NCBI GenBank assembly: GCA_016183425.1
Contig: JACPEP010000010.1
Span: 1 to 40,748, forward strand
Direction of reading: 5' to 3'
DNA from: Chloroflexota bacterium
Lineage (GTDB): Bacteria > Chloroflexota > Dehalococcoidia > JACPEP01
Length of the DNA: 40,748 nt
Part shown: in pieces, positions 1-40,748 of the stretch
Layout of the letters: every line of letters starts with the position of its first letter
Numbering within the stretch: position 1 is the first letter of the stretch
The notes under the pieces: generated by a model
Database searches by the model: none
What the model saw: only the letters and a program-made list of their open reading frames with translations
What the model was told of the DNA's origin: nothing
Made by a program: the position numbers and the translations under genes

Positions 1-763
1 GGTTGGGGCTGTCGTCGGAGCTGGTATTGGTGATGATGATGGTGTAGTTGACCACATCCCCGGCCTTGGACAGGTTGTCGCCCGACTTGCTCACGGCGAT
101 GGAGGGTTGGAAGAGGTTCACCGAGTGGCTAGCGGAGGCGACGATATGGTTGCCCAGGATGGGTACATCGTAGTCAGCGGTGACGGTGTTGACCAGGGGA
201 TCCGGGTCGCCGCCCAGGACGGTTCTGGTTTTATTTACGGTGGCGGAATCCCCTGGGGCCAGGGAAGCGGGGAAGTCACCGGAGATGTCGCCCATGAGGG
301 AATCCACGACGCTGTGGCGGTCCAGGGAGGTATCGCCGGTGTTGGTGATGATGATGGTGTAGTTGACATCATCGCCTATCTTGGACAGCTCGTCGCCGGT
401 CTTGGAGATGGCGAGCTTGGGGTGCACCAGGTCCGTCGAGTGGCTGGCGGAGGCGGTGATGTCGTTAGGGAAGCCCAAGGGATGGTAGTGCACGGTCACC
501 GTATTGACCAGGGGGTCAGGGTCTCCCTCTTTGACGGTGTAAGCGACGTTGATGGTGCAGGAATCCCCTGGGGCCAGGGAATCGCATCCCGACAGGCTGC
601 CCAGCAGGGAGTCTACGATGCTATCTTTTACCAGGTTGGGGCTGTCGTCGGAGCTGGTATTGGTGATGATGATGGTGTAGTTGACCACATCCCCGGCCTT
701 GGACAGGTTGTCGCCCGACTTGCTCACGGCGATGGAGGGTTGGAAGAGGTTCACCGAGTGGCT
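1..763. repeat. 130-bp perfect direct repeat inside the DUF11 gene
   Basis: Bases 1-130 are identical to bases 634-763, an offset of 633 bp (211 codons). The sequence encodes one DUF11 stalk unit. Identity stops abruptly at 131/764, whereas the repeat between them (about 290-450) is clearly diverged. This points to recent duplication or gene conversion within the gene. Confidence 0.9.
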
Positions 764-2104
764 GTCGGAGGCGGAGACGGCTGTCCCGCTCAGGTCGGCC
801 TTTCCTCTATAGATCACATTGACCGTATTGATCAACGGGTCGGGGTCGCCGGCCTGTACGACGCGAGACGCTATGATAGTGCAGGAGGTTCCAACGGCCA
901 GGCTAGCGCCGCAGCTATTGGAGACGATGTAGGGATTGGCCTGGTTGACGCCACCCAGAGCGAAGCTCCCCATGAGAGAGTCGTCGATGGTGTCCTTATA
1001 CACAGTTTTCTGGCCAGTGTTGGCGATAGTGATGGTATAAGTCGCACCATCGCCGATTTTGGAGATGGCGGGTCCCGTCTTGTCCACAGAGATGTCGCAG
1101 ATATTGAAGCTGCCCAGGGCAAAGTCCTTGAGCCGGGAGTCGAAGGGTGTGGAGGAACGGGTCTCGGCGAGGAAGGTATGGGTGCAGCTAAGCTCGGGAA
1201 CCAGCCGTGTGATATTAATGCCACCCTCGAAGAAGGTGCCCTGCCCGAAGGTGTTAGGTGTTACACCCCCGTCGCTGGCCTTTTCGGTAAAAGGCCAGGG
1301 TGAAGCGGTAGGGCCCTTGTTCACCGAGGCACAGGCAGGGTCGTCGCCCCCCATGGGAGGCGGACCAACACAGTCGGCTGCCGAAAAGACGGTCTGGAGG
1401 GTGCCGTGGTCTCCTCCCGAGCCTACCCACTTGAAGACGGCGATGGAGTCGATGACGCCACCGTTGCTAAAGTTGCTCTGGACGAGGACGTCGCCCACGG
1501 CGTGGACGCCACTAAAGTCGAACCCGCCCGAGTCAGGTGTGGTGGTGAGGTCAACGGCGGTCTGGAGGAACCAGAAGCCCACCTGAGCGGAGCCCGAGTT
1601 AGAGAAGCGGTCCAAACCGAAGTAGATGATGAGGTCGCCTACGTTGTTGTTGCCCGTATCTGTGGGGTTGGCGTAGGCGGCGGCGAAGGCGTGTAGAATG
1701 TCATCCTTGTCCAGGGGTTCGCCATCGTTCCACAACCAGTGTTGTGCGGTGGACCCGCTGGGGCTGATGTCCAGGTCGTCCTTGGAGCCGCCACCATGGA
1801 ACTGGGTGCCGGTCACCGTTACGCCCGATATGGTTACGGTTCCTCCATCGGTTATGAAGGTAGCCACTGTTGTATTGGCGGTTCCGTTGAAGACCCGGTC
1901 CCAGTCATCGGGCAGTCCGGCCCCAGCGTGGTCGGTGATGGCGTTTCGGTCCAACTCTAAGAGCCCTAAGTCGTGTATAGCAAAGGCTCCAGTGAGGAAA
2001 AAGAGGAGGGCCGTCAGGAGGACAACCAGGGCTATCAAGCCCGCTCCCAGGAAGCGCCATCGCGGGGAGGTCGCCAGTTTGGCGAAACCTATATTGCTGT
2101 TCAA
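1..2104 (-). CDS. DUF11-repeat surface protein, 3' part missing (window edge)
   Basis: The minus strand is open from a TTG start at 2104 to the window edge (at least 701 codons). An AAAAGGAGG ribosome binding site lies 8 bases upstream of the TTG. Residues about 17-43 form a hydrophobic signal or anchor segment ending near LLFFLTGAFA. The next 290 residues are a beta-rich head with few recognisable motifs. From about residue 330 come at least three roughly 110-residue repeats of the DUF11/DUF7507 type, with the signatures SKIGD..YTITIANTG, SLAPGDSCTI and GDPDPLVNTVT. Such repeats normally form Ig-like stalks on the outer cell surface. The neighbouring sortase and VWA protein fit an exported, possibly sorted, adhesin, but the C-terminus that would carry a sorting signal is outside the window. 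Family assignment is firm; the function is inferred. Confidence 0.85.
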   Translation of the reverse strand, partial: MNSNIGFAKLATSPRWRFLGAGLIALVVLLTALLFFLTGAFAIHDLGLLELDRNAITDHAGAGLPDDWDRVFNGTANTTVATFITDGGTVTISGVTVTGTQFHGGGSKDDLDISPSGSTAQHWLWNDGEPLDKDDILHAFAAAYANPTDTGNNNVGDLIIYFGLDRFSNSGSAQVGFWFLQTAVDLTTTPDSGGFDFSGVHAVGDVLVQSNFSNGGVIDSIAVFKWVGSGGDHGTLQTVFSAADCVGPPPMGGDDPACASVNKGPTASPWPFTEKASDGGVTPNTFGQGTFFEGGINITRLVPELSCTHTFLAETRSSTPFDSRLKDFALGSFNICDISVDKTGPAISKIGDGATYTITIANTGQKTVYKDTIDDSLMGSFALGGVNQANPYIVSNSCGASLAVGTSCTIIASRVVQAGDPDPLINTVNVIYRGKADLSGTAVSASDSHSVNLFQPSIAVSKSGDNLSKAGDVVNYTIIITNTSSDDSPNLVKDSIVDSLLGSLSGCDSLAPGDSCTINVAYTVKEGDPDPLVNTVTVHYHPLGFPNDITASASHSTDLVHPKLAISKTGDELSKIGDDVNYTIIITNTGDTSLDRHSVVDSLMGDISGDFPASLAPGDSATVNKTRTVLGGDPDPLVNTVTADYDVPILGNHIVASASHSVNLFQPSIAVSKSGDNLSKAGDVVNYTIIITNTSSDDSPN

Positions 2105-2140
2105 GTCGAACACCTCCTTTTGACAACCAAGGATTGATTT

Positions 2141-2161
2141 GAGATACACCAAGTGTATCTC
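2141..2161 (-). promoter_or_regulatory. Leader hairpin upstream of the DUF11 gene
   Basis: A perfect 9-bp inverted repeat (GAGATACAC / GTGTATCTC, 3-base loop) lies 37 bases upstream of the TTG start at 2104, within the 5' leader. It has no T run and could be an operator or an mRNA-stabilising hairpin. The rest of the 2105-2277 gap also holds a second GGAGG-like motif near 2250 that is followed by no reading frame. Confidence 0.4.
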
Positions 2162-2277
2162 TCGCTAATGAGCTGCCTCTTGAAGGTGCCGTCCTTTACC
2201 CATACAAGGCAGGCATTGCCTTTATTCTATTGAGGTGACTTTTACACCACCTCCTTTCTAACGATACTCCGGTCAGA

Positions 2278-3966
2278 TTAGGGCGAATGCAGCCTGATAA
2301 TAGTCGGCTCCGTTGCGCTGACTATAATTTGCTGACGGATCTCGGGCTGGGTATGTACAGTCATCTCATATGCCCCGGCCAGAGGAGTGGAATCTTCCCA
2401 GGTGGGGAAACGGCCTACCTCTCTACGAGAGGCATCGGCCAGTGTTACATCTGCTTTGACCCTGGTAAGGCCGCTTTGCAGCTCGACCCTCAGGAGGCCG
2501 GTATCCAGCCGGACTGCCTTGGCCTGGCCGGAGTCTATTTTCACCTCCAGGGAGATTTTAGGCACTGATTGTATTGCCAGGCGGTATGTGCCCGCGATGA
2601 CCGAGAGCTCTCGGTTGACGTTGGAGCGGTAAACGACCCGATCCGTGGCCGGGTCTCGGAGCTCGGTCTCCCAGGTGGGCCGCACGCCCCCCAAGGCCCG
2701 AACTTCCAAGCTCAAAGTACCTCTGCCCAGGTCAATTACGGTCAGCTCTCCCCGGGTAACTGAAATCCTACGAACCACGGTGGGGTTGACATCCACTTCC
2801 ACGTCGTAGGTGCCCGGGAGGGCAGCCTGGTTATACCAGGTAGAGAAGCTACGCAAGGTGTTCCCTGTCTGGGAGTCTTTCAGGTTGGCCATGGCTTTAA
2901 GGGGTTGACCCTGAGTATCGGTTAGTTCTACCCGAAGGGCACCGGCGGCCAGCCTGATGATGGTGCGGGTGTGGGACTGGACCTTTACTCCCCGATAGAG
3001 GACCCGGGGTGCCGTACCCACTATGACATCGTAGGTACCCGGGGCCACCGGAGCGTCGAGCCAGCTTCTGAACTCGTGGAGCTTCTCACCTTTCTGGGGA
3101 TCCTGTAGCCAGAGGGAGGTGGCCACCCTCCGGCCCCCCTCCCCCAGTACCTCGCCTCTGAGAAAGGTGCCGCTTCTGGCGGCAGCCAGGGCTTTCTCTA
3201 CCGAGGCCAGAAGGCTCTGGGCGTCTTGAGCCTCGTTGTAAGTGCCGCCTGATACAGCGGCGACTTCCTGAAGTTCCTTGCGGGTCTCTTCGTCGATGGC
3301 GAAGCCAATGGTATGAACGGTGAGGGCGGTAGGCCCTTCTTTCAGGCGTTGGGCCACCTCCGTGGGCCGGCCGTCGCAGGTCTCCTTACCGTCGCTGAGC
3401 AGAATAACGCTGTTGATAGCTTGCGCTTTTTCGGGCACATCATGGGAGGCTAGCTCCATAGCTCTGGCGATGGGAGTCCATCCCCGGGCCTGAACTTCGG
3501 CGAGCTGTTGGGTGACCCTATCGGCGTTGCCCTGGCCCAAGGATGTCAGCAATTGGCTATCCTCGCAGGAGCGGGCTTTGTCCGACTCCGGGTAGCGATG
3601 GCCGTAGGCCCTCAGCCCCAGGTTGAGGCTGGTGGGCAGTTCTTTAACCAGTTTGGCGATGACCTCCTTGGCGATGTCCAGCTTGGTTCGGCCGCCCACT
3701 CTTTCCAGCATAGACCCCGAGGCGTCCAGAATAAACTCGATGTTCACATCCTTGTCTGGCTCAAGACTGGAAATTAGGGTATCGGGGCTGCCGGGGATAA
3801 GGACCTCCTGGCTGGGGGGTGGCTGGGATGGTGGTGGGCTAGCGGCCTGAGGGCCAGGAGTTACGACGTTCGGCGCTGGGGGTGGTTTGGCCCCCGCACA
3901 TGAAGTGCCCAGGAGGGTTGCCGCTACTATCGTCACTGTCGCCATAGCTTTCCAGTACCTTCTCAA
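2278..3966 (-). CDS. VWA-domain lipoprotein with four beta-rich C-terminal repeats
   Basis: Protein of 562 residues starting at a TTG, with AAGGAGG 6 bases upstream (3973-3979). The N-terminus is a signal peptide with an imperfect lipobox (LLGTSC, Cys about 23) followed by a Pro-rich linker to about 50, so it is probably a membrane-anchored exported protein. Residues about 73-265 are a von Willebrand factor A domain. Its MIDAS motif is complete: DASGS, a Thr in GWTPI, and an Asp in LLSDGKE. Residues about 270-562 hold four units of about 80-90 residues with the pattern G.LRVEL...TW...LPGTYDV.V...P, which resemble Ig-like or carboxypeptidase-regulatory-like folds. VWA lipoproteins bind metal-dependent ligands at the cell surface; the ligand here is unknown. 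It lies upstream of the DUF11 gene on the same strand, with a 173-base gap. Confidence 0.85.
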   Translation of the reverse strand: MRRYWKAMATVTIVAATLLGTSCAGAKPPPAPNVVTPGPQAASPPPSQPPPSQEVLIPGSPDTLISSLEPDKDVNIEFILDASGSMLERVGGRTKLDIAKEVIAKLVKELPTSLNLGLRAYGHRYPESDKARSCEDSQLLTSLGQGNADRVTQQLAEVQARGWTPIARAMELASHDVPEKAQAINSVILLSDGKETCDGRPTEVAQRLKEGPTALTVHTIGFAIDEETRKELQEVAAVSGGTYNEAQDAQSLLASVEKALAAARSGTFLRGEVLGEGGRRVATSLWLQDPQKGEKLHEFRSWLDAPVAPGTYDVIVGTAPRVLYRGVKVQSHTRTIIRLAAGALRVELTDTQGQPLKAMANLKDSQTGNTLRSFSTWYNQAALPGTYDVEVDVNPTVVRRISVTRGELTVIDLGRGTLSLEVRALGGVRPTWETELRDPATDRVVYRSNVNRELSVIAGTYRLAIQSVPKISLEVKIDSGQAKAVRLDTGLLRVELQSGLTRVKADVTLADASRREVGRFPTWEDSTPLAGAYEMTVHTQPEIRQQIIVSATEPTIIRLHSP

Positions 3967-4299
3967 GACAGGCCTCCTTATTACACTTTATTCCTTAACC
4001 ATTTATAATTCATGGGTATAAATACCTAATCTTAGTGACAAATACCTAACCAAAGGGGAAAATCTCCTGTCCCCCACAAAGAAAGGGGGAAGGAAAGATT
4101 GAGAAAAGTCTCTCCGTCACGGCAAGGGAACCGGGCCGGGGAAGGGAGGGCCGGGGCGCCATTGGCAAAAAAAGAGGGAATGGCCATAAGAATCTTAGGT
4201 AGTTCTCCTCATGCGGAGAGGGGAGGTCTGACGATATAGTAGTAATAGAAGGTTTAGATCGGCCAAGTATATTATGTCCATGTCGTGGAGGTAGCTATC
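3967..4299. promoter_or_regulatory. Divergent intergenic region with a 20-bp-spaced direct repeat
   Basis: This gap separates the minus-strand VWA gene from the plus-strand sortase gene and must hold both promoters. The decamer AAATACCTAA occurs at 4020-4029 and again at 4040-4049, exactly 20 bp apart (about two helical turns), as expected for a tandem operator. An AT-rich stretch at 4000-4020 (with TATAAAT on the minus strand) is a candidate -10 for the VWA gene, but no good -35 is aligned with it. No convincing promoter was seen for the plus strand. Confidence 0.35.
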
Positions 4300-5295
4300 G
4301 TGAAAGAAAAACATAGTCGCAAAAGGTCTCGATCCAGTTGGGCCTTCAGAGGGCTTCTCTTACTGCCATCCTTATTAGTTGCATTGATAATAATATTATC
4401 GATGTCCCTGATAACGCAAGATGGTGTTAGGCTGGCCCTGGCCCAAAATACCCAGTTCCGTCTATCTCAGTGGGCTGACGTCCTAAATGATTGGCGATAC
4501 GGTGACTTGAATAAACAGAACTCTGCCTATCATGAGGGTGAGTCGATCCCCTTTAAGTTGCAGGTCGACAATGCCGATGTGGGGGTGGCGTACACCGTCG
4601 GCATCCGCTACGACTGTAACAAGGGGGGTAGGAGCGCCTACGATTTCCTGACGCGCTATGACCGGAACCGAACACCCTCCATTCCCGGTGGGTCCCCGGT
4701 TACAGCGCCTATTAACGATGACCCCAGCATTACCTATGACAACGGCGAGAGCTTTCGGGTGTGGCACCTGTGGGGCGCTGTATTCAAGGGCACCCCTAGC
4801 GGCCCCAGCCCTGCCTCTCTCTGCTCCAGCACAGGAGAGAAAAGTTACACGGTATCCTTTACTGCCACCAGCACAACGGTGGTTCTTCTCTGGGGTGGGC
4901 ATCTAGCCTCCAGTCTGGATTGGGGAACGGGCAAGGGGGCGTCCAGCATTCAGGGCGCACCCTTCCATCAGGCATTGAACTGTCCCACGCAGGGGCAGTG
5001 CTCGGAGGATCGAAGCATACAGCCTGGTGCTGTGCTGCCGGTCGTCCCTCCCGGTCCGCCCGTCCCGCCCCAACCGCCTACTCCACCGACTCCGCCTACT
5101 CCACCCACTCCACCCACTCCACCCACTCCACCCACTCCGCCCACTCCACCCACTCCACCTACTCCGCCTACTCCACCTACTCCACCCACTCCACCTACTC
5201 CACCTACTCCACCTACTCCGCCTACTCCACCTACTCCGCCTACTCCGCCCCCAGCAGAGGTGGCCCCTCGCCTACTCCGCCCCCAGCAGAGGTAG
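4300..5295 (+). CDS. Sortase-linked surface protein, N-terminal part (frame broken at 5239-5302)
   Basis: I place the start at GTG 4300 because GTGGAGG (4285-4291) sits 8 bases upstream; the GTG at 4285 overlaps that site. A basic N-terminus (KEKHSRKRSRS) precedes a hydrophobic segment at residues about 18-35, giving a signal anchor. Residues about 45-245 form an exported beta-rich domain with WGGHLA and GAPFHQAL motifs that I cannot assign to a named family. Next come 19 exact Pro-Pro-Thr units (5074-5244). The frame then reads PPPAEVAP and meets a stop at 5293-5295. The same PPPAEVAP sequence occurs again in the next frame, which continues into a sortase domain. Deleting one 32-bp copy would give a single 542-residue protein: anchor, beta domain, PPT linker, sortase. 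It is either a recently broken gene, a phase-variable one, or an assembly error. Confidence 0.75.
   Translation: MKEKHSRKRSRSSWAFRGLLLLPSLLVALIIILSMSLITQDGVRLALAQNTQFRLSQWADVLNDWRYGDLNKQNSAYHEGESIPFKLQVDNADVGVAYTVGIRYDCNKGGRSAYDFLTRYDRNRTPSIPGGSPVTAPINDDPSITYDNGESFRVWHLWGAVFKGTPSGPSPASLCSSTGEKSYTVSFTATSTTVVLLWGGHLASSLDWGTGKGASSIQGAPFHQALNCPTQGQCSEDRSIQPGAVLPVVPPGPPVPPQPPTPPTPPTPPTPPTPPTPPTPPTPPTPPTPPTPPTPPTPPTPPTPPTPPTPPTPPTPPPAEVAPRLLRPQQR
5074..5244 (+). repeat. (PPT)19 nine-base tandem repeat
   Basis: Nineteen consecutive 9-bp units encode Pro-Pro-Thr, with third-base changes (ccg/cca, cct/ccc). The run would form an extended polyproline-type stalk between the membrane-proximal domain and the sortase. 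Such a run is prone to slippage; nine-base units alone keep the frame. Confidence 0.95.
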
Positions 5296-5302
5296 CCCCT
5301 CC
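5239..5302 (+). repeat. 32-bp tandem duplication that shifts the sortase frame
   Basis: Bases 5239-5270 and 5271-5302 match at 30 of 32 positions (differences at the 24th and 32nd base). Both encode TPPPAEVAP, but in different frames, because 32 is not a multiple of 3. The stretch 4300-5960 is 1661 bases; removing 32 leaves 1629, which is 543 codons exactly. Confidence 0.93.
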
Positions 5303-5960
5303 GCCGCCTGGCGCGGCTCCGGTGACCGAGGTCCTGGCTGAGGTGGAGGAGTTGCCGGTGACCGAGGTCCTGGGCGTAGTGGAAGAACTGCCCACGGCCG
5401 GAGACGAGCCTACCATGACCCTGTTGAACAATCCTGGAGGACAGTCAGGGTTGGTGGTGGTAGGTGATTCCTCGTCGCCAAGGTTGCAGCTCCTGGAAAG
5501 CGTGGCTAACAGAATGCCGGCTGCCCAGCGGATGATTATTCCTCGCATTGGTGTTGACTCCAAGGTGGTCCATCTGGGGGTCAAGGAGGATAAAGGAAAA
5601 TGGGTCTGGGAAACACCAGACCATGCCGTGGGACATCTCAGCGGCACCGCTAACCCCGGGGAGGGTAAAAACGCGGTGTTTACGGGGCATATCTCCAGCC
5701 CTGTTAGGGGTGAAGGTTCCATCTTCCAGCGCTTGCCCGAGGTAAAGGTGGGCGACTGGGTGCTGGTGGAAACCGACCGGCAGATGCTCATCTACCGGGT
5801 GGAGAATACCATGGTGGTGGAACCCTCCGATCTAGGGGTTATTAATTCTGGTGGTGGGGAAACCATCACATTGATCACCTGTTATCCCGACCGTGTTTAC
5901 ACCCATCGTCTGGTGGTGCAGGCGAAGCCCGTCTCATTCTACGACGATGAGGGGTTTTAA
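5271..5960 (+). CDS. Sortase (class E/D-like) catalytic domain, C-terminal part of the split gene
   Basis: This frame continues from the duplicated PPPAEVAP. It runs through an acidic linker with two near-repeats (VTEVLAEVEELP, VTEVLGVVEELP) into a sortase domain from about base 5518 to 5960. Sortase signatures are complete: the catalytic His in VFTGHIS, the catalytic Cys in TLITCYP and the Arg in THRLVV. Sortases are membrane-bound transpeptidases that cleave a sorting motif and join surface proteins to the cell wall or into pili. The most natural reading is that this was the C-terminal half of the gene at 4300. If the frameshift is real, expression would need an internal start; the ATG at 5415 (before LLNNPGGQSG) has only a weak upstream GGAGA and precedes the complete catalytic domain. 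Confidence 0.85.
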   Translation, partial: PTPPPAEVAPPPPGAAPVTEVLAEVEELPVTEVLGVVEELPTAGDEPTMTLLNNPGGQSGLVVVGDSSSPRLQLLESVANRMPAAQRMIIPRIGVDSKVVHLGVKEDKGKWVWETPDHAVGHLSGTANPGEGKNAVFTGHISSPVRGEGSIFQRLPEVKVGDWVLVETDRQMLIYRVENTMVVEPSDLGVINSGGGETITLITCYPDRVYTHRLVVQAKPVSFYDDEGF

Positions 5961-5981
5961 TCGCTGAAGAAGTGAATGAAA

Positions 5982-6106
5982 GGGATGGAGCTGGACGGGC
6001 ATCCGTCCAGCTCCATCCCATCTAGAAGGTATTTTGGTGAGGAGTTTTTGGCTTGGAGCTAGCGCAAAGGGATGGATGCTCGTCCCCAAGCCCCAAACGT
6101 TTTTCA
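5982..6106 (+). terminator. Two consecutive hairpins after the sortase gene
   Basis: The first hairpin (5982-6019) is a perfect 17-bp stem with a GCAT loop but no T run. The second (6050-6092) has a GGCTTGG/CCAAGCC outer stem and an inner GGGA/TCCC stem, followed by TTTTT at 6100-6104. Together they probably end the sortase transcript. They leave the 5961-6303 gap with terminator, promoter and leader repeats but no gene. Confidence 0.55.
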
Positions 6107-6155
6107 TACGCTCTTCACATGAAAAGCTTCAACACAGTGAAGTATAAAGGGGTTA

Positions 6156-6300
6156 GGTTTAGAAGAGATTCATCTTAGACAATCCAGACAAAGGAGGTGT
6201 CAAGGGTTGACATAATAAGAAGTTAGTGGTATAAACAAAGATTAGGTTACAAGGGTTTAGAAGAGCAGACTTGGACTAATCCAGATAAGGAGGTGTCAAG
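6156..6300 (+). repeat. Duplicated leader segment carrying the ribosome binding site
   Basis: Bases 6156-6204 and 6254-6300 are imperfect copies. Both begin GGTTTAGAAGAG, contain AATCCAGA, and end in AAGGAGGTGTCAAG. Only the second copy is followed by a usable ATG (6304). The first copy leads directly into the promoter at 6207. The duplication appears to have created or displaced the promoter between two leader copies. Confidence 0.75.
6207..6235 (+). promoter_or_regulatory. Sigma-70-type promoter of the secreted-protein gene
   Basis: TTGACA (6207-6212), a 17-bp spacer and TATAAA (6230-6235) give a near-consensus housekeeping promoter. The predicted leader is about 60 bases and contains AAGGAGG at 6287-6293, 10 bases from the ATG at 6304. 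Confidence 0.85.
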
Positions 6301-6303
6301 AAA

Positions 6304-6948
6304 ATGAGTAGAGTAGCAGAAAGGTTCGTCAAAGCCCTGGTGGTGGCGACGTTTACCCTCTTTTTCTTCTCCGCTTTCTCTCTGGCTCATGCCGCGGGAC
6401 CCGATGTTTGCGGTGCCGATGTCAACACCGCAGATGATGATATCGGGGTTCACATGGAGGTGGGCACCCATCGCTTCTCTGTGAAGGGTGTGGTAACCGA
6501 TATGAGCGGCAGCCCTACCTCGATGATCAAGGTTTGTGGCATCAGCATTGACGTGAGCAAAGCCAAAGTGAGGGGCAACCTGGCCGAGGCTAAGGACCAT
6601 CATTGGCTGGTGAGTGCCGAGGGCAGGGTCAACGGCAGTGTCTACGTGGCCCAGGAGGTTCGGGTTCATCCTCAGGGTAAGCCCTCCGGCGAGGTAGGAA
6701 AGCCAGAGGGTGGCGCTGCCGCGAAAGGCGAAGATAAGGATCATGGCCAAGGCAAGGGCATCGGCCAGGCAATAGCCGCCCAAAAGGTGGGAGACGTAGT
6801 GGAGCGATTGGGCGATAGGTTAGAGAAGCAACTGGACCAGGTTGGGGAGCGCGGCGGAAACCTTTCTGAAGCCCGCCAGCACATGATCAGCCTTGTGGAG
6901 GATCTCATCCATCGTCTGGAGGGGCTGCTGGCTAGATTAAAGGCGTAA
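6304..6948 (+). CDS. Secreted DUF5666-like protein
   Basis: Protein of 214 residues with a clear cleavable signal peptide (residues 1-31, ending SLAHAA). Residues about 48-122 form a small beta domain of the type KGVVTDM...IKVCGISIDVSKAKVRG...EGRV..S.YVAQEVRV, resembling DUF5666/OB-like exported domains. Two Cys residues (GPDVCGAD and IKVCGIS) could form a disulfide. Residues about 125-160 are a Gly/Lys/Asp-rich linker. Residues 160-214 are predicted to be an amphipathic alpha-helix or coiled coil (VVERLGDRLEKQLDQVGE...LVEDLIHRLEGLLARLKA). A strong promoter and ribosome binding site suggest abundant expression. The exact role is not known; a surface or envelope-associated function is inferred from export and from its position next to the sortase. 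Confidence 0.75.
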   Translation: MSRVAERFVKALVVATFTLFFFSAFSLAHAAGPDVCGADVNTADDDIGVHMEVGTHRFSVKGVVTDMSGSPTSMIKVCGISIDVSKAKVRGNLAEAKDHHWLVSAEGRVNGSVYVAQEVRVHPQGKPSGEVGKPEGGAAAKGEDKDHGQGKGIGQAIAAQKVGDVVERLGDRLEKQLDQVGERGGNLSEARQHMISLVEDLIHRLEGLLARLKA

Positions 6949-7021
6949 GGGGCCTGTGTGATGCTGGCACAGGTGGCACCTTAAATAACGCGCCAAGACT
7001 GTCAAAAAAGGATGAGTGATG

Positions 7022-7066
7022 GGCCACGGAGCCTCTCTAGCAAAGCTGGGGAGGTCCGTGGCCTTT
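7022..7066 (+). terminator. Hairpin terminator after the secreted-protein gene
   Basis: A 9-bp perfect stem GGCCACGGA/TCCGTGGCC (7022-7030 and 7055-7063), extended by CCTC/GAGG, is followed by TTT. The 6949-7321 gap otherwise holds only a doubtful 94-codon frame (7019-7303) that runs through this hairpin. Confidence 0.6.
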
Positions 7067-7321
7067 ACGCAGGGAACCACTGCGTCGCCGTTCTTGCCCC
7101 TCCCTCAATCTTCCGCTTTTAAGGATGGTTCCACCTTCGCCGTGGAGACGGACATGATCCCCATTACCCGGTTAGGGCGTGCGGATTACTTCGTTCGGGA
7201 GATGGCTGAGCAGATTGCTTGGGTCAGCCAGAGGCAAATGCAAGGAGTGGAGGGGGCTTCAGCGTGGGAGCAGTGCCGTCTTGAAAAACAACTTGCAAGG
7301 TAAGAGAAGGAGGAATATTCC

Positions 7322-7678
7322 ATGGTTGGCTACGATCTAAAAACAATGAAAGCGCCGGATGAGGTGAGAACCTTCGAGAAGGGCGTGCTGGAGGTGGTGA
7401 AAATCGACGGCAGTATAGTTGGCAGGTCGGTATTCCAGCCAGGCTGGCGCTGGTCGAAACATGTAAAACCCATCGCGAAGACAGAATGGTGTGAGGCACC
7501 CCACTTCTTGTACTGCATCTCGGGCCGTATGCATGTCATCATGTCTGATGGCAGAGAGTTCGAAATGGGCCCTGGGGATGTGGCAAGAATGTCAGCCGGG
7601 CACGATGCGTACGTAGCGGGCGATGAGGCTGTCGTCGCCATCGATTGGCAAGGGGCCTCCCAGTACGCGCTGAGTTGA
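7322..7678 (+). CDS. Small single-domain cupin protein
   Basis: Protein of 118 residues starting at ATG 7322, with AGGAGG about 7 bases upstream. It is a single cupin barrel: the first motif is HFLYCISGRMHVIMSDGREFEMGPGD (about 60-86) and the second is the shortened MSAGHDAYVAGDE (about 88-102). The His before FLYCISG and the later His are candidate metal ligands, but the classic HxH pair of motif 1 is absent, so metal binding is uncertain. Small cupins of this type act as sensors, epimerases or dioxygenases; the sequence does not say which. It stands alone between two terminators. Confidence 0.75.
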   Translation: MVGYDLKTMKAPDEVRTFEKGVLEVVKIDGSIVGRSVFQPGWRWSKHVKPIAKTEWCEAPHFLYCISGRMHVIMSDGREFEMGPGDVARMSAGHDAYVAGDEAVVAIDWQGASQYALS

Positions 7679-7775
7679 GGGCAGGAAAGGGGCCGGATAT
7701 GGGATGGCGGGGAGCCATCCCACCAGTATGAAAAACTGCTTCCACGCCTGGGGCTAAGGCCTCAATAGATAGCTC

Positions 7776-7816
7776 TTAAATCGGATACCCCGGCCACGCC
7801 GGGGTATCCGATTTAA
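7776..7816. terminator. Bidirectional terminator between the cupin and Tad regions
   Basis: A perfect 19-bp stem (7776-7794 with 7798-7816) around a CAC loop has A/T-rich ends on both sides. It can serve the plus-strand cupin and the minus-strand Tad operon, whose last gene ends at 7894. Confidence 0.9.
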
Positions 7817-7893
7817 TATCCTTCTTTAAGATGAAAACTCCTCGAGGCGCTGGGGGTGGGGCACCGCCGGGCCGGAATCTGGTAATTAGGACC

Positions 7894-9486
7894 CTAAGGG
7901 TGGGCTGTGGTCGGGGAAGGGGGCCGATGATATATGGCCCGGCCCACCAAGGCGCTGACAGCGGCCAGTAAACTTATGCCCACCAGGACGACGGTAGAGG
8001 CGTTCCCGACCACGAAAAGGCCCGTGGCAATGATGCTCGCTAGGCTTACCAGCCCCAGGTAAATGGTGACCGTGCGGCGGCCGCTGGCGGAGGATTCCAT
8101 GGCGATAAAACAGTTAAGGGCGATGAAGAGGGGTGCCAGATAATAGAGATTGAACTCTGGGATGAGGCTCCCTAGATTGCCAAGAATGGACGATGGCAAA
8201 CCAGGAAGTCTGACTGAGGGCAAGATCAGGGCTTGCCTATATAGAGAAGCCAGGTCTTCATCGAGGAAGGACAATACTACCGGCCCTAGCCAGAGCAATC
8301 CCAGGAATAGATATGCCAGAGAGCCGATATCCATGAGAAAAGGCATTGGGTGAGGCGGCGGCGGTTCCGAGTAGAAGGTTCCAAGGGTAGGCGCCATAGG
8401 TTTCATGGAAGCCTGCCGATGTCTTTCCGCCTCTTTGCTCTGGCGATCTTTGGCCCAATCCAGATTGGCCTGGGCTTTGCCGTTATCGGGGTTTAGCTCT
8501 ATGACCCGTTCCAAGGAGGTGGCCAATTCGTCCAAGTTGGTGGCAGTTTTGGCGCGCCAAAACCAGGCTGCTTCGTTGCTGGCGTCCTGCTCGGTGGCGA
8601 TAGTGAAGAGCTCATAGGCTCTACTTTCATCCCCTGAATCCAGAGCCTGGATACCCTGCTTCAGGAGCAGGGGAGCCGATACTTTTTTAGCAGTTTCCGC
8701 TTCCTCGTCGCCGAGCCCCCTTTGGGGGACAATGCGAGCCGGCTCGCCGAGCTGGGTGCGGCCGCGGCCGCTTTCCGGGTTGATGGTTATAAGCCTCTGA
8801 AGATTGGCCTGGGCCTCCTGGGGGTCCTCTGCCGTAGCCGCCATCCAAAGCCAGGCTTCCTCCGAGTTAGCGTCTATGGCCACCGCCCGGGAAAAGAAGA
8901 TACGGGCCTCTTGGCGACGTCCCGCCAGGTTTGCTTCTCTTCCTAAACGCATCAGGAGGGAGAAATCGTCGCCCGGGATGGCCTCTTCTAGCTTCTGTTT
9001 CTGCCCTATCTTGGTGGGCCGCGGCGTTGCCACCGGGCGGATAGCTTTGGCCACGGCTCTGACGGTGGCCGTGGCGGCGGGGTAGAGCTCGCGACTTATC
9101 CAGGCGGTCACCTGGGGCAGGGTTGCCCTAGCCCACTGGGCCAGGAAGAGGGCTAGGCGGCCGGATGTCACTGCTGCGCGTAGGGCGAGATTAGCCAGGA
9201 ACTCGCCTCTCCCTTCGCTACCTTCAGGGAGAGCAGATAGAAGCCTTTGACGCCAGGTCTCATTAGTAACGATGCTGCCCGGCTGACTTATCTGCAGCCA
9301 GGGACAGAGTCGGAAATTGCTGGTAAGGCAGTATTGAAGCTGGTGATCAGGGTCTATACGGTCCCGCTGCATCCAGAGATAGCAGCGGTGCTCGTCGCTG
9401 GTGACGCTAAGATGATTAAAGGGATCGTTGGCAAAACCTAAATGTGGGCAGTGAGTGGAATCTGTCTCCCTACCGGCATTTGTCAT
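7894..9486 (-). CDS. Membrane TPR protein with Cys-rich N-terminus, last gene of the Tad operon
   Basis: Protein of 530 residues; the ATG at 9486 follows a GGGGGGAGGA site. Residues about 12-65 contain the pattern CPHLGF..DP...RCYLW...QYCLT..FRLCPWL, a four-Cys N-terminal module that recurs in Chloroflexi multidomain proteins and may bind metal. Residues about 172-235 and 265-355 form tetratricopeptide-like repeats (ARIFFSRAVAIDANSEEAWLWMAA; AYELFTIATEQDASNEAAWFWRAK). Residues about 385-515 contain four to five hydrophobic membrane segments. TPR proteins (TadD-like) are common partners in Tad loci, where they help pilus assembly. Its 22-base distance from TadC supports co-transcription. The Cys module plus TPR plus C-terminal membrane domain differs from classical lipoprotein TadD. 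Confidence 0.75.
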   Translation of the reverse strand: MTNAGRETDSTHCPHLGFANDPFNHLSVTSDEHRCYLWMQRDRIDPDHQLQYCLTSNFRLCPWLQISQPGSIVTNETWRQRLLSALPEGSEGRGEFLANLALRAAVTSGRLALFLAQWARATLPQVTAWISRELYPAATATVRAVAKAIRPVATPRPTKIGQKQKLEEAIPGDDFSLLMRLGREANLAGRRQEARIFFSRAVAIDANSEEAWLWMAATAEDPQEAQANLQRLITINPESGRGRTQLGEPARIVPQRGLGDEEAETAKKVSAPLLLKQGIQALDSGDESRAYELFTIATEQDASNEAAWFWRAKTATNLDELATSLERVIELNPDNGKAQANLDWAKDRQSKEAERHRQASMKPMAPTLGTFYSEPPPPHPMPFLMDIGSLAYLFLGLLWLGPVVLSFLDEDLASLYRQALILPSVRLPGLPSSILGNLGSLIPEFNLYYLAPLFIALNCFIAMESSASGRRTVTIYLGLVSLASIIATGLFVVGNASTVVLVGISLLAAVSALVGRAIYHRPPSPTTAHP

Positions 9487-9508
9487 GTATCCTCCCCCCC
9501 GGTTGACG

Positions 9509-10426
9509 TTAGCCTACCCGTATCCCTATGAAAGCGGCGGCTATCCTCATGGCCACTGGACCCAGTATCACTATAAACATTGCGGGGAGAATAAACAAGA
9601 CCAGTGGGAAAAGCATTTTGACGGGGGCTTTCATGGCTTGCTCTTCTGCCTCCTGGCGCCTTTTTATCCGCATGGAATCTGAATGGACGCGCATGATGTC
9701 GGCAATACTTACCCCCATTTGCTCCGCTTGTATGATAGTGGCTATGAAGGACTGGAACTCAGAGACTCTAACTCTTTGGGCCATATCTCTCAGCGCCTGA
9801 CTGCGGGGCTTTCCTAGATTTATCTCCAGAAGGGCACGTCCTATCTCATCGGCCAGTGGCCCTTTGGTCTTTTCGCCTACCTTGGCCAGGGCGGCATCCA
9901 GGCCGTAACCGGCCTCGATGCAGATGGTTATGAGGTCCAGGGCATCGGGCAGGCTTTTGCGGATCCTATCCTGTCGGGATTTGATCTTGCGACTCAGCCA
10001 GAAGTCGGGCAGGCGAATTCCCAGAATAAAGAGGGCGATGCCGATGACAATTTCTTTGAGTCCCAGGTGTCCTGTCCTTAAGAAGGGGGTGATAAACAAG
10101 AGGGGTAGGAGGAGGCTGAGGACAACCGTCAGCGATAAAAACCCGTGGGGGCTTATGCCGCTGAGGTTGGCCTGATCGAGCTTTTCTTTGGTTTGTTTCA
10201 GGATCCCTGGTGGGGCAAACCGAGCCAGCAGGCGGCCAAAGTTCTCTAACAGGGGAGAGAGGATGCGCCGGGAGAAGGGCTTGTTCAGATCTACGACCAC
10301 CCGGGCCGTGGGCATATATCCGTGTTTTCTAAGACGGTTCTCCACGCTCTGGGGAGTGGGAGGGGTCATGGCCCAGAAAAAGAGAACTATTGTTATGAAG
10401 GCTAAGACAGGTATCAGCGCCAACAT
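9509..10426 (-). CDS. tadC: Tad pilus inner-membrane platform protein TadC
   Basis: Protein of 305 residues with an N-terminal membrane helix (1-21), two central helices (about 95-140) and a C-terminal pair (about 270-300) around a type II secretion F (GspF) domain (about 158-285: SLPDALDLITICIEAGYGLDAALAKV...QAEQMGVSIADIMRVHSDSMR). TadC and TadB form the membrane platform that couples the TadA ATPase to pilin polymerisation. It lies 13 bases downstream of tadB in the same operon. Length and motifs are normal for the family. Confidence 0.92.
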   Translation of the reverse strand: MLALIPVLAFITIVLFFWAMTPPTPQSVENRLRKHGYMPTARVVVDLNKPFSRRILSPLLENFGRLLARFAPPGILKQTKEKLDQANLSGISPHGFLSLTVVLSLLLPLLFITPFLRTGHLGLKEIVIGIALFILGIRLPDFWLSRKIKSRQDRIRKSLPDALDLITICIEAGYGLDAALAKVGEKTKGPLADEIGRALLEINLGKPRSQALRDMAQRVRVSEFQSFIATIIQAEQMGVSIADIMRVHSDSMRIKRRQEAEEQAMKAPVKMLFPLVLFILPAMFIVILGPVAMRIAAAFIGIRVG

Positions 10427-10439
10427 GTGGCCCCCTTTG

Positions 10440-11408
10440 CTAAACTTCTATGTCTACAATACGTCTCATGACTAAGAAACCGATTACTTCCATAAACAGG
10501 GCCGCCCCCAGCAGAAAGAGGCCCAAGGGAGTGCTGAAAAGCTCCCGCAGATAGCGGGGGTTCATAATGCTGATGACTCCCATCAAGAAGAAAGGCATCA
10601 GCCCGACGACATAGCCGGAAAAACGGGCCTGGGAGGTGCGAGTGTGCACCTCTCCCAGGATGCGGATGCGCTCTCTTATCGTATGGGCGATGTTGTCCAG
10701 GACCTCGGCCAGGTTACCGCCCACCTGCCGCTGTATGATCACGGCCGTTGCCAAGAGGTCGAAGTCGTAGCTGGGTACCCTCTTCACAAGCTGGGTCAAG
10801 GCCTCTTCGATACTGTTTCCCAGGTTCAGCTCCGCCAACACCTGTTGGAACTCCTCGGCGATGGGGGGGGACAGCTCTTTGCTGACCAGATCCAATCCCT
10901 GGCTGAAGCTGTAGCCCGACCTCAGGGAGTTGGAGATGAGGCCGATGGCATCTATTAACTGATTGACGGTCTTCTTCAACCGGCGCTGTCGCTGGTAGCG
11001 GAGGAAAAAGTGTGGGATGTAGAACCCTATTATTCCGGCCACCAGTCCCAGAAGCCATATTTCATTCCTTAAGAAGAAGGGGAGGGCCAGGACCGCGGCG
11101 CAGAGCCATCGGACGAGGATATACTCGCCTACCCGCATGGGTATCCCTGCTTGAGCCAGGTCCAGGGCCATTTTTTCGGCGAAGTGGCTCTTTTGGAGCA
11201 ATTGGTGCAGCCAACTTATAGCGCTGAAGCGGCGGTCTCTCAGAAGGATGGACGCCGCCTGAGGTGCGCCGCTATCCGCGGCCTTTGCTTCATAGCGCTG
11301 TATCCGTTCTCTGAGAAGCCGGGGCTCGCGGACGCGATGGTACAAGGCAAAAATCCCCAGGGCGACCCCGGCGAACACGGCCACTGGCATAAGTAATTCT
11401 AGTTCCAT
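10440..11408 (-). CDS. tadB: Tad pilus inner-membrane platform protein TadB
   Basis: Protein of 322 residues: N-terminal helix (about 5-25), two central helices (about 100-135), a GspF-type cytoplasmic domain (about 147-270; LIDAIGLISNSLRSGYSFSQGLDLVSKEL...QRQVGGNLAEVLDNIAHTIRER) and two C-terminal helices. It pairs with TadC in the pilus assembly platform. The ATG at 11408 is 10 bases downstream of the tadA stop, consistent with tight operon organisation. Confidence 0.92.
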   Translation of the reverse strand: MELELLMPVAVFAGVALGIFALYHRVREPRLLRERIQRYEAKAADSGAPQAASILLRDRRFSAISWLHQLLQKSHFAEKMALDLAQAGIPMRVGEYILVRWLCAAVLALPFFLRNEIWLLGLVAGIIGFYIPHFFLRYQRQRRLKKTVNQLIDAIGLISNSLRSGYSFSQGLDLVSKELSPPIAEEFQQVLAELNLGNSIEEALTQLVKRVPSYDFDLLATAVIIQRQVGGNLAEVLDNIAHTIRERIRILGEVHTRTSQARFSGYVVGLMPFFLMGVISIMNPRYLRELFSTPLGLFLLGAALFMEVIGFLVMRRIVDIEV

Positions 11409-11418
11409 AGCTTCCCCC

Positions 11419-12762
11419 TTAAGAAAGAGTAAAGATGCCCTGAGGCAACCGGATGCCCATAAGTTCGATTCTCTCGATGAACTTGGGCCGGAGACCGGTG
11501 GCCCGCAAGCGTCCCCTTACTTTTCCATCTATACCTATCCCTTCCTGTTTGAATTCGAAGATGTCCTGGAGGGTGATGATTTGGCCCTCCATACCGACTA
11601 CCTCGGTTACATGGGTTACTTTGCGGCTTCCATCCTGTAAGCGGCTAAGGTGGATGATTGCTTGAAAGGCGGAGGCCATTTGATCCCGAATGGCTTTCAC
11701 CGGCAGGTCTAACCCAGCCATGAGGACCATGTTTTCGATCCTAGCCAGGGCATCCCTGGGGGAGTTGGCGTGGGCGGTGGTCAGGGAGCCGTCGTGGCCG
11801 GTGTTCATCGCCTGGAGCATATCGAAGGCCTCTCCCGTCCGCACCTCGCCCACGATGATGCGGTCGGGCCTCATGCGCAAGGCATTACGCACCAGGTCCC
11901 GTTGGATGATGGTGCCCTTGCCTTCGATATTAGGTGGTCTCGTCTCCAGGCGTACTACGTGGGGCTGGCGCATTTGAAGCTCAGCCGGGTCTTCAATGGT
12001 CACGACTCGCTCTGTCCAGGGAATAAAGCTCGAGAGAACGTTTAAGAGAGTAGTCTTGCCAGAGCCGGTGCCCCCCGAGATTACCAGGTTTAACCGGGCC
12101 GCGACACAGGCTTTGAGGAACTCTGTTACCTCAGGGGTAAGGGTGCCAAAATTGATCAGGTCTTCCGCTTTAAAGGGGTCTTTGGAGAACTTGCGGATGG
12201 TGATGGTGGGGCTGTCCAGGGCCACGGGAGGAACTACGATATTGACCCGGGAGCCATCGGGGAGGCGGGCGTCTACCATGGGGCTGCCTTCGTCCACTCG
12301 CCGGCCTAGAGGCGAGATTATGCGATCTATAATGCGCATGACGTGATTTTGGTCTCGAAAGGACTTGTCGCTGAGATATAGGATTCCGTTACGCTCAATA
12401 TAGATCTGGTTGGGCCGGTTGACCATCACCTCGGAGATGGTAGGGTCTTGAATAAGGGGTTCCAGGGGGCCCAGCCCCAGCACGTCATCCATCACCTCGG
12501 CTATTACCTGCTGCCGTTCCTGGCGACTTAGTACGATGTCATCCTCGCGAAGGAGGGTGGTTATAGCCTGGGACACCAGGCTTTGCATGTCCGATGGGGA
12601 CCGATGGTTCAGCTTGGCGATGTCAAGCTGTTTGAGGAGTTGGGACTGGATTCTGCTTTTGATGTCGGCCAAGGGGTCTGGCGGGGCCTCTAAACGAGGG
12701 GAGGTGGAGCCTACCGGTGTCATCAAACTTTCCTTTGTCCCGTTAGTCAATTTTAGTTCCAT
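11419..12762 (-). CDS. tadA: Tad pilus assembly ATPase TadA/CpaF
   Basis: Protein of 447 residues of the type II/IV secretion ATPase (GspE/VirB11-like) family. Residues 1-90 are a helical N-terminal domain. Walker A is [10 protein letters not shown] (about 230-240), the Asp box region is TIEDPAELQ, Walker B is [12 protein letters not shown] (about 300), and a His box lies in [12 protein letters not shown]. All catalytic motifs are intact. The hexameric enzyme powers extension, and in CpaF-type systems also retraction, of Flp pili. A GTCGAGGGCAACA leader precedes the ATG. A similar AGGAAGTCGA segment ends the upstream tadZ gene, a short duplication across the 54-base gap. Confidence 0.95.
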
Positions 12763-12816
12763 TGTTGCCCTCGACTTCCTATTGTACCGGTTTGTTGGTT
12801 AAGCGTAGTCTCACGG

Positions 12817-14034
12817 TTACCTTCGACTTCCTAATCTACCTACCAATGCATTCAGCATATGGGAGGCCTTTTTGGTGTGTAATCCGCTGATGCTTCGGGC
12901 TAGCTGCAGGATGTTCTGGGAGATTTTGGCCTTGGGGCGGGCGAGGATAAAGGATTGCCCCATATTGGTGGTCTGGGTGCATGTATTGTCAAAGGGTATC
13001 TTCCAGAAAATAGGATATTGGAGGACCTTGCTTGCTTCTCCTGGTGGGATAGCGTGGTTCTGGTGGGGATAGTTGACCACTAGCTTCACCTTGTCATCTG
13101 AAAATCCTTGGCTACGCAGTATCTCCAGGAACACCTTGGTATTCTTGATGGACGTGATTTCTGTGGAGGTTACCAAGACGATTATGGTGCTCATTTCCAG
13201 AACGGCCAGCAGGGTGGGAGTCAGGAGTTGGTCGCCGTCGATGACCACGTAGTCATAGCTTTTGGTCAAGCATTCTACTATCTGGCTTATCAGCCCGGGC
13301 GAGGGGAATCCATTGTGGTTGACCTCGGTGGATGCTGCCAGCACCTTGACGCCGGATGAGTGGCTGGAGAGGAAGCTCTCTACTATCTCTGGCTCCAGCA
13401 GACGGGTGAGGTTGCCCATATCGGCCATGGTGCGTTCGGGTACGATGTCCATCATCATGGCCACATCCCCCAGTTGGCTGGCCAGGTCTACCAGTGCCAC
13501 TCGCTGCTTTGTTTCCGAAGCCAGGCCGATGGCCAAGCTGGTGGCCAGGGTAGTCTTGCCGATGCCTCCTTTGGGGCCGATTATGGTATAAACATCACCT
13601 TGAAGGGCCTCCGTCTCCGCCAGTGCTTGTCGCCGCCTATCTCCTTCCAGGACATCCAGAATAGTTTGGGCCAGCTCTCTGGCTTTGAGAGGTTTTACCA
13701 GATACTCTCTGGCCCCAGAACGCATGGCCCGTCGTAGGTACTCCGTGTCGCTCAGGGATGAGTAGGCCACCACCAGGCCCGGTTTGAGGTTGGCCAGGTT
13801 TTCGATGGTCTTGAGAGACCTGGCTATGGGTTCTTCGAAGGCGACGAGGATGATGTCGGGTCCCAGTTCTTGGGCCACACTGTGGGCCTCGATACCGGCT
13901 CCGCATTCCTCTATGGCCGTCACGTTGATCTCGCTGCTTTCAATCAAGCGGCGCAACGTGCTCCTCTCCTCCAGTCTGTCGTCCACCAGCAATAACTTTA
14001 ATCCTAGATTCATGACTCTCAGCTCTATGCTCAT
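12817..14034 (-). CDS. tadZ: Pilus localisation ATPase TadZ/CpaE with degenerate receiver domain
   Basis: Protein of 405 residues. Residues about 10-130 form a receiver-like domain: the acidic pair LLLVDD and the conserved Lys (LVKPL) are present, but the phospho-acceptor position reads ILVAFEEP with no Asp, so phosphorylation is unlikely, as in other TadZ/CpaE proteins. Residues about 145-390 are a MinD/ParA-type ATPase with a deviant Walker A (GPKGGIGKTTLA), a switch region (LVDLASQLGDVAMMM) and YVVIDGD. TadZ places the pilus machine, usually at a pole. Its ATG is 4 bases beyond the stop of the upstream cpaB gene, implying translational coupling. Confidence 0.92.
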   Translation of the reverse strand: MSIELRVMNLGLKLLLVDDRLEERSTLRRLIESSEINVTAIEECGAGIEAHSVAQELGPDIILVAFEEPIARSLKTIENLANLKPGLVVAYSSLSDTEYLRRAMRSGAREYLVKPLKARELAQTILDVLEGDRRRQALAETEALQGDVYTIIGPKGGIGKTTLATSLAIGLASETKQRVALVDLASQLGDVAMMMDIVPERTMADMGNLTRLLEPEIVESFLSSHSSGVKVLAASTEVNHNGFPSPGLISQIVECLTKSYDYVVIDGDQLLTPTLLAVLEMSTIIVLVTSTEITSIKNTKVFLEILRSQGFSDDKVKLVVNYPHQNHAIPPGEASKVLQYPIFWKIPFDNTCTQTTNMGQSFILARPKAKISQNILQLARSISGLHTKKASHMLNALVGRLGSRR

Positions 14035-14038
14035 GCCC

Positions 14039-15433
14039 CTACCCCTTGGTGGGGACTGCTGCCCACCCAGCCGCTATATAGCCCACTAAACCGGATTCAG
14101 TAACTTGCACCTTATACCAATCGGCCTCCTGTCCTAAAAGCTTCAACTGGTTACCATAAAAGACCTGACCGATGACGGGAGAGCTGATGTTGGGACCGCT
14201 GCGCAGGTCGGCGGCGTCCACGGTTATCAACACCATATCGGCGGCGGTCACCGTCACTTTCACCAGACCTACGTTATCGTGGGTCACGTTGGCGGGCTCC
14301 TCGATAAGTCCGGCCCAGTAATCAGTGGCGGCCATGCCGCTGGTTACTTTGACATAACCTACAACGGTGGTGCTGGCCCCCGGGGCCAATTCTCCTCCCA
14401 GTCCCCATCGATATGGATATTCCACGGGGCGGTTTGCTCCGAAGTTTAGACCTACCCGGAAGGCCCCTGTCTGAGGGCCGAAGTTCTGAGACTGGAAGGT
14501 TTGCCCCTGTACGTAGGTGAAGCCTGGCTCCGGTCCCTGGCTTCGGATGGGGGCATTGGAGATGTTCTTTACCGTAATCTCCACCTTCATCACATCGCCG
14601 GCGTTGAGGGTTACCGGGGAGATGGATACGGCGGTGATCTCAGCCGCCCCTTGGCGGAGAGGGCTGCGGATGGTGCTAAGGGTAGCCTCTGTCAAGTCTA
14701 CCCGAGTTCTCTCCTGGTTGGCCCTGAGGGCCAGACGGATCTTGCCGTTGGACTCAGCTAAAAAGAGCCTTTGCGCCTCCTCCGGGGTCACGGCCAGGGT
14801 TACTGTTTTGGCCAGGGGAAGGGGCTTAGGGTTAGTCTTGGGGGCTGTGGGTGTCGCGTTCTTCCCATCCAAGGCCTGGCTGGCCGTATCTAGGGCGCTT
14901 TTCGCGGGAAGCTCGCCCTCCAAACTCTGGGCCACGGCTAACACCTCGATGTCCTGAAGGATGATGGCGGACATATCTTTGCCCATGGTCTTGGCATCGA
15001 AGACGGCTACGACGTCCACACGGTCGCCAGGCAGTATCAGGCCTCCGGCGCCGGTGACCTCGTTGGTGTTCAGGGCCACCGCCCGCTTGGAGGGAGGGAT
15101 GATGAAGGACAGGCCTGATTCTTCCCTGGCTGCGGTGAACTTGGTGATCAGCACCTGCTCTCCTCCGGTAATGGGGAGACGGCTGACCTGCCCCTCGGCC
15201 TGCCGGATGCTGCTTAGAGCCTCGGGGTGCTTGGCGGCGGCTGGTATCTCCACTTCTTTAAGCATGCTGCCGGTGATTTTGGTACGCACCGGAATATCCT
15301 GGGCCGCTACCACCACCCGTGCCATGGGCACCGGTGCCTGGGCCTGCTGCTGGACGATGCGCCAGGAGAGTATCGCCGCTACGGCGCCGAATACCAGAGC
15401 CAGCAGCCATATCTTACTATTACCAGATCTCAT
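14039..15433 (-). CDS. cpaB: CpaB/RcpC pilus assembly protein fused to Ig-like and SH3 domains
   Basis: Protein of 464 residues, about 150-200 longer than typical CpaB/RcpC. An N-terminal membrane helix (about 7-25) is followed by an SAF domain (about 38-100: VVAAQDIPVRTKITGSMLKEVEIP) and the RcpC/CpaB domain (about 105-260), with characteristic LPGDRVDVV and LAVTPEEAQRLFLAESNGKIRLALR. Residues about 262-385 are an exported beta-sandwich (NAGDVMKVEITVKNISN...LAPGASTTVVGYVKV). Residues about 398-462 are a bacterial SH3 domain (VDAADLRSGPNISSPVIGQVFYG...WYKVQ...VGYIAAGWA). In diderms RcpC works with the RcpA secretin; no secretin occurs here. The extra SH3 domain could anchor the complex to peptidoglycan in a cell without an outer membrane (inference). 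Confidence 0.88.
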   Translation of the reverse strand: MRSGNSKIWLLALVFGAVAAILSWRIVQQQAQAPVPMARVVVAAQDIPVRTKITGSMLKEVEIPAAAKHPEALSSIRQAEGQVSRLPITGGEQVLITKFTAAREESGLSFIIPPSKRAVALNTNEVTGAGGLILPGDRVDVVAVFDAKTMGKDMSAIILQDIEVLAVAQSLEGELPAKSALDTASQALDGKNATPTAPKTNPKPLPLAKTVTLAVTPEEAQRLFLAESNGKIRLALRANQERTRVDLTEATLSTIRSPLRQGAAEITAVSISPVTLNAGDVMKVEITVKNISNAPIRSQGPEPGFTYVQGQTFQSQNFGPQTGAFRVGLNFGANRPVEYPYRWGLGGELAPGASTTVVGYVKVTSGMAATDYWAGLIEEPANVTHDNVGLVKVTVTAADMVLITVDAADLRSGPNISSPVIGQVFYGNQLKLLGQEADWYKVQVTESGLVGYIAAGWAAVPTKG

Positions 15434-15526
15434 CTTTACCTCCTTTTTGTGCTTTTCGTGAAGTCGTTCTCTTAATGCACACAGTGCTGGTGTTGCGTGT
15501 TTTCATAATCTGCATAAACCGGGCTT

Positions 15527-16750
15527 CTACTCCCATAGCCGTGCTGCCCAAAGTCCGGTATTCGTGTCAGACCAGTTTCCGCCGCTGACTATGGCAAAAT
15601 CGGTGAAGTAGCCCCATACCAGGAGCTGTCCTCCCGGGCCGGTGGTGCGGCCAATGAGGTAGAAGGCTCCCCAGTCGATGATGTCTACCGGCTTCTTGCC
15701 TCCCAGGCTACCCCACTCCTGGGCAATTATGGGCACGATTCCCACTCGGTAGCAGGAGGAGGCGTTACCTACCCAGTCGATAGGAGGCGGCGTTGAGATG
15801 CCTGTGCCATAGGGAGGTGGCAAATCCGCTGGCTTTTTGGGAGCTCCCGGCCAGGTGCACTGGTCTAAGGGCTCGTTCCAGGCACTGGCGGGATTGTCCT
15901 GCCCGGATGAAGCCGCCATGCTTACCAGGTAATCCACGCCGTCTCGGGTATCGCCGACCTTATTTCCTGTCTCTGTTTGCACATGAGGGTCGTCCACCTG
16001 GGTGCACGGGGCGTTGGTGGTGCCGCACCAGGGGAGGCTGGGCTTGATGTAGTCGCCGGGTTCTTCGCCGTATCCGGTTTTGATACTGTCTCCATAGTCC
16101 TTGGCACCGGAGGAGTTGGGAAAGTCTAGAGGAAAGAAGTTGCCCGGCGATCCTGGCGGCGATGAGAACTTCAGGATAATGGGGACATCTTCAGGGACAC
16201 CGCAGGTATCGGGGGTAAGGGGGTCATTGTCCCAGTCGCTGCAGTTGGAAACTCCCCAGGGCCAAAGCCCTTCGGTGGGCAGCACAGGGCCGATGACGGC
16301 TGTCGCCACTCCTTGCACATGGCCGGCGGGGCTGTTGAGCAGCCCGGATACCATGAGGGTCAGGTCGCGGCTGGCGGATACCTTGACCCCATTGTAGTAG
16401 TAGGGGCTTAACGGGCTGCAATTATCGTTATATGGGCCGGGGACGCAAAGGACTTGCGGATAGCCGGCGTCTACCTGGTCTGGTGAAATACCGTTGCGCT
16501 GAGCGTAGTCCAGGGCGGTATTGATGGCCAGGGCTTGCCTGTCTGCCGTAGAGAGGTCCATGCGGAGCAACTCTTTGGCGCCGGCCAGGGATGCTCCGTC
16601 CACCCCATTCTGCAACTGGCGGCGATTCTCGTACATCACGCCCATCTCGGCTACACCAGCCCCGAAGGTCAGCAGGGCCACCATGGACAGGGTGATATAG
16701 ATAAGGACACTGCCTTTTTGTTCCTTGATGAGCTCTTTTAATCGTTTCAT
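15527..16750 (-). CDS. tadG: TadG-like pseudopilin with large exported domain
   Basis: Start chosen at ATG 16750: GGAGG (16759-16763) lies 8 bases upstream, and an in-frame GTG at 16759 would overlap it. The 407-residue protein begins with a basic stretch and a hydrophobic helix (KGSVLIYITLSMVALLTFGAGVAEMGVMYENRRQLQNGVDGASLAGAKEL), matching the TadG/TadE-like Flp N-terminus with its DGASLAGA motif. The remaining roughly 330 residues form a Pro/Gly/Trp-rich exported domain with several Cys pairs. TadG-like minor pseudopilins probably sit at the pilus base or tip. Its ATG is 1 base from the stop of the upstream tadE gene. Confidence 0.82.
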   Translation of the reverse strand: MKRLKELIKEQKGSVLIYITLSMVALLTFGAGVAEMGVMYENRRQLQNGVDGASLAGAKELLRMDLSTADRQALAINTALDYAQRNGISPDQVDAGYPQVLCVPGPYNDNCSPLSPYYYNGVKVSASRDLTLMVSGLLNSPAGHVQGVATAVIGPVLPTEGLWPWGVSNCSDWDNDPLTPDTCGVPEDVPIILKFSSPPGSPGNFFPLDFPNSSGAKDYGDSIKTGYGEEPGDYIKPSLPWCGTTNAPCTQVDDPHVQTETGNKVGDTRDGVDYLVSMAASSGQDNPASAWNEPLDQCTWPGAPKKPADLPPPYGTGISTPPPIDWVGNASSCYRVGIVPIIAQEWGSLGGKKPVDIIDWGAFYLIGRTTGPGGQLLVWGYFTDFAIVSGGNWSDTNTGLWAARLWE

Positions 16751-16751
16751 T

Positions 16752-17192
16752 TTATCCACCTCCTGCGGGAGCGCTCTCCGTTCTCATGGTAGAGCCGACG
16801 CTCAAGGGAACGGGGTTGGGTAAGAAGGCCAGAAGAGGGGGCGAGAAGAGTCTCACATTATAGTCTATTTTCACCGTTAACGACTTCGGAGCAACGGAGT
16901 CAGGGTTCAGAATGGTCTGGGTGGTCAGCTCTGACTGCTCTAGAACCCCCTGGGTCCGTTGGCGGATCAATGCATCCACATCGGCGCTGGTAGCCCTGTC
17001 CGGAACCCTCACCGCCCCCCAACGGGCGGCTTCCCGGGCCTCGTTGGTGATAATGAGCCAGCTACCGAAGATGCGCCCCCCCTCGACGATGCCAAAAGTG
17101 ACCAGGATTAAGAGCACCAGCACCATGGCAAACTCCACGGTAGCTTCGCCTCTATCCTGTCTTTTTTGTATAGACTTTATGAAAGGAAACAT
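16752..17192 (-). CDS. tadE: TadE-like minor pseudopilin, copy 1
   Basis: Protein of 146 residues with the TadE-like N-terminal motif RGEATVEFAMVLVLLILVTFGIVEGGRIFGSWLIITNEAREAARWGAV (about 14-62). This is a type IVb prepilin-like helix with Gly before the processing site and Glu at +5. The C-terminal part is a small beta-rich extracytoplasmic domain. Prepilin peptidase probably cleaves after the Gly. The gene is 4 bases downstream of the second tadE and ends inside the ribosome binding region of tadG (GGAGGTGGATAA). Confidence 0.87.
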   Translation of the reverse strand: MFPFIKSIQKRQDRGEATVEFAMVLVLLILVTFGIVEGGRIFGSWLIITNEAREAARWGAVRVPDRATSADVDALIRQRTQGVLEQSELTTQTILNPDSVAPKSLTVKIDYNVRLFSPPLLAFLPNPVPLSVGSTMRTESAPAGGG

Positions 17193-17196
17193 AGTG

Positions 17197-17622
17197 CTAA
17201 ATCCTCATGGTGGCCTGGCCCCGAACCTGGGCCGGATTGCTCAGGAACATGTTGACCAAGGCCCATACTTGCACTCTAACCGAGACTTCTACGGTCACCG
17301 GCTCGCCGGGAGCTCGGGAAGGCACGCTCACCGTAATGTCGCTTAGAGAGGGGGGAGTCACGTCGCTGCGGCCCCCCAGGCTGCTGTTAAGGTAGTCCAA
17401 AACCTTCTGGGCGCCCAGTTGCTTTACCTCCGCATCGCTGAGGTAATCCTGGGAGGCGTAGACAACGGTATAGCGGGCCCCCTCTCGCGCCGCATTGGTG
17501 GTGATGAGCCAGGCATCGAAGACCCGGCCGAAGTCCACCAGACCAAAGAGGATTACGAAAAGGACAGGCGCCAGAATGGCGAACTCCACAATGGACTGTC
17601 CTCGTTCTTCTTTTATTTTCAT
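17197..17622 (-). CDS. tadE: TadE-like minor pseudopilin, copy 2
   Basis: I choose ATG 17622 (GGGAG 9 bases upstream) over the TTG at 17628. The 141-residue protein starts KIKEERGQSIVEFAILAPVLFVILFGLVDFGRVFDAWLITTNAAREGARYTVVY, the TadE signature with Gly-Gln-Ser-Ile-Val-Glu-Phe at the processing site. It is a clear paralogue of the adjacent TadE (shared ITTNAAREGAR/IITNEAREAAR), so the pair probably arose by tandem duplication and forms a heteromeric minor-pilin complex with TadG. Confidence 0.87.
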   Translation of the reverse strand: MKIKEERGQSIVEFAILAPVLFVILFGLVDFGRVFDAWLITTNAAREGARYTVVYASQDYLSDAEVKQLGAQKVLDYLNSSLGGRSDVTPPSLSDITVSVPSRAPGEPVTVEVSVRVQVWALVNMFLSNPAQVRGQATMRI

Positions 17623-17639
17623 TGTCAATTACTCCCGGT

Positions 17640-18128
17640 TCATGGCCACAACATGGCTGCTAAGACCCCCAAGGCCAGGGCCGGCCCAAAAGGGATGGCG
17701 GCACTGAGGGCCGCTGGCTTGGTACTGGGAAGAAAGGAGGGAAGCCATCTTAGGAACGTGTACTTCAGGGAGGCGGCCAGGCTGCCCCTTATGGCCAGCC
17801 ACCCCAGGGTTATCACCCCGGCAGAGGCAGAGGCGAGGAGCAGGGTCCTGAAGGTGAAGGAGACTCCCATGAGAGCGCCGATGGCTGCCAGTAGCTTTAG
17901 GTCTCCCCCGCCTACCCAGCCCATAGAGAAGGGAACGATGAGGAGCGCTGCCCCGGCGGCTGCCCCCGTCAAACTGAAGACTAAGCCACTGGTGCCTCCT
18001 TGAAATCCTTGAAGAGCCAGGCCAACCACCAAGGCGGGCATAGTCACCCAATTAGGTATGCGCCTTTCACGTAGATCGTATAAAAGGCCTACTATGATTA
18101 CTATCGCCAGGACGAACTCGTTGACCAA
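17640..18128 (-). CDS. tadV: Prepilin peptidase TadV/CpaA (family A24)
   Basis: Protein of 162 residues starting at TTG 18128. It is a minimal A24A aspartic protease: catalytic Asp residues lie in LLYDLRERRIPN (about residue 18) and in GWVGGGDLKLLAAIG (about 76). Five to six hydrophobic segments span the membrane. There is no N-methylation domain, as is usual for TadV/CpaA. It removes the leader of the three Flp pilins and the TadE/G proteins encoded nearby. The two catalytic motifs make the assignment firm. Confidence 0.92.
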   Translation of the reverse strand: MVNEFVLAIVIIVGLLYDLRERRIPNWVTMPALVVGLALQGFQGGTSGLVFSLTGAAAGAALLIVPFSMGWVGGGDLKLLAAIGALMGVSFTFRTLLLASASAGVITLGWLAIRGSLAASLKYTFLRWLPSFLPSTKPAALSAAIPFGPALALGVLAAMLWP

Positions 18129-18217
18129 CTCTTAATTCCCTTCCTTATGTTCTTTATGTCTGTGTCGTTCTTTTTTTGCGGTAGACAGATTTGTCGTACC
18201 CTTCGCTATTGCGGGTA

Positions 18218-18252
18218 ATGGGGCCGTCCGAGGTTGGCTCCATAGGCCCCAT
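18218..18252 (-). terminator. Hairpin after the pilin genes
   Basis: An 8-bp perfect stem ATGGGGCC/GGCCCCAT flanks a 19-base loop, 9 bases beyond the stop of the last pilin gene. It lacks a T run, so it may only partly terminate or may protect the 3' end, keeping pilin mRNA more abundant than the assembly genes downstream. Confidence 0.45.
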
Positions 18253-18260
18253 CCTCTCTT

Positions 18261-18446
18261 TCAGGGTGATGCGGGTGGCGTGATGCCACTAATGAAAGTG
18301 CCCAGGTTGGTCCACCAGGTGTTCAGGTTGCCACCCACTACCCCGATGGCGGCAACAGCGGCGATGGCCACCAGGCCTAGAACCAGGGCATACTCGGCCA
18401 CGTCTTCCCCTCGATCGTCTGACCATACTCGATGTAGTAGTTTCAT
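18261..18446 (-). CDS. flp: Flp-type major pilin, copy 1
   Basis: A 61-residue prepilin with a short basic leader, then RG|EDVAEYALVLGLVAIAAVAAIGVVG. The Gly with Glu at +5 and Tyr at +6 is the exact Flp (type IVb) processing motif, followed by the hydrophobic polymerisation helix. The tail is LNTWWTNLGTFISGITPPASP and differs from the other two copies only at the end. AGGAGG lies about 9 bases before the ATG. It is the last of three tandem pilin genes. Confidence 0.93.
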   Translation of the reverse strand: MKLLHRVWSDDRGEDVAEYALVLGLVAIAAVAAIGVVGGNLNTWWTNLGTFISGITPPASP

Positions 18447-18478
18447 TTTTTAATACCTCCTATTTGTGATGGGGGTCT

Positions 18479-18515
18479 GCTGGGGCCAGACGGGGGGTTG
18501 CCCACTGGCCCCAGC
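18479..18515 (-). promoter_or_regulatory. Intergenic hairpin between pilins 2 and 1
   Basis: A perfect 11-bp stem (GCTGGGGCCAG with its complement) encloses 15 bases. The same hairpin recurs between pilins 3 and 2. It has no T run in the direction of transcription. It probably stabilises or processes the pilin mRNA, or partly attenuates read-through. Confidence 0.55.
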
Positions 18516-18528
18516 GCTCTTTCGGCTC

Positions 18529-18708
18529 TTACGGGAACGCTGGTAGGCCACCGATATAGGTGCCGAGGTTGGTCCACCAGGTATTCAGGTTGTCGCCCAC
18601 AATCCCGATGGCGGCAACGGCGGCGATGGCCACCAGGCCTAGAACCAGGGCATACTCGGCCACGTCTTCCCCTCGATCGTCTGACCATACTCGATGTAGT
18701 AGTTTCAT
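18529..18708 (-). CDS. flp: Flp-type major pilin, copy 2
   Basis: A 59-residue prepilin starting at ATG 18708 after an AGGAGG site. The first 35 residues (MKLLHRVWSD through AAIG) are identical to copy 1; the tail is IVGDNLNTWWTNLGTYIGGLPAFP. It carries the processing motif RG|EDVAEY. Its DNA is almost identical to copy 1 across the leader and helix, so the copies diverged recently or are kept alike by gene conversion. It was found by reading the strand directly because it is short. Confidence 0.92.
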   Translation of the reverse strand: MKLLHRVWSDDRGEDVAEYALVLGLVAIAAVAAIGIVGDNLNTWWTNLGTYIGGLPAFP

Positions 18709-18767
18709 TTTCTAATACCTCCTATTTGTGATAAGATAGTTTTGGACACCCTTTGGATAGGGGGTTT

Positions 18768-18803
18768 GCTGGGGCCGGACGGGGGTTGCCGACTGGCCCC
18801 AGC
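18768..18803 (-). promoter_or_regulatory. Intergenic hairpin between pilins 3 and 2
   Basis: An 11-bp stem with one G-T pair, homologous to the hairpin at 18479-18515, is embedded in a similar intergenic sequence. The duplication unit therefore includes pilin gene plus hairpin. Confidence 0.55.
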
Positions 18804-18813
18804 CCTCTTCCGG

Positions 18814-18993
18814 CTACGGGAACACTGGTAGGCCACCAATGTAGGTGCCCAGGTTGGTCCACCAGGTGTTCAGGTTGTCGCCTACGATCCCGATGGCGGC
18901 AACGGCGGCGATGGCCACCAGGCCCAGAACCAGGGCATACTCGGCCACGTCTTCCCCCCGATCGTCTGACCATACCTTTCGTAGAAACTGCAC
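18814..18993 (-). CDS. flp: Flp-type major pilin, copy 3 (promoter-proximal)
   Basis: A 59-residue prepilin starting at GTG 18993, with GGGAGGTGATC 6-10 bases upstream, the strongest ribosome binding site of the three. It reads MQFLRKVWSDDRGEDVAEYALVLGLVAI and ends YIGGLPVFP. It differs from copy 2 mainly in the leader (QFLRK versus KLLHR) and one tail residue. It is first in the pilin series, directly downstream of the receiver gene. Confidence 0.92.
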   Translation of the reverse strand: MQFLRKVWSDDRGEDVAEYALVLGLVAIAAVAAIGIVGDNLNTWWTNLGTYIGGLPVFP

Positions 18994-19076
18994 TTTTGAT
19001 CACCTCCCTTCTTTTTTGGTTGTAAGGCGCTGCACGGCGAGAAGGGTTACGGGAACACTACCTTTCGTGTGCGCCG

Positions 19077-19796
19077 TCAATGGTTTGCCTCGTCAGCGTA
19101 GAACATTTTATGGGTGGTTGTCATGTGTGTTGCGTGTGAAAACCTTTGAAAACTAACACGGAGGGTTTGCAAATCCCAAAGGAGGGCGGCCAAAATCAAG
19201 GCCCATCCCGTCATCAGGAATCCGGCTTCCATTGGCCGCAAAAAGGCGACCGCCAGGAGTTCCAGGGAGAGGGCCACGGCCACCAAATGAATCAGCCGCC
19301 AGATGGGCACCTGGTTTCTGCTCTTAGTCGCCAAGGTAAACCAGGCGGGCAGGTAGGTGACCTCCTTGGACAGCTTGTTCAACAAGATGTTTCCCCGCTC
19401 ACTTGTGCTCAGGCTAGGTTCCTGACTTAGGCGGTGAAGAACCTTGGTCAGTTGGTGGAGCAGGTCCGCCTCAAAGACGAAGGCAGCCACATGGGCCCGG
19501 GCGGCCGCTTGACGGTATTCGGGGAGGTCGTAGGTGGAAATGACCACCACCTGGGTTCGGGGAAGGAGCCGCCTCACCCATTCCACCACACTCATAGCCT
19601 GAATGTCGGGCAGGGAAAGGTCTAGGATTATGACCTCCGGCGAAAGGAGGGGAATCTTTTGCATGGCGTCCAGCCCGGTTGGCGAATTGCCGACGATCTG
19701 GTAGGTGTTCATACTACCTACCAAGGCCCTCAGGTTGCGGGCGATATCAGGATCGGGCTCTACCAGTAGGACTTTTAGGACTTTCAGGACTTTCAT
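19077..19796 (-). CDS. Membrane-anchored receiver-domain protein upstream of the pilins
   Basis: Protein of 239 residues. Residues 1-120 are a CheY-like receiver: acidic residues in LLVEPDPD, the phospho-acceptor Asp in VIILDLSLPD, and a Ser/Thr switch position in VVISTYD. The usual Lys near 107 is replaced (FVFEADL), so signalling may be atypical. Residues about 120-165 are a linker. Residues about 168-215 hold two hydrophobic membrane helices (LIHLVAVALSLELLAVAFL; AGFLMTGWALILAALLW). There is no DNA-binding output domain. A phospho-receiver tethered to the membrane next to pilin genes suggests direct control of the pilus machine rather than of transcription (inference). Three tandem copies of AAAGTCCT encode its first residues. 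Confidence 0.75.
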   Translation of the reverse strand: MKVLKVLKVLLVEPDPDIARNLRALVGSMNTYQIVGNSPTGLDAMQKIPLLSPEVIILDLSLPDIQAMSVVEWVRRLLPRTQVVVISTYDLPEYRQAAARAHVAAFVFEADLLHQLTKVLHRLSQEPSLSTSERGNILLNKLSKEVTYLPAWFTLATKSRNQVPIWRLIHLVAVALSLELLAVAFLRPMEAGFLMTGWALILAALLWDLQTLRVSFQRFSHATHMTTTHKMFYADEANH

Positions 19797-19893
19797 CTCC
19801 GTAAGCCTTTCCTTTGTTGGCTGGGTCGTAATGAATGTTCACTAGATTCATTTCTCTATCTACTAGTGTATGGCAGACAGCCAGCGCCGTCAT
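19747..19893 (-). CDS. Possible 48-residue leader ORF overlapping the receiver start
   Basis: ATG 19893 is preceded by AGGAGG (19902-19907) at an ideal 8-base spacing, better than the site of the receiver gene itself. The product starts MTALAVCHTLVDREMNLVNI and ends in the repeats ESPESPKSPT read from the overlapping frame. The stop at 19747-19749 lies 48 bases inside the receiver gene, so ribosomes could re-initiate at the receiver ATG. No family is recognised. It may be a coupling peptide or spurious. Confidence 0.3.
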   Translation of the reverse strand: MTALAVCHTLVDREMNLVNIHYDPANKGKAYGDESPESPKSPTGRARS

Positions 19894-19966
19894 GGGGGAA
19901 ACCTCCTAAATCCTGGGGGTGTCTTCCCCCAATTTTGGGTGGGGCAGACACAGTTTCTTTTTTGCC

Positions 19967-20012
19967 ACATAATCGTCACATTCAAAGACTGATTATTGAT
20001 ATTTTCGTAACA
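19967..20012. promoter_or_regulatory. Paired 14-bp operator-like motif upstream of the receiver/pilin genes
   Basis: ACATAATCGTCACA (19967-19980) and ATATTTTCGTAACA (19999-20012) start exactly 32 bp apart, about three helical turns. The same pair with the same spacing lies upstream of the kinase, and a close relative lies upstream of the CAP gene. A LuxR/NarL-type regulator encoded at 21461 is the nearest candidate to bind it (inference). Confidence 0.5.
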
Positions 20013-20126
20013 TGGTTCCATTACGCTAGGGGCGTAGTGTTCAGAATGAAGTTGGAGAGAGAAAACGAGAACGATAGCGTTTTCCATTAAGAATCGCCTC
20101 CCTCTTCTAGCTGTCCTTCTACCCGC

Positions 20127-20166
20127 AAAACAAAGCGACCTACAAGATGGGTCGCTTTGTTTTGTT
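20127..20166. terminator. Terminator between the two copies of the duplicated element
   Basis: The stem AACAAAGCGACC/GGGTCGCTTTGTT with an 8-base loop is flanked by A and T runs on both sides, so it can work in both directions. No gene precedes it on the plus strand; it may insulate the divergent control regions or end a short unannotated transcript. Confidence 0.7.
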
Positions 20167-20217
20167 CCAGAGGCCTTCCCTCAATTTTTGCTGGTGCAGA
20201 CAAAATTTTCTTTTTCC

Positions 20218-20263
20218 ACATAATCGTCACATTCGAAGGCTGTTTATTTATATTTTCGTAACA
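20218..20263. promoter_or_regulatory. Paired 14-bp operator-like motif upstream of the histidine kinase
   Basis: ACATAATCGTCACA (20218-20231) and ATATTTTCGTAACA (20250-20263) are identical to the pair at 19967/19999 and have the same 32-bp spacing. It suggests autoregulation of the two-component system (inference). Confidence 0.5.
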
Positions 20264-20326
20264 TGATTCCATTAAACTTATCTGATGTGATTGTTGAGTA
20301 TGAGGTTCATAAGAGGGAGTAAGGCA

Positions 20327-20416
20327 ATGGTCCTGCCGGTTACGCTAACGATGGGGGTGATCCTGCTGGTAGGTATTTTTACTCGTTACAGGAGGGCGGA
20401 AAAGTCCGAAAATTAG
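20327..20416 (+). CDS. Possible 29-residue single-span membrane peptide
   Basis: ATG 20327 follows GAGGGAG about 7 bases upstream. The product MVLPVTLTMGVILLVGIFTR then YRRAEKSEN has one hydrophobic span and a basic-then-charged tail, as in known bacterial small membrane proteins. It sits between the operator-like element and the kinase gene in the same direction. There is no recognised family; conservation would be needed to accept it. Confidence 0.35.
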   Translation: MVLPVTLTMGVILLVGIFTRYRRAEKSEN

Positions 20417-20565
20417 GGGATAGATACTTGAAAGACGGGTGTCAATTTACATCCGGAGATAGACTTTTCTAGGCTATGTGTCTGCTGGGCAATGGAAATG
20501 GTAGAGCGAGATAAGGAATTGGGATTGCGGGAAAACAAAAGGGAGAGATAGGAAGGGGGTGGTGG

Positions 20566-21642
20566 GTGGTGGTACGGTACCGGGATATTCCGTCCGGGAC
20601 TGGTGGCGACGATGGGACCGACAGCAATATTAGCAAATATGAGCAGCGGCAAAGGTTGCCGGACGGAGTAGAGGAGGCCCCCGAGAACGGGTGGGAGGCA
20701 GGGGAGGTGGAGCGCCCCTCCCTTCTCGTCGCCGATGCGGACACGGATTACCCCAGGCTCCTGGTCAAGAAAGTAATTGAGGCCCAGGAGGCAGAGAGAC
20801 GGCGCATAGCCCGGGATATTCATGATGAGACCCAACAATTATTGGGAAACGCCATCTTTCGTCTCGATTTGTGCTTACAGCAGAGGCCAGATGCACCACA
20901 ACCGCTACGGAAGGATCTTTTACGCATAAGGGAAATCCTCACCGATAGCGTTCGTGGGCTTCAGGATCTGTCGCAGAGCTTGAGGCCATCACTTTTGGAT
21001 GACCTGGGGCTGAGAGCTAGCCTGGCCTGGTTTTTCCGAACCTACGGTGTTAAAGACCGGGTAAACCTTCGTTGGAATATAACCGGCCTTGTGGGGAGGC
21101 TAGCCTCAGAGGTAGAAATGGCCCTTTTTCGGATAGTTCAGGAGGCGTGCAATAACGTCCTTAAACATGCCCGAGCCAAGAATTTGCGCATCGGGATTCG
21201 CGTCAACCATACCCACGCTATTGTCGTGGTCAGCGACGATGGGGTGGGGTTCGATGTGGAGGGGGTAAAGGCTCGGCGCGGGGCGGAAGGGCACTCTATT
21301 CCTATAGGCTTAGCGGGAATGAGGGAGAGGGCGGAGCTGCTGGGGGGCAAATTGTTCCTGCAGTCTCGCCCGGGCATGGGTACTCGGGTGGCCGCCGTCA
21401 TTCCCTTAAGGGCCTCATATGGAAATTTTAACAATAGAGATTCTAACGTAGGAGGTGGCGATGAAGAAGTTAAGGGCTTTGGTGGAGCCGATTACGGGAG
21501 GTCTGAGCACGTTTCAGGGAGGGGAAAAAGGAAATGGAGCGAAGGGTATGACAACAGAGAAGATACGGGTGCTGGTGGTGGAAGACCACCAACTGGTAAG
21601 GGAAGGGTTGCGCTTGTTGCTGGACAGGGAAGAAGATATTGA
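20566..21642 (+). CDS. NarL-family (HisKA_3) sensor histidine kinase
   Basis: Protein of 358 residues from GTG 20566; no ATG is available in this frame back to a stop at 20512. Residues 1-75 show no sensory or membrane segment. Residues about 75-140 are the HisKA_3 dimerisation domain, with the phospho-acceptor His in RRRIARDIHDETQQLL. Residues about 180-285 are the ATPase domain with the N box (FRIVQEACNNVLKHARA), VVSDDGVGFD, GLAGMRERAELLGG and GMGTRV. It is probably a soluble kinase whose signal is unknown; its cognate regulator follows. Residues 287-358 form a Gly/Arg/Lys-rich low-complexity tail that overlaps the regulator gene in another frame by 182 bases. This is unusual and may mean that the original stop was lost. 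Confidence 0.85.
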   Translation: MVVRYRDIPSGTGGDDGTDSNISKYEQRQRLPDGVEEAPENGWEAGEVERPSLLVADADTDYPRLLVKKVIEAQEAERRRIARDIHDETQQLLGNAIFRLDLCLQQRPDAPQPLRKDLLRIREILTDSVRGLQDLSQSLRPSLLDDLGLRASLAWFFRTYGVKDRVNLRWNITGLVGRLASEVEMALFRIVQEACNNVLKHARAKNLRIGIRVNHTHAIVVVSDDGVGFDVEGVKARRGAEGHSIPIGLAGMRERAELLGGKLFLQSRPGMGTRVAAVIPLRASYGNFNNRDSNVGGGDEEVKGFGGADYGRSEHVSGRGKRKWSEGYDNREDTGAGGGRPPTGKGRVALVAGQGRRY

Positions 21643-22240
21643 GGTTTGCGGAGAGGCCGATACGGGGCATATGGCGTGTAATTTAGCCAGTAAACTCACC
21701 CCCGATGTCATCATTATGGATGTTGAGCTACCGGAAATGGATGGCCTTGCGGCCACCGAGCGCATAAAGGAAGAGTTACCGGGGGCGCACATCCTGGCGT
21801 TGACGGCGCACTCTGATCCGGAATATATCTACGGTATGTTGAGGGCCGGGGCGGAGGGGTATGTCCTGAAGCATATGGCCGCCCGAGACCTAACGTCAGC
21901 TATTCGTGCTGTCCGCAATGGGTCGTCGACTCTTTCGCCCAGCATAGCCCGAAAGCTGATAAATGACATCAGGCAGGATGTCCCTTATCTGCATGCGGAT
22001 GATATGCTCTCCAAACGGGAGAAGGAGATTTTGCTGCTTATGGCCAGGGGAGCCACCAGTAAGGAGATAGCTGAGATTCTTTGTTTGAGTCCTAAGACAG
22101 TGGACAACCATCGTGCCCGCATTACAGAAAAGCTTCAGGTGAGGAACCGTGTCGAGGCGGTAAGGAAGGCCGTAAAACTGGGCATTCTCTCCCACAGTCA
22201 GGCCTGTATCGAGTTAGAAGACCTGCCTGAAGCTGGCTAG
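21461..22240 (+). CDS. NarL/FixJ-type response regulator
   Basis: Start chosen at ATG 21461 (AGGAGG at 21450-21455, 5-base spacer). The alternative ATG at 21548 gives a canonical MTTEKIRVLVVEDH start and would drop a 29-residue extension. The receiver domain has VVEDHQLVREGLR, the phospho-Asp in VIIMDVELPEMDG, LTAHSD and the Lys in YVLKHM. The C-terminal LuxR-type HTH reads LSKREKEILLLMARGATSKEIAEILCLSPKTVDNHRARI. It is the cognate regulator of the overlapping kinase and a DNA-binding activator or repressor. The stop shares a CTAG palindrome with the stop of the convergent CAP gene. Proposed targets are the 32-bp-spaced motifs nearby (inference). Confidence 0.92.
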   Translation: MKKLRALVEPITGGLSTFQGGEKGNGAKGMTTEKIRVLVVEDHQLVREGLRLLLDREEDIEVCGEADTGHMACNLASKLTPDVIIMDVELPEMDGLAATERIKEELPGAHILALTAHSDPEYIYGMLRAGAEGYVLKHMAARDLTSAIRAVRNGSSTLSPSIARKLINDIRQDVPYLHADDMLSKREKEILLLMARGATSKEIAEILCLSPKTVDNHRARITEKLQVRNRVEAVRKAVKLGILSHSQACIELEDLPEAG

Positions 22241-23109
22241 GGACCCAAAAAGAGTATGGTGTAATATTTCATATTTCCCGCGGCGAGGGCAGTTCCCACG
22301 CCAGCAGCCACAAAACGTGGGTTTACGATAGCGCCGTAATGAGAGGGGCTATTGGTGAAAGCCCGTACCACAGACGTTACAGATTGACCAGGGTCGGGGG
22401 AATTGTTGCGGCCCAGGATTTCCCCCATAATTCCAGGCCCCAGCCCATTGGCAACCATTAGGCTGCGGGCGGTTGTTCCGTCGGGGGCCACATGGCCAAA
22501 GTACCCTTTCTCCGCCATATCCTGGCTGCGTTGCCGAGCCAGATCGACCAGTTTGTCGTGGACTTGGAGGGACGGCAGCCCGGCCTGTTGTCTTACTTGG
22601 TCTATGGATTGCAACATCAAGGACTCTAGGGGGGTAAGGGCCAAATGGTCGGTCTCTTCGTTTCCTGTTTCTTCAGGTGTCTCCTCCGGGGAAGATGACT
22701 CTTTTGCCTGGGGGGCCTCCATCGTCAAATTCGTCCCCCCTCCTGCTGAGCTAATTGCCCCCCTTTCTGGGGAAGCCGCCGGAGCACTATCAGAGGCTAC
22801 TTCAAGGGAGGTAGGATTTTCTGGGGATGAGGAACTGGGTTGTGGATCGTTGGGTGGTTGGATTTCGTCAGCCAGGGAAAGGGGGCCTTGGTTGAGCGCT
22901 GGCTGGGGACGCTGAACCTCCGGCGGGTTAGCAAAGGCGAAGGCGATCCTCGTGGGGGGACTTTCTTGTCCCAGAGACGGTTCGAGTGCAGTGGCAAGGT
23001 CTTCTGAGGGTGCCTGGGTCCGGGTATCTAAGGCGAAGTTCCAGGCGAGGGTGATGGTGAAAGCCAGGAGTAGCCCCCGGCGGAACGTTACCCAAGCTCG
23101 TGGTTTCAG
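22237..23109 (-). CDS. Membrane-anchored CAP (SCP/PR-1) domain protein, probable CTG start
   Basis: The CAP domain occupies the C-terminal 130 residues (LTPLESLMLQSIDQVRQQAGLPSLQVHDKLVDLARQRSQDMAEKGYFGHVAPDGTT...SPSHYGAIVNP...GVGTA). The CAP motifs FGHVAP and SPSHYGAIVNP, with their His residues, are present. The first in-frame ATG (22728) has no signal sequence before it. The frame stays open to a TAG at 23118-23120, and from CTG 23109 it encodes KPRAWVTFRRGLLLAFTITLAWNFAL, a textbook membrane anchor, then a 140-residue Pro/Ser/Glu-rich linker. GGTAGG lies about 8 bases upstream of the CTG. I therefore favour a 290-residue exported protein starting at CTG. CAP proteins act outside the cell, often at the envelope; their substrate is unknown. 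Confidence 0.75.
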   Translation of the reverse strand: MKPRAWVTFRRGLLLAFTITLAWNFALDTRTQAPSEDLATALEPSLGQESPPTRIAFAFANPPEVQRPQPALNQGPLSLADEIQPPNDPQPSSSSPENPTSLEVASDSAPAASPERGAISSAGGGTNLTMEAPQAKESSSPEETPEETGNEETDHLALTPLESLMLQSIDQVRQQAGLPSLQVHDKLVDLARQRSQDMAEKGYFGHVAPDGTTARSLMVANGLGPGIMGEILGRNNSPDPGQSVTSVVRAFTNSPSHYGAIVNPRFVAAGVGTALAAGNMKYYTILFLGP

Positions 23110-23192
23110 AACGCTGCCCTACCTATCATAGATTAAATATTGAATTAAATAATGGGTTAGGTAGATTCTGCCTCGTACTTACCCAACATTTT

Positions 23193-23243
23193 TGACAAAA
23201 TCATCACAAAACCATCCAGAACTATGACAAAACCATCACAAAA
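23193..23243. promoter_or_regulatory. Paired operator-like repeat upstream of the CAP gene
   Basis: TGACAAAATCATCACAAAA (23193-23211) and TGACAAAACCATCACAAAA (23225-23243) differ at one base and start 32 bp apart. The core ACAAAATCATCACA matches the ACATAATCGTCACA motif near the kinase and pilin genes at 12 of 14 bases. The site lies 84-135 bp upstream of the CAP start. The rest of the 23110-23340 gap is AT-rich with no gene. Confidence 0.55.
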
Positions 23244-23340
23244 CTATCACCCGTGGGAATTCTTGTCAATGCCTCGGATAGGTTTGGGAGGTGTGGGAAT
23301 GGTATAGATGTGGGTAGCTGGTATCTAAAATGGGCTGTAA

Positions 23341-24528
23341 TCAGAGCTTGCCCCGAATGAGGAGGAGCAAGCTGGAGGAGGCGACGGCGGTGAGGGCAAG
23401 AAGGGTGAAGACGGTGTTCAGCCCCATCCAATCTATTAAGAGCCCAACTGCTGTGGAGGCGATCCCGCCCATCTCTGTGGTAAGAAAGAAGTAAAAGCCG
23501 AATACGGTGGACCGCTGTTGAGCGGGGACGACGTCCATGATGAGGGACTCCATGGCGGGCATACGGGAGGTCTGGGCCAGGCCGAAGAGGAGAAAAGCGG
23601 CGATAAGGCCCGGCCCAAAGGGGGCGACGGTGAGCAGGTAGAGGAGGGGCCCTACCAGGATGATGGAGGTCATGATCACGGGTTTGCGTCCAATGCGGTC
23701 CGATAAAGCCCCTCCCGCGGGGCCCCCCACCCCCCCGGCCCCCGACGTTAGCCCGATCATCATGGCCGCTAGTGAGGGCGCTACCCCATGCTTGTCTACC
23801 AGGTAAAGGGGTAGGAAGGAGTTGACGCCGGAGGTGATGAGGGCCGTAAAGCCGGAGATGCCTACCAAGACACCCAGCACCCGCACCACCTCTCCCAATG
23901 GCACTCTCTCTTTCGCCTCGGCGCGGGCGGCTACCTCTGACGCGGTCAGACCCTGGCCTTTCATTATGGCCACAAAAACCAGGGTGCTCAGGAGGGTAAA
24001 GAGAGGCATGGCGATGAAAGCCGTCCGCCACCCCGCCATTTGAGCGATGAGGCCAGACAGAACTGGTGTGAGCAGGAAGCTGGCGTTGCCACCGATAAAA
24101 TGGAATCCCAGTGCCTGACCTCGCCTCTCTCGCGAGTAGAATTGAGACAACAGGGGCACCGAGCTGGGGTGATAGGTGCCGCCCAGGACGCCCATGGCAA
24201 TGAATGAGGCGATGGCTATGTAGTATCCGGGAGACAGGCCCACGGCCATGGCCGTAAAAGCCACTCCCCATAGTCCCAGGGCCAGAAGAAGCGGTTTGTT
24301 GGCTCGATCCGCCAGGCGTCCCAGGGGGATTTGGGAGATACCGTAGGTGACATTAAAGGAAGAGACCAGGAGGCCGGACTGAAAGTAGTTGAGGCCAAAA
24401 TCGCTTCTTATCAAAGGAAGTAAGGGCACCAACATACCGGTGCACAGATGGTGGCTGAAATGGATGAGGGCGAAAGCGGGGAGCAGGCCTACCCTGGTGG
24501 CTGCCGAGGAACCTTTAGCGGTATTCAC
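23341..24528 (-). CDS. MFS transporter, 12 membrane helices
   Basis: Protein of 395 residues from GTG 24528. It shows 12 predicted hydrophobic segments and MFS signatures: GRLADRANKPLLL between helices 2 and 3 and GALSDRIGRKPVI in the second half. The N-terminus (HFSHHLCTGMLVPLLPLIRSDFGLNYFQSGLLVSSFNVTYGISQIP) resembles the drug/metabolite exporter branch related to fosmidomycin-resistance proteins. The substrate is unknown. It begins 3 bases after the cupin stop and has no good ribosome binding site of its own, so it is probably translationally coupled to that cupin, suggesting that both handle the same small molecule. Confidence 0.85.
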   Translation of the reverse strand: MNTAKGSSAATRVGLLPAFALIHFSHHLCTGMLVPLLPLIRSDFGLNYFQSGLLVSSFNVTYGISQIPLGRLADRANKPLLLALGLWGVAFTAMAVGLSPGYYIAIASFIAMGVLGGTYHPSSVPLLSQFYSRERRGQALGFHFIGGNASFLLTPVLSGLIAQMAGWRTAFIAMPLFTLLSTLVFVAIMKGQGLTASEVAARAEAKERVPLGEVVRVLGVLVGISGFTALITSGVNSFLPLYLVDKHGVAPSLAAMMIGLTSGAGGVGGPAGGALSDRIGRKPVIMTSIILVGPLLYLLTVAPFGPGLIAAFLLFGLAQTSRMPAMESLIMDVVPAQQRSTVFGFYFFLTTEMGGIASTAVGLLIDWMGLNTVFTLLALTAVASSSLLLLIRGKL

Positions 24529-24531
24529 TGT

Positions 24532-24951
24532 CTAGCCAAGCAGTTCCTCTCCCTGCTGCCACTTGCGGTTTAGTCCCAGGTTGTCCACCATAGGAGTATT
24601 GGTGATCATTAAGTATCGGGCTGGTTTCTCAATGTCGCTGTTGTGCCACTGATGCCATGTCCAACTGGGGATGAAGATGGCATCCCCCGCTTCCCACTCG
24701 TACCTTTCCTCGTCTAAGATGAGGTAGCCCCGGCCGCTCAGAAAGTACATTATATGTTCGTGGGTTTCACGATGTTTCACATTGTGTCCTCCGGGCGGCA
24801 AATCCCCTATCTTCAGATCCAAGGCCTTGGTATCGAAGCCTAAAAGGGGGTCTACAATAAGAGCCCTCCTCTCTTGCCACGGCTCGGGAGGGGCGGAGAA
24901 TGATAGCTCGTTGCTCTTAAAAATGATTCGTTTTCCTTTTCCTTGTGACAT
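24532..24951 (-). CDS. Cupin-domain protein coupled to the MFS transporter
   Basis: Protein of 139 residues; GGAGG precedes ATG 24951. The cupin metal motif is complete: HRETHEHIMYFLSGRGYLILDEERYEWEAGD (about 60-90; His, His, Glu-type ligands) and IFIPSWTWHQWHNSD (second motif His). It is thus a likely metal-dependent enzyme or binding protein for an aromatic or small organic ligand; members close to this type include gentisate-dioxygenase-like cupins, but the substrate cannot be read. It forms a two-gene unit with the MFS transporter. Confidence 0.82.
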   Translation of the reverse strand: MSQGKGKRIIFKSNELSFSAPPEPWQERRALIVDPLLGFDTKALDLKIGDLPPGGHNVKHRETHEHIMYFLSGRGYLILDEERYEWEAGDAIFIPSWTWHQWHNSDIEKPARYLMITNTPMVDNLGLNRKWQQGEELLG

Positions 24952-25005
24952 TCGTACTAACCTCCTAAGCAGGGCAACTGATTACGGCAAATGTTTGTCA
25001 AAAAG

Positions 25006-25032
25006 GAGAAGGGTGCTCTGGGCACCCTTCTC
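25006..25032 (-). terminator. Terminator of the VOC gene
   Basis: An 11-bp stem GAGAAGGGTGC and its complement is followed on the minus strand by CCTTTTT. It lies 17 bases beyond the VOC stop and separates that gene from the cupin/MFS unit. Confidence 0.8.
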
Positions 25033-25049
25033 TGTTATTCATCAAGAAG

Positions 25050-25514
25050 CTACTGCAACGAACCGCCCAACTCTACGATGTAGCCATCTGGGTCAAGGGC
25101 GTAGCAGATACCCCGTTCGCTGTTGAAAGGGGCCAATGGCGCTAAAAACTTCACCCCTTGACTGGCTAGTTTGTCATAGAAGGCGCGCAGTCCTTGAACC
25201 CGGAAAGCACACCAAGCTACTTCCGAATCGTAGCAGTTACGGCTGCCCGGGAGCCCTGGAGGCTTGGGGTTGTTCCACTGGAGCAACTCCACTTCCCGCC
25301 CCGCTCCCTCTCCGGCTACCTCCAGCACTACCCAGCGCAGATCCAGGTTAGAGACGTTGAACGCCTTCTCTAAGACCGCCTTTGTGCCCTGCTTATCGGC
25401 GTCTGTGGTGCGGTTGTCGGAGACTACTTTCATACCCAGCTTGTCCCGATAGAAAGCCAGCGACCTTTCTATGTCGCTGACGTTCACGACCGGCCGATTG
25501 AAACGTAATAGCAT
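25050..25514 (-). CDS. VOC-family (glyoxalase/bleomycin-resistance fold) protein
   Basis: The start is ATG 25514, with AAAGGAGG 7 bases upstream; the frame stays open further upstream only through the promoter and the valS leader. The 154-residue protein has two beta-alpha-beta-beta-beta halves: RPVVNVSDIERSLAFYRDKLGMKVVSD (about 6-32) and EVAWCAFRVQGLRAFYDKLASQGVKFLAPL (about 97-126), ending with CYALDPDGYIVELGGS. The terminal Glu of DPDGYIVEL is a usual metal ligand, while the His at the first-strand position is absent (VVNVSD). It may be a dioxygenase, isomerase or binding protein; the substrate is unknown. Confidence 0.82.
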   Translation of the reverse strand: MLLRFNRPVVNVSDIERSLAFYRDKLGMKVVSDNRTTDADKQGTKAVLEKAFNVSNLDLRWVVLEVAGEGAGREVELLQWNNPKPPGLPGSRNCYDSEVAWCAFRVQGLRAFYDKLASQGVKFLAPLAPFNSERGICYALDPDGYIVELGGSLQ

Positions 25515-25560
25515 TGAGATACCTCCTTTTGTGAATTCTAGACTAGGAAATGATGGCCTT

Positions 25561-25589
25561 AATATATCTATCGCTGGGTCCTTTGTCAA
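25561..25589 (-). promoter_or_regulatory. Promoter of the VOC gene
   Basis: On the minus strand TTGACA (25589-25584), a 17-bp spacer and TATATT (25566-25561) form a near-consensus promoter about 47 bases before the VOC start. Confidence 0.8.
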
Positions 25590-25600
25590 CAACACTATCG

Positions 25601-25629
25601 TTGACGAGGGGAGAGGTAGCGGGTAAAAT
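25601..25629 (+). promoter_or_regulatory. Promoter of valS
   Basis: TTGACG (25601-25606), a 17-bp spacer and TAAAAT (25624-25629). Its -35 and the divergent VOC -35 form the inverted repeat GTCAAC-N9-GTTGAC (25585-25605), so the two promoters lie back to back. Confidence 0.78.
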
Positions 25630-25650
25630 GAGTTGGCGGGTGTGGAGGGC

Positions 25651-25674
25651 GGCGGCCTCGCCGACGAGGCCGCC
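25651..25674 (+). promoter_or_regulatory. GC-rich leader hairpin before valS
   Basis: A perfect 10-bp stem GGCGGCCTCG/CGAGGCCGCC with a CCGA loop lies in the predicted valS 5' leader, 26 bases from the start. There is no T run and no T-box consensus, so a tRNA-sensing riboswitch is not supported; it may modulate translation or transcript stability. Confidence 0.45.
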
Positions 25675-25700
25675 GCTCCTGTGAAGAGAGTAGAGCAAGC

Positions 25701-28358
25701 ATGAGGCAAACCTCCCCAAAGATGGCCAAGGCCTACGACCCCAAGCAGGTAGAAGAACGTATCTACCAGCTCTGGATGGAGCGAGGCTTTTTCACCCCCA
25801 GGATAGAGCCGGGCCACTCCCCTTTCACTATCATTATGCCGCCCCCCAACGTCACCGGTGAGCTACATTTAGGGCATGCCCTCACTGCCACTATAGAGGA
25901 CATCATGACCCGCTGGCATCGCATGAAGGGGGAACCCACCCTGTGGCTTCCGGGCCGGGATCATGCCAGCATCGCCGCCCAGGTAGTTCTGGAGCAGCAA
26001 CTAGCCCAGGAAGGGCTGAATCGGCACCAGTTGGGGCGAGGGAAGTTTTTGGAGCGCATGTGGCAGTGGATGGACACCTATAGCCGCATCATCATTGAAC
26101 AACACAAGCGCTTAGGCGCTTCCTGCGACTGGACTCGGGAGCGCTTCACCATGGATGATGGCCCCAGCCGGGCGGTGCGTACTACCTTCCTCCGCCTCTA
26201 CCGCAAGGGCCTCATCTACCGCGGTGAGCGCATCATCAACTGGTGTCCTCGCTGCGCCACCGCCCTCTCTGACCTGGAGGTGGAGCATCAAGAGGTCTTG
26301 GGTCATTTGTACTATATTCATTACCCCCTGGAGGAGCCGGCGGCGGACCGGAAATCCATCGTGGTGGCCACCACCCGCCCCGAGACCCTGCTGGGGGATA
26401 CGGCGGTGGCTATTCATCCTGGAGATGAGCGTTATGCCCCACTGGTCGGCAAACGGGCCATTCTCCCGGTGCTGAAGCGCTCCATCCCCATCATCGCCGA
26501 CGGGGCAGTGGAGCCTGGTTTCGGCACTGGAGCGGTAAAAGTAACCCCCGCCCACGACCCTGTGGATTTCGAAATTGGCCAGCGGCAACAGCTTCCTTCC
26601 ATTACAGTGATGAATCTAGATGCCACCATGAACCAGGAAGCTGGCCCCTATGAGGGTTGGGACCGTTTCGCCTGCCGAGAGGCCATCCTTGAGGACCTGA
26701 AAGGGGAGGGATTGCTGGAGAAGGTGGAGCCCCACCACCACGCCGTGGGCCACTGCGTCCGCTGTCGCACTCCCGTGGAGCCTATGGTGAGCAAACAGTG
26801 GTTCGTCTCCACCACGCCCCTCGCCGGACCAGCCATAGAAGCGGTGACCCAAGGGCGCATCCGCATCATACCGGAGCACTTCGTCAAGATATATCTCAAT
26901 TGGATGGAAAACATCCGGGATTGGTGTATCAGCCGCCAGCTCTGGTGGGGGCACCGCATCCCGGTTTGGTACTGCCAGGACTGTGGGCAGATGACGGTGG
27001 CGGTGGACGAGCCAGGAGAGTGCCAGCACTGCCGCTCTCCTCATCTGGATCAAGACCCCGATGTTCTGGATACCTGGTTCAGCTCCGCCTTGTGGCCTCA
27101 CTCCACCCTGGGCTGGCCCCAGGAAACCGAAGACTTCCGATACTTTTATCCTACCTCCGTTATGGAGACCGGCTACGACATCATCTTCTTCTGGGTGGCC
27201 CGGATGATAATGATGGGGCTGGAGAACACCGGCCAGGTGCCTTTCCGTACCGTATACCTTCATGGCCTGATTAGAGACGAACGGGGAGACAAGATGAGCA
27301 AGTCCAAGGGCAACGTCTTGAACCCTGTCACCGCCATCGAAAGCTACGGCACCGATGCCCTCCGCTTCACCCTGGCCACGGGGAGCTCGCCGGGCAATGA
27401 TATGAAGCTGAGCTCCCAGCGGCTGGAGGCAGGGCGAAACTTCGCCAACAAGCTGTGGAACGCCGCTCGCTTTGTCGCTGGCGGCGTAGATACTCAGCCC
27501 AGTTTAGAAGTAGAGACCCCATCCAGTTTGCCCGTGGAGGATCGCTGGATTTTGAGCCGCCTCCAGGGCCTGGTGGCTCGGGTGGATTCTCTCCTGGAGG
27601 ACCTCCAATTTGGTGAGGCGGGGCGCCAGGTTCACGACTTCCTGTGGGGGGAGTTCTGCGACTGGTACATCGAGATGGCCAAGCTGCGTTTAGAGGCTGG
27701 GGGCACTACTCCGGTCCCCGTCCTGCGCCGGGTGCTGGAGACCTGTCTCCGTCTCCTCCATCCCTACATGCCCTTCATCACCGAGGAGATATGGCAGCTT
27801 GTCTTTCGTTCCCAATTCCCTTACCCTGCCCTGGTAGTCGCCCCTTTTCCCGCTACCCAGGAGGGATGGTCAGATCCTCAGGCTGAGGAAGAATTGGAGA
27901 TAGTCATCGATACGGTGCGCGCCATCCGCAACGCTCGGGCGGAGCACCGCGTGCCCGCCGCCAAACGCGTCACTGCCCTTTTGTTCCCCGCACCAGGCAC
28001 TGAGGCCGCCTTCCGACACCACCTCCCCGTCATCATTCACCTGGCGCGTCTGGATACCCTGGCCATGGAAGCTCTCTCTAAAGAGAGGCCCAAAGCGGCC
28101 CTGGCCCTGGTGCTCAAAGGTGGGGAGGTCTACCTTCCCTGGCAGGAGCTGGTGGACCTGGATGCGGAGCGGCGGCGTCTTAAAGCTGAGACAGAGGGCT
28201 TGGAAAAAGAGTTGGCCCATCTTGAGCAACGTCTGGCTGACATCAATTTCACATCCCGCGCTCCGGCCCATGTGGTGGACAGAGAGCGTCAGCAGCGAGA
28301 TGAATGCCGTGACAAGCTGGCGCGCATAAAAAGCCGCCTCAGCCAGTTGGGGCGGTGA
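25701..28358 (+). CDS. valS: Valyl-tRNA synthetase
   Basis: Protein of 885 residues, the usual ValRS length. It joins valine to tRNA-Val in the cytoplasm. The HIGH-type motif is HLGHA (about 56-60, within PPPNVTGELHLGHAL) and the KMSKS loop is KMSKSKGN (about 531). The CP1 editing domain carries TTRPETLLGDTAVAIHP. Cys pairs in CPRC, CVRC, CQDC and CQHC mark zinc-knuckle-like insertions. The C-terminal 65 residues form the ValRS tRNA-binding coiled coil (LDAERRRLKAETEGLEKELAHLEQRL). ATG 25701 is preceded by a weak GAGAG; the alternative ATG at 25722 would remove 7 residues. It is transcribed from the promoter at 25601. Confidence 0.98.
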   Translation: MRQTSPKMAKAYDPKQVEERIYQLWMERGFFTPRIEPGHSPFTIIMPPPNVTGELHLGHALTATIEDIMTRWHRMKGEPTLWLPGRDHASIAAQVVLEQQLAQEGLNRHQLGRGKFLERMWQWMDTYSRIIIEQHKRLGASCDWTRERFTMDDGPSRAVRTTFLRLYRKGLIYRGERIINWCPRCATALSDLEVEHQEVLGHLYYIHYPLEEPAADRKSIVVATTRPETLLGDTAVAIHPGDERYAPLVGKRAILPVLKRSIPIIADGAVEPGFGTGAVKVTPAHDPVDFEIGQRQQLPSITVMNLDATMNQEAGPYEGWDRFACREAILEDLKGEGLLEKVEPHHHAVGHCVRCRTPVEPMVSKQWFVSTTPLAGPAIEAVTQGRIRIIPEHFVKIYLNWMENIRDWCISRQLWWGHRIPVWYCQDCGQMTVAVDEPGECQHCRSPHLDQDPDVLDTWFSSALWPHSTLGWPQETEDFRYFYPTSVMETGYDIIFFWVARMIMMGLENTGQVPFRTVYLHGLIRDERGDKMSKSKGNVLNPVTAIESYGTDALRFTLATGSSPGNDMKLSSQRLEAGRNFANKLWNAARFVAGGVDTQPSLEVETPSSLPVEDRWILSRLQGLVARVDSLLEDLQFGEAGRQVHDFLWGEFCDWYIEMAKLRLEAGGTTPVPVLRRVLETCLRLLHPYMPFITEEIWQLVFRSQFPYPALVVAPFPATQEGWSDPQAEEELEIVIDTVRAIRNARAEHRVPAAKRVTALLFPAPGTEAAFRHHLPVIIHLARLDTLAMEALSKERPKAALALVLKGGEVYLPWQELVDLDAERRRLKAETEGLEKELAHLEQRLADINFTSRAPAHVVDRERQQRDECRDKLARIKSRLSQLGR

Positions 28359-28426
28359 CTCTTTCCCCGCCCCCCGCTTCGTGATATTATTTACGTGCCA
28401 ATCTCTACAGAAAGGAGAAAGGGCAT

Positions 28427-28618
28427 ATGCCCATCGTCAGGATCACCATGTGGTCGGGAAGGACTCACGCTCAAAAGGCGGAGCTGGCGCGGGTCATAAC
28501 CGAGGCTATGGTCACCATCGCTCACACCACGCCAGAGGCTACCATTGTTGTCTTTGAGGACGTGGCCAAGGAGGACTGGGCCCAGACCGGGGTGCTGGCC
28601 TCCGACGAGAAGAAATAG
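28427..28618 (+). CDS. 4-oxalocrotonate tautomerase family protein
   Basis: Protein of 63 residues, the family's exact size, with GGAGAAAGGGC before the ATG. After removal of Met the catalytic Pro1 is exposed (PIVRITMWSGRTHAQKAELARVITEAM). The usual Arg11 region reads SGRTHAQK, and the C-terminal VVFEDVAKEDWAQTGVL matches the I/VxF.E...WG.GG pattern. Such enzymes catalyse enol-keto isomerisation of oxo-acids in aromatic degradation. It precedes the PaaK-type ligase by 22 bases in the same operon, which supports a role in aromatic or dicarboxylate metabolism. Confidence 0.88.
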   Translation: MPIVRITMWSGRTHAQKAELARVITEAMVTIAHTTPEATIVVFEDVAKEDWAQTGVLASDEKK

Positions 28619-28640
28619 CCATTTACTGGGGGAGGTGCTG

Positions 28641-29972
28641 ATGTCCAGGAAATACTACCGAGAAGAGATAGAAACCATGCCCAAGGGGCAGCTTCAGAAG
28701 CTACAACTGGAGCGCCTGAAGGCCCTGGTGGAGAAGGTATACCACCAAAACACTTTCTATCGCCGACTGTACGATGGGGCAGGGGTGAAGCCAGAGGACA
28801 TCAAGAGCCTGGAAGATATACAGAAACTCCCCTTCTTAGAGAAGAAAACGGTGCGGGAGGCCTACCCCTATGGCATGGCCTTGGCCAAACCTGGAGAGGC
28901 GGTGGAGCTCCACGCTACCTCGGGCACCACGGGTAAGTCGGTGCCCGTCTTTGCCACCAAGGAGGACATTGCCACCTGGGCCGACCTCAATGCTCGGGAG
29001 CTATGGATGGTGGGCTTGCGCCCGGGAGACATCCTTCAGAACGCTTACGGCTATGGTCTGCCTACCGGCGGCTTCGGCTTCCACTACGGCGCTGCTGCCA
29101 TGGGGGTTCTTTGTATCCCTATCGGGCCGGGCCAGACGGAGCGTCAGATAGACATGATCCTGGATTTCGGAGTCACTGCCATGTGTATGACCCCTTCTTA
29201 CGCCCTTTATCTGGCCCAGAAAGCCCAGGAGCGGGGTCTTAACTTGGCTCAGGATTCCAAGCTGCGTATCGGTCTTTTCGGCGCTGAGCCTTGGCCCTGG
29301 TCCACCCGGCTGCGCTTGGAAGAGCTTTACGGCATCACCGCCTACGATGAGTTTGGCATGACGGAGTTTTTAGGTCCGGGGATGACCTGCGAGTGCGAGG
29401 TACGGGATGGGATGCACGCCTGGGCCGACGTTTTCCTGGCCGAGTGCATTGACCCCGTCACGGGACAATGGGTTCCTGAAGGCAAAGACGGGGAGTTAGT
29501 CTGGAGCTGGCTCACCGCCGAAGGCACGGCTATGCTCCGCTATCGTAGCCGTGACCTGTCCCGTCTGTGGTGGGAGGAGCGGTGCTCCTGCGGCCGCACC
29601 CATCCCAAGATAGCCTCTATCAAGGGCCGCAGCGACGATGCTGTGTCTATCGGTGGCCTCATTGTCTTCCCCAGCCAGGTGGAGGATGCTTTGACCAAAT
29701 ACCCCGACCTGGGGGTTAACTTCCGTCTCATCATCGAGCGGGTACGGGACCTGGATCGTTTCACTTTAAAGGTGGAGGTGAAAGACCACCAGCTTCTAAC
29801 GGCGGAGAGCCGGGTGAAAACCCTCAGTGGCCAGGTAGCGGAGGGGGTGAAGGCCATATGCGGGGTGACGCCTATAGTGGAGCTAGTGCCCCCTGATTCC
29901 CTGCCTCGGGCCACGGCAGGTGAGGCCAAGACGGCCAGTGCCCGAGTCGAAGATAGAAGGGTCATGGCTTAG
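28641..29972 (+). CDS. Phenylacetate-CoA ligase (PaaK) family adenylate-forming enzyme
   Basis: Start chosen at ATG 28641, with GGGGAGG 6 bases upstream; the frame extends further into the tautomerase gene without a better site. The 443-residue protein has the family's ATP-binding loop HATSGTTGKSVP (about 91-102), the YDEFGMTEF motif (about 235-243) and a C-terminal domain starting at YRSRDLSRL, with a Cys pair in CSCGRTHPKIASIKGRSDDAVSIGG. PaaK activates phenylacetate or related aryl acids to CoA thioesters; the aryl substrate cannot be deduced. The C-terminus (DSLPRATAGEAKTASARVEDRR) is a variant of the usual SLPRSEGKAKRVID. Confidence 0.92.
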   Translation: MSRKYYREEIETMPKGQLQKLQLERLKALVEKVYHQNTFYRRLYDGAGVKPEDIKSLEDIQKLPFLEKKTVREAYPYGMALAKPGEAVELHATSGTTGKSVPVFATKEDIATWADLNARELWMVGLRPGDILQNAYGYGLPTGGFGFHYGAAAMGVLCIPIGPGQTERQIDMILDFGVTAMCMTPSYALYLAQKAQERGLNLAQDSKLRIGLFGAEPWPWSTRLRLEELYGITAYDEFGMTEFLGPGMTCECEVRDGMHAWADVFLAECIDPVTGQWVPEGKDGELVWSWLTAEGTAMLRYRSRDLSRLWWEERCSCGRTHPKIASIKGRSDDAVSIGGLIVFPSQVEDALTKYPDLGVNFRLIIERVRDLDRFTLKVEVKDHQLLTAESRVKTLSGQVAEGVKAICGVTPIVELVPPDSLPRATAGEAKTASARVEDRRVMA

Positions 29973-30042
29973 TCGCGCCTCTATGGGTAGGCAACACTGA
30001 AGTAGAGTCGGCTTTCGTTACTGATTTTAAAGGAGGCAAAGT

Positions 30043-30420
30043 TTGAATCCCAAGGACTGCAAATACTCCAAAGGACACACCTGGGTGCGGGTGGCGGGGG
30101 GTGAGGCCATCATCGGTATCACCGACTATGCCCAGCAGCAGATGGGCTCCATACTCTTCGTGGAGACCAAAGAGGTGGGCAGCCAGATCAACCAGTTCCA
30201 GCCCTGCGGCACCGTGGAGTCGGACAAAGCCACCTCGGACGTCATGTCGCCCATCAGCGGGGAGGTGGTGGCAGTGAACCAGGAGGCCGTGGATGCTCCC
30301 GAGCTCCTGAACCAGGACCCCTACGGCGCCGGCTGGCTGCTGAAGGCCCGCCCGGCGAACCCCAAGGAATTAGACGACCTCATGACGGCGGAGCAGTTCG
30401 AGGCCGCTACCAGCCAGTAA
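30043..30420 (+). CDS. gcvH: Glycine cleavage system H protein (lipoyl carrier)
   Basis: Protein of 125 residues from TTG 30043, with AAAGGAGG 6 bases upstream. The lipoyl domain has the modified Lys in ESDKATSDVMSPISGEV and the typical C-terminus DPYGAGWLLKARPANPKELDDLMTAEQFEA. It carries the lipoamide-bound aminomethyl group between the P, T and L proteins. None of those proteins is encoded in the window. It lies 10 bases from the lipoate-attachment gene, a natural pairing. An alternative is a GcvH-like lipoate-binding protein of sulfur metabolism (LbpA type), given the TusA/DsrE genes 6 kb away; I consider GcvH more likely. Confidence 0.92.
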   Translation: MNPKDCKYSKGHTWVRVAGGEAIIGITDYAQQQMGSILFVETKEVGSQINQFQPCGTVESDKATSDVMSPISGEVVAVNQEAVDAPELLNQDPYGAGWLLKARPANPKELDDLMTAEQFEAATSQ

Positions 30421-30430
30421 AGGAATCCCC

Positions 30431-31258
30431 TTGCCTCGCGGCGACCAATGGCGCCTGCTGGACAGCGGCGTGGCCTCTGGCCCCTACAATATGGCCGTTG
30501 ACGAGGCGGTTATGGAGACGCACCGTCGGGGCCTAGTGTCCCCAACCCTTCGCTTCTACGGCTGGAGTCCTCCTTGCCTCTCCGTAGGCTATTTTCAATC
30601 GGTGACGCGAGACATTCTTCTTCATCGCTGTCAAGAGGCAGGGGTGACCCTGGTGCGGCGTCCCACCGGGGGACGGGCAGTGCTCCACTGGGGAGAACTT
30701 ACCTACAGCCTGGTGGTGGCAGAAGACGACCCTCGGCTGGCGGGAGGGGTTCTGGCTGCCTACCGACGCGTCAGCTCCGCTATCGCTCAGGGCCTGTCTA
30801 CCCTGGGAGTAACCCCACAGCTCAGGGAACCGTGGCATCACAGAGGCCCCCCGGCTAGAAACGGCGCCTGCTTCCACTCCACCTCTGTCTACGAGCTGAC
30901 GGTGGCGGGCAGAAAGCTGGTGGGCAGTGCTCAACTGCGACGGGATGGCGTCCTTCTACAGCATGGAAGCCTCCTCTGGAAAGATGAGGGCCAGGAGATC
31001 CTTTCTCTGCTCCGTTTCACCTCTGAGGAGGAGCGCCACGCCGCGGCGAGTCATTTTCAGGAACAGGTCGTATCCCTACGGCAGCTTTTGGGAGAAGGGG
31101 TGGATTGGGAAAGCATAGTCCGCTCTTTGAGGCAAGGCTTCCAGGAGGTACTGGGCATTTCCCTCGGCGAGGGCCAACTTATCCCGGAGGAGGAGGCTTT
31201 AGCTAAAGACCTGGTGGATGGGAAGTATGGCACTCCGGAGTGGAACCTTCGGAAATGA
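30431..31258 (+). CDS. Lipoate/octanoate protein ligase or octanoyltransferase (LplA/LipM-like)
   Basis: Protein of 275 residues from TTG 30431 (AAAGGA 8 bases upstream). It has the biotin/lipoate A/B ligase fold: MAVDEAV (about 21-27), the RRPTGGRAVLHWGELTYSL lipoate-binding loop (about 75-93), and GRKLVGSAQLRRDGVLLQHGSLL (about 162-184). A Cys in GACFHSTSVYEL (about 148) occupies the position of the catalytic Cys of LipM octanoyltransferases, so octanoyl transfer from ACP to GcvH is a good guess. The neighbouring gcvH is the obvious acceptor. Confidence 0.88.
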   Translation: MPRGDQWRLLDSGVASGPYNMAVDEAVMETHRRGLVSPTLRFYGWSPPCLSVGYFQSVTRDILLHRCQEAGVTLVRRPTGGRAVLHWGELTYSLVVAEDDPRLAGGVLAAYRRVSSAIAQGLSTLGVTPQLREPWHHRGPPARNGACFHSTSVYELTVAGRKLVGSAQLRRDGVLLQHGSLLWKDEGQEILSLLRFTSEEERHAAASHFQEQVVSLRQLLGEGVDWESIVRSLRQGFQEVLGISLGEGQLIPEEEALAKDLVDGKYGTPEWNLRK

Positions 31259-31281
31259 GTGGTTGACTGAATTAAGAGATT

Positions 31282-31323
31282 AAAAGCGAACGCCCCCGTG
31301 AAGACGGGGGCGTTCGCTTTTTC
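31282..31323. terminator. Bidirectional terminator between the lipoylation genes and cooS
   Basis: A perfect 18-bp stem (31282-31299 with 31304-31321) with a GAAG loop, beginning with AAAA and ending TTTTTT. It serves the convergent plus-strand lipoylation unit and the minus-strand cooS gene. Confidence 0.95.
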
Positions 31324-31348
31324 GGAGGAACCCCAAGAGAGAGGAGAG

Positions 31349-33316
31349 CTAACTTTTTAAACTGTAACGGCCTTCTCGATAAACCGCTGACGGCAAAGCG
31401 TCACCAGGAAGATAATCACCTCGTTTGGCATATCGCTCTGGCCGATACTCTTCTAGCCTCAGCGCTTTTCGCTTGGCATCGATATGCGCCAGGGCCTTCT
31501 TAACTATTATATCATAGTCTGGCTCAAATTCCAACCTCCCGCCCACCTTTTCTTCCCAACCTTCATTTATAAGGCGGGTTACCTCCACGCTACCCTCCAC
31601 GGGAGAATCGATGCCAAAGAGCACATAGGCACCCGAGGCAACGAAGTAGGCGCCAATGCACAGCGCTTTTTCATGCATCCATTCGGGGCAAATGCCCACT
31701 GCCGGCAGATCGGCGATGTCATCTCCCAAGCCACCCTCTATGGCCATGGCGCTGGCCACGGTGAGGATGCGTGAGTTGTCCACGCAGGAGCCCATATGGA
31801 GCACCGGTGGGATGCCCACCGCCTCACAAACCTCCCGCAGTCCGGGACCGGCGTTCTCCATCATCTCCGGCATGAGGAAGCCGTGCTTGCCGCAGGCGAT
31901 GGCCCCACAGCCGGTGCTCACCACCAGCACGTCGTTCTTGATAAGCTCCTTTATCACGTGGATGATGCCAGCATCCTGAATGGTCCTGGGGTTATTGCAC
32001 CCCACCACTCCGGCCACGCCGCGGATGCGGCCATTCATAATGTTGTCGTTCAGGGGACGGAAGGACTCTCGGAAGACGCCCCCCTGCATGTAGCTTATGT
32101 ATTCATGGGAGAAGCCAGCCACCAGGTCCGACTTAAATTGCGGAATGTGCACCTCTTTGCGATTGGGGAAGTTGTCGATGGCTGTCCAAACGATGAGGCG
32201 GGCCTGGCTCATTGCCTCCCCTTCGTGGAACTGTATATGAATGGCGCCCGATATCTTGGCTTTCGGAGAGGTGGTGATGATCTTGGTGTGAAACTGCTGG
32301 GAAAGGGGCACCACTGCCTGCATAACGCACTGGACGTCCACCACCATGGCGTCCACGGCCCCGGTGAGGATGGCCAACTCCTGGTGGAGCATGTTCCCTG
32401 CTGAGGGCACCCCCTGGCGCATAAGCACCTCATTAGAGGTGCAGCATATACCAGCCACGTTGATACCCTGCGCCCCCTTGGAGCGGGCATATTCTTTGGC
32501 CTCCTGGCTGTTGGCCACCGCCACCACCATCTCCGAGAGGGATGGCTCGTGGCCGTGGACCAGGATGTTCACCTCATCATTTTTGAGGACTCCCAGGTTG
32601 GCCTGGGTGATCAGGGGCGTGGGTGTGCCAAAGAGGATATCCCCGATGTCCGTGGCCAGCATAGAACCGCCCCAGCCATCCCCCATGGAGGTGCGCAGGG
32701 CGTGGTCTAGAATATGCTCCGCATCCTGGTCGGTGCCCTCTCCAGTACGATGAAAGGTTTCCACTACCTCCCGATCGATGCCCCGAGGGGCGATACCCAG
32801 GCGGCGCCATATCTCCTGCCGCTTCTGAGGGGCACGTCGCAGATAGGTCAGTTCCCCCGTCTGGCGAGCGAAGTTAGCGATGGCCTCGTTGGCTACATCG
32901 ATGGCGATGTCCTCTTTGCTCCGGTTGGCCACCGGGATGTTCATGTAGGAGGCCACCCGATGCAATTTTGTCACATCCTTGATCTCGTATCCCTGGGTCT
33001 CGCCTTTGGCTGTGGCGAGGAGGATAAAGGCCAGGTCCCGGCCATGATCAGAGTGGGCGGAGGCTCCGGCGGCCACGGAACGGGCAAAGTTGCGGGCAGC
33101 GATGGTATCACGAGTGGCGCCGCAGATGCCGGTGGTGGTCTTACCCACAAAACGGCACGGCCCCATAAAGCAGTTGGAACAGCAATTCCCTGCCCGCCCA
33201 ATGGGGCAGGGTTTGGTCTCATCGGCACGGCTGAAGGCGGTGGAAATTCCCCGGGCCGCAGCCCTCTCAATCATCTCATTAGCAGCCGGATCGATGCTTT
33301 TCTTTTCTTCCGCCAT
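31349..33316 (-). CDS. cooS: Anaerobic Ni-CO dehydrogenase catalytic subunit CooS
   Basis: Protein of 655 residues, normal for the family. It oxidises CO to CO2 or the reverse on a Ni-Fe-S C-cluster. N-terminal Cys residues 37 and 45 fit the D cluster, and 46, 49, 54 and 65 the B cluster (CPIGRAGNCCSNCFMGPC). C-cluster ligands are visible in VHGHEPSLSE (His), GICCTSNE, VDVQCVMQ, GCGAIACGKHG and MGSCVDNSR. All ligands are kept, so the enzyme should be active. No CooC, CooF, CooJ or acetyl-CoA synthase gene occurs in the window, so electron partners and nickel insertion factors lie elsewhere. It is monocistronic: a strong promoter lies upstream and a terminator downstream. Confidence 0.97.
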   Translation of the reverse strand: MAEEKKSIDPAANEMIERAAARGISTAFSRADETKPCPIGRAGNCCSNCFMGPCRFVGKTTTGICGATRDTIAARNFARSVAAGASAHSDHGRDLAFILLATAKGETQGYEIKDVTKLHRVASYMNIPVANRSKEDIAIDVANEAIANFARQTGELTYLRRAPQKRQEIWRRLGIAPRGIDREVVETFHRTGEGTDQDAEHILDHALRTSMGDGWGGSMLATDIGDILFGTPTPLITQANLGVLKNDEVNILVHGHEPSLSEMVVAVANSQEAKEYARSKGAQGINVAGICCTSNEVLMRQGVPSAGNMLHQELAILTGAVDAMVVDVQCVMQAVVPLSQQFHTKIITTSPKAKISGAIHIQFHEGEAMSQARLIVWTAIDNFPNRKEVHIPQFKSDLVAGFSHEYISYMQGGVFRESFRPLNDNIMNGRIRGVAGVVGCNNPRTIQDAGIIHVIKELIKNDVLVVSTGCGAIACGKHGFLMPEMMENAGPGLREVCEAVGIPPVLHMGSCVDNSRILTVASAMAIEGGLGDDIADLPAVGICPEWMHEKALCIGAYFVASGAYVLFGIDSPVEGSVEVTRLINEGWEEKVGGRLEFEPDYDIIVKKALAHIDAKRKALRLEEYRPERYAKRGDYLPGDALPSAVYREGRYSLKS

Positions 33317-33354
33317 CTGCTGTCACCTTTCCCGTCTAAAGAAACTACCTTTCT

Positions 33355-33383
33355 TTTATATCATTTTTCTCTCGCACTGTCAA
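33355..33383 (-). promoter_or_regulatory. Promoter of cooS
   Basis: Minus strand TTGACA (33383-33378), a 17-bp spacer and TATAAA (33360-33355). The start codon is about 38 bases downstream of the -10, with AAAGGTG before it. No CooA/RcoM-type palindrome was recognised. Confidence 0.85.
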
Positions 33384-33452
33384 TGGAATGAAAGATGAGA
33401 TTGGTGGCAAAATCTCACATCAGGAGACAAGAAGCGGGAAGCACGCCATCCC

Positions 33453-34799
33453 CTAGAGAAAGATGATACCGGCCGCGATGCCCACTACCATCACCGCCAG
33501 GCCCAGCAGGGCCACCAGGCGAAAGCGCCTGGTGGCTCCACCTAGAATCAAGAGGCAAGGCAGGCTCACCGGCGGCAAAACAACCAGCAGAGTGGCGGCG
33601 GGGCCGGAATAGCCAGCCTGGATCATCTGCAAGGCCACCGGAATCTCAGTCCAGGTGGAGATCATTAGCAATGTGCCGGCGACGGCGGCCACCACTATGC
33701 TCAGCGGGTTGTTCCCGAAGGCAGAGGGCAAGACCTGGACAATGGCCGCCGTCATCAGGCTCCAGATGGCCAACGTGGGGACCAGAACCAGGGCCATACG
33801 GCCGCTGACGTAGACCCAGGCGGACACAAAAGCCGCCGGACTGTCCAAGGGCCGCTCCGCCACCAGCTTCTCTAACTGGAAGACTCGTGAGTATAAATCT
33901 ATCCCCCGGGAAATCCAGCGCGCCAATGGACTTTCCACCATTCCCTCATCGTCCCTCCAACCCTCGGCCAGGCGGACCACCAGCCAGGTCACCAGCACTG
34001 TCAGCACCACTCCGGCCACGATACGGGTAAGGGCATGGAGTGGGGGGAGGAGCAGAGCGGCCAGGATCAGGGCGGTAATATTAAGCATGGGTGAGCCTAC
34101 CACAAAAGCTAGGGCAAAGCTGCTGGAGGCTCCTTGCCTCACTAGAGAGGGGCAGATTACTGAGGCGCAGCAGGAGCAGAAGGGCTGGGGCAGAGCGAAG
34201 GCTGCCCCAAAGAGGCTGCCCCTTAGCCCCCTTTTGGCAAAAAAAGATTTCATATATCGGGGTAGGACGGTGAGGGCTAAGCCGGCCAGAAGTATCCCCA
34301 ACAAAGTAGCATGCCAAACGTTAAGCATATAGCTGAGGGTTAAGGCCAAGGGTCGGAGCCAACCCGTTATGCCGTAGGCCTCCAGCCAACCGGCGCTTAT
34401 CGTTCCCGCAGTGGCGGCTCTTATGGCAGGAACGCCGCGATAGGTGAACAGGTCCACCACCAGTATGCCGAAGAGGAGAAAAGCCAGCCACCGCAGGTAG
34501 CCCCCCAGATCCACGCTCCCCAGCTCGGCCTCATACTCTCTCAAATTTCGGTAACAGGCCACCAACCCCACCAGACCGACCAACAGCATAAGCCCTTGCC
34601 AGGGGCTGAATACGAAATAGGGAGACTTTGCCAGGTAGCCACCGAACCCGGTAGCCGTGGTGAATAAGAAGCCGCGGCGAAAGTCCACAATAGCCAAAAG
34701 AGACAGAGCCGTGAAGAGAACAAATGCCGCCAGGCTCAGGCGATAGCCCCAGGGCACACCCGGAACTCTAAGCGCTTCCCCTCGGACTGTGCTCATCAT
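33453..34799 (-). CDS. DUF318-family permease (ArsP/YraQ-like)
   Basis: Protein of 448 residues with about 11 hydrophobic segments. The family motif is PQPFCSCCASVICPSLVRQGASSSFALAFVVGSPMLN (about 200-236), with a CSCC cluster, and a second conserved region WTEIPVALQMIQAGYSG...PPVSLPC lies near the C-terminus. ArsP-like members export organoarsenicals; others have unknown metal or metalloid substrates. AGGAGG lies 3 bases before the first of two adjacent ATGs, so the second (34796) may be the real start. Its promoter and operator are nearly identical to those of the rhodanese/SelD operon, so I infer a role linked to sulfur or selenium species. Confidence 0.85.
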   Translation of the reverse strand: MMSTVRGEALRVPGVPWGYRLSLAAFVLFTALSLLAIVDFRRGFLFTTATGFGGYLAKSPYFVFSPWQGLMLLVGLVGLVACYRNLREYEAELGSVDLGGYLRWLAFLLFGILVVDLFTYRGVPAIRAATAGTISAGWLEAYGITGWLRPLALTLSYMLNVWHATLLGILLAGLALTVLPRYMKSFFAKRGLRGSLFGAAFALPQPFCSCCASVICPSLVRQGASSSFALAFVVGSPMLNITALILAALLLPPLHALTRIVAGVVLTVLVTWLVVRLAEGWRDDEGMVESPLARWISRGIDLYSRVFQLEKLVAERPLDSPAAFVSAWVYVSGRMALVLVPTLAIWSLMTAAIVQVLPSAFGNNPLSIVVAAVAGTLLMISTWTEIPVALQMIQAGYSGPAATLLVVLPPVSLPCLLILGGATRRFRLVALLGLAVMVVGIAAGIIFL

Positions 34800-34846
34800 C
34801 GTCCTCCTCTCATTGACTCAATTCCCCATTCTCTTACAATAAACGC

Positions 34847-34891
34847 ATTCTATCATAAGAAAGACTGATAGACAATATCGAAATTATCGAT
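34847..34891 (-). promoter_or_regulatory. Promoter and palindromic operator of the permease gene
   Basis: Minus strand TTGTCT (34875-34870), a 17-bp spacer and TAGAAT (34852-34847). Just upstream is the palindrome ATCGA-N5-TCGAT (34877-34891). The 46-bp segment is a near copy of the region at 38820-38865 upstream of the rhodanese gene, including spacer sequence. A regulator binding the palindrome next to the -35 is plausible. Confidence 0.7.
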
Positions 34892-34959
34892 AGGTGAACT
34901 AGTGTCATGTCTCCAAAATACATCCCATAAATCAGGGTCCTCGACCCATAGGTTCGTGG

Positions 34960-35020
34960 TTCGACAGGCTCACCACGAGCGGGGAAACCCTTCTTCCCCG
35001 CTCATCCTGAGCGTGTCGAA
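34960..35020. repeat. Palindromic repeat element (REP/MITE-like)
   Basis: Outer ends TTCGACA (34960-34966) and TGTCGAA (35014-35020) and an inner perfect 10-bp stem GAGCGGGGAA/TTCCCCGCTC (34977-35003) build a long hairpin. By alignment with the related region at 38866-38893, it lies within about 185 bp of extra DNA (about 34915-35099). Similar TTCGACAGGCTCACCACGA elements are widespread in some Chloroflexota genomes (from memory, not searched). Confidence 0.75.
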
Positions 35021-35099
35021 GGAGGAGCGGATTGTTCATGAGACTCAACTTTGGCCCAAGAGGCCGAATTTCAACAGCCTGCTAGGAGGCTCTTTTAGC

Positions 35100-35189
35100 T
35101 TAGATATTTGACCGGGGGCCACCCCCATATACGGCGATGCAGGCACCGGTGATGAAGCTGGCCCATTCCGAGGCTAAGAAAACCACCCT
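35100..35189 (-). pseudogene. Remnant of an SDR gene (3' end only)
   Basis: The minus strand encodes VVFLASEWASFITGACIAVYGGGPRSNI followed by a stop, matching the C-terminus of the intact SDR at 38894 (VTFLASERASFITGACITVDGGGSRSNI). DNA identity over 87 bases is about 82%. Everything upstream of this 30-codon stub is missing; the sequence runs straight into the end of selD. The D-to-Y change at the conserved VDGG motif also indicates decay. Confidence 0.85.
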
Positions 35190-35205
35190 CTGCATAAGTG
35201 CCCCT

Positions 35206-36252
35206 TCAGGGCAGAATGTGGAGGCGGCGTTGGACATCGGCCACCATGCGGCCGATGCGGGCTACCGGAACCACACCGGCGCGGCGAAGGCTCTCCAGCA
35301 CTTCATCATCTCCAGGGGGAGGAACGCACATAAGGAGGCCCCCGGAGGTCTGGGCGTCGCATAGAATCAACCGCGCCTCATCCGAGACCCCATCATCCCA
35401 GCTCACCACATGCTCTAAAGCCCGACGATTGGCGTGGGTGCCGCCGGGGACCAGCCCCTCCCGAACCATAGCCCACGCCTCCGCGATGACCGGCACCCGG
35501 GAGGCGTAAACCTCGGCCCCTACCCCACTGGCCTCCGTCATCTCATGGAGGTGCCCCAGGAGACCGAAGCCGGTAACGTCGGTGGCGGCCTTTACGCCGG
35601 CCTGAACCATGACCTGAGAAGACACGTTATTCAACTGGGTCATGACGCCCATGGCCTTGCGGGCTCCCTCCGGTCCCAGCTTGTCGGCCTTCATGGCCGT
35701 GGTCAGGATACCGATGCCCAGGGGTTTGGTAAGAATAAGGCTATCCCCAGGCCGGGCGGCGGCGTTGGTCACGATCTTTCCCGGATGGATGAGGCCGGTG
35801 ACCGCCAGGCCGTACTTGGGCTCCGGGTCGTCTATAGTGTGGCCGCCCACGATGATGAAACCGGCCTCGGCGGCTTTGTCCGCCCCGCCCCTCAGTATAT
35901 CCACCAGCGCCTGGCGCTCCAGGCCCTCCTTGGGAAAGCAGACGATGTTCAAGGCGGTGACGGGCCGGCCACCCATGGCATAGACGTCGCTCACCGCATT
36001 GGCGGCGGCGATGGCCCCGAAGGTATAAGGGTCGTCCACTACGGGAGGAAAAAAGTCCACGGTCTGCACCAGGGCGAGATCTTCGGTGAGTTGGTACACG
36101 GCAGCGTCATCCGCCGTGTTCCGCCCCACCAGCACACGGGGATCGTCAATTATCGGTAGCTGGCTCAGCACGTGAGCCAGGTCTTCTATTCCGAATTTGG
36201 CCGCTCAACCGGCGCAGCGAGCCATCCTGGTGAGCTTAACCGCCTTATCCAC
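35206..36252 (-). CDS. selD: Selenide, water dikinase SelD, probable selenoprotein (in-frame UGA)
   Basis: SelD makes selenophosphate from selenide and ATP for selenocysteine and selenouridine synthesis. A plain frame begins only at 36171 and lacks the catalytic N-terminus. Reading upstream in the same frame gives GTG 36252 - VDKAVKLTRMARCAG-UGA-AAKFGIEDLAHVLSQL. The UGA (36207-36205) falls exactly where SelD has its catalytic Cys/Sec, followed by the essential Lys (AAK; GCK in E. coli). Total length is then 348 residues, as usual. Other motifs are present: ADDAAVY, TVDFFPPVVDDPYTFG, NAVSDVYAMGG, GGHTIDDPEPKYGLAVTG, ATDVTGFGLLGH, DAQTSGGLL. A hairpin downstream of the UGA fits a bacterial SECIS. 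It is the last gene of the Tus/rhodanese operon. Confidence 0.93.
36155..36207 (-). promoter_or_regulatory. Putative bacterial SECIS element in selD
   Basis: Starting 24 bases after the UGA, CTGGCTCA-CGTGC-TGAGCCAG (36180-36160) forms a perfect 8-bp stem. The 5-base apical loop starts 32 bases after the UGA and has G at its second position. Bacterial SECIS hairpins typically place the loop about 16-37 bases after UGA with a G among the first loop bases, so this one qualifies. Confidence 0.7.
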
Positions 36253-36264
36253 AATTTCACCCCC

Positions 36265-36507
36265 CTAGTCTTTTCTGGTGATTAGAACTCGCCATTCCTT
36301 CCCCTCTGCCTCTATCACCTGGCAGGAATACCCTTTCTGCCGGCAGAAGGCAGGAATGGTGGTCCTGGCCACCGGCTCGTGATCGCACTGCACCTCCAAT
36401 ACCTGTCCGTCGCCCATCCCCTTAAGGGCATCCTTGGTCCGAATGAGGGTGTAAGGACAGACCAGCCCCCGGATGTCAATCCTTTTGTCAGCGTGCCAAG
36501 AAACCAC
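36265..36507 (-). CDS. TusA-family sulfur carrier, second copy
   Basis: Protein of 80 residues from GTG 36507, with GGAGAAGG before it. It has the TusA/SirA/YedF fold: IDIRGLVCPYTLIRTKDALKGMGDGQVLEVQCDHEPVARTTIPAFCRQKGYSCQVIEAEG. The active Cys is in CPYT, where the usual second Pro (CPxP) is Thr. TusA proteins accept persulfide sulfur from a desulfurase or rhodanese and pass it on. The gene lies 12 bases upstream of selD; YedF-type TusA proteins are known to co-occur with selD, so selenium delivery to SelD is a reasonable inference. Confidence 0.87.
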   Translation of the reverse strand: MVSWHADKRIDIRGLVCPYTLIRTKDALKGMGDGQVLEVQCDHEPVARTTIPAFCRQKGYSCQVIEAEGKEWRVLITRKD

Positions 36508-36527
36508 AGCCCTTCTCCTCCCCAGAC

Positions 36528-36791
36528 CTAAGCAAAGTTGAGGACTTTGTTCTGGAAGACGAGAGCCACCAGATCACCATAATCTATTGCCGTAGCCCAC
36601 TCCACTCCCCCCAGGCCCCGCTGCTCCAGGTCCTGCTTTACCGCATAGACCCGCCCCTTCAGCGCCGCCAACCTTTCGGGAGGGGCATAGACGCCGTCCT
36701 GAATAAGGACGACCACTGAGTCGCTATCCAGGGCCGCTAAGGCCAGGGCATTTTCCGCCGTAGCTTTGTCCACCAGATAAAGATTTCCCAT
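36528..36791 (-). CDS. TusB/DsrH-like sulfur-relay subunit
   Basis: I start at ATG 36791 (GAGGTG 4-5 bases upstream), not the TTG at 36803 that overlaps the previous stop. The 87-residue protein reads MGNLYLVDKATAENALALAALDSDSVVVLIQDGVYA and matches DsrH/TusB by its LIQDGVYA strand and by position as third member of a DsrE-F-H-like set. TusBCD forms a hetero-hexamer that relays persulfide from TusA to TusE. There is no DsrC/TusE gene in the window. Confidence 0.78.
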   Translation of the reverse strand: MGNLYLVDKATAENALALAALDSDSVVVLIQDGVYAPPERLAALKGRVYAVKQDLEQRGLGGVEWATAIDYGDLVALVFQNKVLNFA

Positions 36792-36799
36792 GGTACACC

Positions 36800-37150
36800 T
36801 CAAAAGTCCATGGTCGCATCGGCCCGTCTCAGGGATTGGAGCACCTCCCGACGGGGGATGACCTCTGTGTCTGACGCCAGGTCTTTCTCCGGAATGTTCC
36901 GTTGCACCAGGCTCTCCCGCTCCACCTTAGGCCGATACCCCTGGGCAGCCAGGGCCGCCAAATGGCGGACGGCATCCCCCCGCGCCACGCCCTTGAGGGC
37001 GAAGTAGACGCCATCCCCCAGATAGATGAGCTCTACGGAGTGCTCATCGACCCCGGCGATCATCCCCACCGCCGCCCGCAGCCCCTCGGTATAACCAATG
37101 GTGCCGAGGGGGGGCCGCTGAAAAAGGAAGACGATATGTTTCTGGGCCAT
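36800..37150 (-). CDS. TusC/DsrF-like sulfur-relay subunit
   Basis: Protein of 116 residues; GAGGAGG precedes ATG 37150. The DsrE/F fold is recognised from KHIVFLFQRPPLGTIGYTEGLRAAVGMIAG...VELIYLGDGVYFALKG. The C-terminal region contains RNIPEKDLASDTEVIPRREVLQSLRRADATMDF, typical of TusC/DsrF. It has no Cys, as expected for a structural rather than catalytic subunit. It lies between the TusD-like and TusB-like genes. Confidence 0.8.
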   Translation of the reverse strand: MAQKHIVFLFQRPPLGTIGYTEGLRAAVGMIAGVDEHSVELIYLGDGVYFALKGVARGDAVRHLAALAAQGYRPKVERESLVQRNIPEKDLASDTEVIPRREVLQSLRRADATMDF

Positions 37151-37162
37151 CGCTTTACCTCC

Positions 37163-37516
37163 TCACAGGCACACCAAGCGGTCCACTTCTCCCACCATAG
37201 CCGCAAAATCGGGCAGGCCACCGATGCGGATGCCCGACACGAAGTCTTTACCGCCCTGGAGACCCCGGGCATTCACGCACAGGCCACAGGCCACGATGTC
37301 AGCCCCCCTCTCCGCCAGAGCCTGAAAGCGCTGCCAGGGCATCACGGCCATGTCGGGGAAGGTCTGGTAGCGAAGGGGGTTGTACACCCCATCCAGGTAA
37401 AGGAAAATGCGCACGCCATGGCCCCTGTCCAGAGCCGCCTCAGCCACATGCACCACCGTCTCCCCGTTCTGGTACTGAAGGGGACTGGTGGTGAGCACCA
37501 ATCCCAATTCGCTCAT
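37163..37516 (-). CDS. TusD/DsrE-like sulfurtransferase subunit
   Basis: Start chosen at ATG 37516, with AAAGGAG about 8 bases upstream; an upstream in-frame start (37552) overlaps that site. The 117-residue protein reads MSELGLVLTTSPLQYQNGETVVHVAEAALDRGHGVRIFLYLDGVYN, and has two Cys in ADIVACGLCVNARGL. One of these matches the active Cys of TusD/DsrE (about residue 77). It is the catalytic member of the TusBCD-like trimer and probably takes persulfide from the TusA proteins on either side. Confidence 0.83.
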   Translation of the reverse strand: MSELGLVLTTSPLQYQNGETVVHVAEAALDRGHGVRIFLYLDGVYNPLRYQTFPDMAVMPWQRFQALAERGADIVACGLCVNARGLQGGKDFVSGIRIGGLPDFAAMVGEVDRLVCL

Positions 37517-37554
37517 GGCGCATCTCCTTTTAAGATAAGCAACCGGCGACACCC

Positions 37555-37800
37555 CTATATATCTACCAACTTCTTTATGGTCAGGGCCCAGTCCGTCTCG
37601 TTTACCTTGGCCACCTCCAAGACCTCCTGCCCTTCGTTGCTCATGCTGCGGGGAACGTTGTGCACCGCCGGGGGATAGTCCACAATGACCCGCAGCACCT
37701 GGCCCACATCCATCTCCTCCAGAGCCAGCTTGGACTTGACGAAGGTGTAGGGGCAGATTTCTCCTTTCAGATCAAGTTCATGGTTAACCGGGATGCCCAC
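37555..37800 (-). CDS. TusA-family sulfur carrier, first copy
   Basis: Protein of 81 residues from GTG 37800, with AGGAGG 7 bases upstream. ELDLKGEICPYTFVKSKLALEEMDVGQVLRVIVDYPPAVHNVPRSMSNEGQEVLEV shows the TusA fold with the active Cys in CPYT. The variant of the CPxP motif is the same as in the second copy, so the two form a distinct pair. It follows the rhodanese, its likely sulfur donor, after 69 bases that include a small CGCTCC/GGAGCG hairpin. Confidence 0.88.
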   Translation of the reverse strand: MGIPVNHELDLKGEICPYTFVKSKLALEEMDVGQVLRVIVDYPPAVHNVPRSMSNEGQEVLEVAKVNETDWALTIKKLVDI

Positions 37801-37869
37801 GCTTTTCCTCCTCCTCGAGAGTATCCATAGGTGCCAGCGCTCCTGCCAGGAGCGATATTATTGATTGGG

Positions 37870-38793
37870 TCAGGTACACGAATCCCCCATATCCGTCGGG
37901 GTACTGGAGGCGCTGGCCCACTCCTGCCAGGAGCCGTCATAGAGCCGAACCCGATCGTAGCCCAGGAGGCGCAGGGTGAAATAGGTGTTGGCTGCCCTCA
38001 TCCCTGTCTGACAGTAGGTGATGACCTCTTTATCCCTGGTCACCCCCGCACCTTCATACAGCTTTTCCAGCTCCCGGGCCGACTTGAAGGCCGACGCCGA
38101 AGCCGAGGTAAGATTGTTCACCCAATCCACGTTCAGAGCGCCGAAGATGTGATCTGCTTTGTACTCCTGGGCGCTACGGGTATCCACCAGGGCTATGTCT
38201 GACTTTCCCAGAACTGCCTCCACCTGCGCCTTGGTGGCTAGCCGAGACGCATCGGGGCGAGCAGTGAACCTGGCTTTGGCCGGTTGGGGAACCACCCGTG
38301 TCATCTCCCGCCCTTCCTTACGCCACCTATCGAAGCCGCCGTTGAGCAACTTCACCCTGGGATGACCGTAGTATTCTAAGACCCAAAACATCCTGGCCGC
38401 CATGAGATTTCGCCCGTCGTCATAGACAACCACCGTAGTGTTGTTGTCCACCCCTGCGTCTCCCATAACGTTCTCAATCTTGCCCGGCGGCGCCACGTTG
38501 TCCACGGCGGAATTGCTCTCATCGGTGATCTGAGGAAGGGTGATGTTAACCGCCCCCGGAATATGGCCTTCCTTATACTCATCGGAAGAACGTATGTCCA
38601 AAAAGCGCAAGTCAGCGTCTTTCAGGTGAGCCGCCAGCCACTCTGGGGTGGCCAACAGTTGGCCATTGCTATACGCCGTCGTGGAGAGCGCCGGCCCCGA
38701 CTCTGGTAGCGCGGCGCTACACGACGATAGGGTGAGGACCAACAGCAGCCCCGTCAGCCCCAATACCACATTGATCACTGGCATCCTGTACAT
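37870..38793 (-). CDS. Exported two-domain rhodanese lipoprotein (sulfurtransferase)
   Basis: The N-terminus (MYRMPVINVVLGLTGLLLVLTLSSCSA) is a signal peptide with a lipobox ending in Cys, so the protein is anchored outside the membrane. Two rhodanese domains follow. The first (about 35-160) is inactive at its Cys position (VVVYDDGRNLMAARM, Cys replaced by Asp). The second (about 175-300) has the active Cys in VITYCQTGMRAANTYF. This matches thiosulfate/3-mercaptopyruvate sulfurtransferases. The start is uncertain: GTG 38811 would be nearly leaderless from the promoter at 38821-38849, so I favour ATG 38793 with GGGATGGGG before it. It is the first gene of the sulfur/selenium operon. Confidence 0.88.
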   Translation of the reverse strand: MYRMPVINVVLGLTGLLLVLTLSSCSAALPESGPALSTTAYSNGQLLATPEWLAAHLKDADLRFLDIRSSDEYKEGHIPGAVNITLPQITDESNSAVDNVAPPGKIENVMGDAGVDNNTTVVVYDDGRNLMAARMFWVLEYYGHPRVKLLNGGFDRWRKEGREMTRVVPQPAKARFTARPDASRLATKAQVEAVLGKSDIALVDTRSAQEYKADHIFGALNVDWVNNLTSASASAFKSARELEKLYEGAGVTRDKEVITYCQTGMRAANTYFTLRLLGYDRVRLYDGSWQEWASASSTPTDMGDSCT

Positions 38794-38820
38794 CCCCATC
38801 CCTTTGTGCACGATAAGGGC

Positions 38821-38865
38821 ATTCTACCATAAAAAAGACTGATATACAATATCGAAATCATCGAT
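38821..38865 (-). promoter_or_regulatory. Promoter and palindromic operator of the rhodanese-tus-selD operon
   Basis: Minus strand TTGTAT (38849-38844), a 17-bp spacer and TAGAAT (38826-38821), with ATCGA-N5-TCGAT (38851-38865) immediately upstream of the -35. The arrangement and most bases match the permease promoter at 34847-34891. Confidence 0.72.
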
Positions 38866-38893
38866 GATTAAAGGCGAGGGTGTGGCTCCAGGC

Positions 38894-39664
38894 CTAGATA
38901 TTCGACCGGGAGCCGCCTCCGTCCACGGTGATGCAGGCACCGGTGATGAAGCTGGCTCGCTCCGAGGCCAGGAAAGTCACCAGGGCCGCCACCTCTTCTG
39001 GGGTGCCCAACCTCCCCAGAGGGATGGTGTTCTGGATGAAGCTCCGGACACCTTGGGGGTCGGCCTGCTGGCGTCGCTGCCAGCCCCCGCCAGGAAAAAG
39101 GATGGGGCCGGGCGCGACGCTGTTCACCAGTATCCCGTGGCGGGCCACTTGGTTGGCCAGGGCCTTAGTGAAGCTGATGAGGCCCGCCTTGGCGGCGTTG
39201 TAGGCCATGGCCCCACCGGATTCCCGCCCCCACACCGAGACTATGTTGATGATGCGTCCCCAACCCTGTCGTTCCATGAGGGGGACCACCAGGCGGGAGA
39301 CCCGTACTGCGCTCATGAGGTTAATCTCCAGCACCTCCCGCCATTCCCCTTCCGTAAGCTCTAACAGGCCCCCGCCTCGGGAGCCACCCACATTATTTAC
39401 CAGGATGTCCACCCCCCCGAAGGCTCTCGTCGTTTCCGCCACCACTCTGGCTACGTCCTCCGGCACGGTGACATCGGCGACCACGGCCAACACCTCCGCC
39501 CCCAGCGCTGTCATTTCCTGGGTCGTTGCCTCCAGGGCTTCTCGCCCCCGAGAGCATATAGAAAGACGACATCCTTCCCCAGCTAGAGCCAGGGCGATAG
39601 CCCGGCCCAGGCCCCGGCTACCTCCGGTCACTAGGGCTCTTTTGCTCTTCAATCCCAGTTCCAC
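38894..39664 (-). CDS. Short-chain dehydrogenase/reductase (SDR)
   Basis: Protein of 256 residues from GTG 39664. It is a classical SDR: TGGSRGLGRAIALAL cofactor loop (about 14-28), NNVGGS (about 90), the catalytic Ser in NIVSVWG (about 141) and YNAAKAG (about 155-161, Tyr and Lys), and a C-terminal VDGGGSRSNI. The NAD(P)-dependent oxidoreductase resembles the FabG-like 3-oxoacyl reductase branch, but the substrate is not determinable. The gene begins 4 bases after the stop of the gamma-carbonic-anhydrase-like gene, so both form one unit. A decayed copy of its 3' end lies at 35100. Confidence 0.92.
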   Translation of the reverse strand: MELGLKSKRALVTGGSRGLGRAIALALAGEGCRLSICSRGREALEATTQEMTALGAEVLAVVADVTVPEDVARVVAETTRAFGGVDILVNNVGGSRGGGLLELTEGEWREVLEINLMSAVRVSRLVVPLMERQGWGRIINIVSVWGRESGGAMAYNAAKAGLISFTKALANQVARHGILVNSVAPGPILFPGGGWQRRQQADPQGVRSFIQNTIPLGRLGTPEEVAALVTFLASERASFITGACITVDGGGSRSNI

Positions 39665-39668
39665 GCTG

Positions 39669-40184
39669 TCACAGTCCTAGCTCTTTGTGCCGCTGCGCCA
39701 GCCTGGCGTAGGATTGGCCGATCTTTTGCAGCCGGGTTATCTGATCCTGACTTAGGCTACCCTTGACCTCCGCCGGCACCCCCACCACAAAGGAGTAGCT
39801 GGGGATCTTCTTTCGGTCCCCCACCATGGAGTTGGAGCCGATAATGCAGAAGTCGCCGATCTCCACCTGGCTGGAGATGGTGGAGTTCATACCAATGAGA
39901 ACATTGCTCCCGATACGATAGCTATGGATGACCGCCCCGTGCCCCACGGTGACATCGTCGCCGATGACGCAATGGTGGCCCGGGTCGGCGTGAACGACGG
40001 AGTTGTCCTGGATATTGGTGTTCTTGCCGATGACGATCTTGCCTACGTCTCCCCGAAGCACTACCCCCGGCCAGATGCTGGCCCCCTCTCCCACCTCCAC
40101 GTCCCCGATGACGTAGGCCATCTCGCTGACAAAAGCCGAGGACGCGATTTGGGGCGCGGTGTCGCCAAAGCTCTTGATGGTCAT
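39669..40184 (-). CDS. Gamma-carbonic-anhydrase-like hexapeptide-repeat protein
   Basis: Protein of 171 residues. Left-handed beta-helix hexapeptides run from about 15 to 125 (YVIGDVEVGEGASIWPGVVLRGDVGKIVIGKNTNIQDNSVVHADPG...VIGDDVTVGHGAVIHSYRIG). The His residues in VVHAD, VTVGHG and VIHS correspond to the three zinc ligands of the gamma class; the Arg in VLRGD is kept. Close families (CaiE, PaaY, YrdA) include thioesterases acting on CoA esters, so hydration of CO2 is not assured. A C-terminal helix (about 140-171) packs the trimer. It is probably the first gene of a unit with the SDR. Confidence 0.9.
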   Translation of the reverse strand: MTIKSFGDTAPQIASSAFVSEMAYVIGDVEVGEGASIWPGVVLRGDVGKIVIGKNTNIQDNSVVHADPGHHCVIGDDVTVGHGAVIHSYRIGSNVLIGMNSTISSQVEIGDFCIIGSNSMVGDRKKIPSYSFVVGVPAEVKGSLSQDQITRLQKIGQSYARLAQRHKELGL

Positions 40185-40245
40185 AATGCGCCTTTCTTCT
40201 AAGTAAATCCTTCGCCCGAATTATAGCCGCTTCCCTAAAGGGTAG

Positions 40246-40398
40246 GCAAATGGTGCTTCCCCTAAAGCGCAGGAAATTCTAGCCCGTATCGATGAGCTTC
40301 CTATTAAAGTGATTGATGCTAATCGGGCTCACACCCTCAGAGCTTGTGAGTTTTTCGCGAGGGAGCGCCTCGGACACCATGATTTCGTATCTGGCTGA
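40246..40398 (+). pseudogene. Possible fragment of a PIN-domain (VapC-like) toxin gene
   Basis: An open stretch with no start codon encodes AQEILARIDELPIKVIDANRAHTLRACEFFARERLG followed by HHDFVSG and a stop. The pattern EILARI..LPI.V...N...L.AC.F reminds me of the middle of VapC toxins, before the last conserved Asp. Neither the N-terminal acidic motif nor an antitoxin is present. If correct it is a dead fragment. The rest of 40185-40440 shows nothing else. Confidence 0.35.
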
Positions 40399-40440
40399 CC
40401 CCTTGGACAGGTGCCCAAAACCAATTTCCTCACAGCCTCT

Positions 40441-40748
40441 CAGGGTGTAGTGTAGGGGCGTGGCAGATCGCCACCACCGACACTGTCATTGCGAGCCCTT
40501 CCGCAGAAGGGCGTGGCAATCCGTCACAACGCACCTGGGGTTACGGATTTCCACGGCCTCTTCCGTTTCACTGTGTTTGCGGGTCGAGGCCTCGGAATGA
40601 CAGCCAAAACGGTCATCGCAAGCCACAGGGTGTAGTGTAGGGGCGTGGCAGATCGCCACCATCGACACTGTCATTGCGAGCCCTTCCGCAGAAGGGCGTG
40701 GCAATCCGTCACAACGCACCTGGGGTTACGGATTCCCACGGCCTCTTC
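40441..40748. repeat. 185-bp-period direct repeat at the window end
   Basis: Bases 40441-40563 recur at 40626-40748 with only two differences seen over 123 bp; the second copy continues beyond the window. Each unit contains TGTCATTGCGAGCCCTTCCG and GAAGGGCGTGGCAATCC, and the intervening part has CGGAATGACA, the complement type of TGTCATT. It is a non-coding dispersed-repeat family arranged in tandem. Short frames inside it are not credible genes. Confidence 0.88.

Follow-up and report, generated by a model that had tools for sequence, protein, structure and literature searches.

A candidate regulated promoter block in three copies in a Chloroflexota genome, with a possible looser relative at a CAP gene

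Can a pair of 14-bp words that recurs with an exact spacing be taken as one operator shared by several genes? The question is raised by the window, which is the whole stretch of 40,748 nucleotides analysed here (contig JACPEP010000010.1 of the Chloroflexota assembly GCA_016183425.1). The first-pass annotation had listed such pairs at 19967/19999 (site 1), 20218/20250 (site 2) and 23195/23227 (the CAP site), and had proposed a small regulon of Tad pili, a kinase/regulator pair and a surface CAP protein. All six words are present at these positions, the two words of each pair start exactly 32 bp apart, and a LuxR-type regulator is encoded between the sites, as it had reported; this regulator has Response_reg and GerE domains.

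The reading that we prefer, with a probability of about 0.55, is that a regulated promoter block of about 55 bp is present in three copies, two of them upstream of the operon for a histidine kinase and a NarL-type regulator and one upstream of a DUF1326-PpoB2 gene pair, and that the CAP site is tentatively a further operator. Observed are the sequence copies, their positions, the repeat periods and the number of block copies in the genome; promoter activity, binding, the regulator's identity and the inclusion of the CAP site are inferred from sequence. The coordinates of the features in the window are collected in Table 1.

Table 1. Features of the window around the paired words.
Feature	Position	Strand	Remark
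Site 1, upstream copy of the duplicated promoter-like block	19923..20023	+	86% identical to 20175-20274
Site 1, first direct-repeat pair CCACA-N6-TCACA, 11-bp period	19965..19980	+	GTCACA 19975-19980, possible -35
Site 1, second module TGATA-N6-TAACA	19997..20012	+	GATATT 19998-20003, possible -10, 17 bp after GTCACA
Perfect hairpin with 15-bp arms between the copies, terminator-like	20126..20164	+	Transcript from site 1 would end there, ~150 nt
Site 2, downstream copy of the block, preceding the kinase/response-regulator operon	20175..20274	+	
Site 2, first direct-repeat pair CCACA-N6-TCACA	20216..20231	+	GTCACA 20226-20231, possible -35
Site 2, second module TTATA-N6-TAACA	20248..20263	+	TATATT 20249-20254, possible -10
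29-codon ORF after site 2, hydrophobic stretch, plausible ribosome-binding site	20327..20416	+	Candidate small membrane peptide
Histidine kinase	20566..21642	+	HisKA_3 and HATPase_c
NarL/LuxR-type response regulator	21455..22240	+	Response_reg and GerE; start probably ATG 21461
CAP/SCP-family protein frame downstream of the array	22237..23118	-	PF00188
CAP-gene array	23193..23251	+	TGACA 23193, TCACA 23204, TGACA 23225, TCACA 23236, TCACC 23247

Copies of the block in the genome

Sites 1 and 2 have the same orientation, are offset by 251/252 bp, and differ at 14 positions over a 101-bp block. Judged by this alignment, the two sites are one tandem duplication of about 100 bp and not independent copies of a motif. 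They are therefore counted once, and the duplication accounts for both their identical 14-mers and their equal spacing. All 14 differences lie outside both 14-mers, for which P is about 0.007 over the block and 0.03 over its 59-bp core, with the motif edges set post hoc; the unchanged words therefore give a hint that they may be constrained. Taken singly, the 14-mers are barely above chance, with 4 matches to the lead word at no more than three mismatches against 1.38 expected.

A third, diverged copy, which the first-pass annotation had overlooked, was found by a BLASTN search of the whole genome at 49447-49504 on the minus strand of another contig, C31 (E 1.6e-4). It retains only the core of about 55 bp, with the pattern TTTT..CACA.A.TCGTCACATTC.AAG.C.G.TT.TT.ATA.T.TC.T.ACA, whereas sites 1 and 2 share about 100 bp. 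The copy lies upstream of, and is co-oriented with, a DUF1326 gene, with a PpoB2 gene (Pfam: copper chaperone) after it. Its first 14-mer agrees with that of site 1 at 12 of 14 bases and its second at 10 of 14. Since the second word, with 4 of 14 bases changed, is kept no better than the spacer, with 4-5 of 18 changed, a strict operator of the form 14-N18-14 is unsupported.

BLASTN, the pattern and a three-copy profile each gave exactly three copies of the block in the whole genome, and control patterns gave 0 matches. The same profile had no match in the other 392 genomes of the class; these are remote, with regulators of 47% identity at most, so that the absence carries no information on conservation. 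A match at 5758-5779 of contig C2, which sits within a kinase gene, and seven viral-contig matches to a 19-base pattern, which do not extend into the remaining block, were set aside as chance. No paper treating DUF1326 and DUF2182 together was found in the literature searched. Beside the third copy, at 9703-17029 on the minus strand of locus L059 on C31, related FAD-dependent oxidoreductase-like frames stand in a run, interspersed with substrate-binding-protein-like and glyoxalase-like frames.

Promoter geometry and 11-bp half-sites

In all three copies, GTCACA is followed after 17 bp by GATATT, TATATT or TATACT, which are candidate -35 and -10 elements. The spacing lies within the 16-18 bp between the hexamers of sigma70-type promoters, and these are candidate promoters by consensus match only. 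GTCACA can be considered a possible weak -35 element and the three other hexamers possible acceptable -10 elements; the weakness of the former suggests activation. The second 14-mer spans from the -10 region to the expected position of the start site, and, because it begins at the -10 region, the 32-bp spacing is partly ordinary promoter geometry. At sites 1 and 2 the block faces the kinase/response-regulator operon, with the pilin genes behind it.

The repeat [TC][CG]ACA-N6-T[CG]ACA, with a period of 11 bp, is present at all four sites, namely sites 1 and 2, the C31 copy and the CAP site. In 220 kb of own DNA, mostly regulator-centred and chosen partly because it contains the sites, the repeat occurs 8 times, where a Markov model predicts 1.4 and other spacings give 0-3; 5 of the 8 fall at the four sites. 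A 400-kb sample of this genome, the sole independent background for a pattern chosen after inspection of the sites, shows no enrichment of the 11-bp period, with 3 occurrences where other spacings have 0-5. The excess at the sites, together with the lack of enrichment in the 400-kb sample, therefore suggests that the sites share an architecture. Their common half-site register is 0, 11, (32), 43, although sites 1, 2 and C31 have a weak second pair, which may be the -10 region alone. The paired pattern YCRTMACA-N24-YCRTMACA, with up to two mismatches, gave 19 matches against 29 for a reversed control, and its exact matches alone are informative.

According to the preferred reading, the sigma70-like core of each block copy would overlap TSACA-type half-sites with an 11-bp period, and another half-site would follow 32 bp, or three helical turns, further on. 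A DNA-binding response regulator would bind the direct repeats and set the activity of the promoter, and it could be the one encoded next to sites 1 and 2. The promoter block of the two-component operon is probably autoregulated.

Another 11-bp array was seen on C2 at about 7530-7566 (minus strand), where the non-coding series TTCACAC-N4-TTCACAC-N4-TTCTCAC (TTCACACTAAT TTCACACTTAT TTCTCACGC) is upstream of the frame of a small secreted protein (7156-7392). An OmpR-type (winged-helix) regulator is encoded nearby on the same contig.

The site at the CAP gene

The array at the CAP gene consists of five units, TGACA, TCACA, TGACA, TCACA and TCACC, in the register 0, 11, 32, 43, 54, with a degenerate unit between the second and the third, and its autocorrelation is 0.51 at 11 bp and 0.56 at 32 bp. 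Compared with site 1, its lead word agrees at 12 of 14 bases, as had been claimed, its spacer at 6 of 18 and its second word at 7 of 14, giving 19 of 28 for the pair; the second word is a repeat of its own first word. With the second word matching at 7 of 14 bases here and at 10 of 14 in the C31 copy, one operator with both words conserved at three loci is not supported.

The strongest alternative, to which we give somewhat less than even odds, is that the three homologous copies alone are real, as a sigma70-type promoter duplicated in tandem and once onto another contig, while the CAP site is an unrelated A/C-rich 11-bp repeat whose likeness to them is due to chance. It is favoured by the three-copy profile, which does not detect the CAP site (E > 10 in 166 kb), by the poor agreement of the spacer, and by the paired score, since at least 19 of 28 is reached in 10 of 200 shuffled windows (5%). 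Moreover, the array is oriented opposite to the CAP gene and its sequence is unique in the genome. However, shuffles of the 229-bp local intergenic region reach the score in only 3 of 2000 cases, a leave-one-out matrix ranks the CAP site above every other non-member position in 166 kb of own DNA, and the half-site register 0/11/32/43 is shared.

A weak link of the CAP promoter to the element of the two-component operon survives testing, and the CAP site is tentatively regarded as a looser relative and a related operator. In the preferred reading, the half-sites of the CAP promoter region resemble those of the block and keep its register but form a longer array, to which the same regulator, or one like it, would tentatively bind.

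The CAP frame itself has no ATG, GTG or TTG upstream of 22728, yet a hydrophobic signal-anchor is encoded there. This could be explained by a CTG start near 23109, which is preceded by GGTAGGG, or by a sequence error.

Neighbouring genes, candidate regulators and known systems

The region between the two tandem copies allows a further reading, which is doubtful and is compatible with the preferred one, namely that site 1 drives a small regulatory RNA of about 150 nt ending at the hairpin, ahead of the operon promoter at site 2. The terminator-like form of the hairpin and the fold of 20008-20172 (z = -5.2) speak for it, but without the terminator the z value is only -1.3, and Rfam gave no match. 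The 29-codon ORF after site 2 gave no Pfam match. The kinase frame overlaps the regulator gene by about 180 bp in a different frame, and a strong ribosome-binding site, TAGGAGG, belongs to the regulator start at 21461. Among the genome contigs searched, only remote relatives of the kinase were found.

The model of the first-pass annotation, in which the NarL/LuxR-type regulator at 21461 binds to every site and so governs the CAP gene, the Tad pilus and its own operon, is unlikely as a whole. The regulator gene does lie between the sites, the tandem copies precede its operon, and autoregulation is common in two-component operons. Against it, site 1 faces away from the pilin genes and precedes a receiver-domain gene by about 170 bp, which leaves its description as a mark of the pilin operon unsupported, and the clear extra member, the DUF1326/PpoB2 pair, concerns neither pilus nor surface. 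NarL-family regulators usually bind inverted heptamers, and direct 11-bp repeats are atypical of them. In addition, the Tad-specific proteins of the window were matched in 0 of 14 neighbourhoods of the regulator's best matches in other genomes of the class, where the window proteins matched were those of the kinase, receiver-domain and MFS queries only. The Tad-pilus regulon is thus unsupported, adjacency being its whole basis, whereas a shared element at the two-component operon is plausible and its CAP link, through the 11-bp TSACA repeats, is weak.

For the receiver protein at 19077, the relatives searched gave generic receiver matches only and no recognisable orthologue. At 18261-18999 on the minus strand, three near-identical Flp-type pilin frames of about 60 aa stand in tandem, the middle one being a weak Flp_Fap match.

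A phosphate (PhoB) box is very improbable, for although 11-bp TCACA repeats resemble Pho boxes (PMC9019756), the pst-phoU operon has no such block upstream (4123-4565 of L075), and no position of L075 is among the top matrix matches.

A more far-reaching reading, in which one response regulator, through two dimer sites of 11-bp repeats three helical turns apart, would coordinate its own operon (with tandem promoters, one giving a short terminated RNA), the copper-chaperone-like operon and the secreted CAP protein, is improbable. Should the block prove to be a real operator, it would define a small, testable regulon in a lineage without close relatives among the genomes searched, and a common switch for the DUF1326/PpoB2 genes and the two-component system. 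The locus also illustrates that an exact repeated spacing of a motif can arise from local duplication and ordinary promoter geometry.

Three known systems can be compared with these sites. Like tandem-duplicated sigma70-type promoter regions, sites 1 and 2 are near-identical, co-oriented blocks with a -35/17 bp/-10 arrangement, whereas here a third, diverged copy is found on another contig and the -35 element, GTCACA, is a weak match. As in autoregulated NarL-type two-component operons, a HisKA_3 kinase and a GerE regulator lie downstream of the element; the difference is that the repeats here are direct and not inverted heptamers. Among the OmpR/PhoB family, the sites described for ArcA comprise direct repeats of 11 bp in two to five units (PMC3798270), and PhoP has TCACA-like repeats of 11 bp or 7+4 bp (PMC9019756). 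Seven Trans_reg_C matches were found in the genome, and 0 of them are tied to the sites. The likeness to the ArcA box and the Pho/PhoP box lies in half-sites at 11 bp, in two to five units and near promoters, with direct repeats of about 11 bp at all four sites, whereas the second module is poorly kept here and the genome's own pst operon is without the element. By this analogy, the repeats resemble the operators of OmpR/PhoB-type regulators and would fit them better than the NarL/LuxR-type regulator at 21461.
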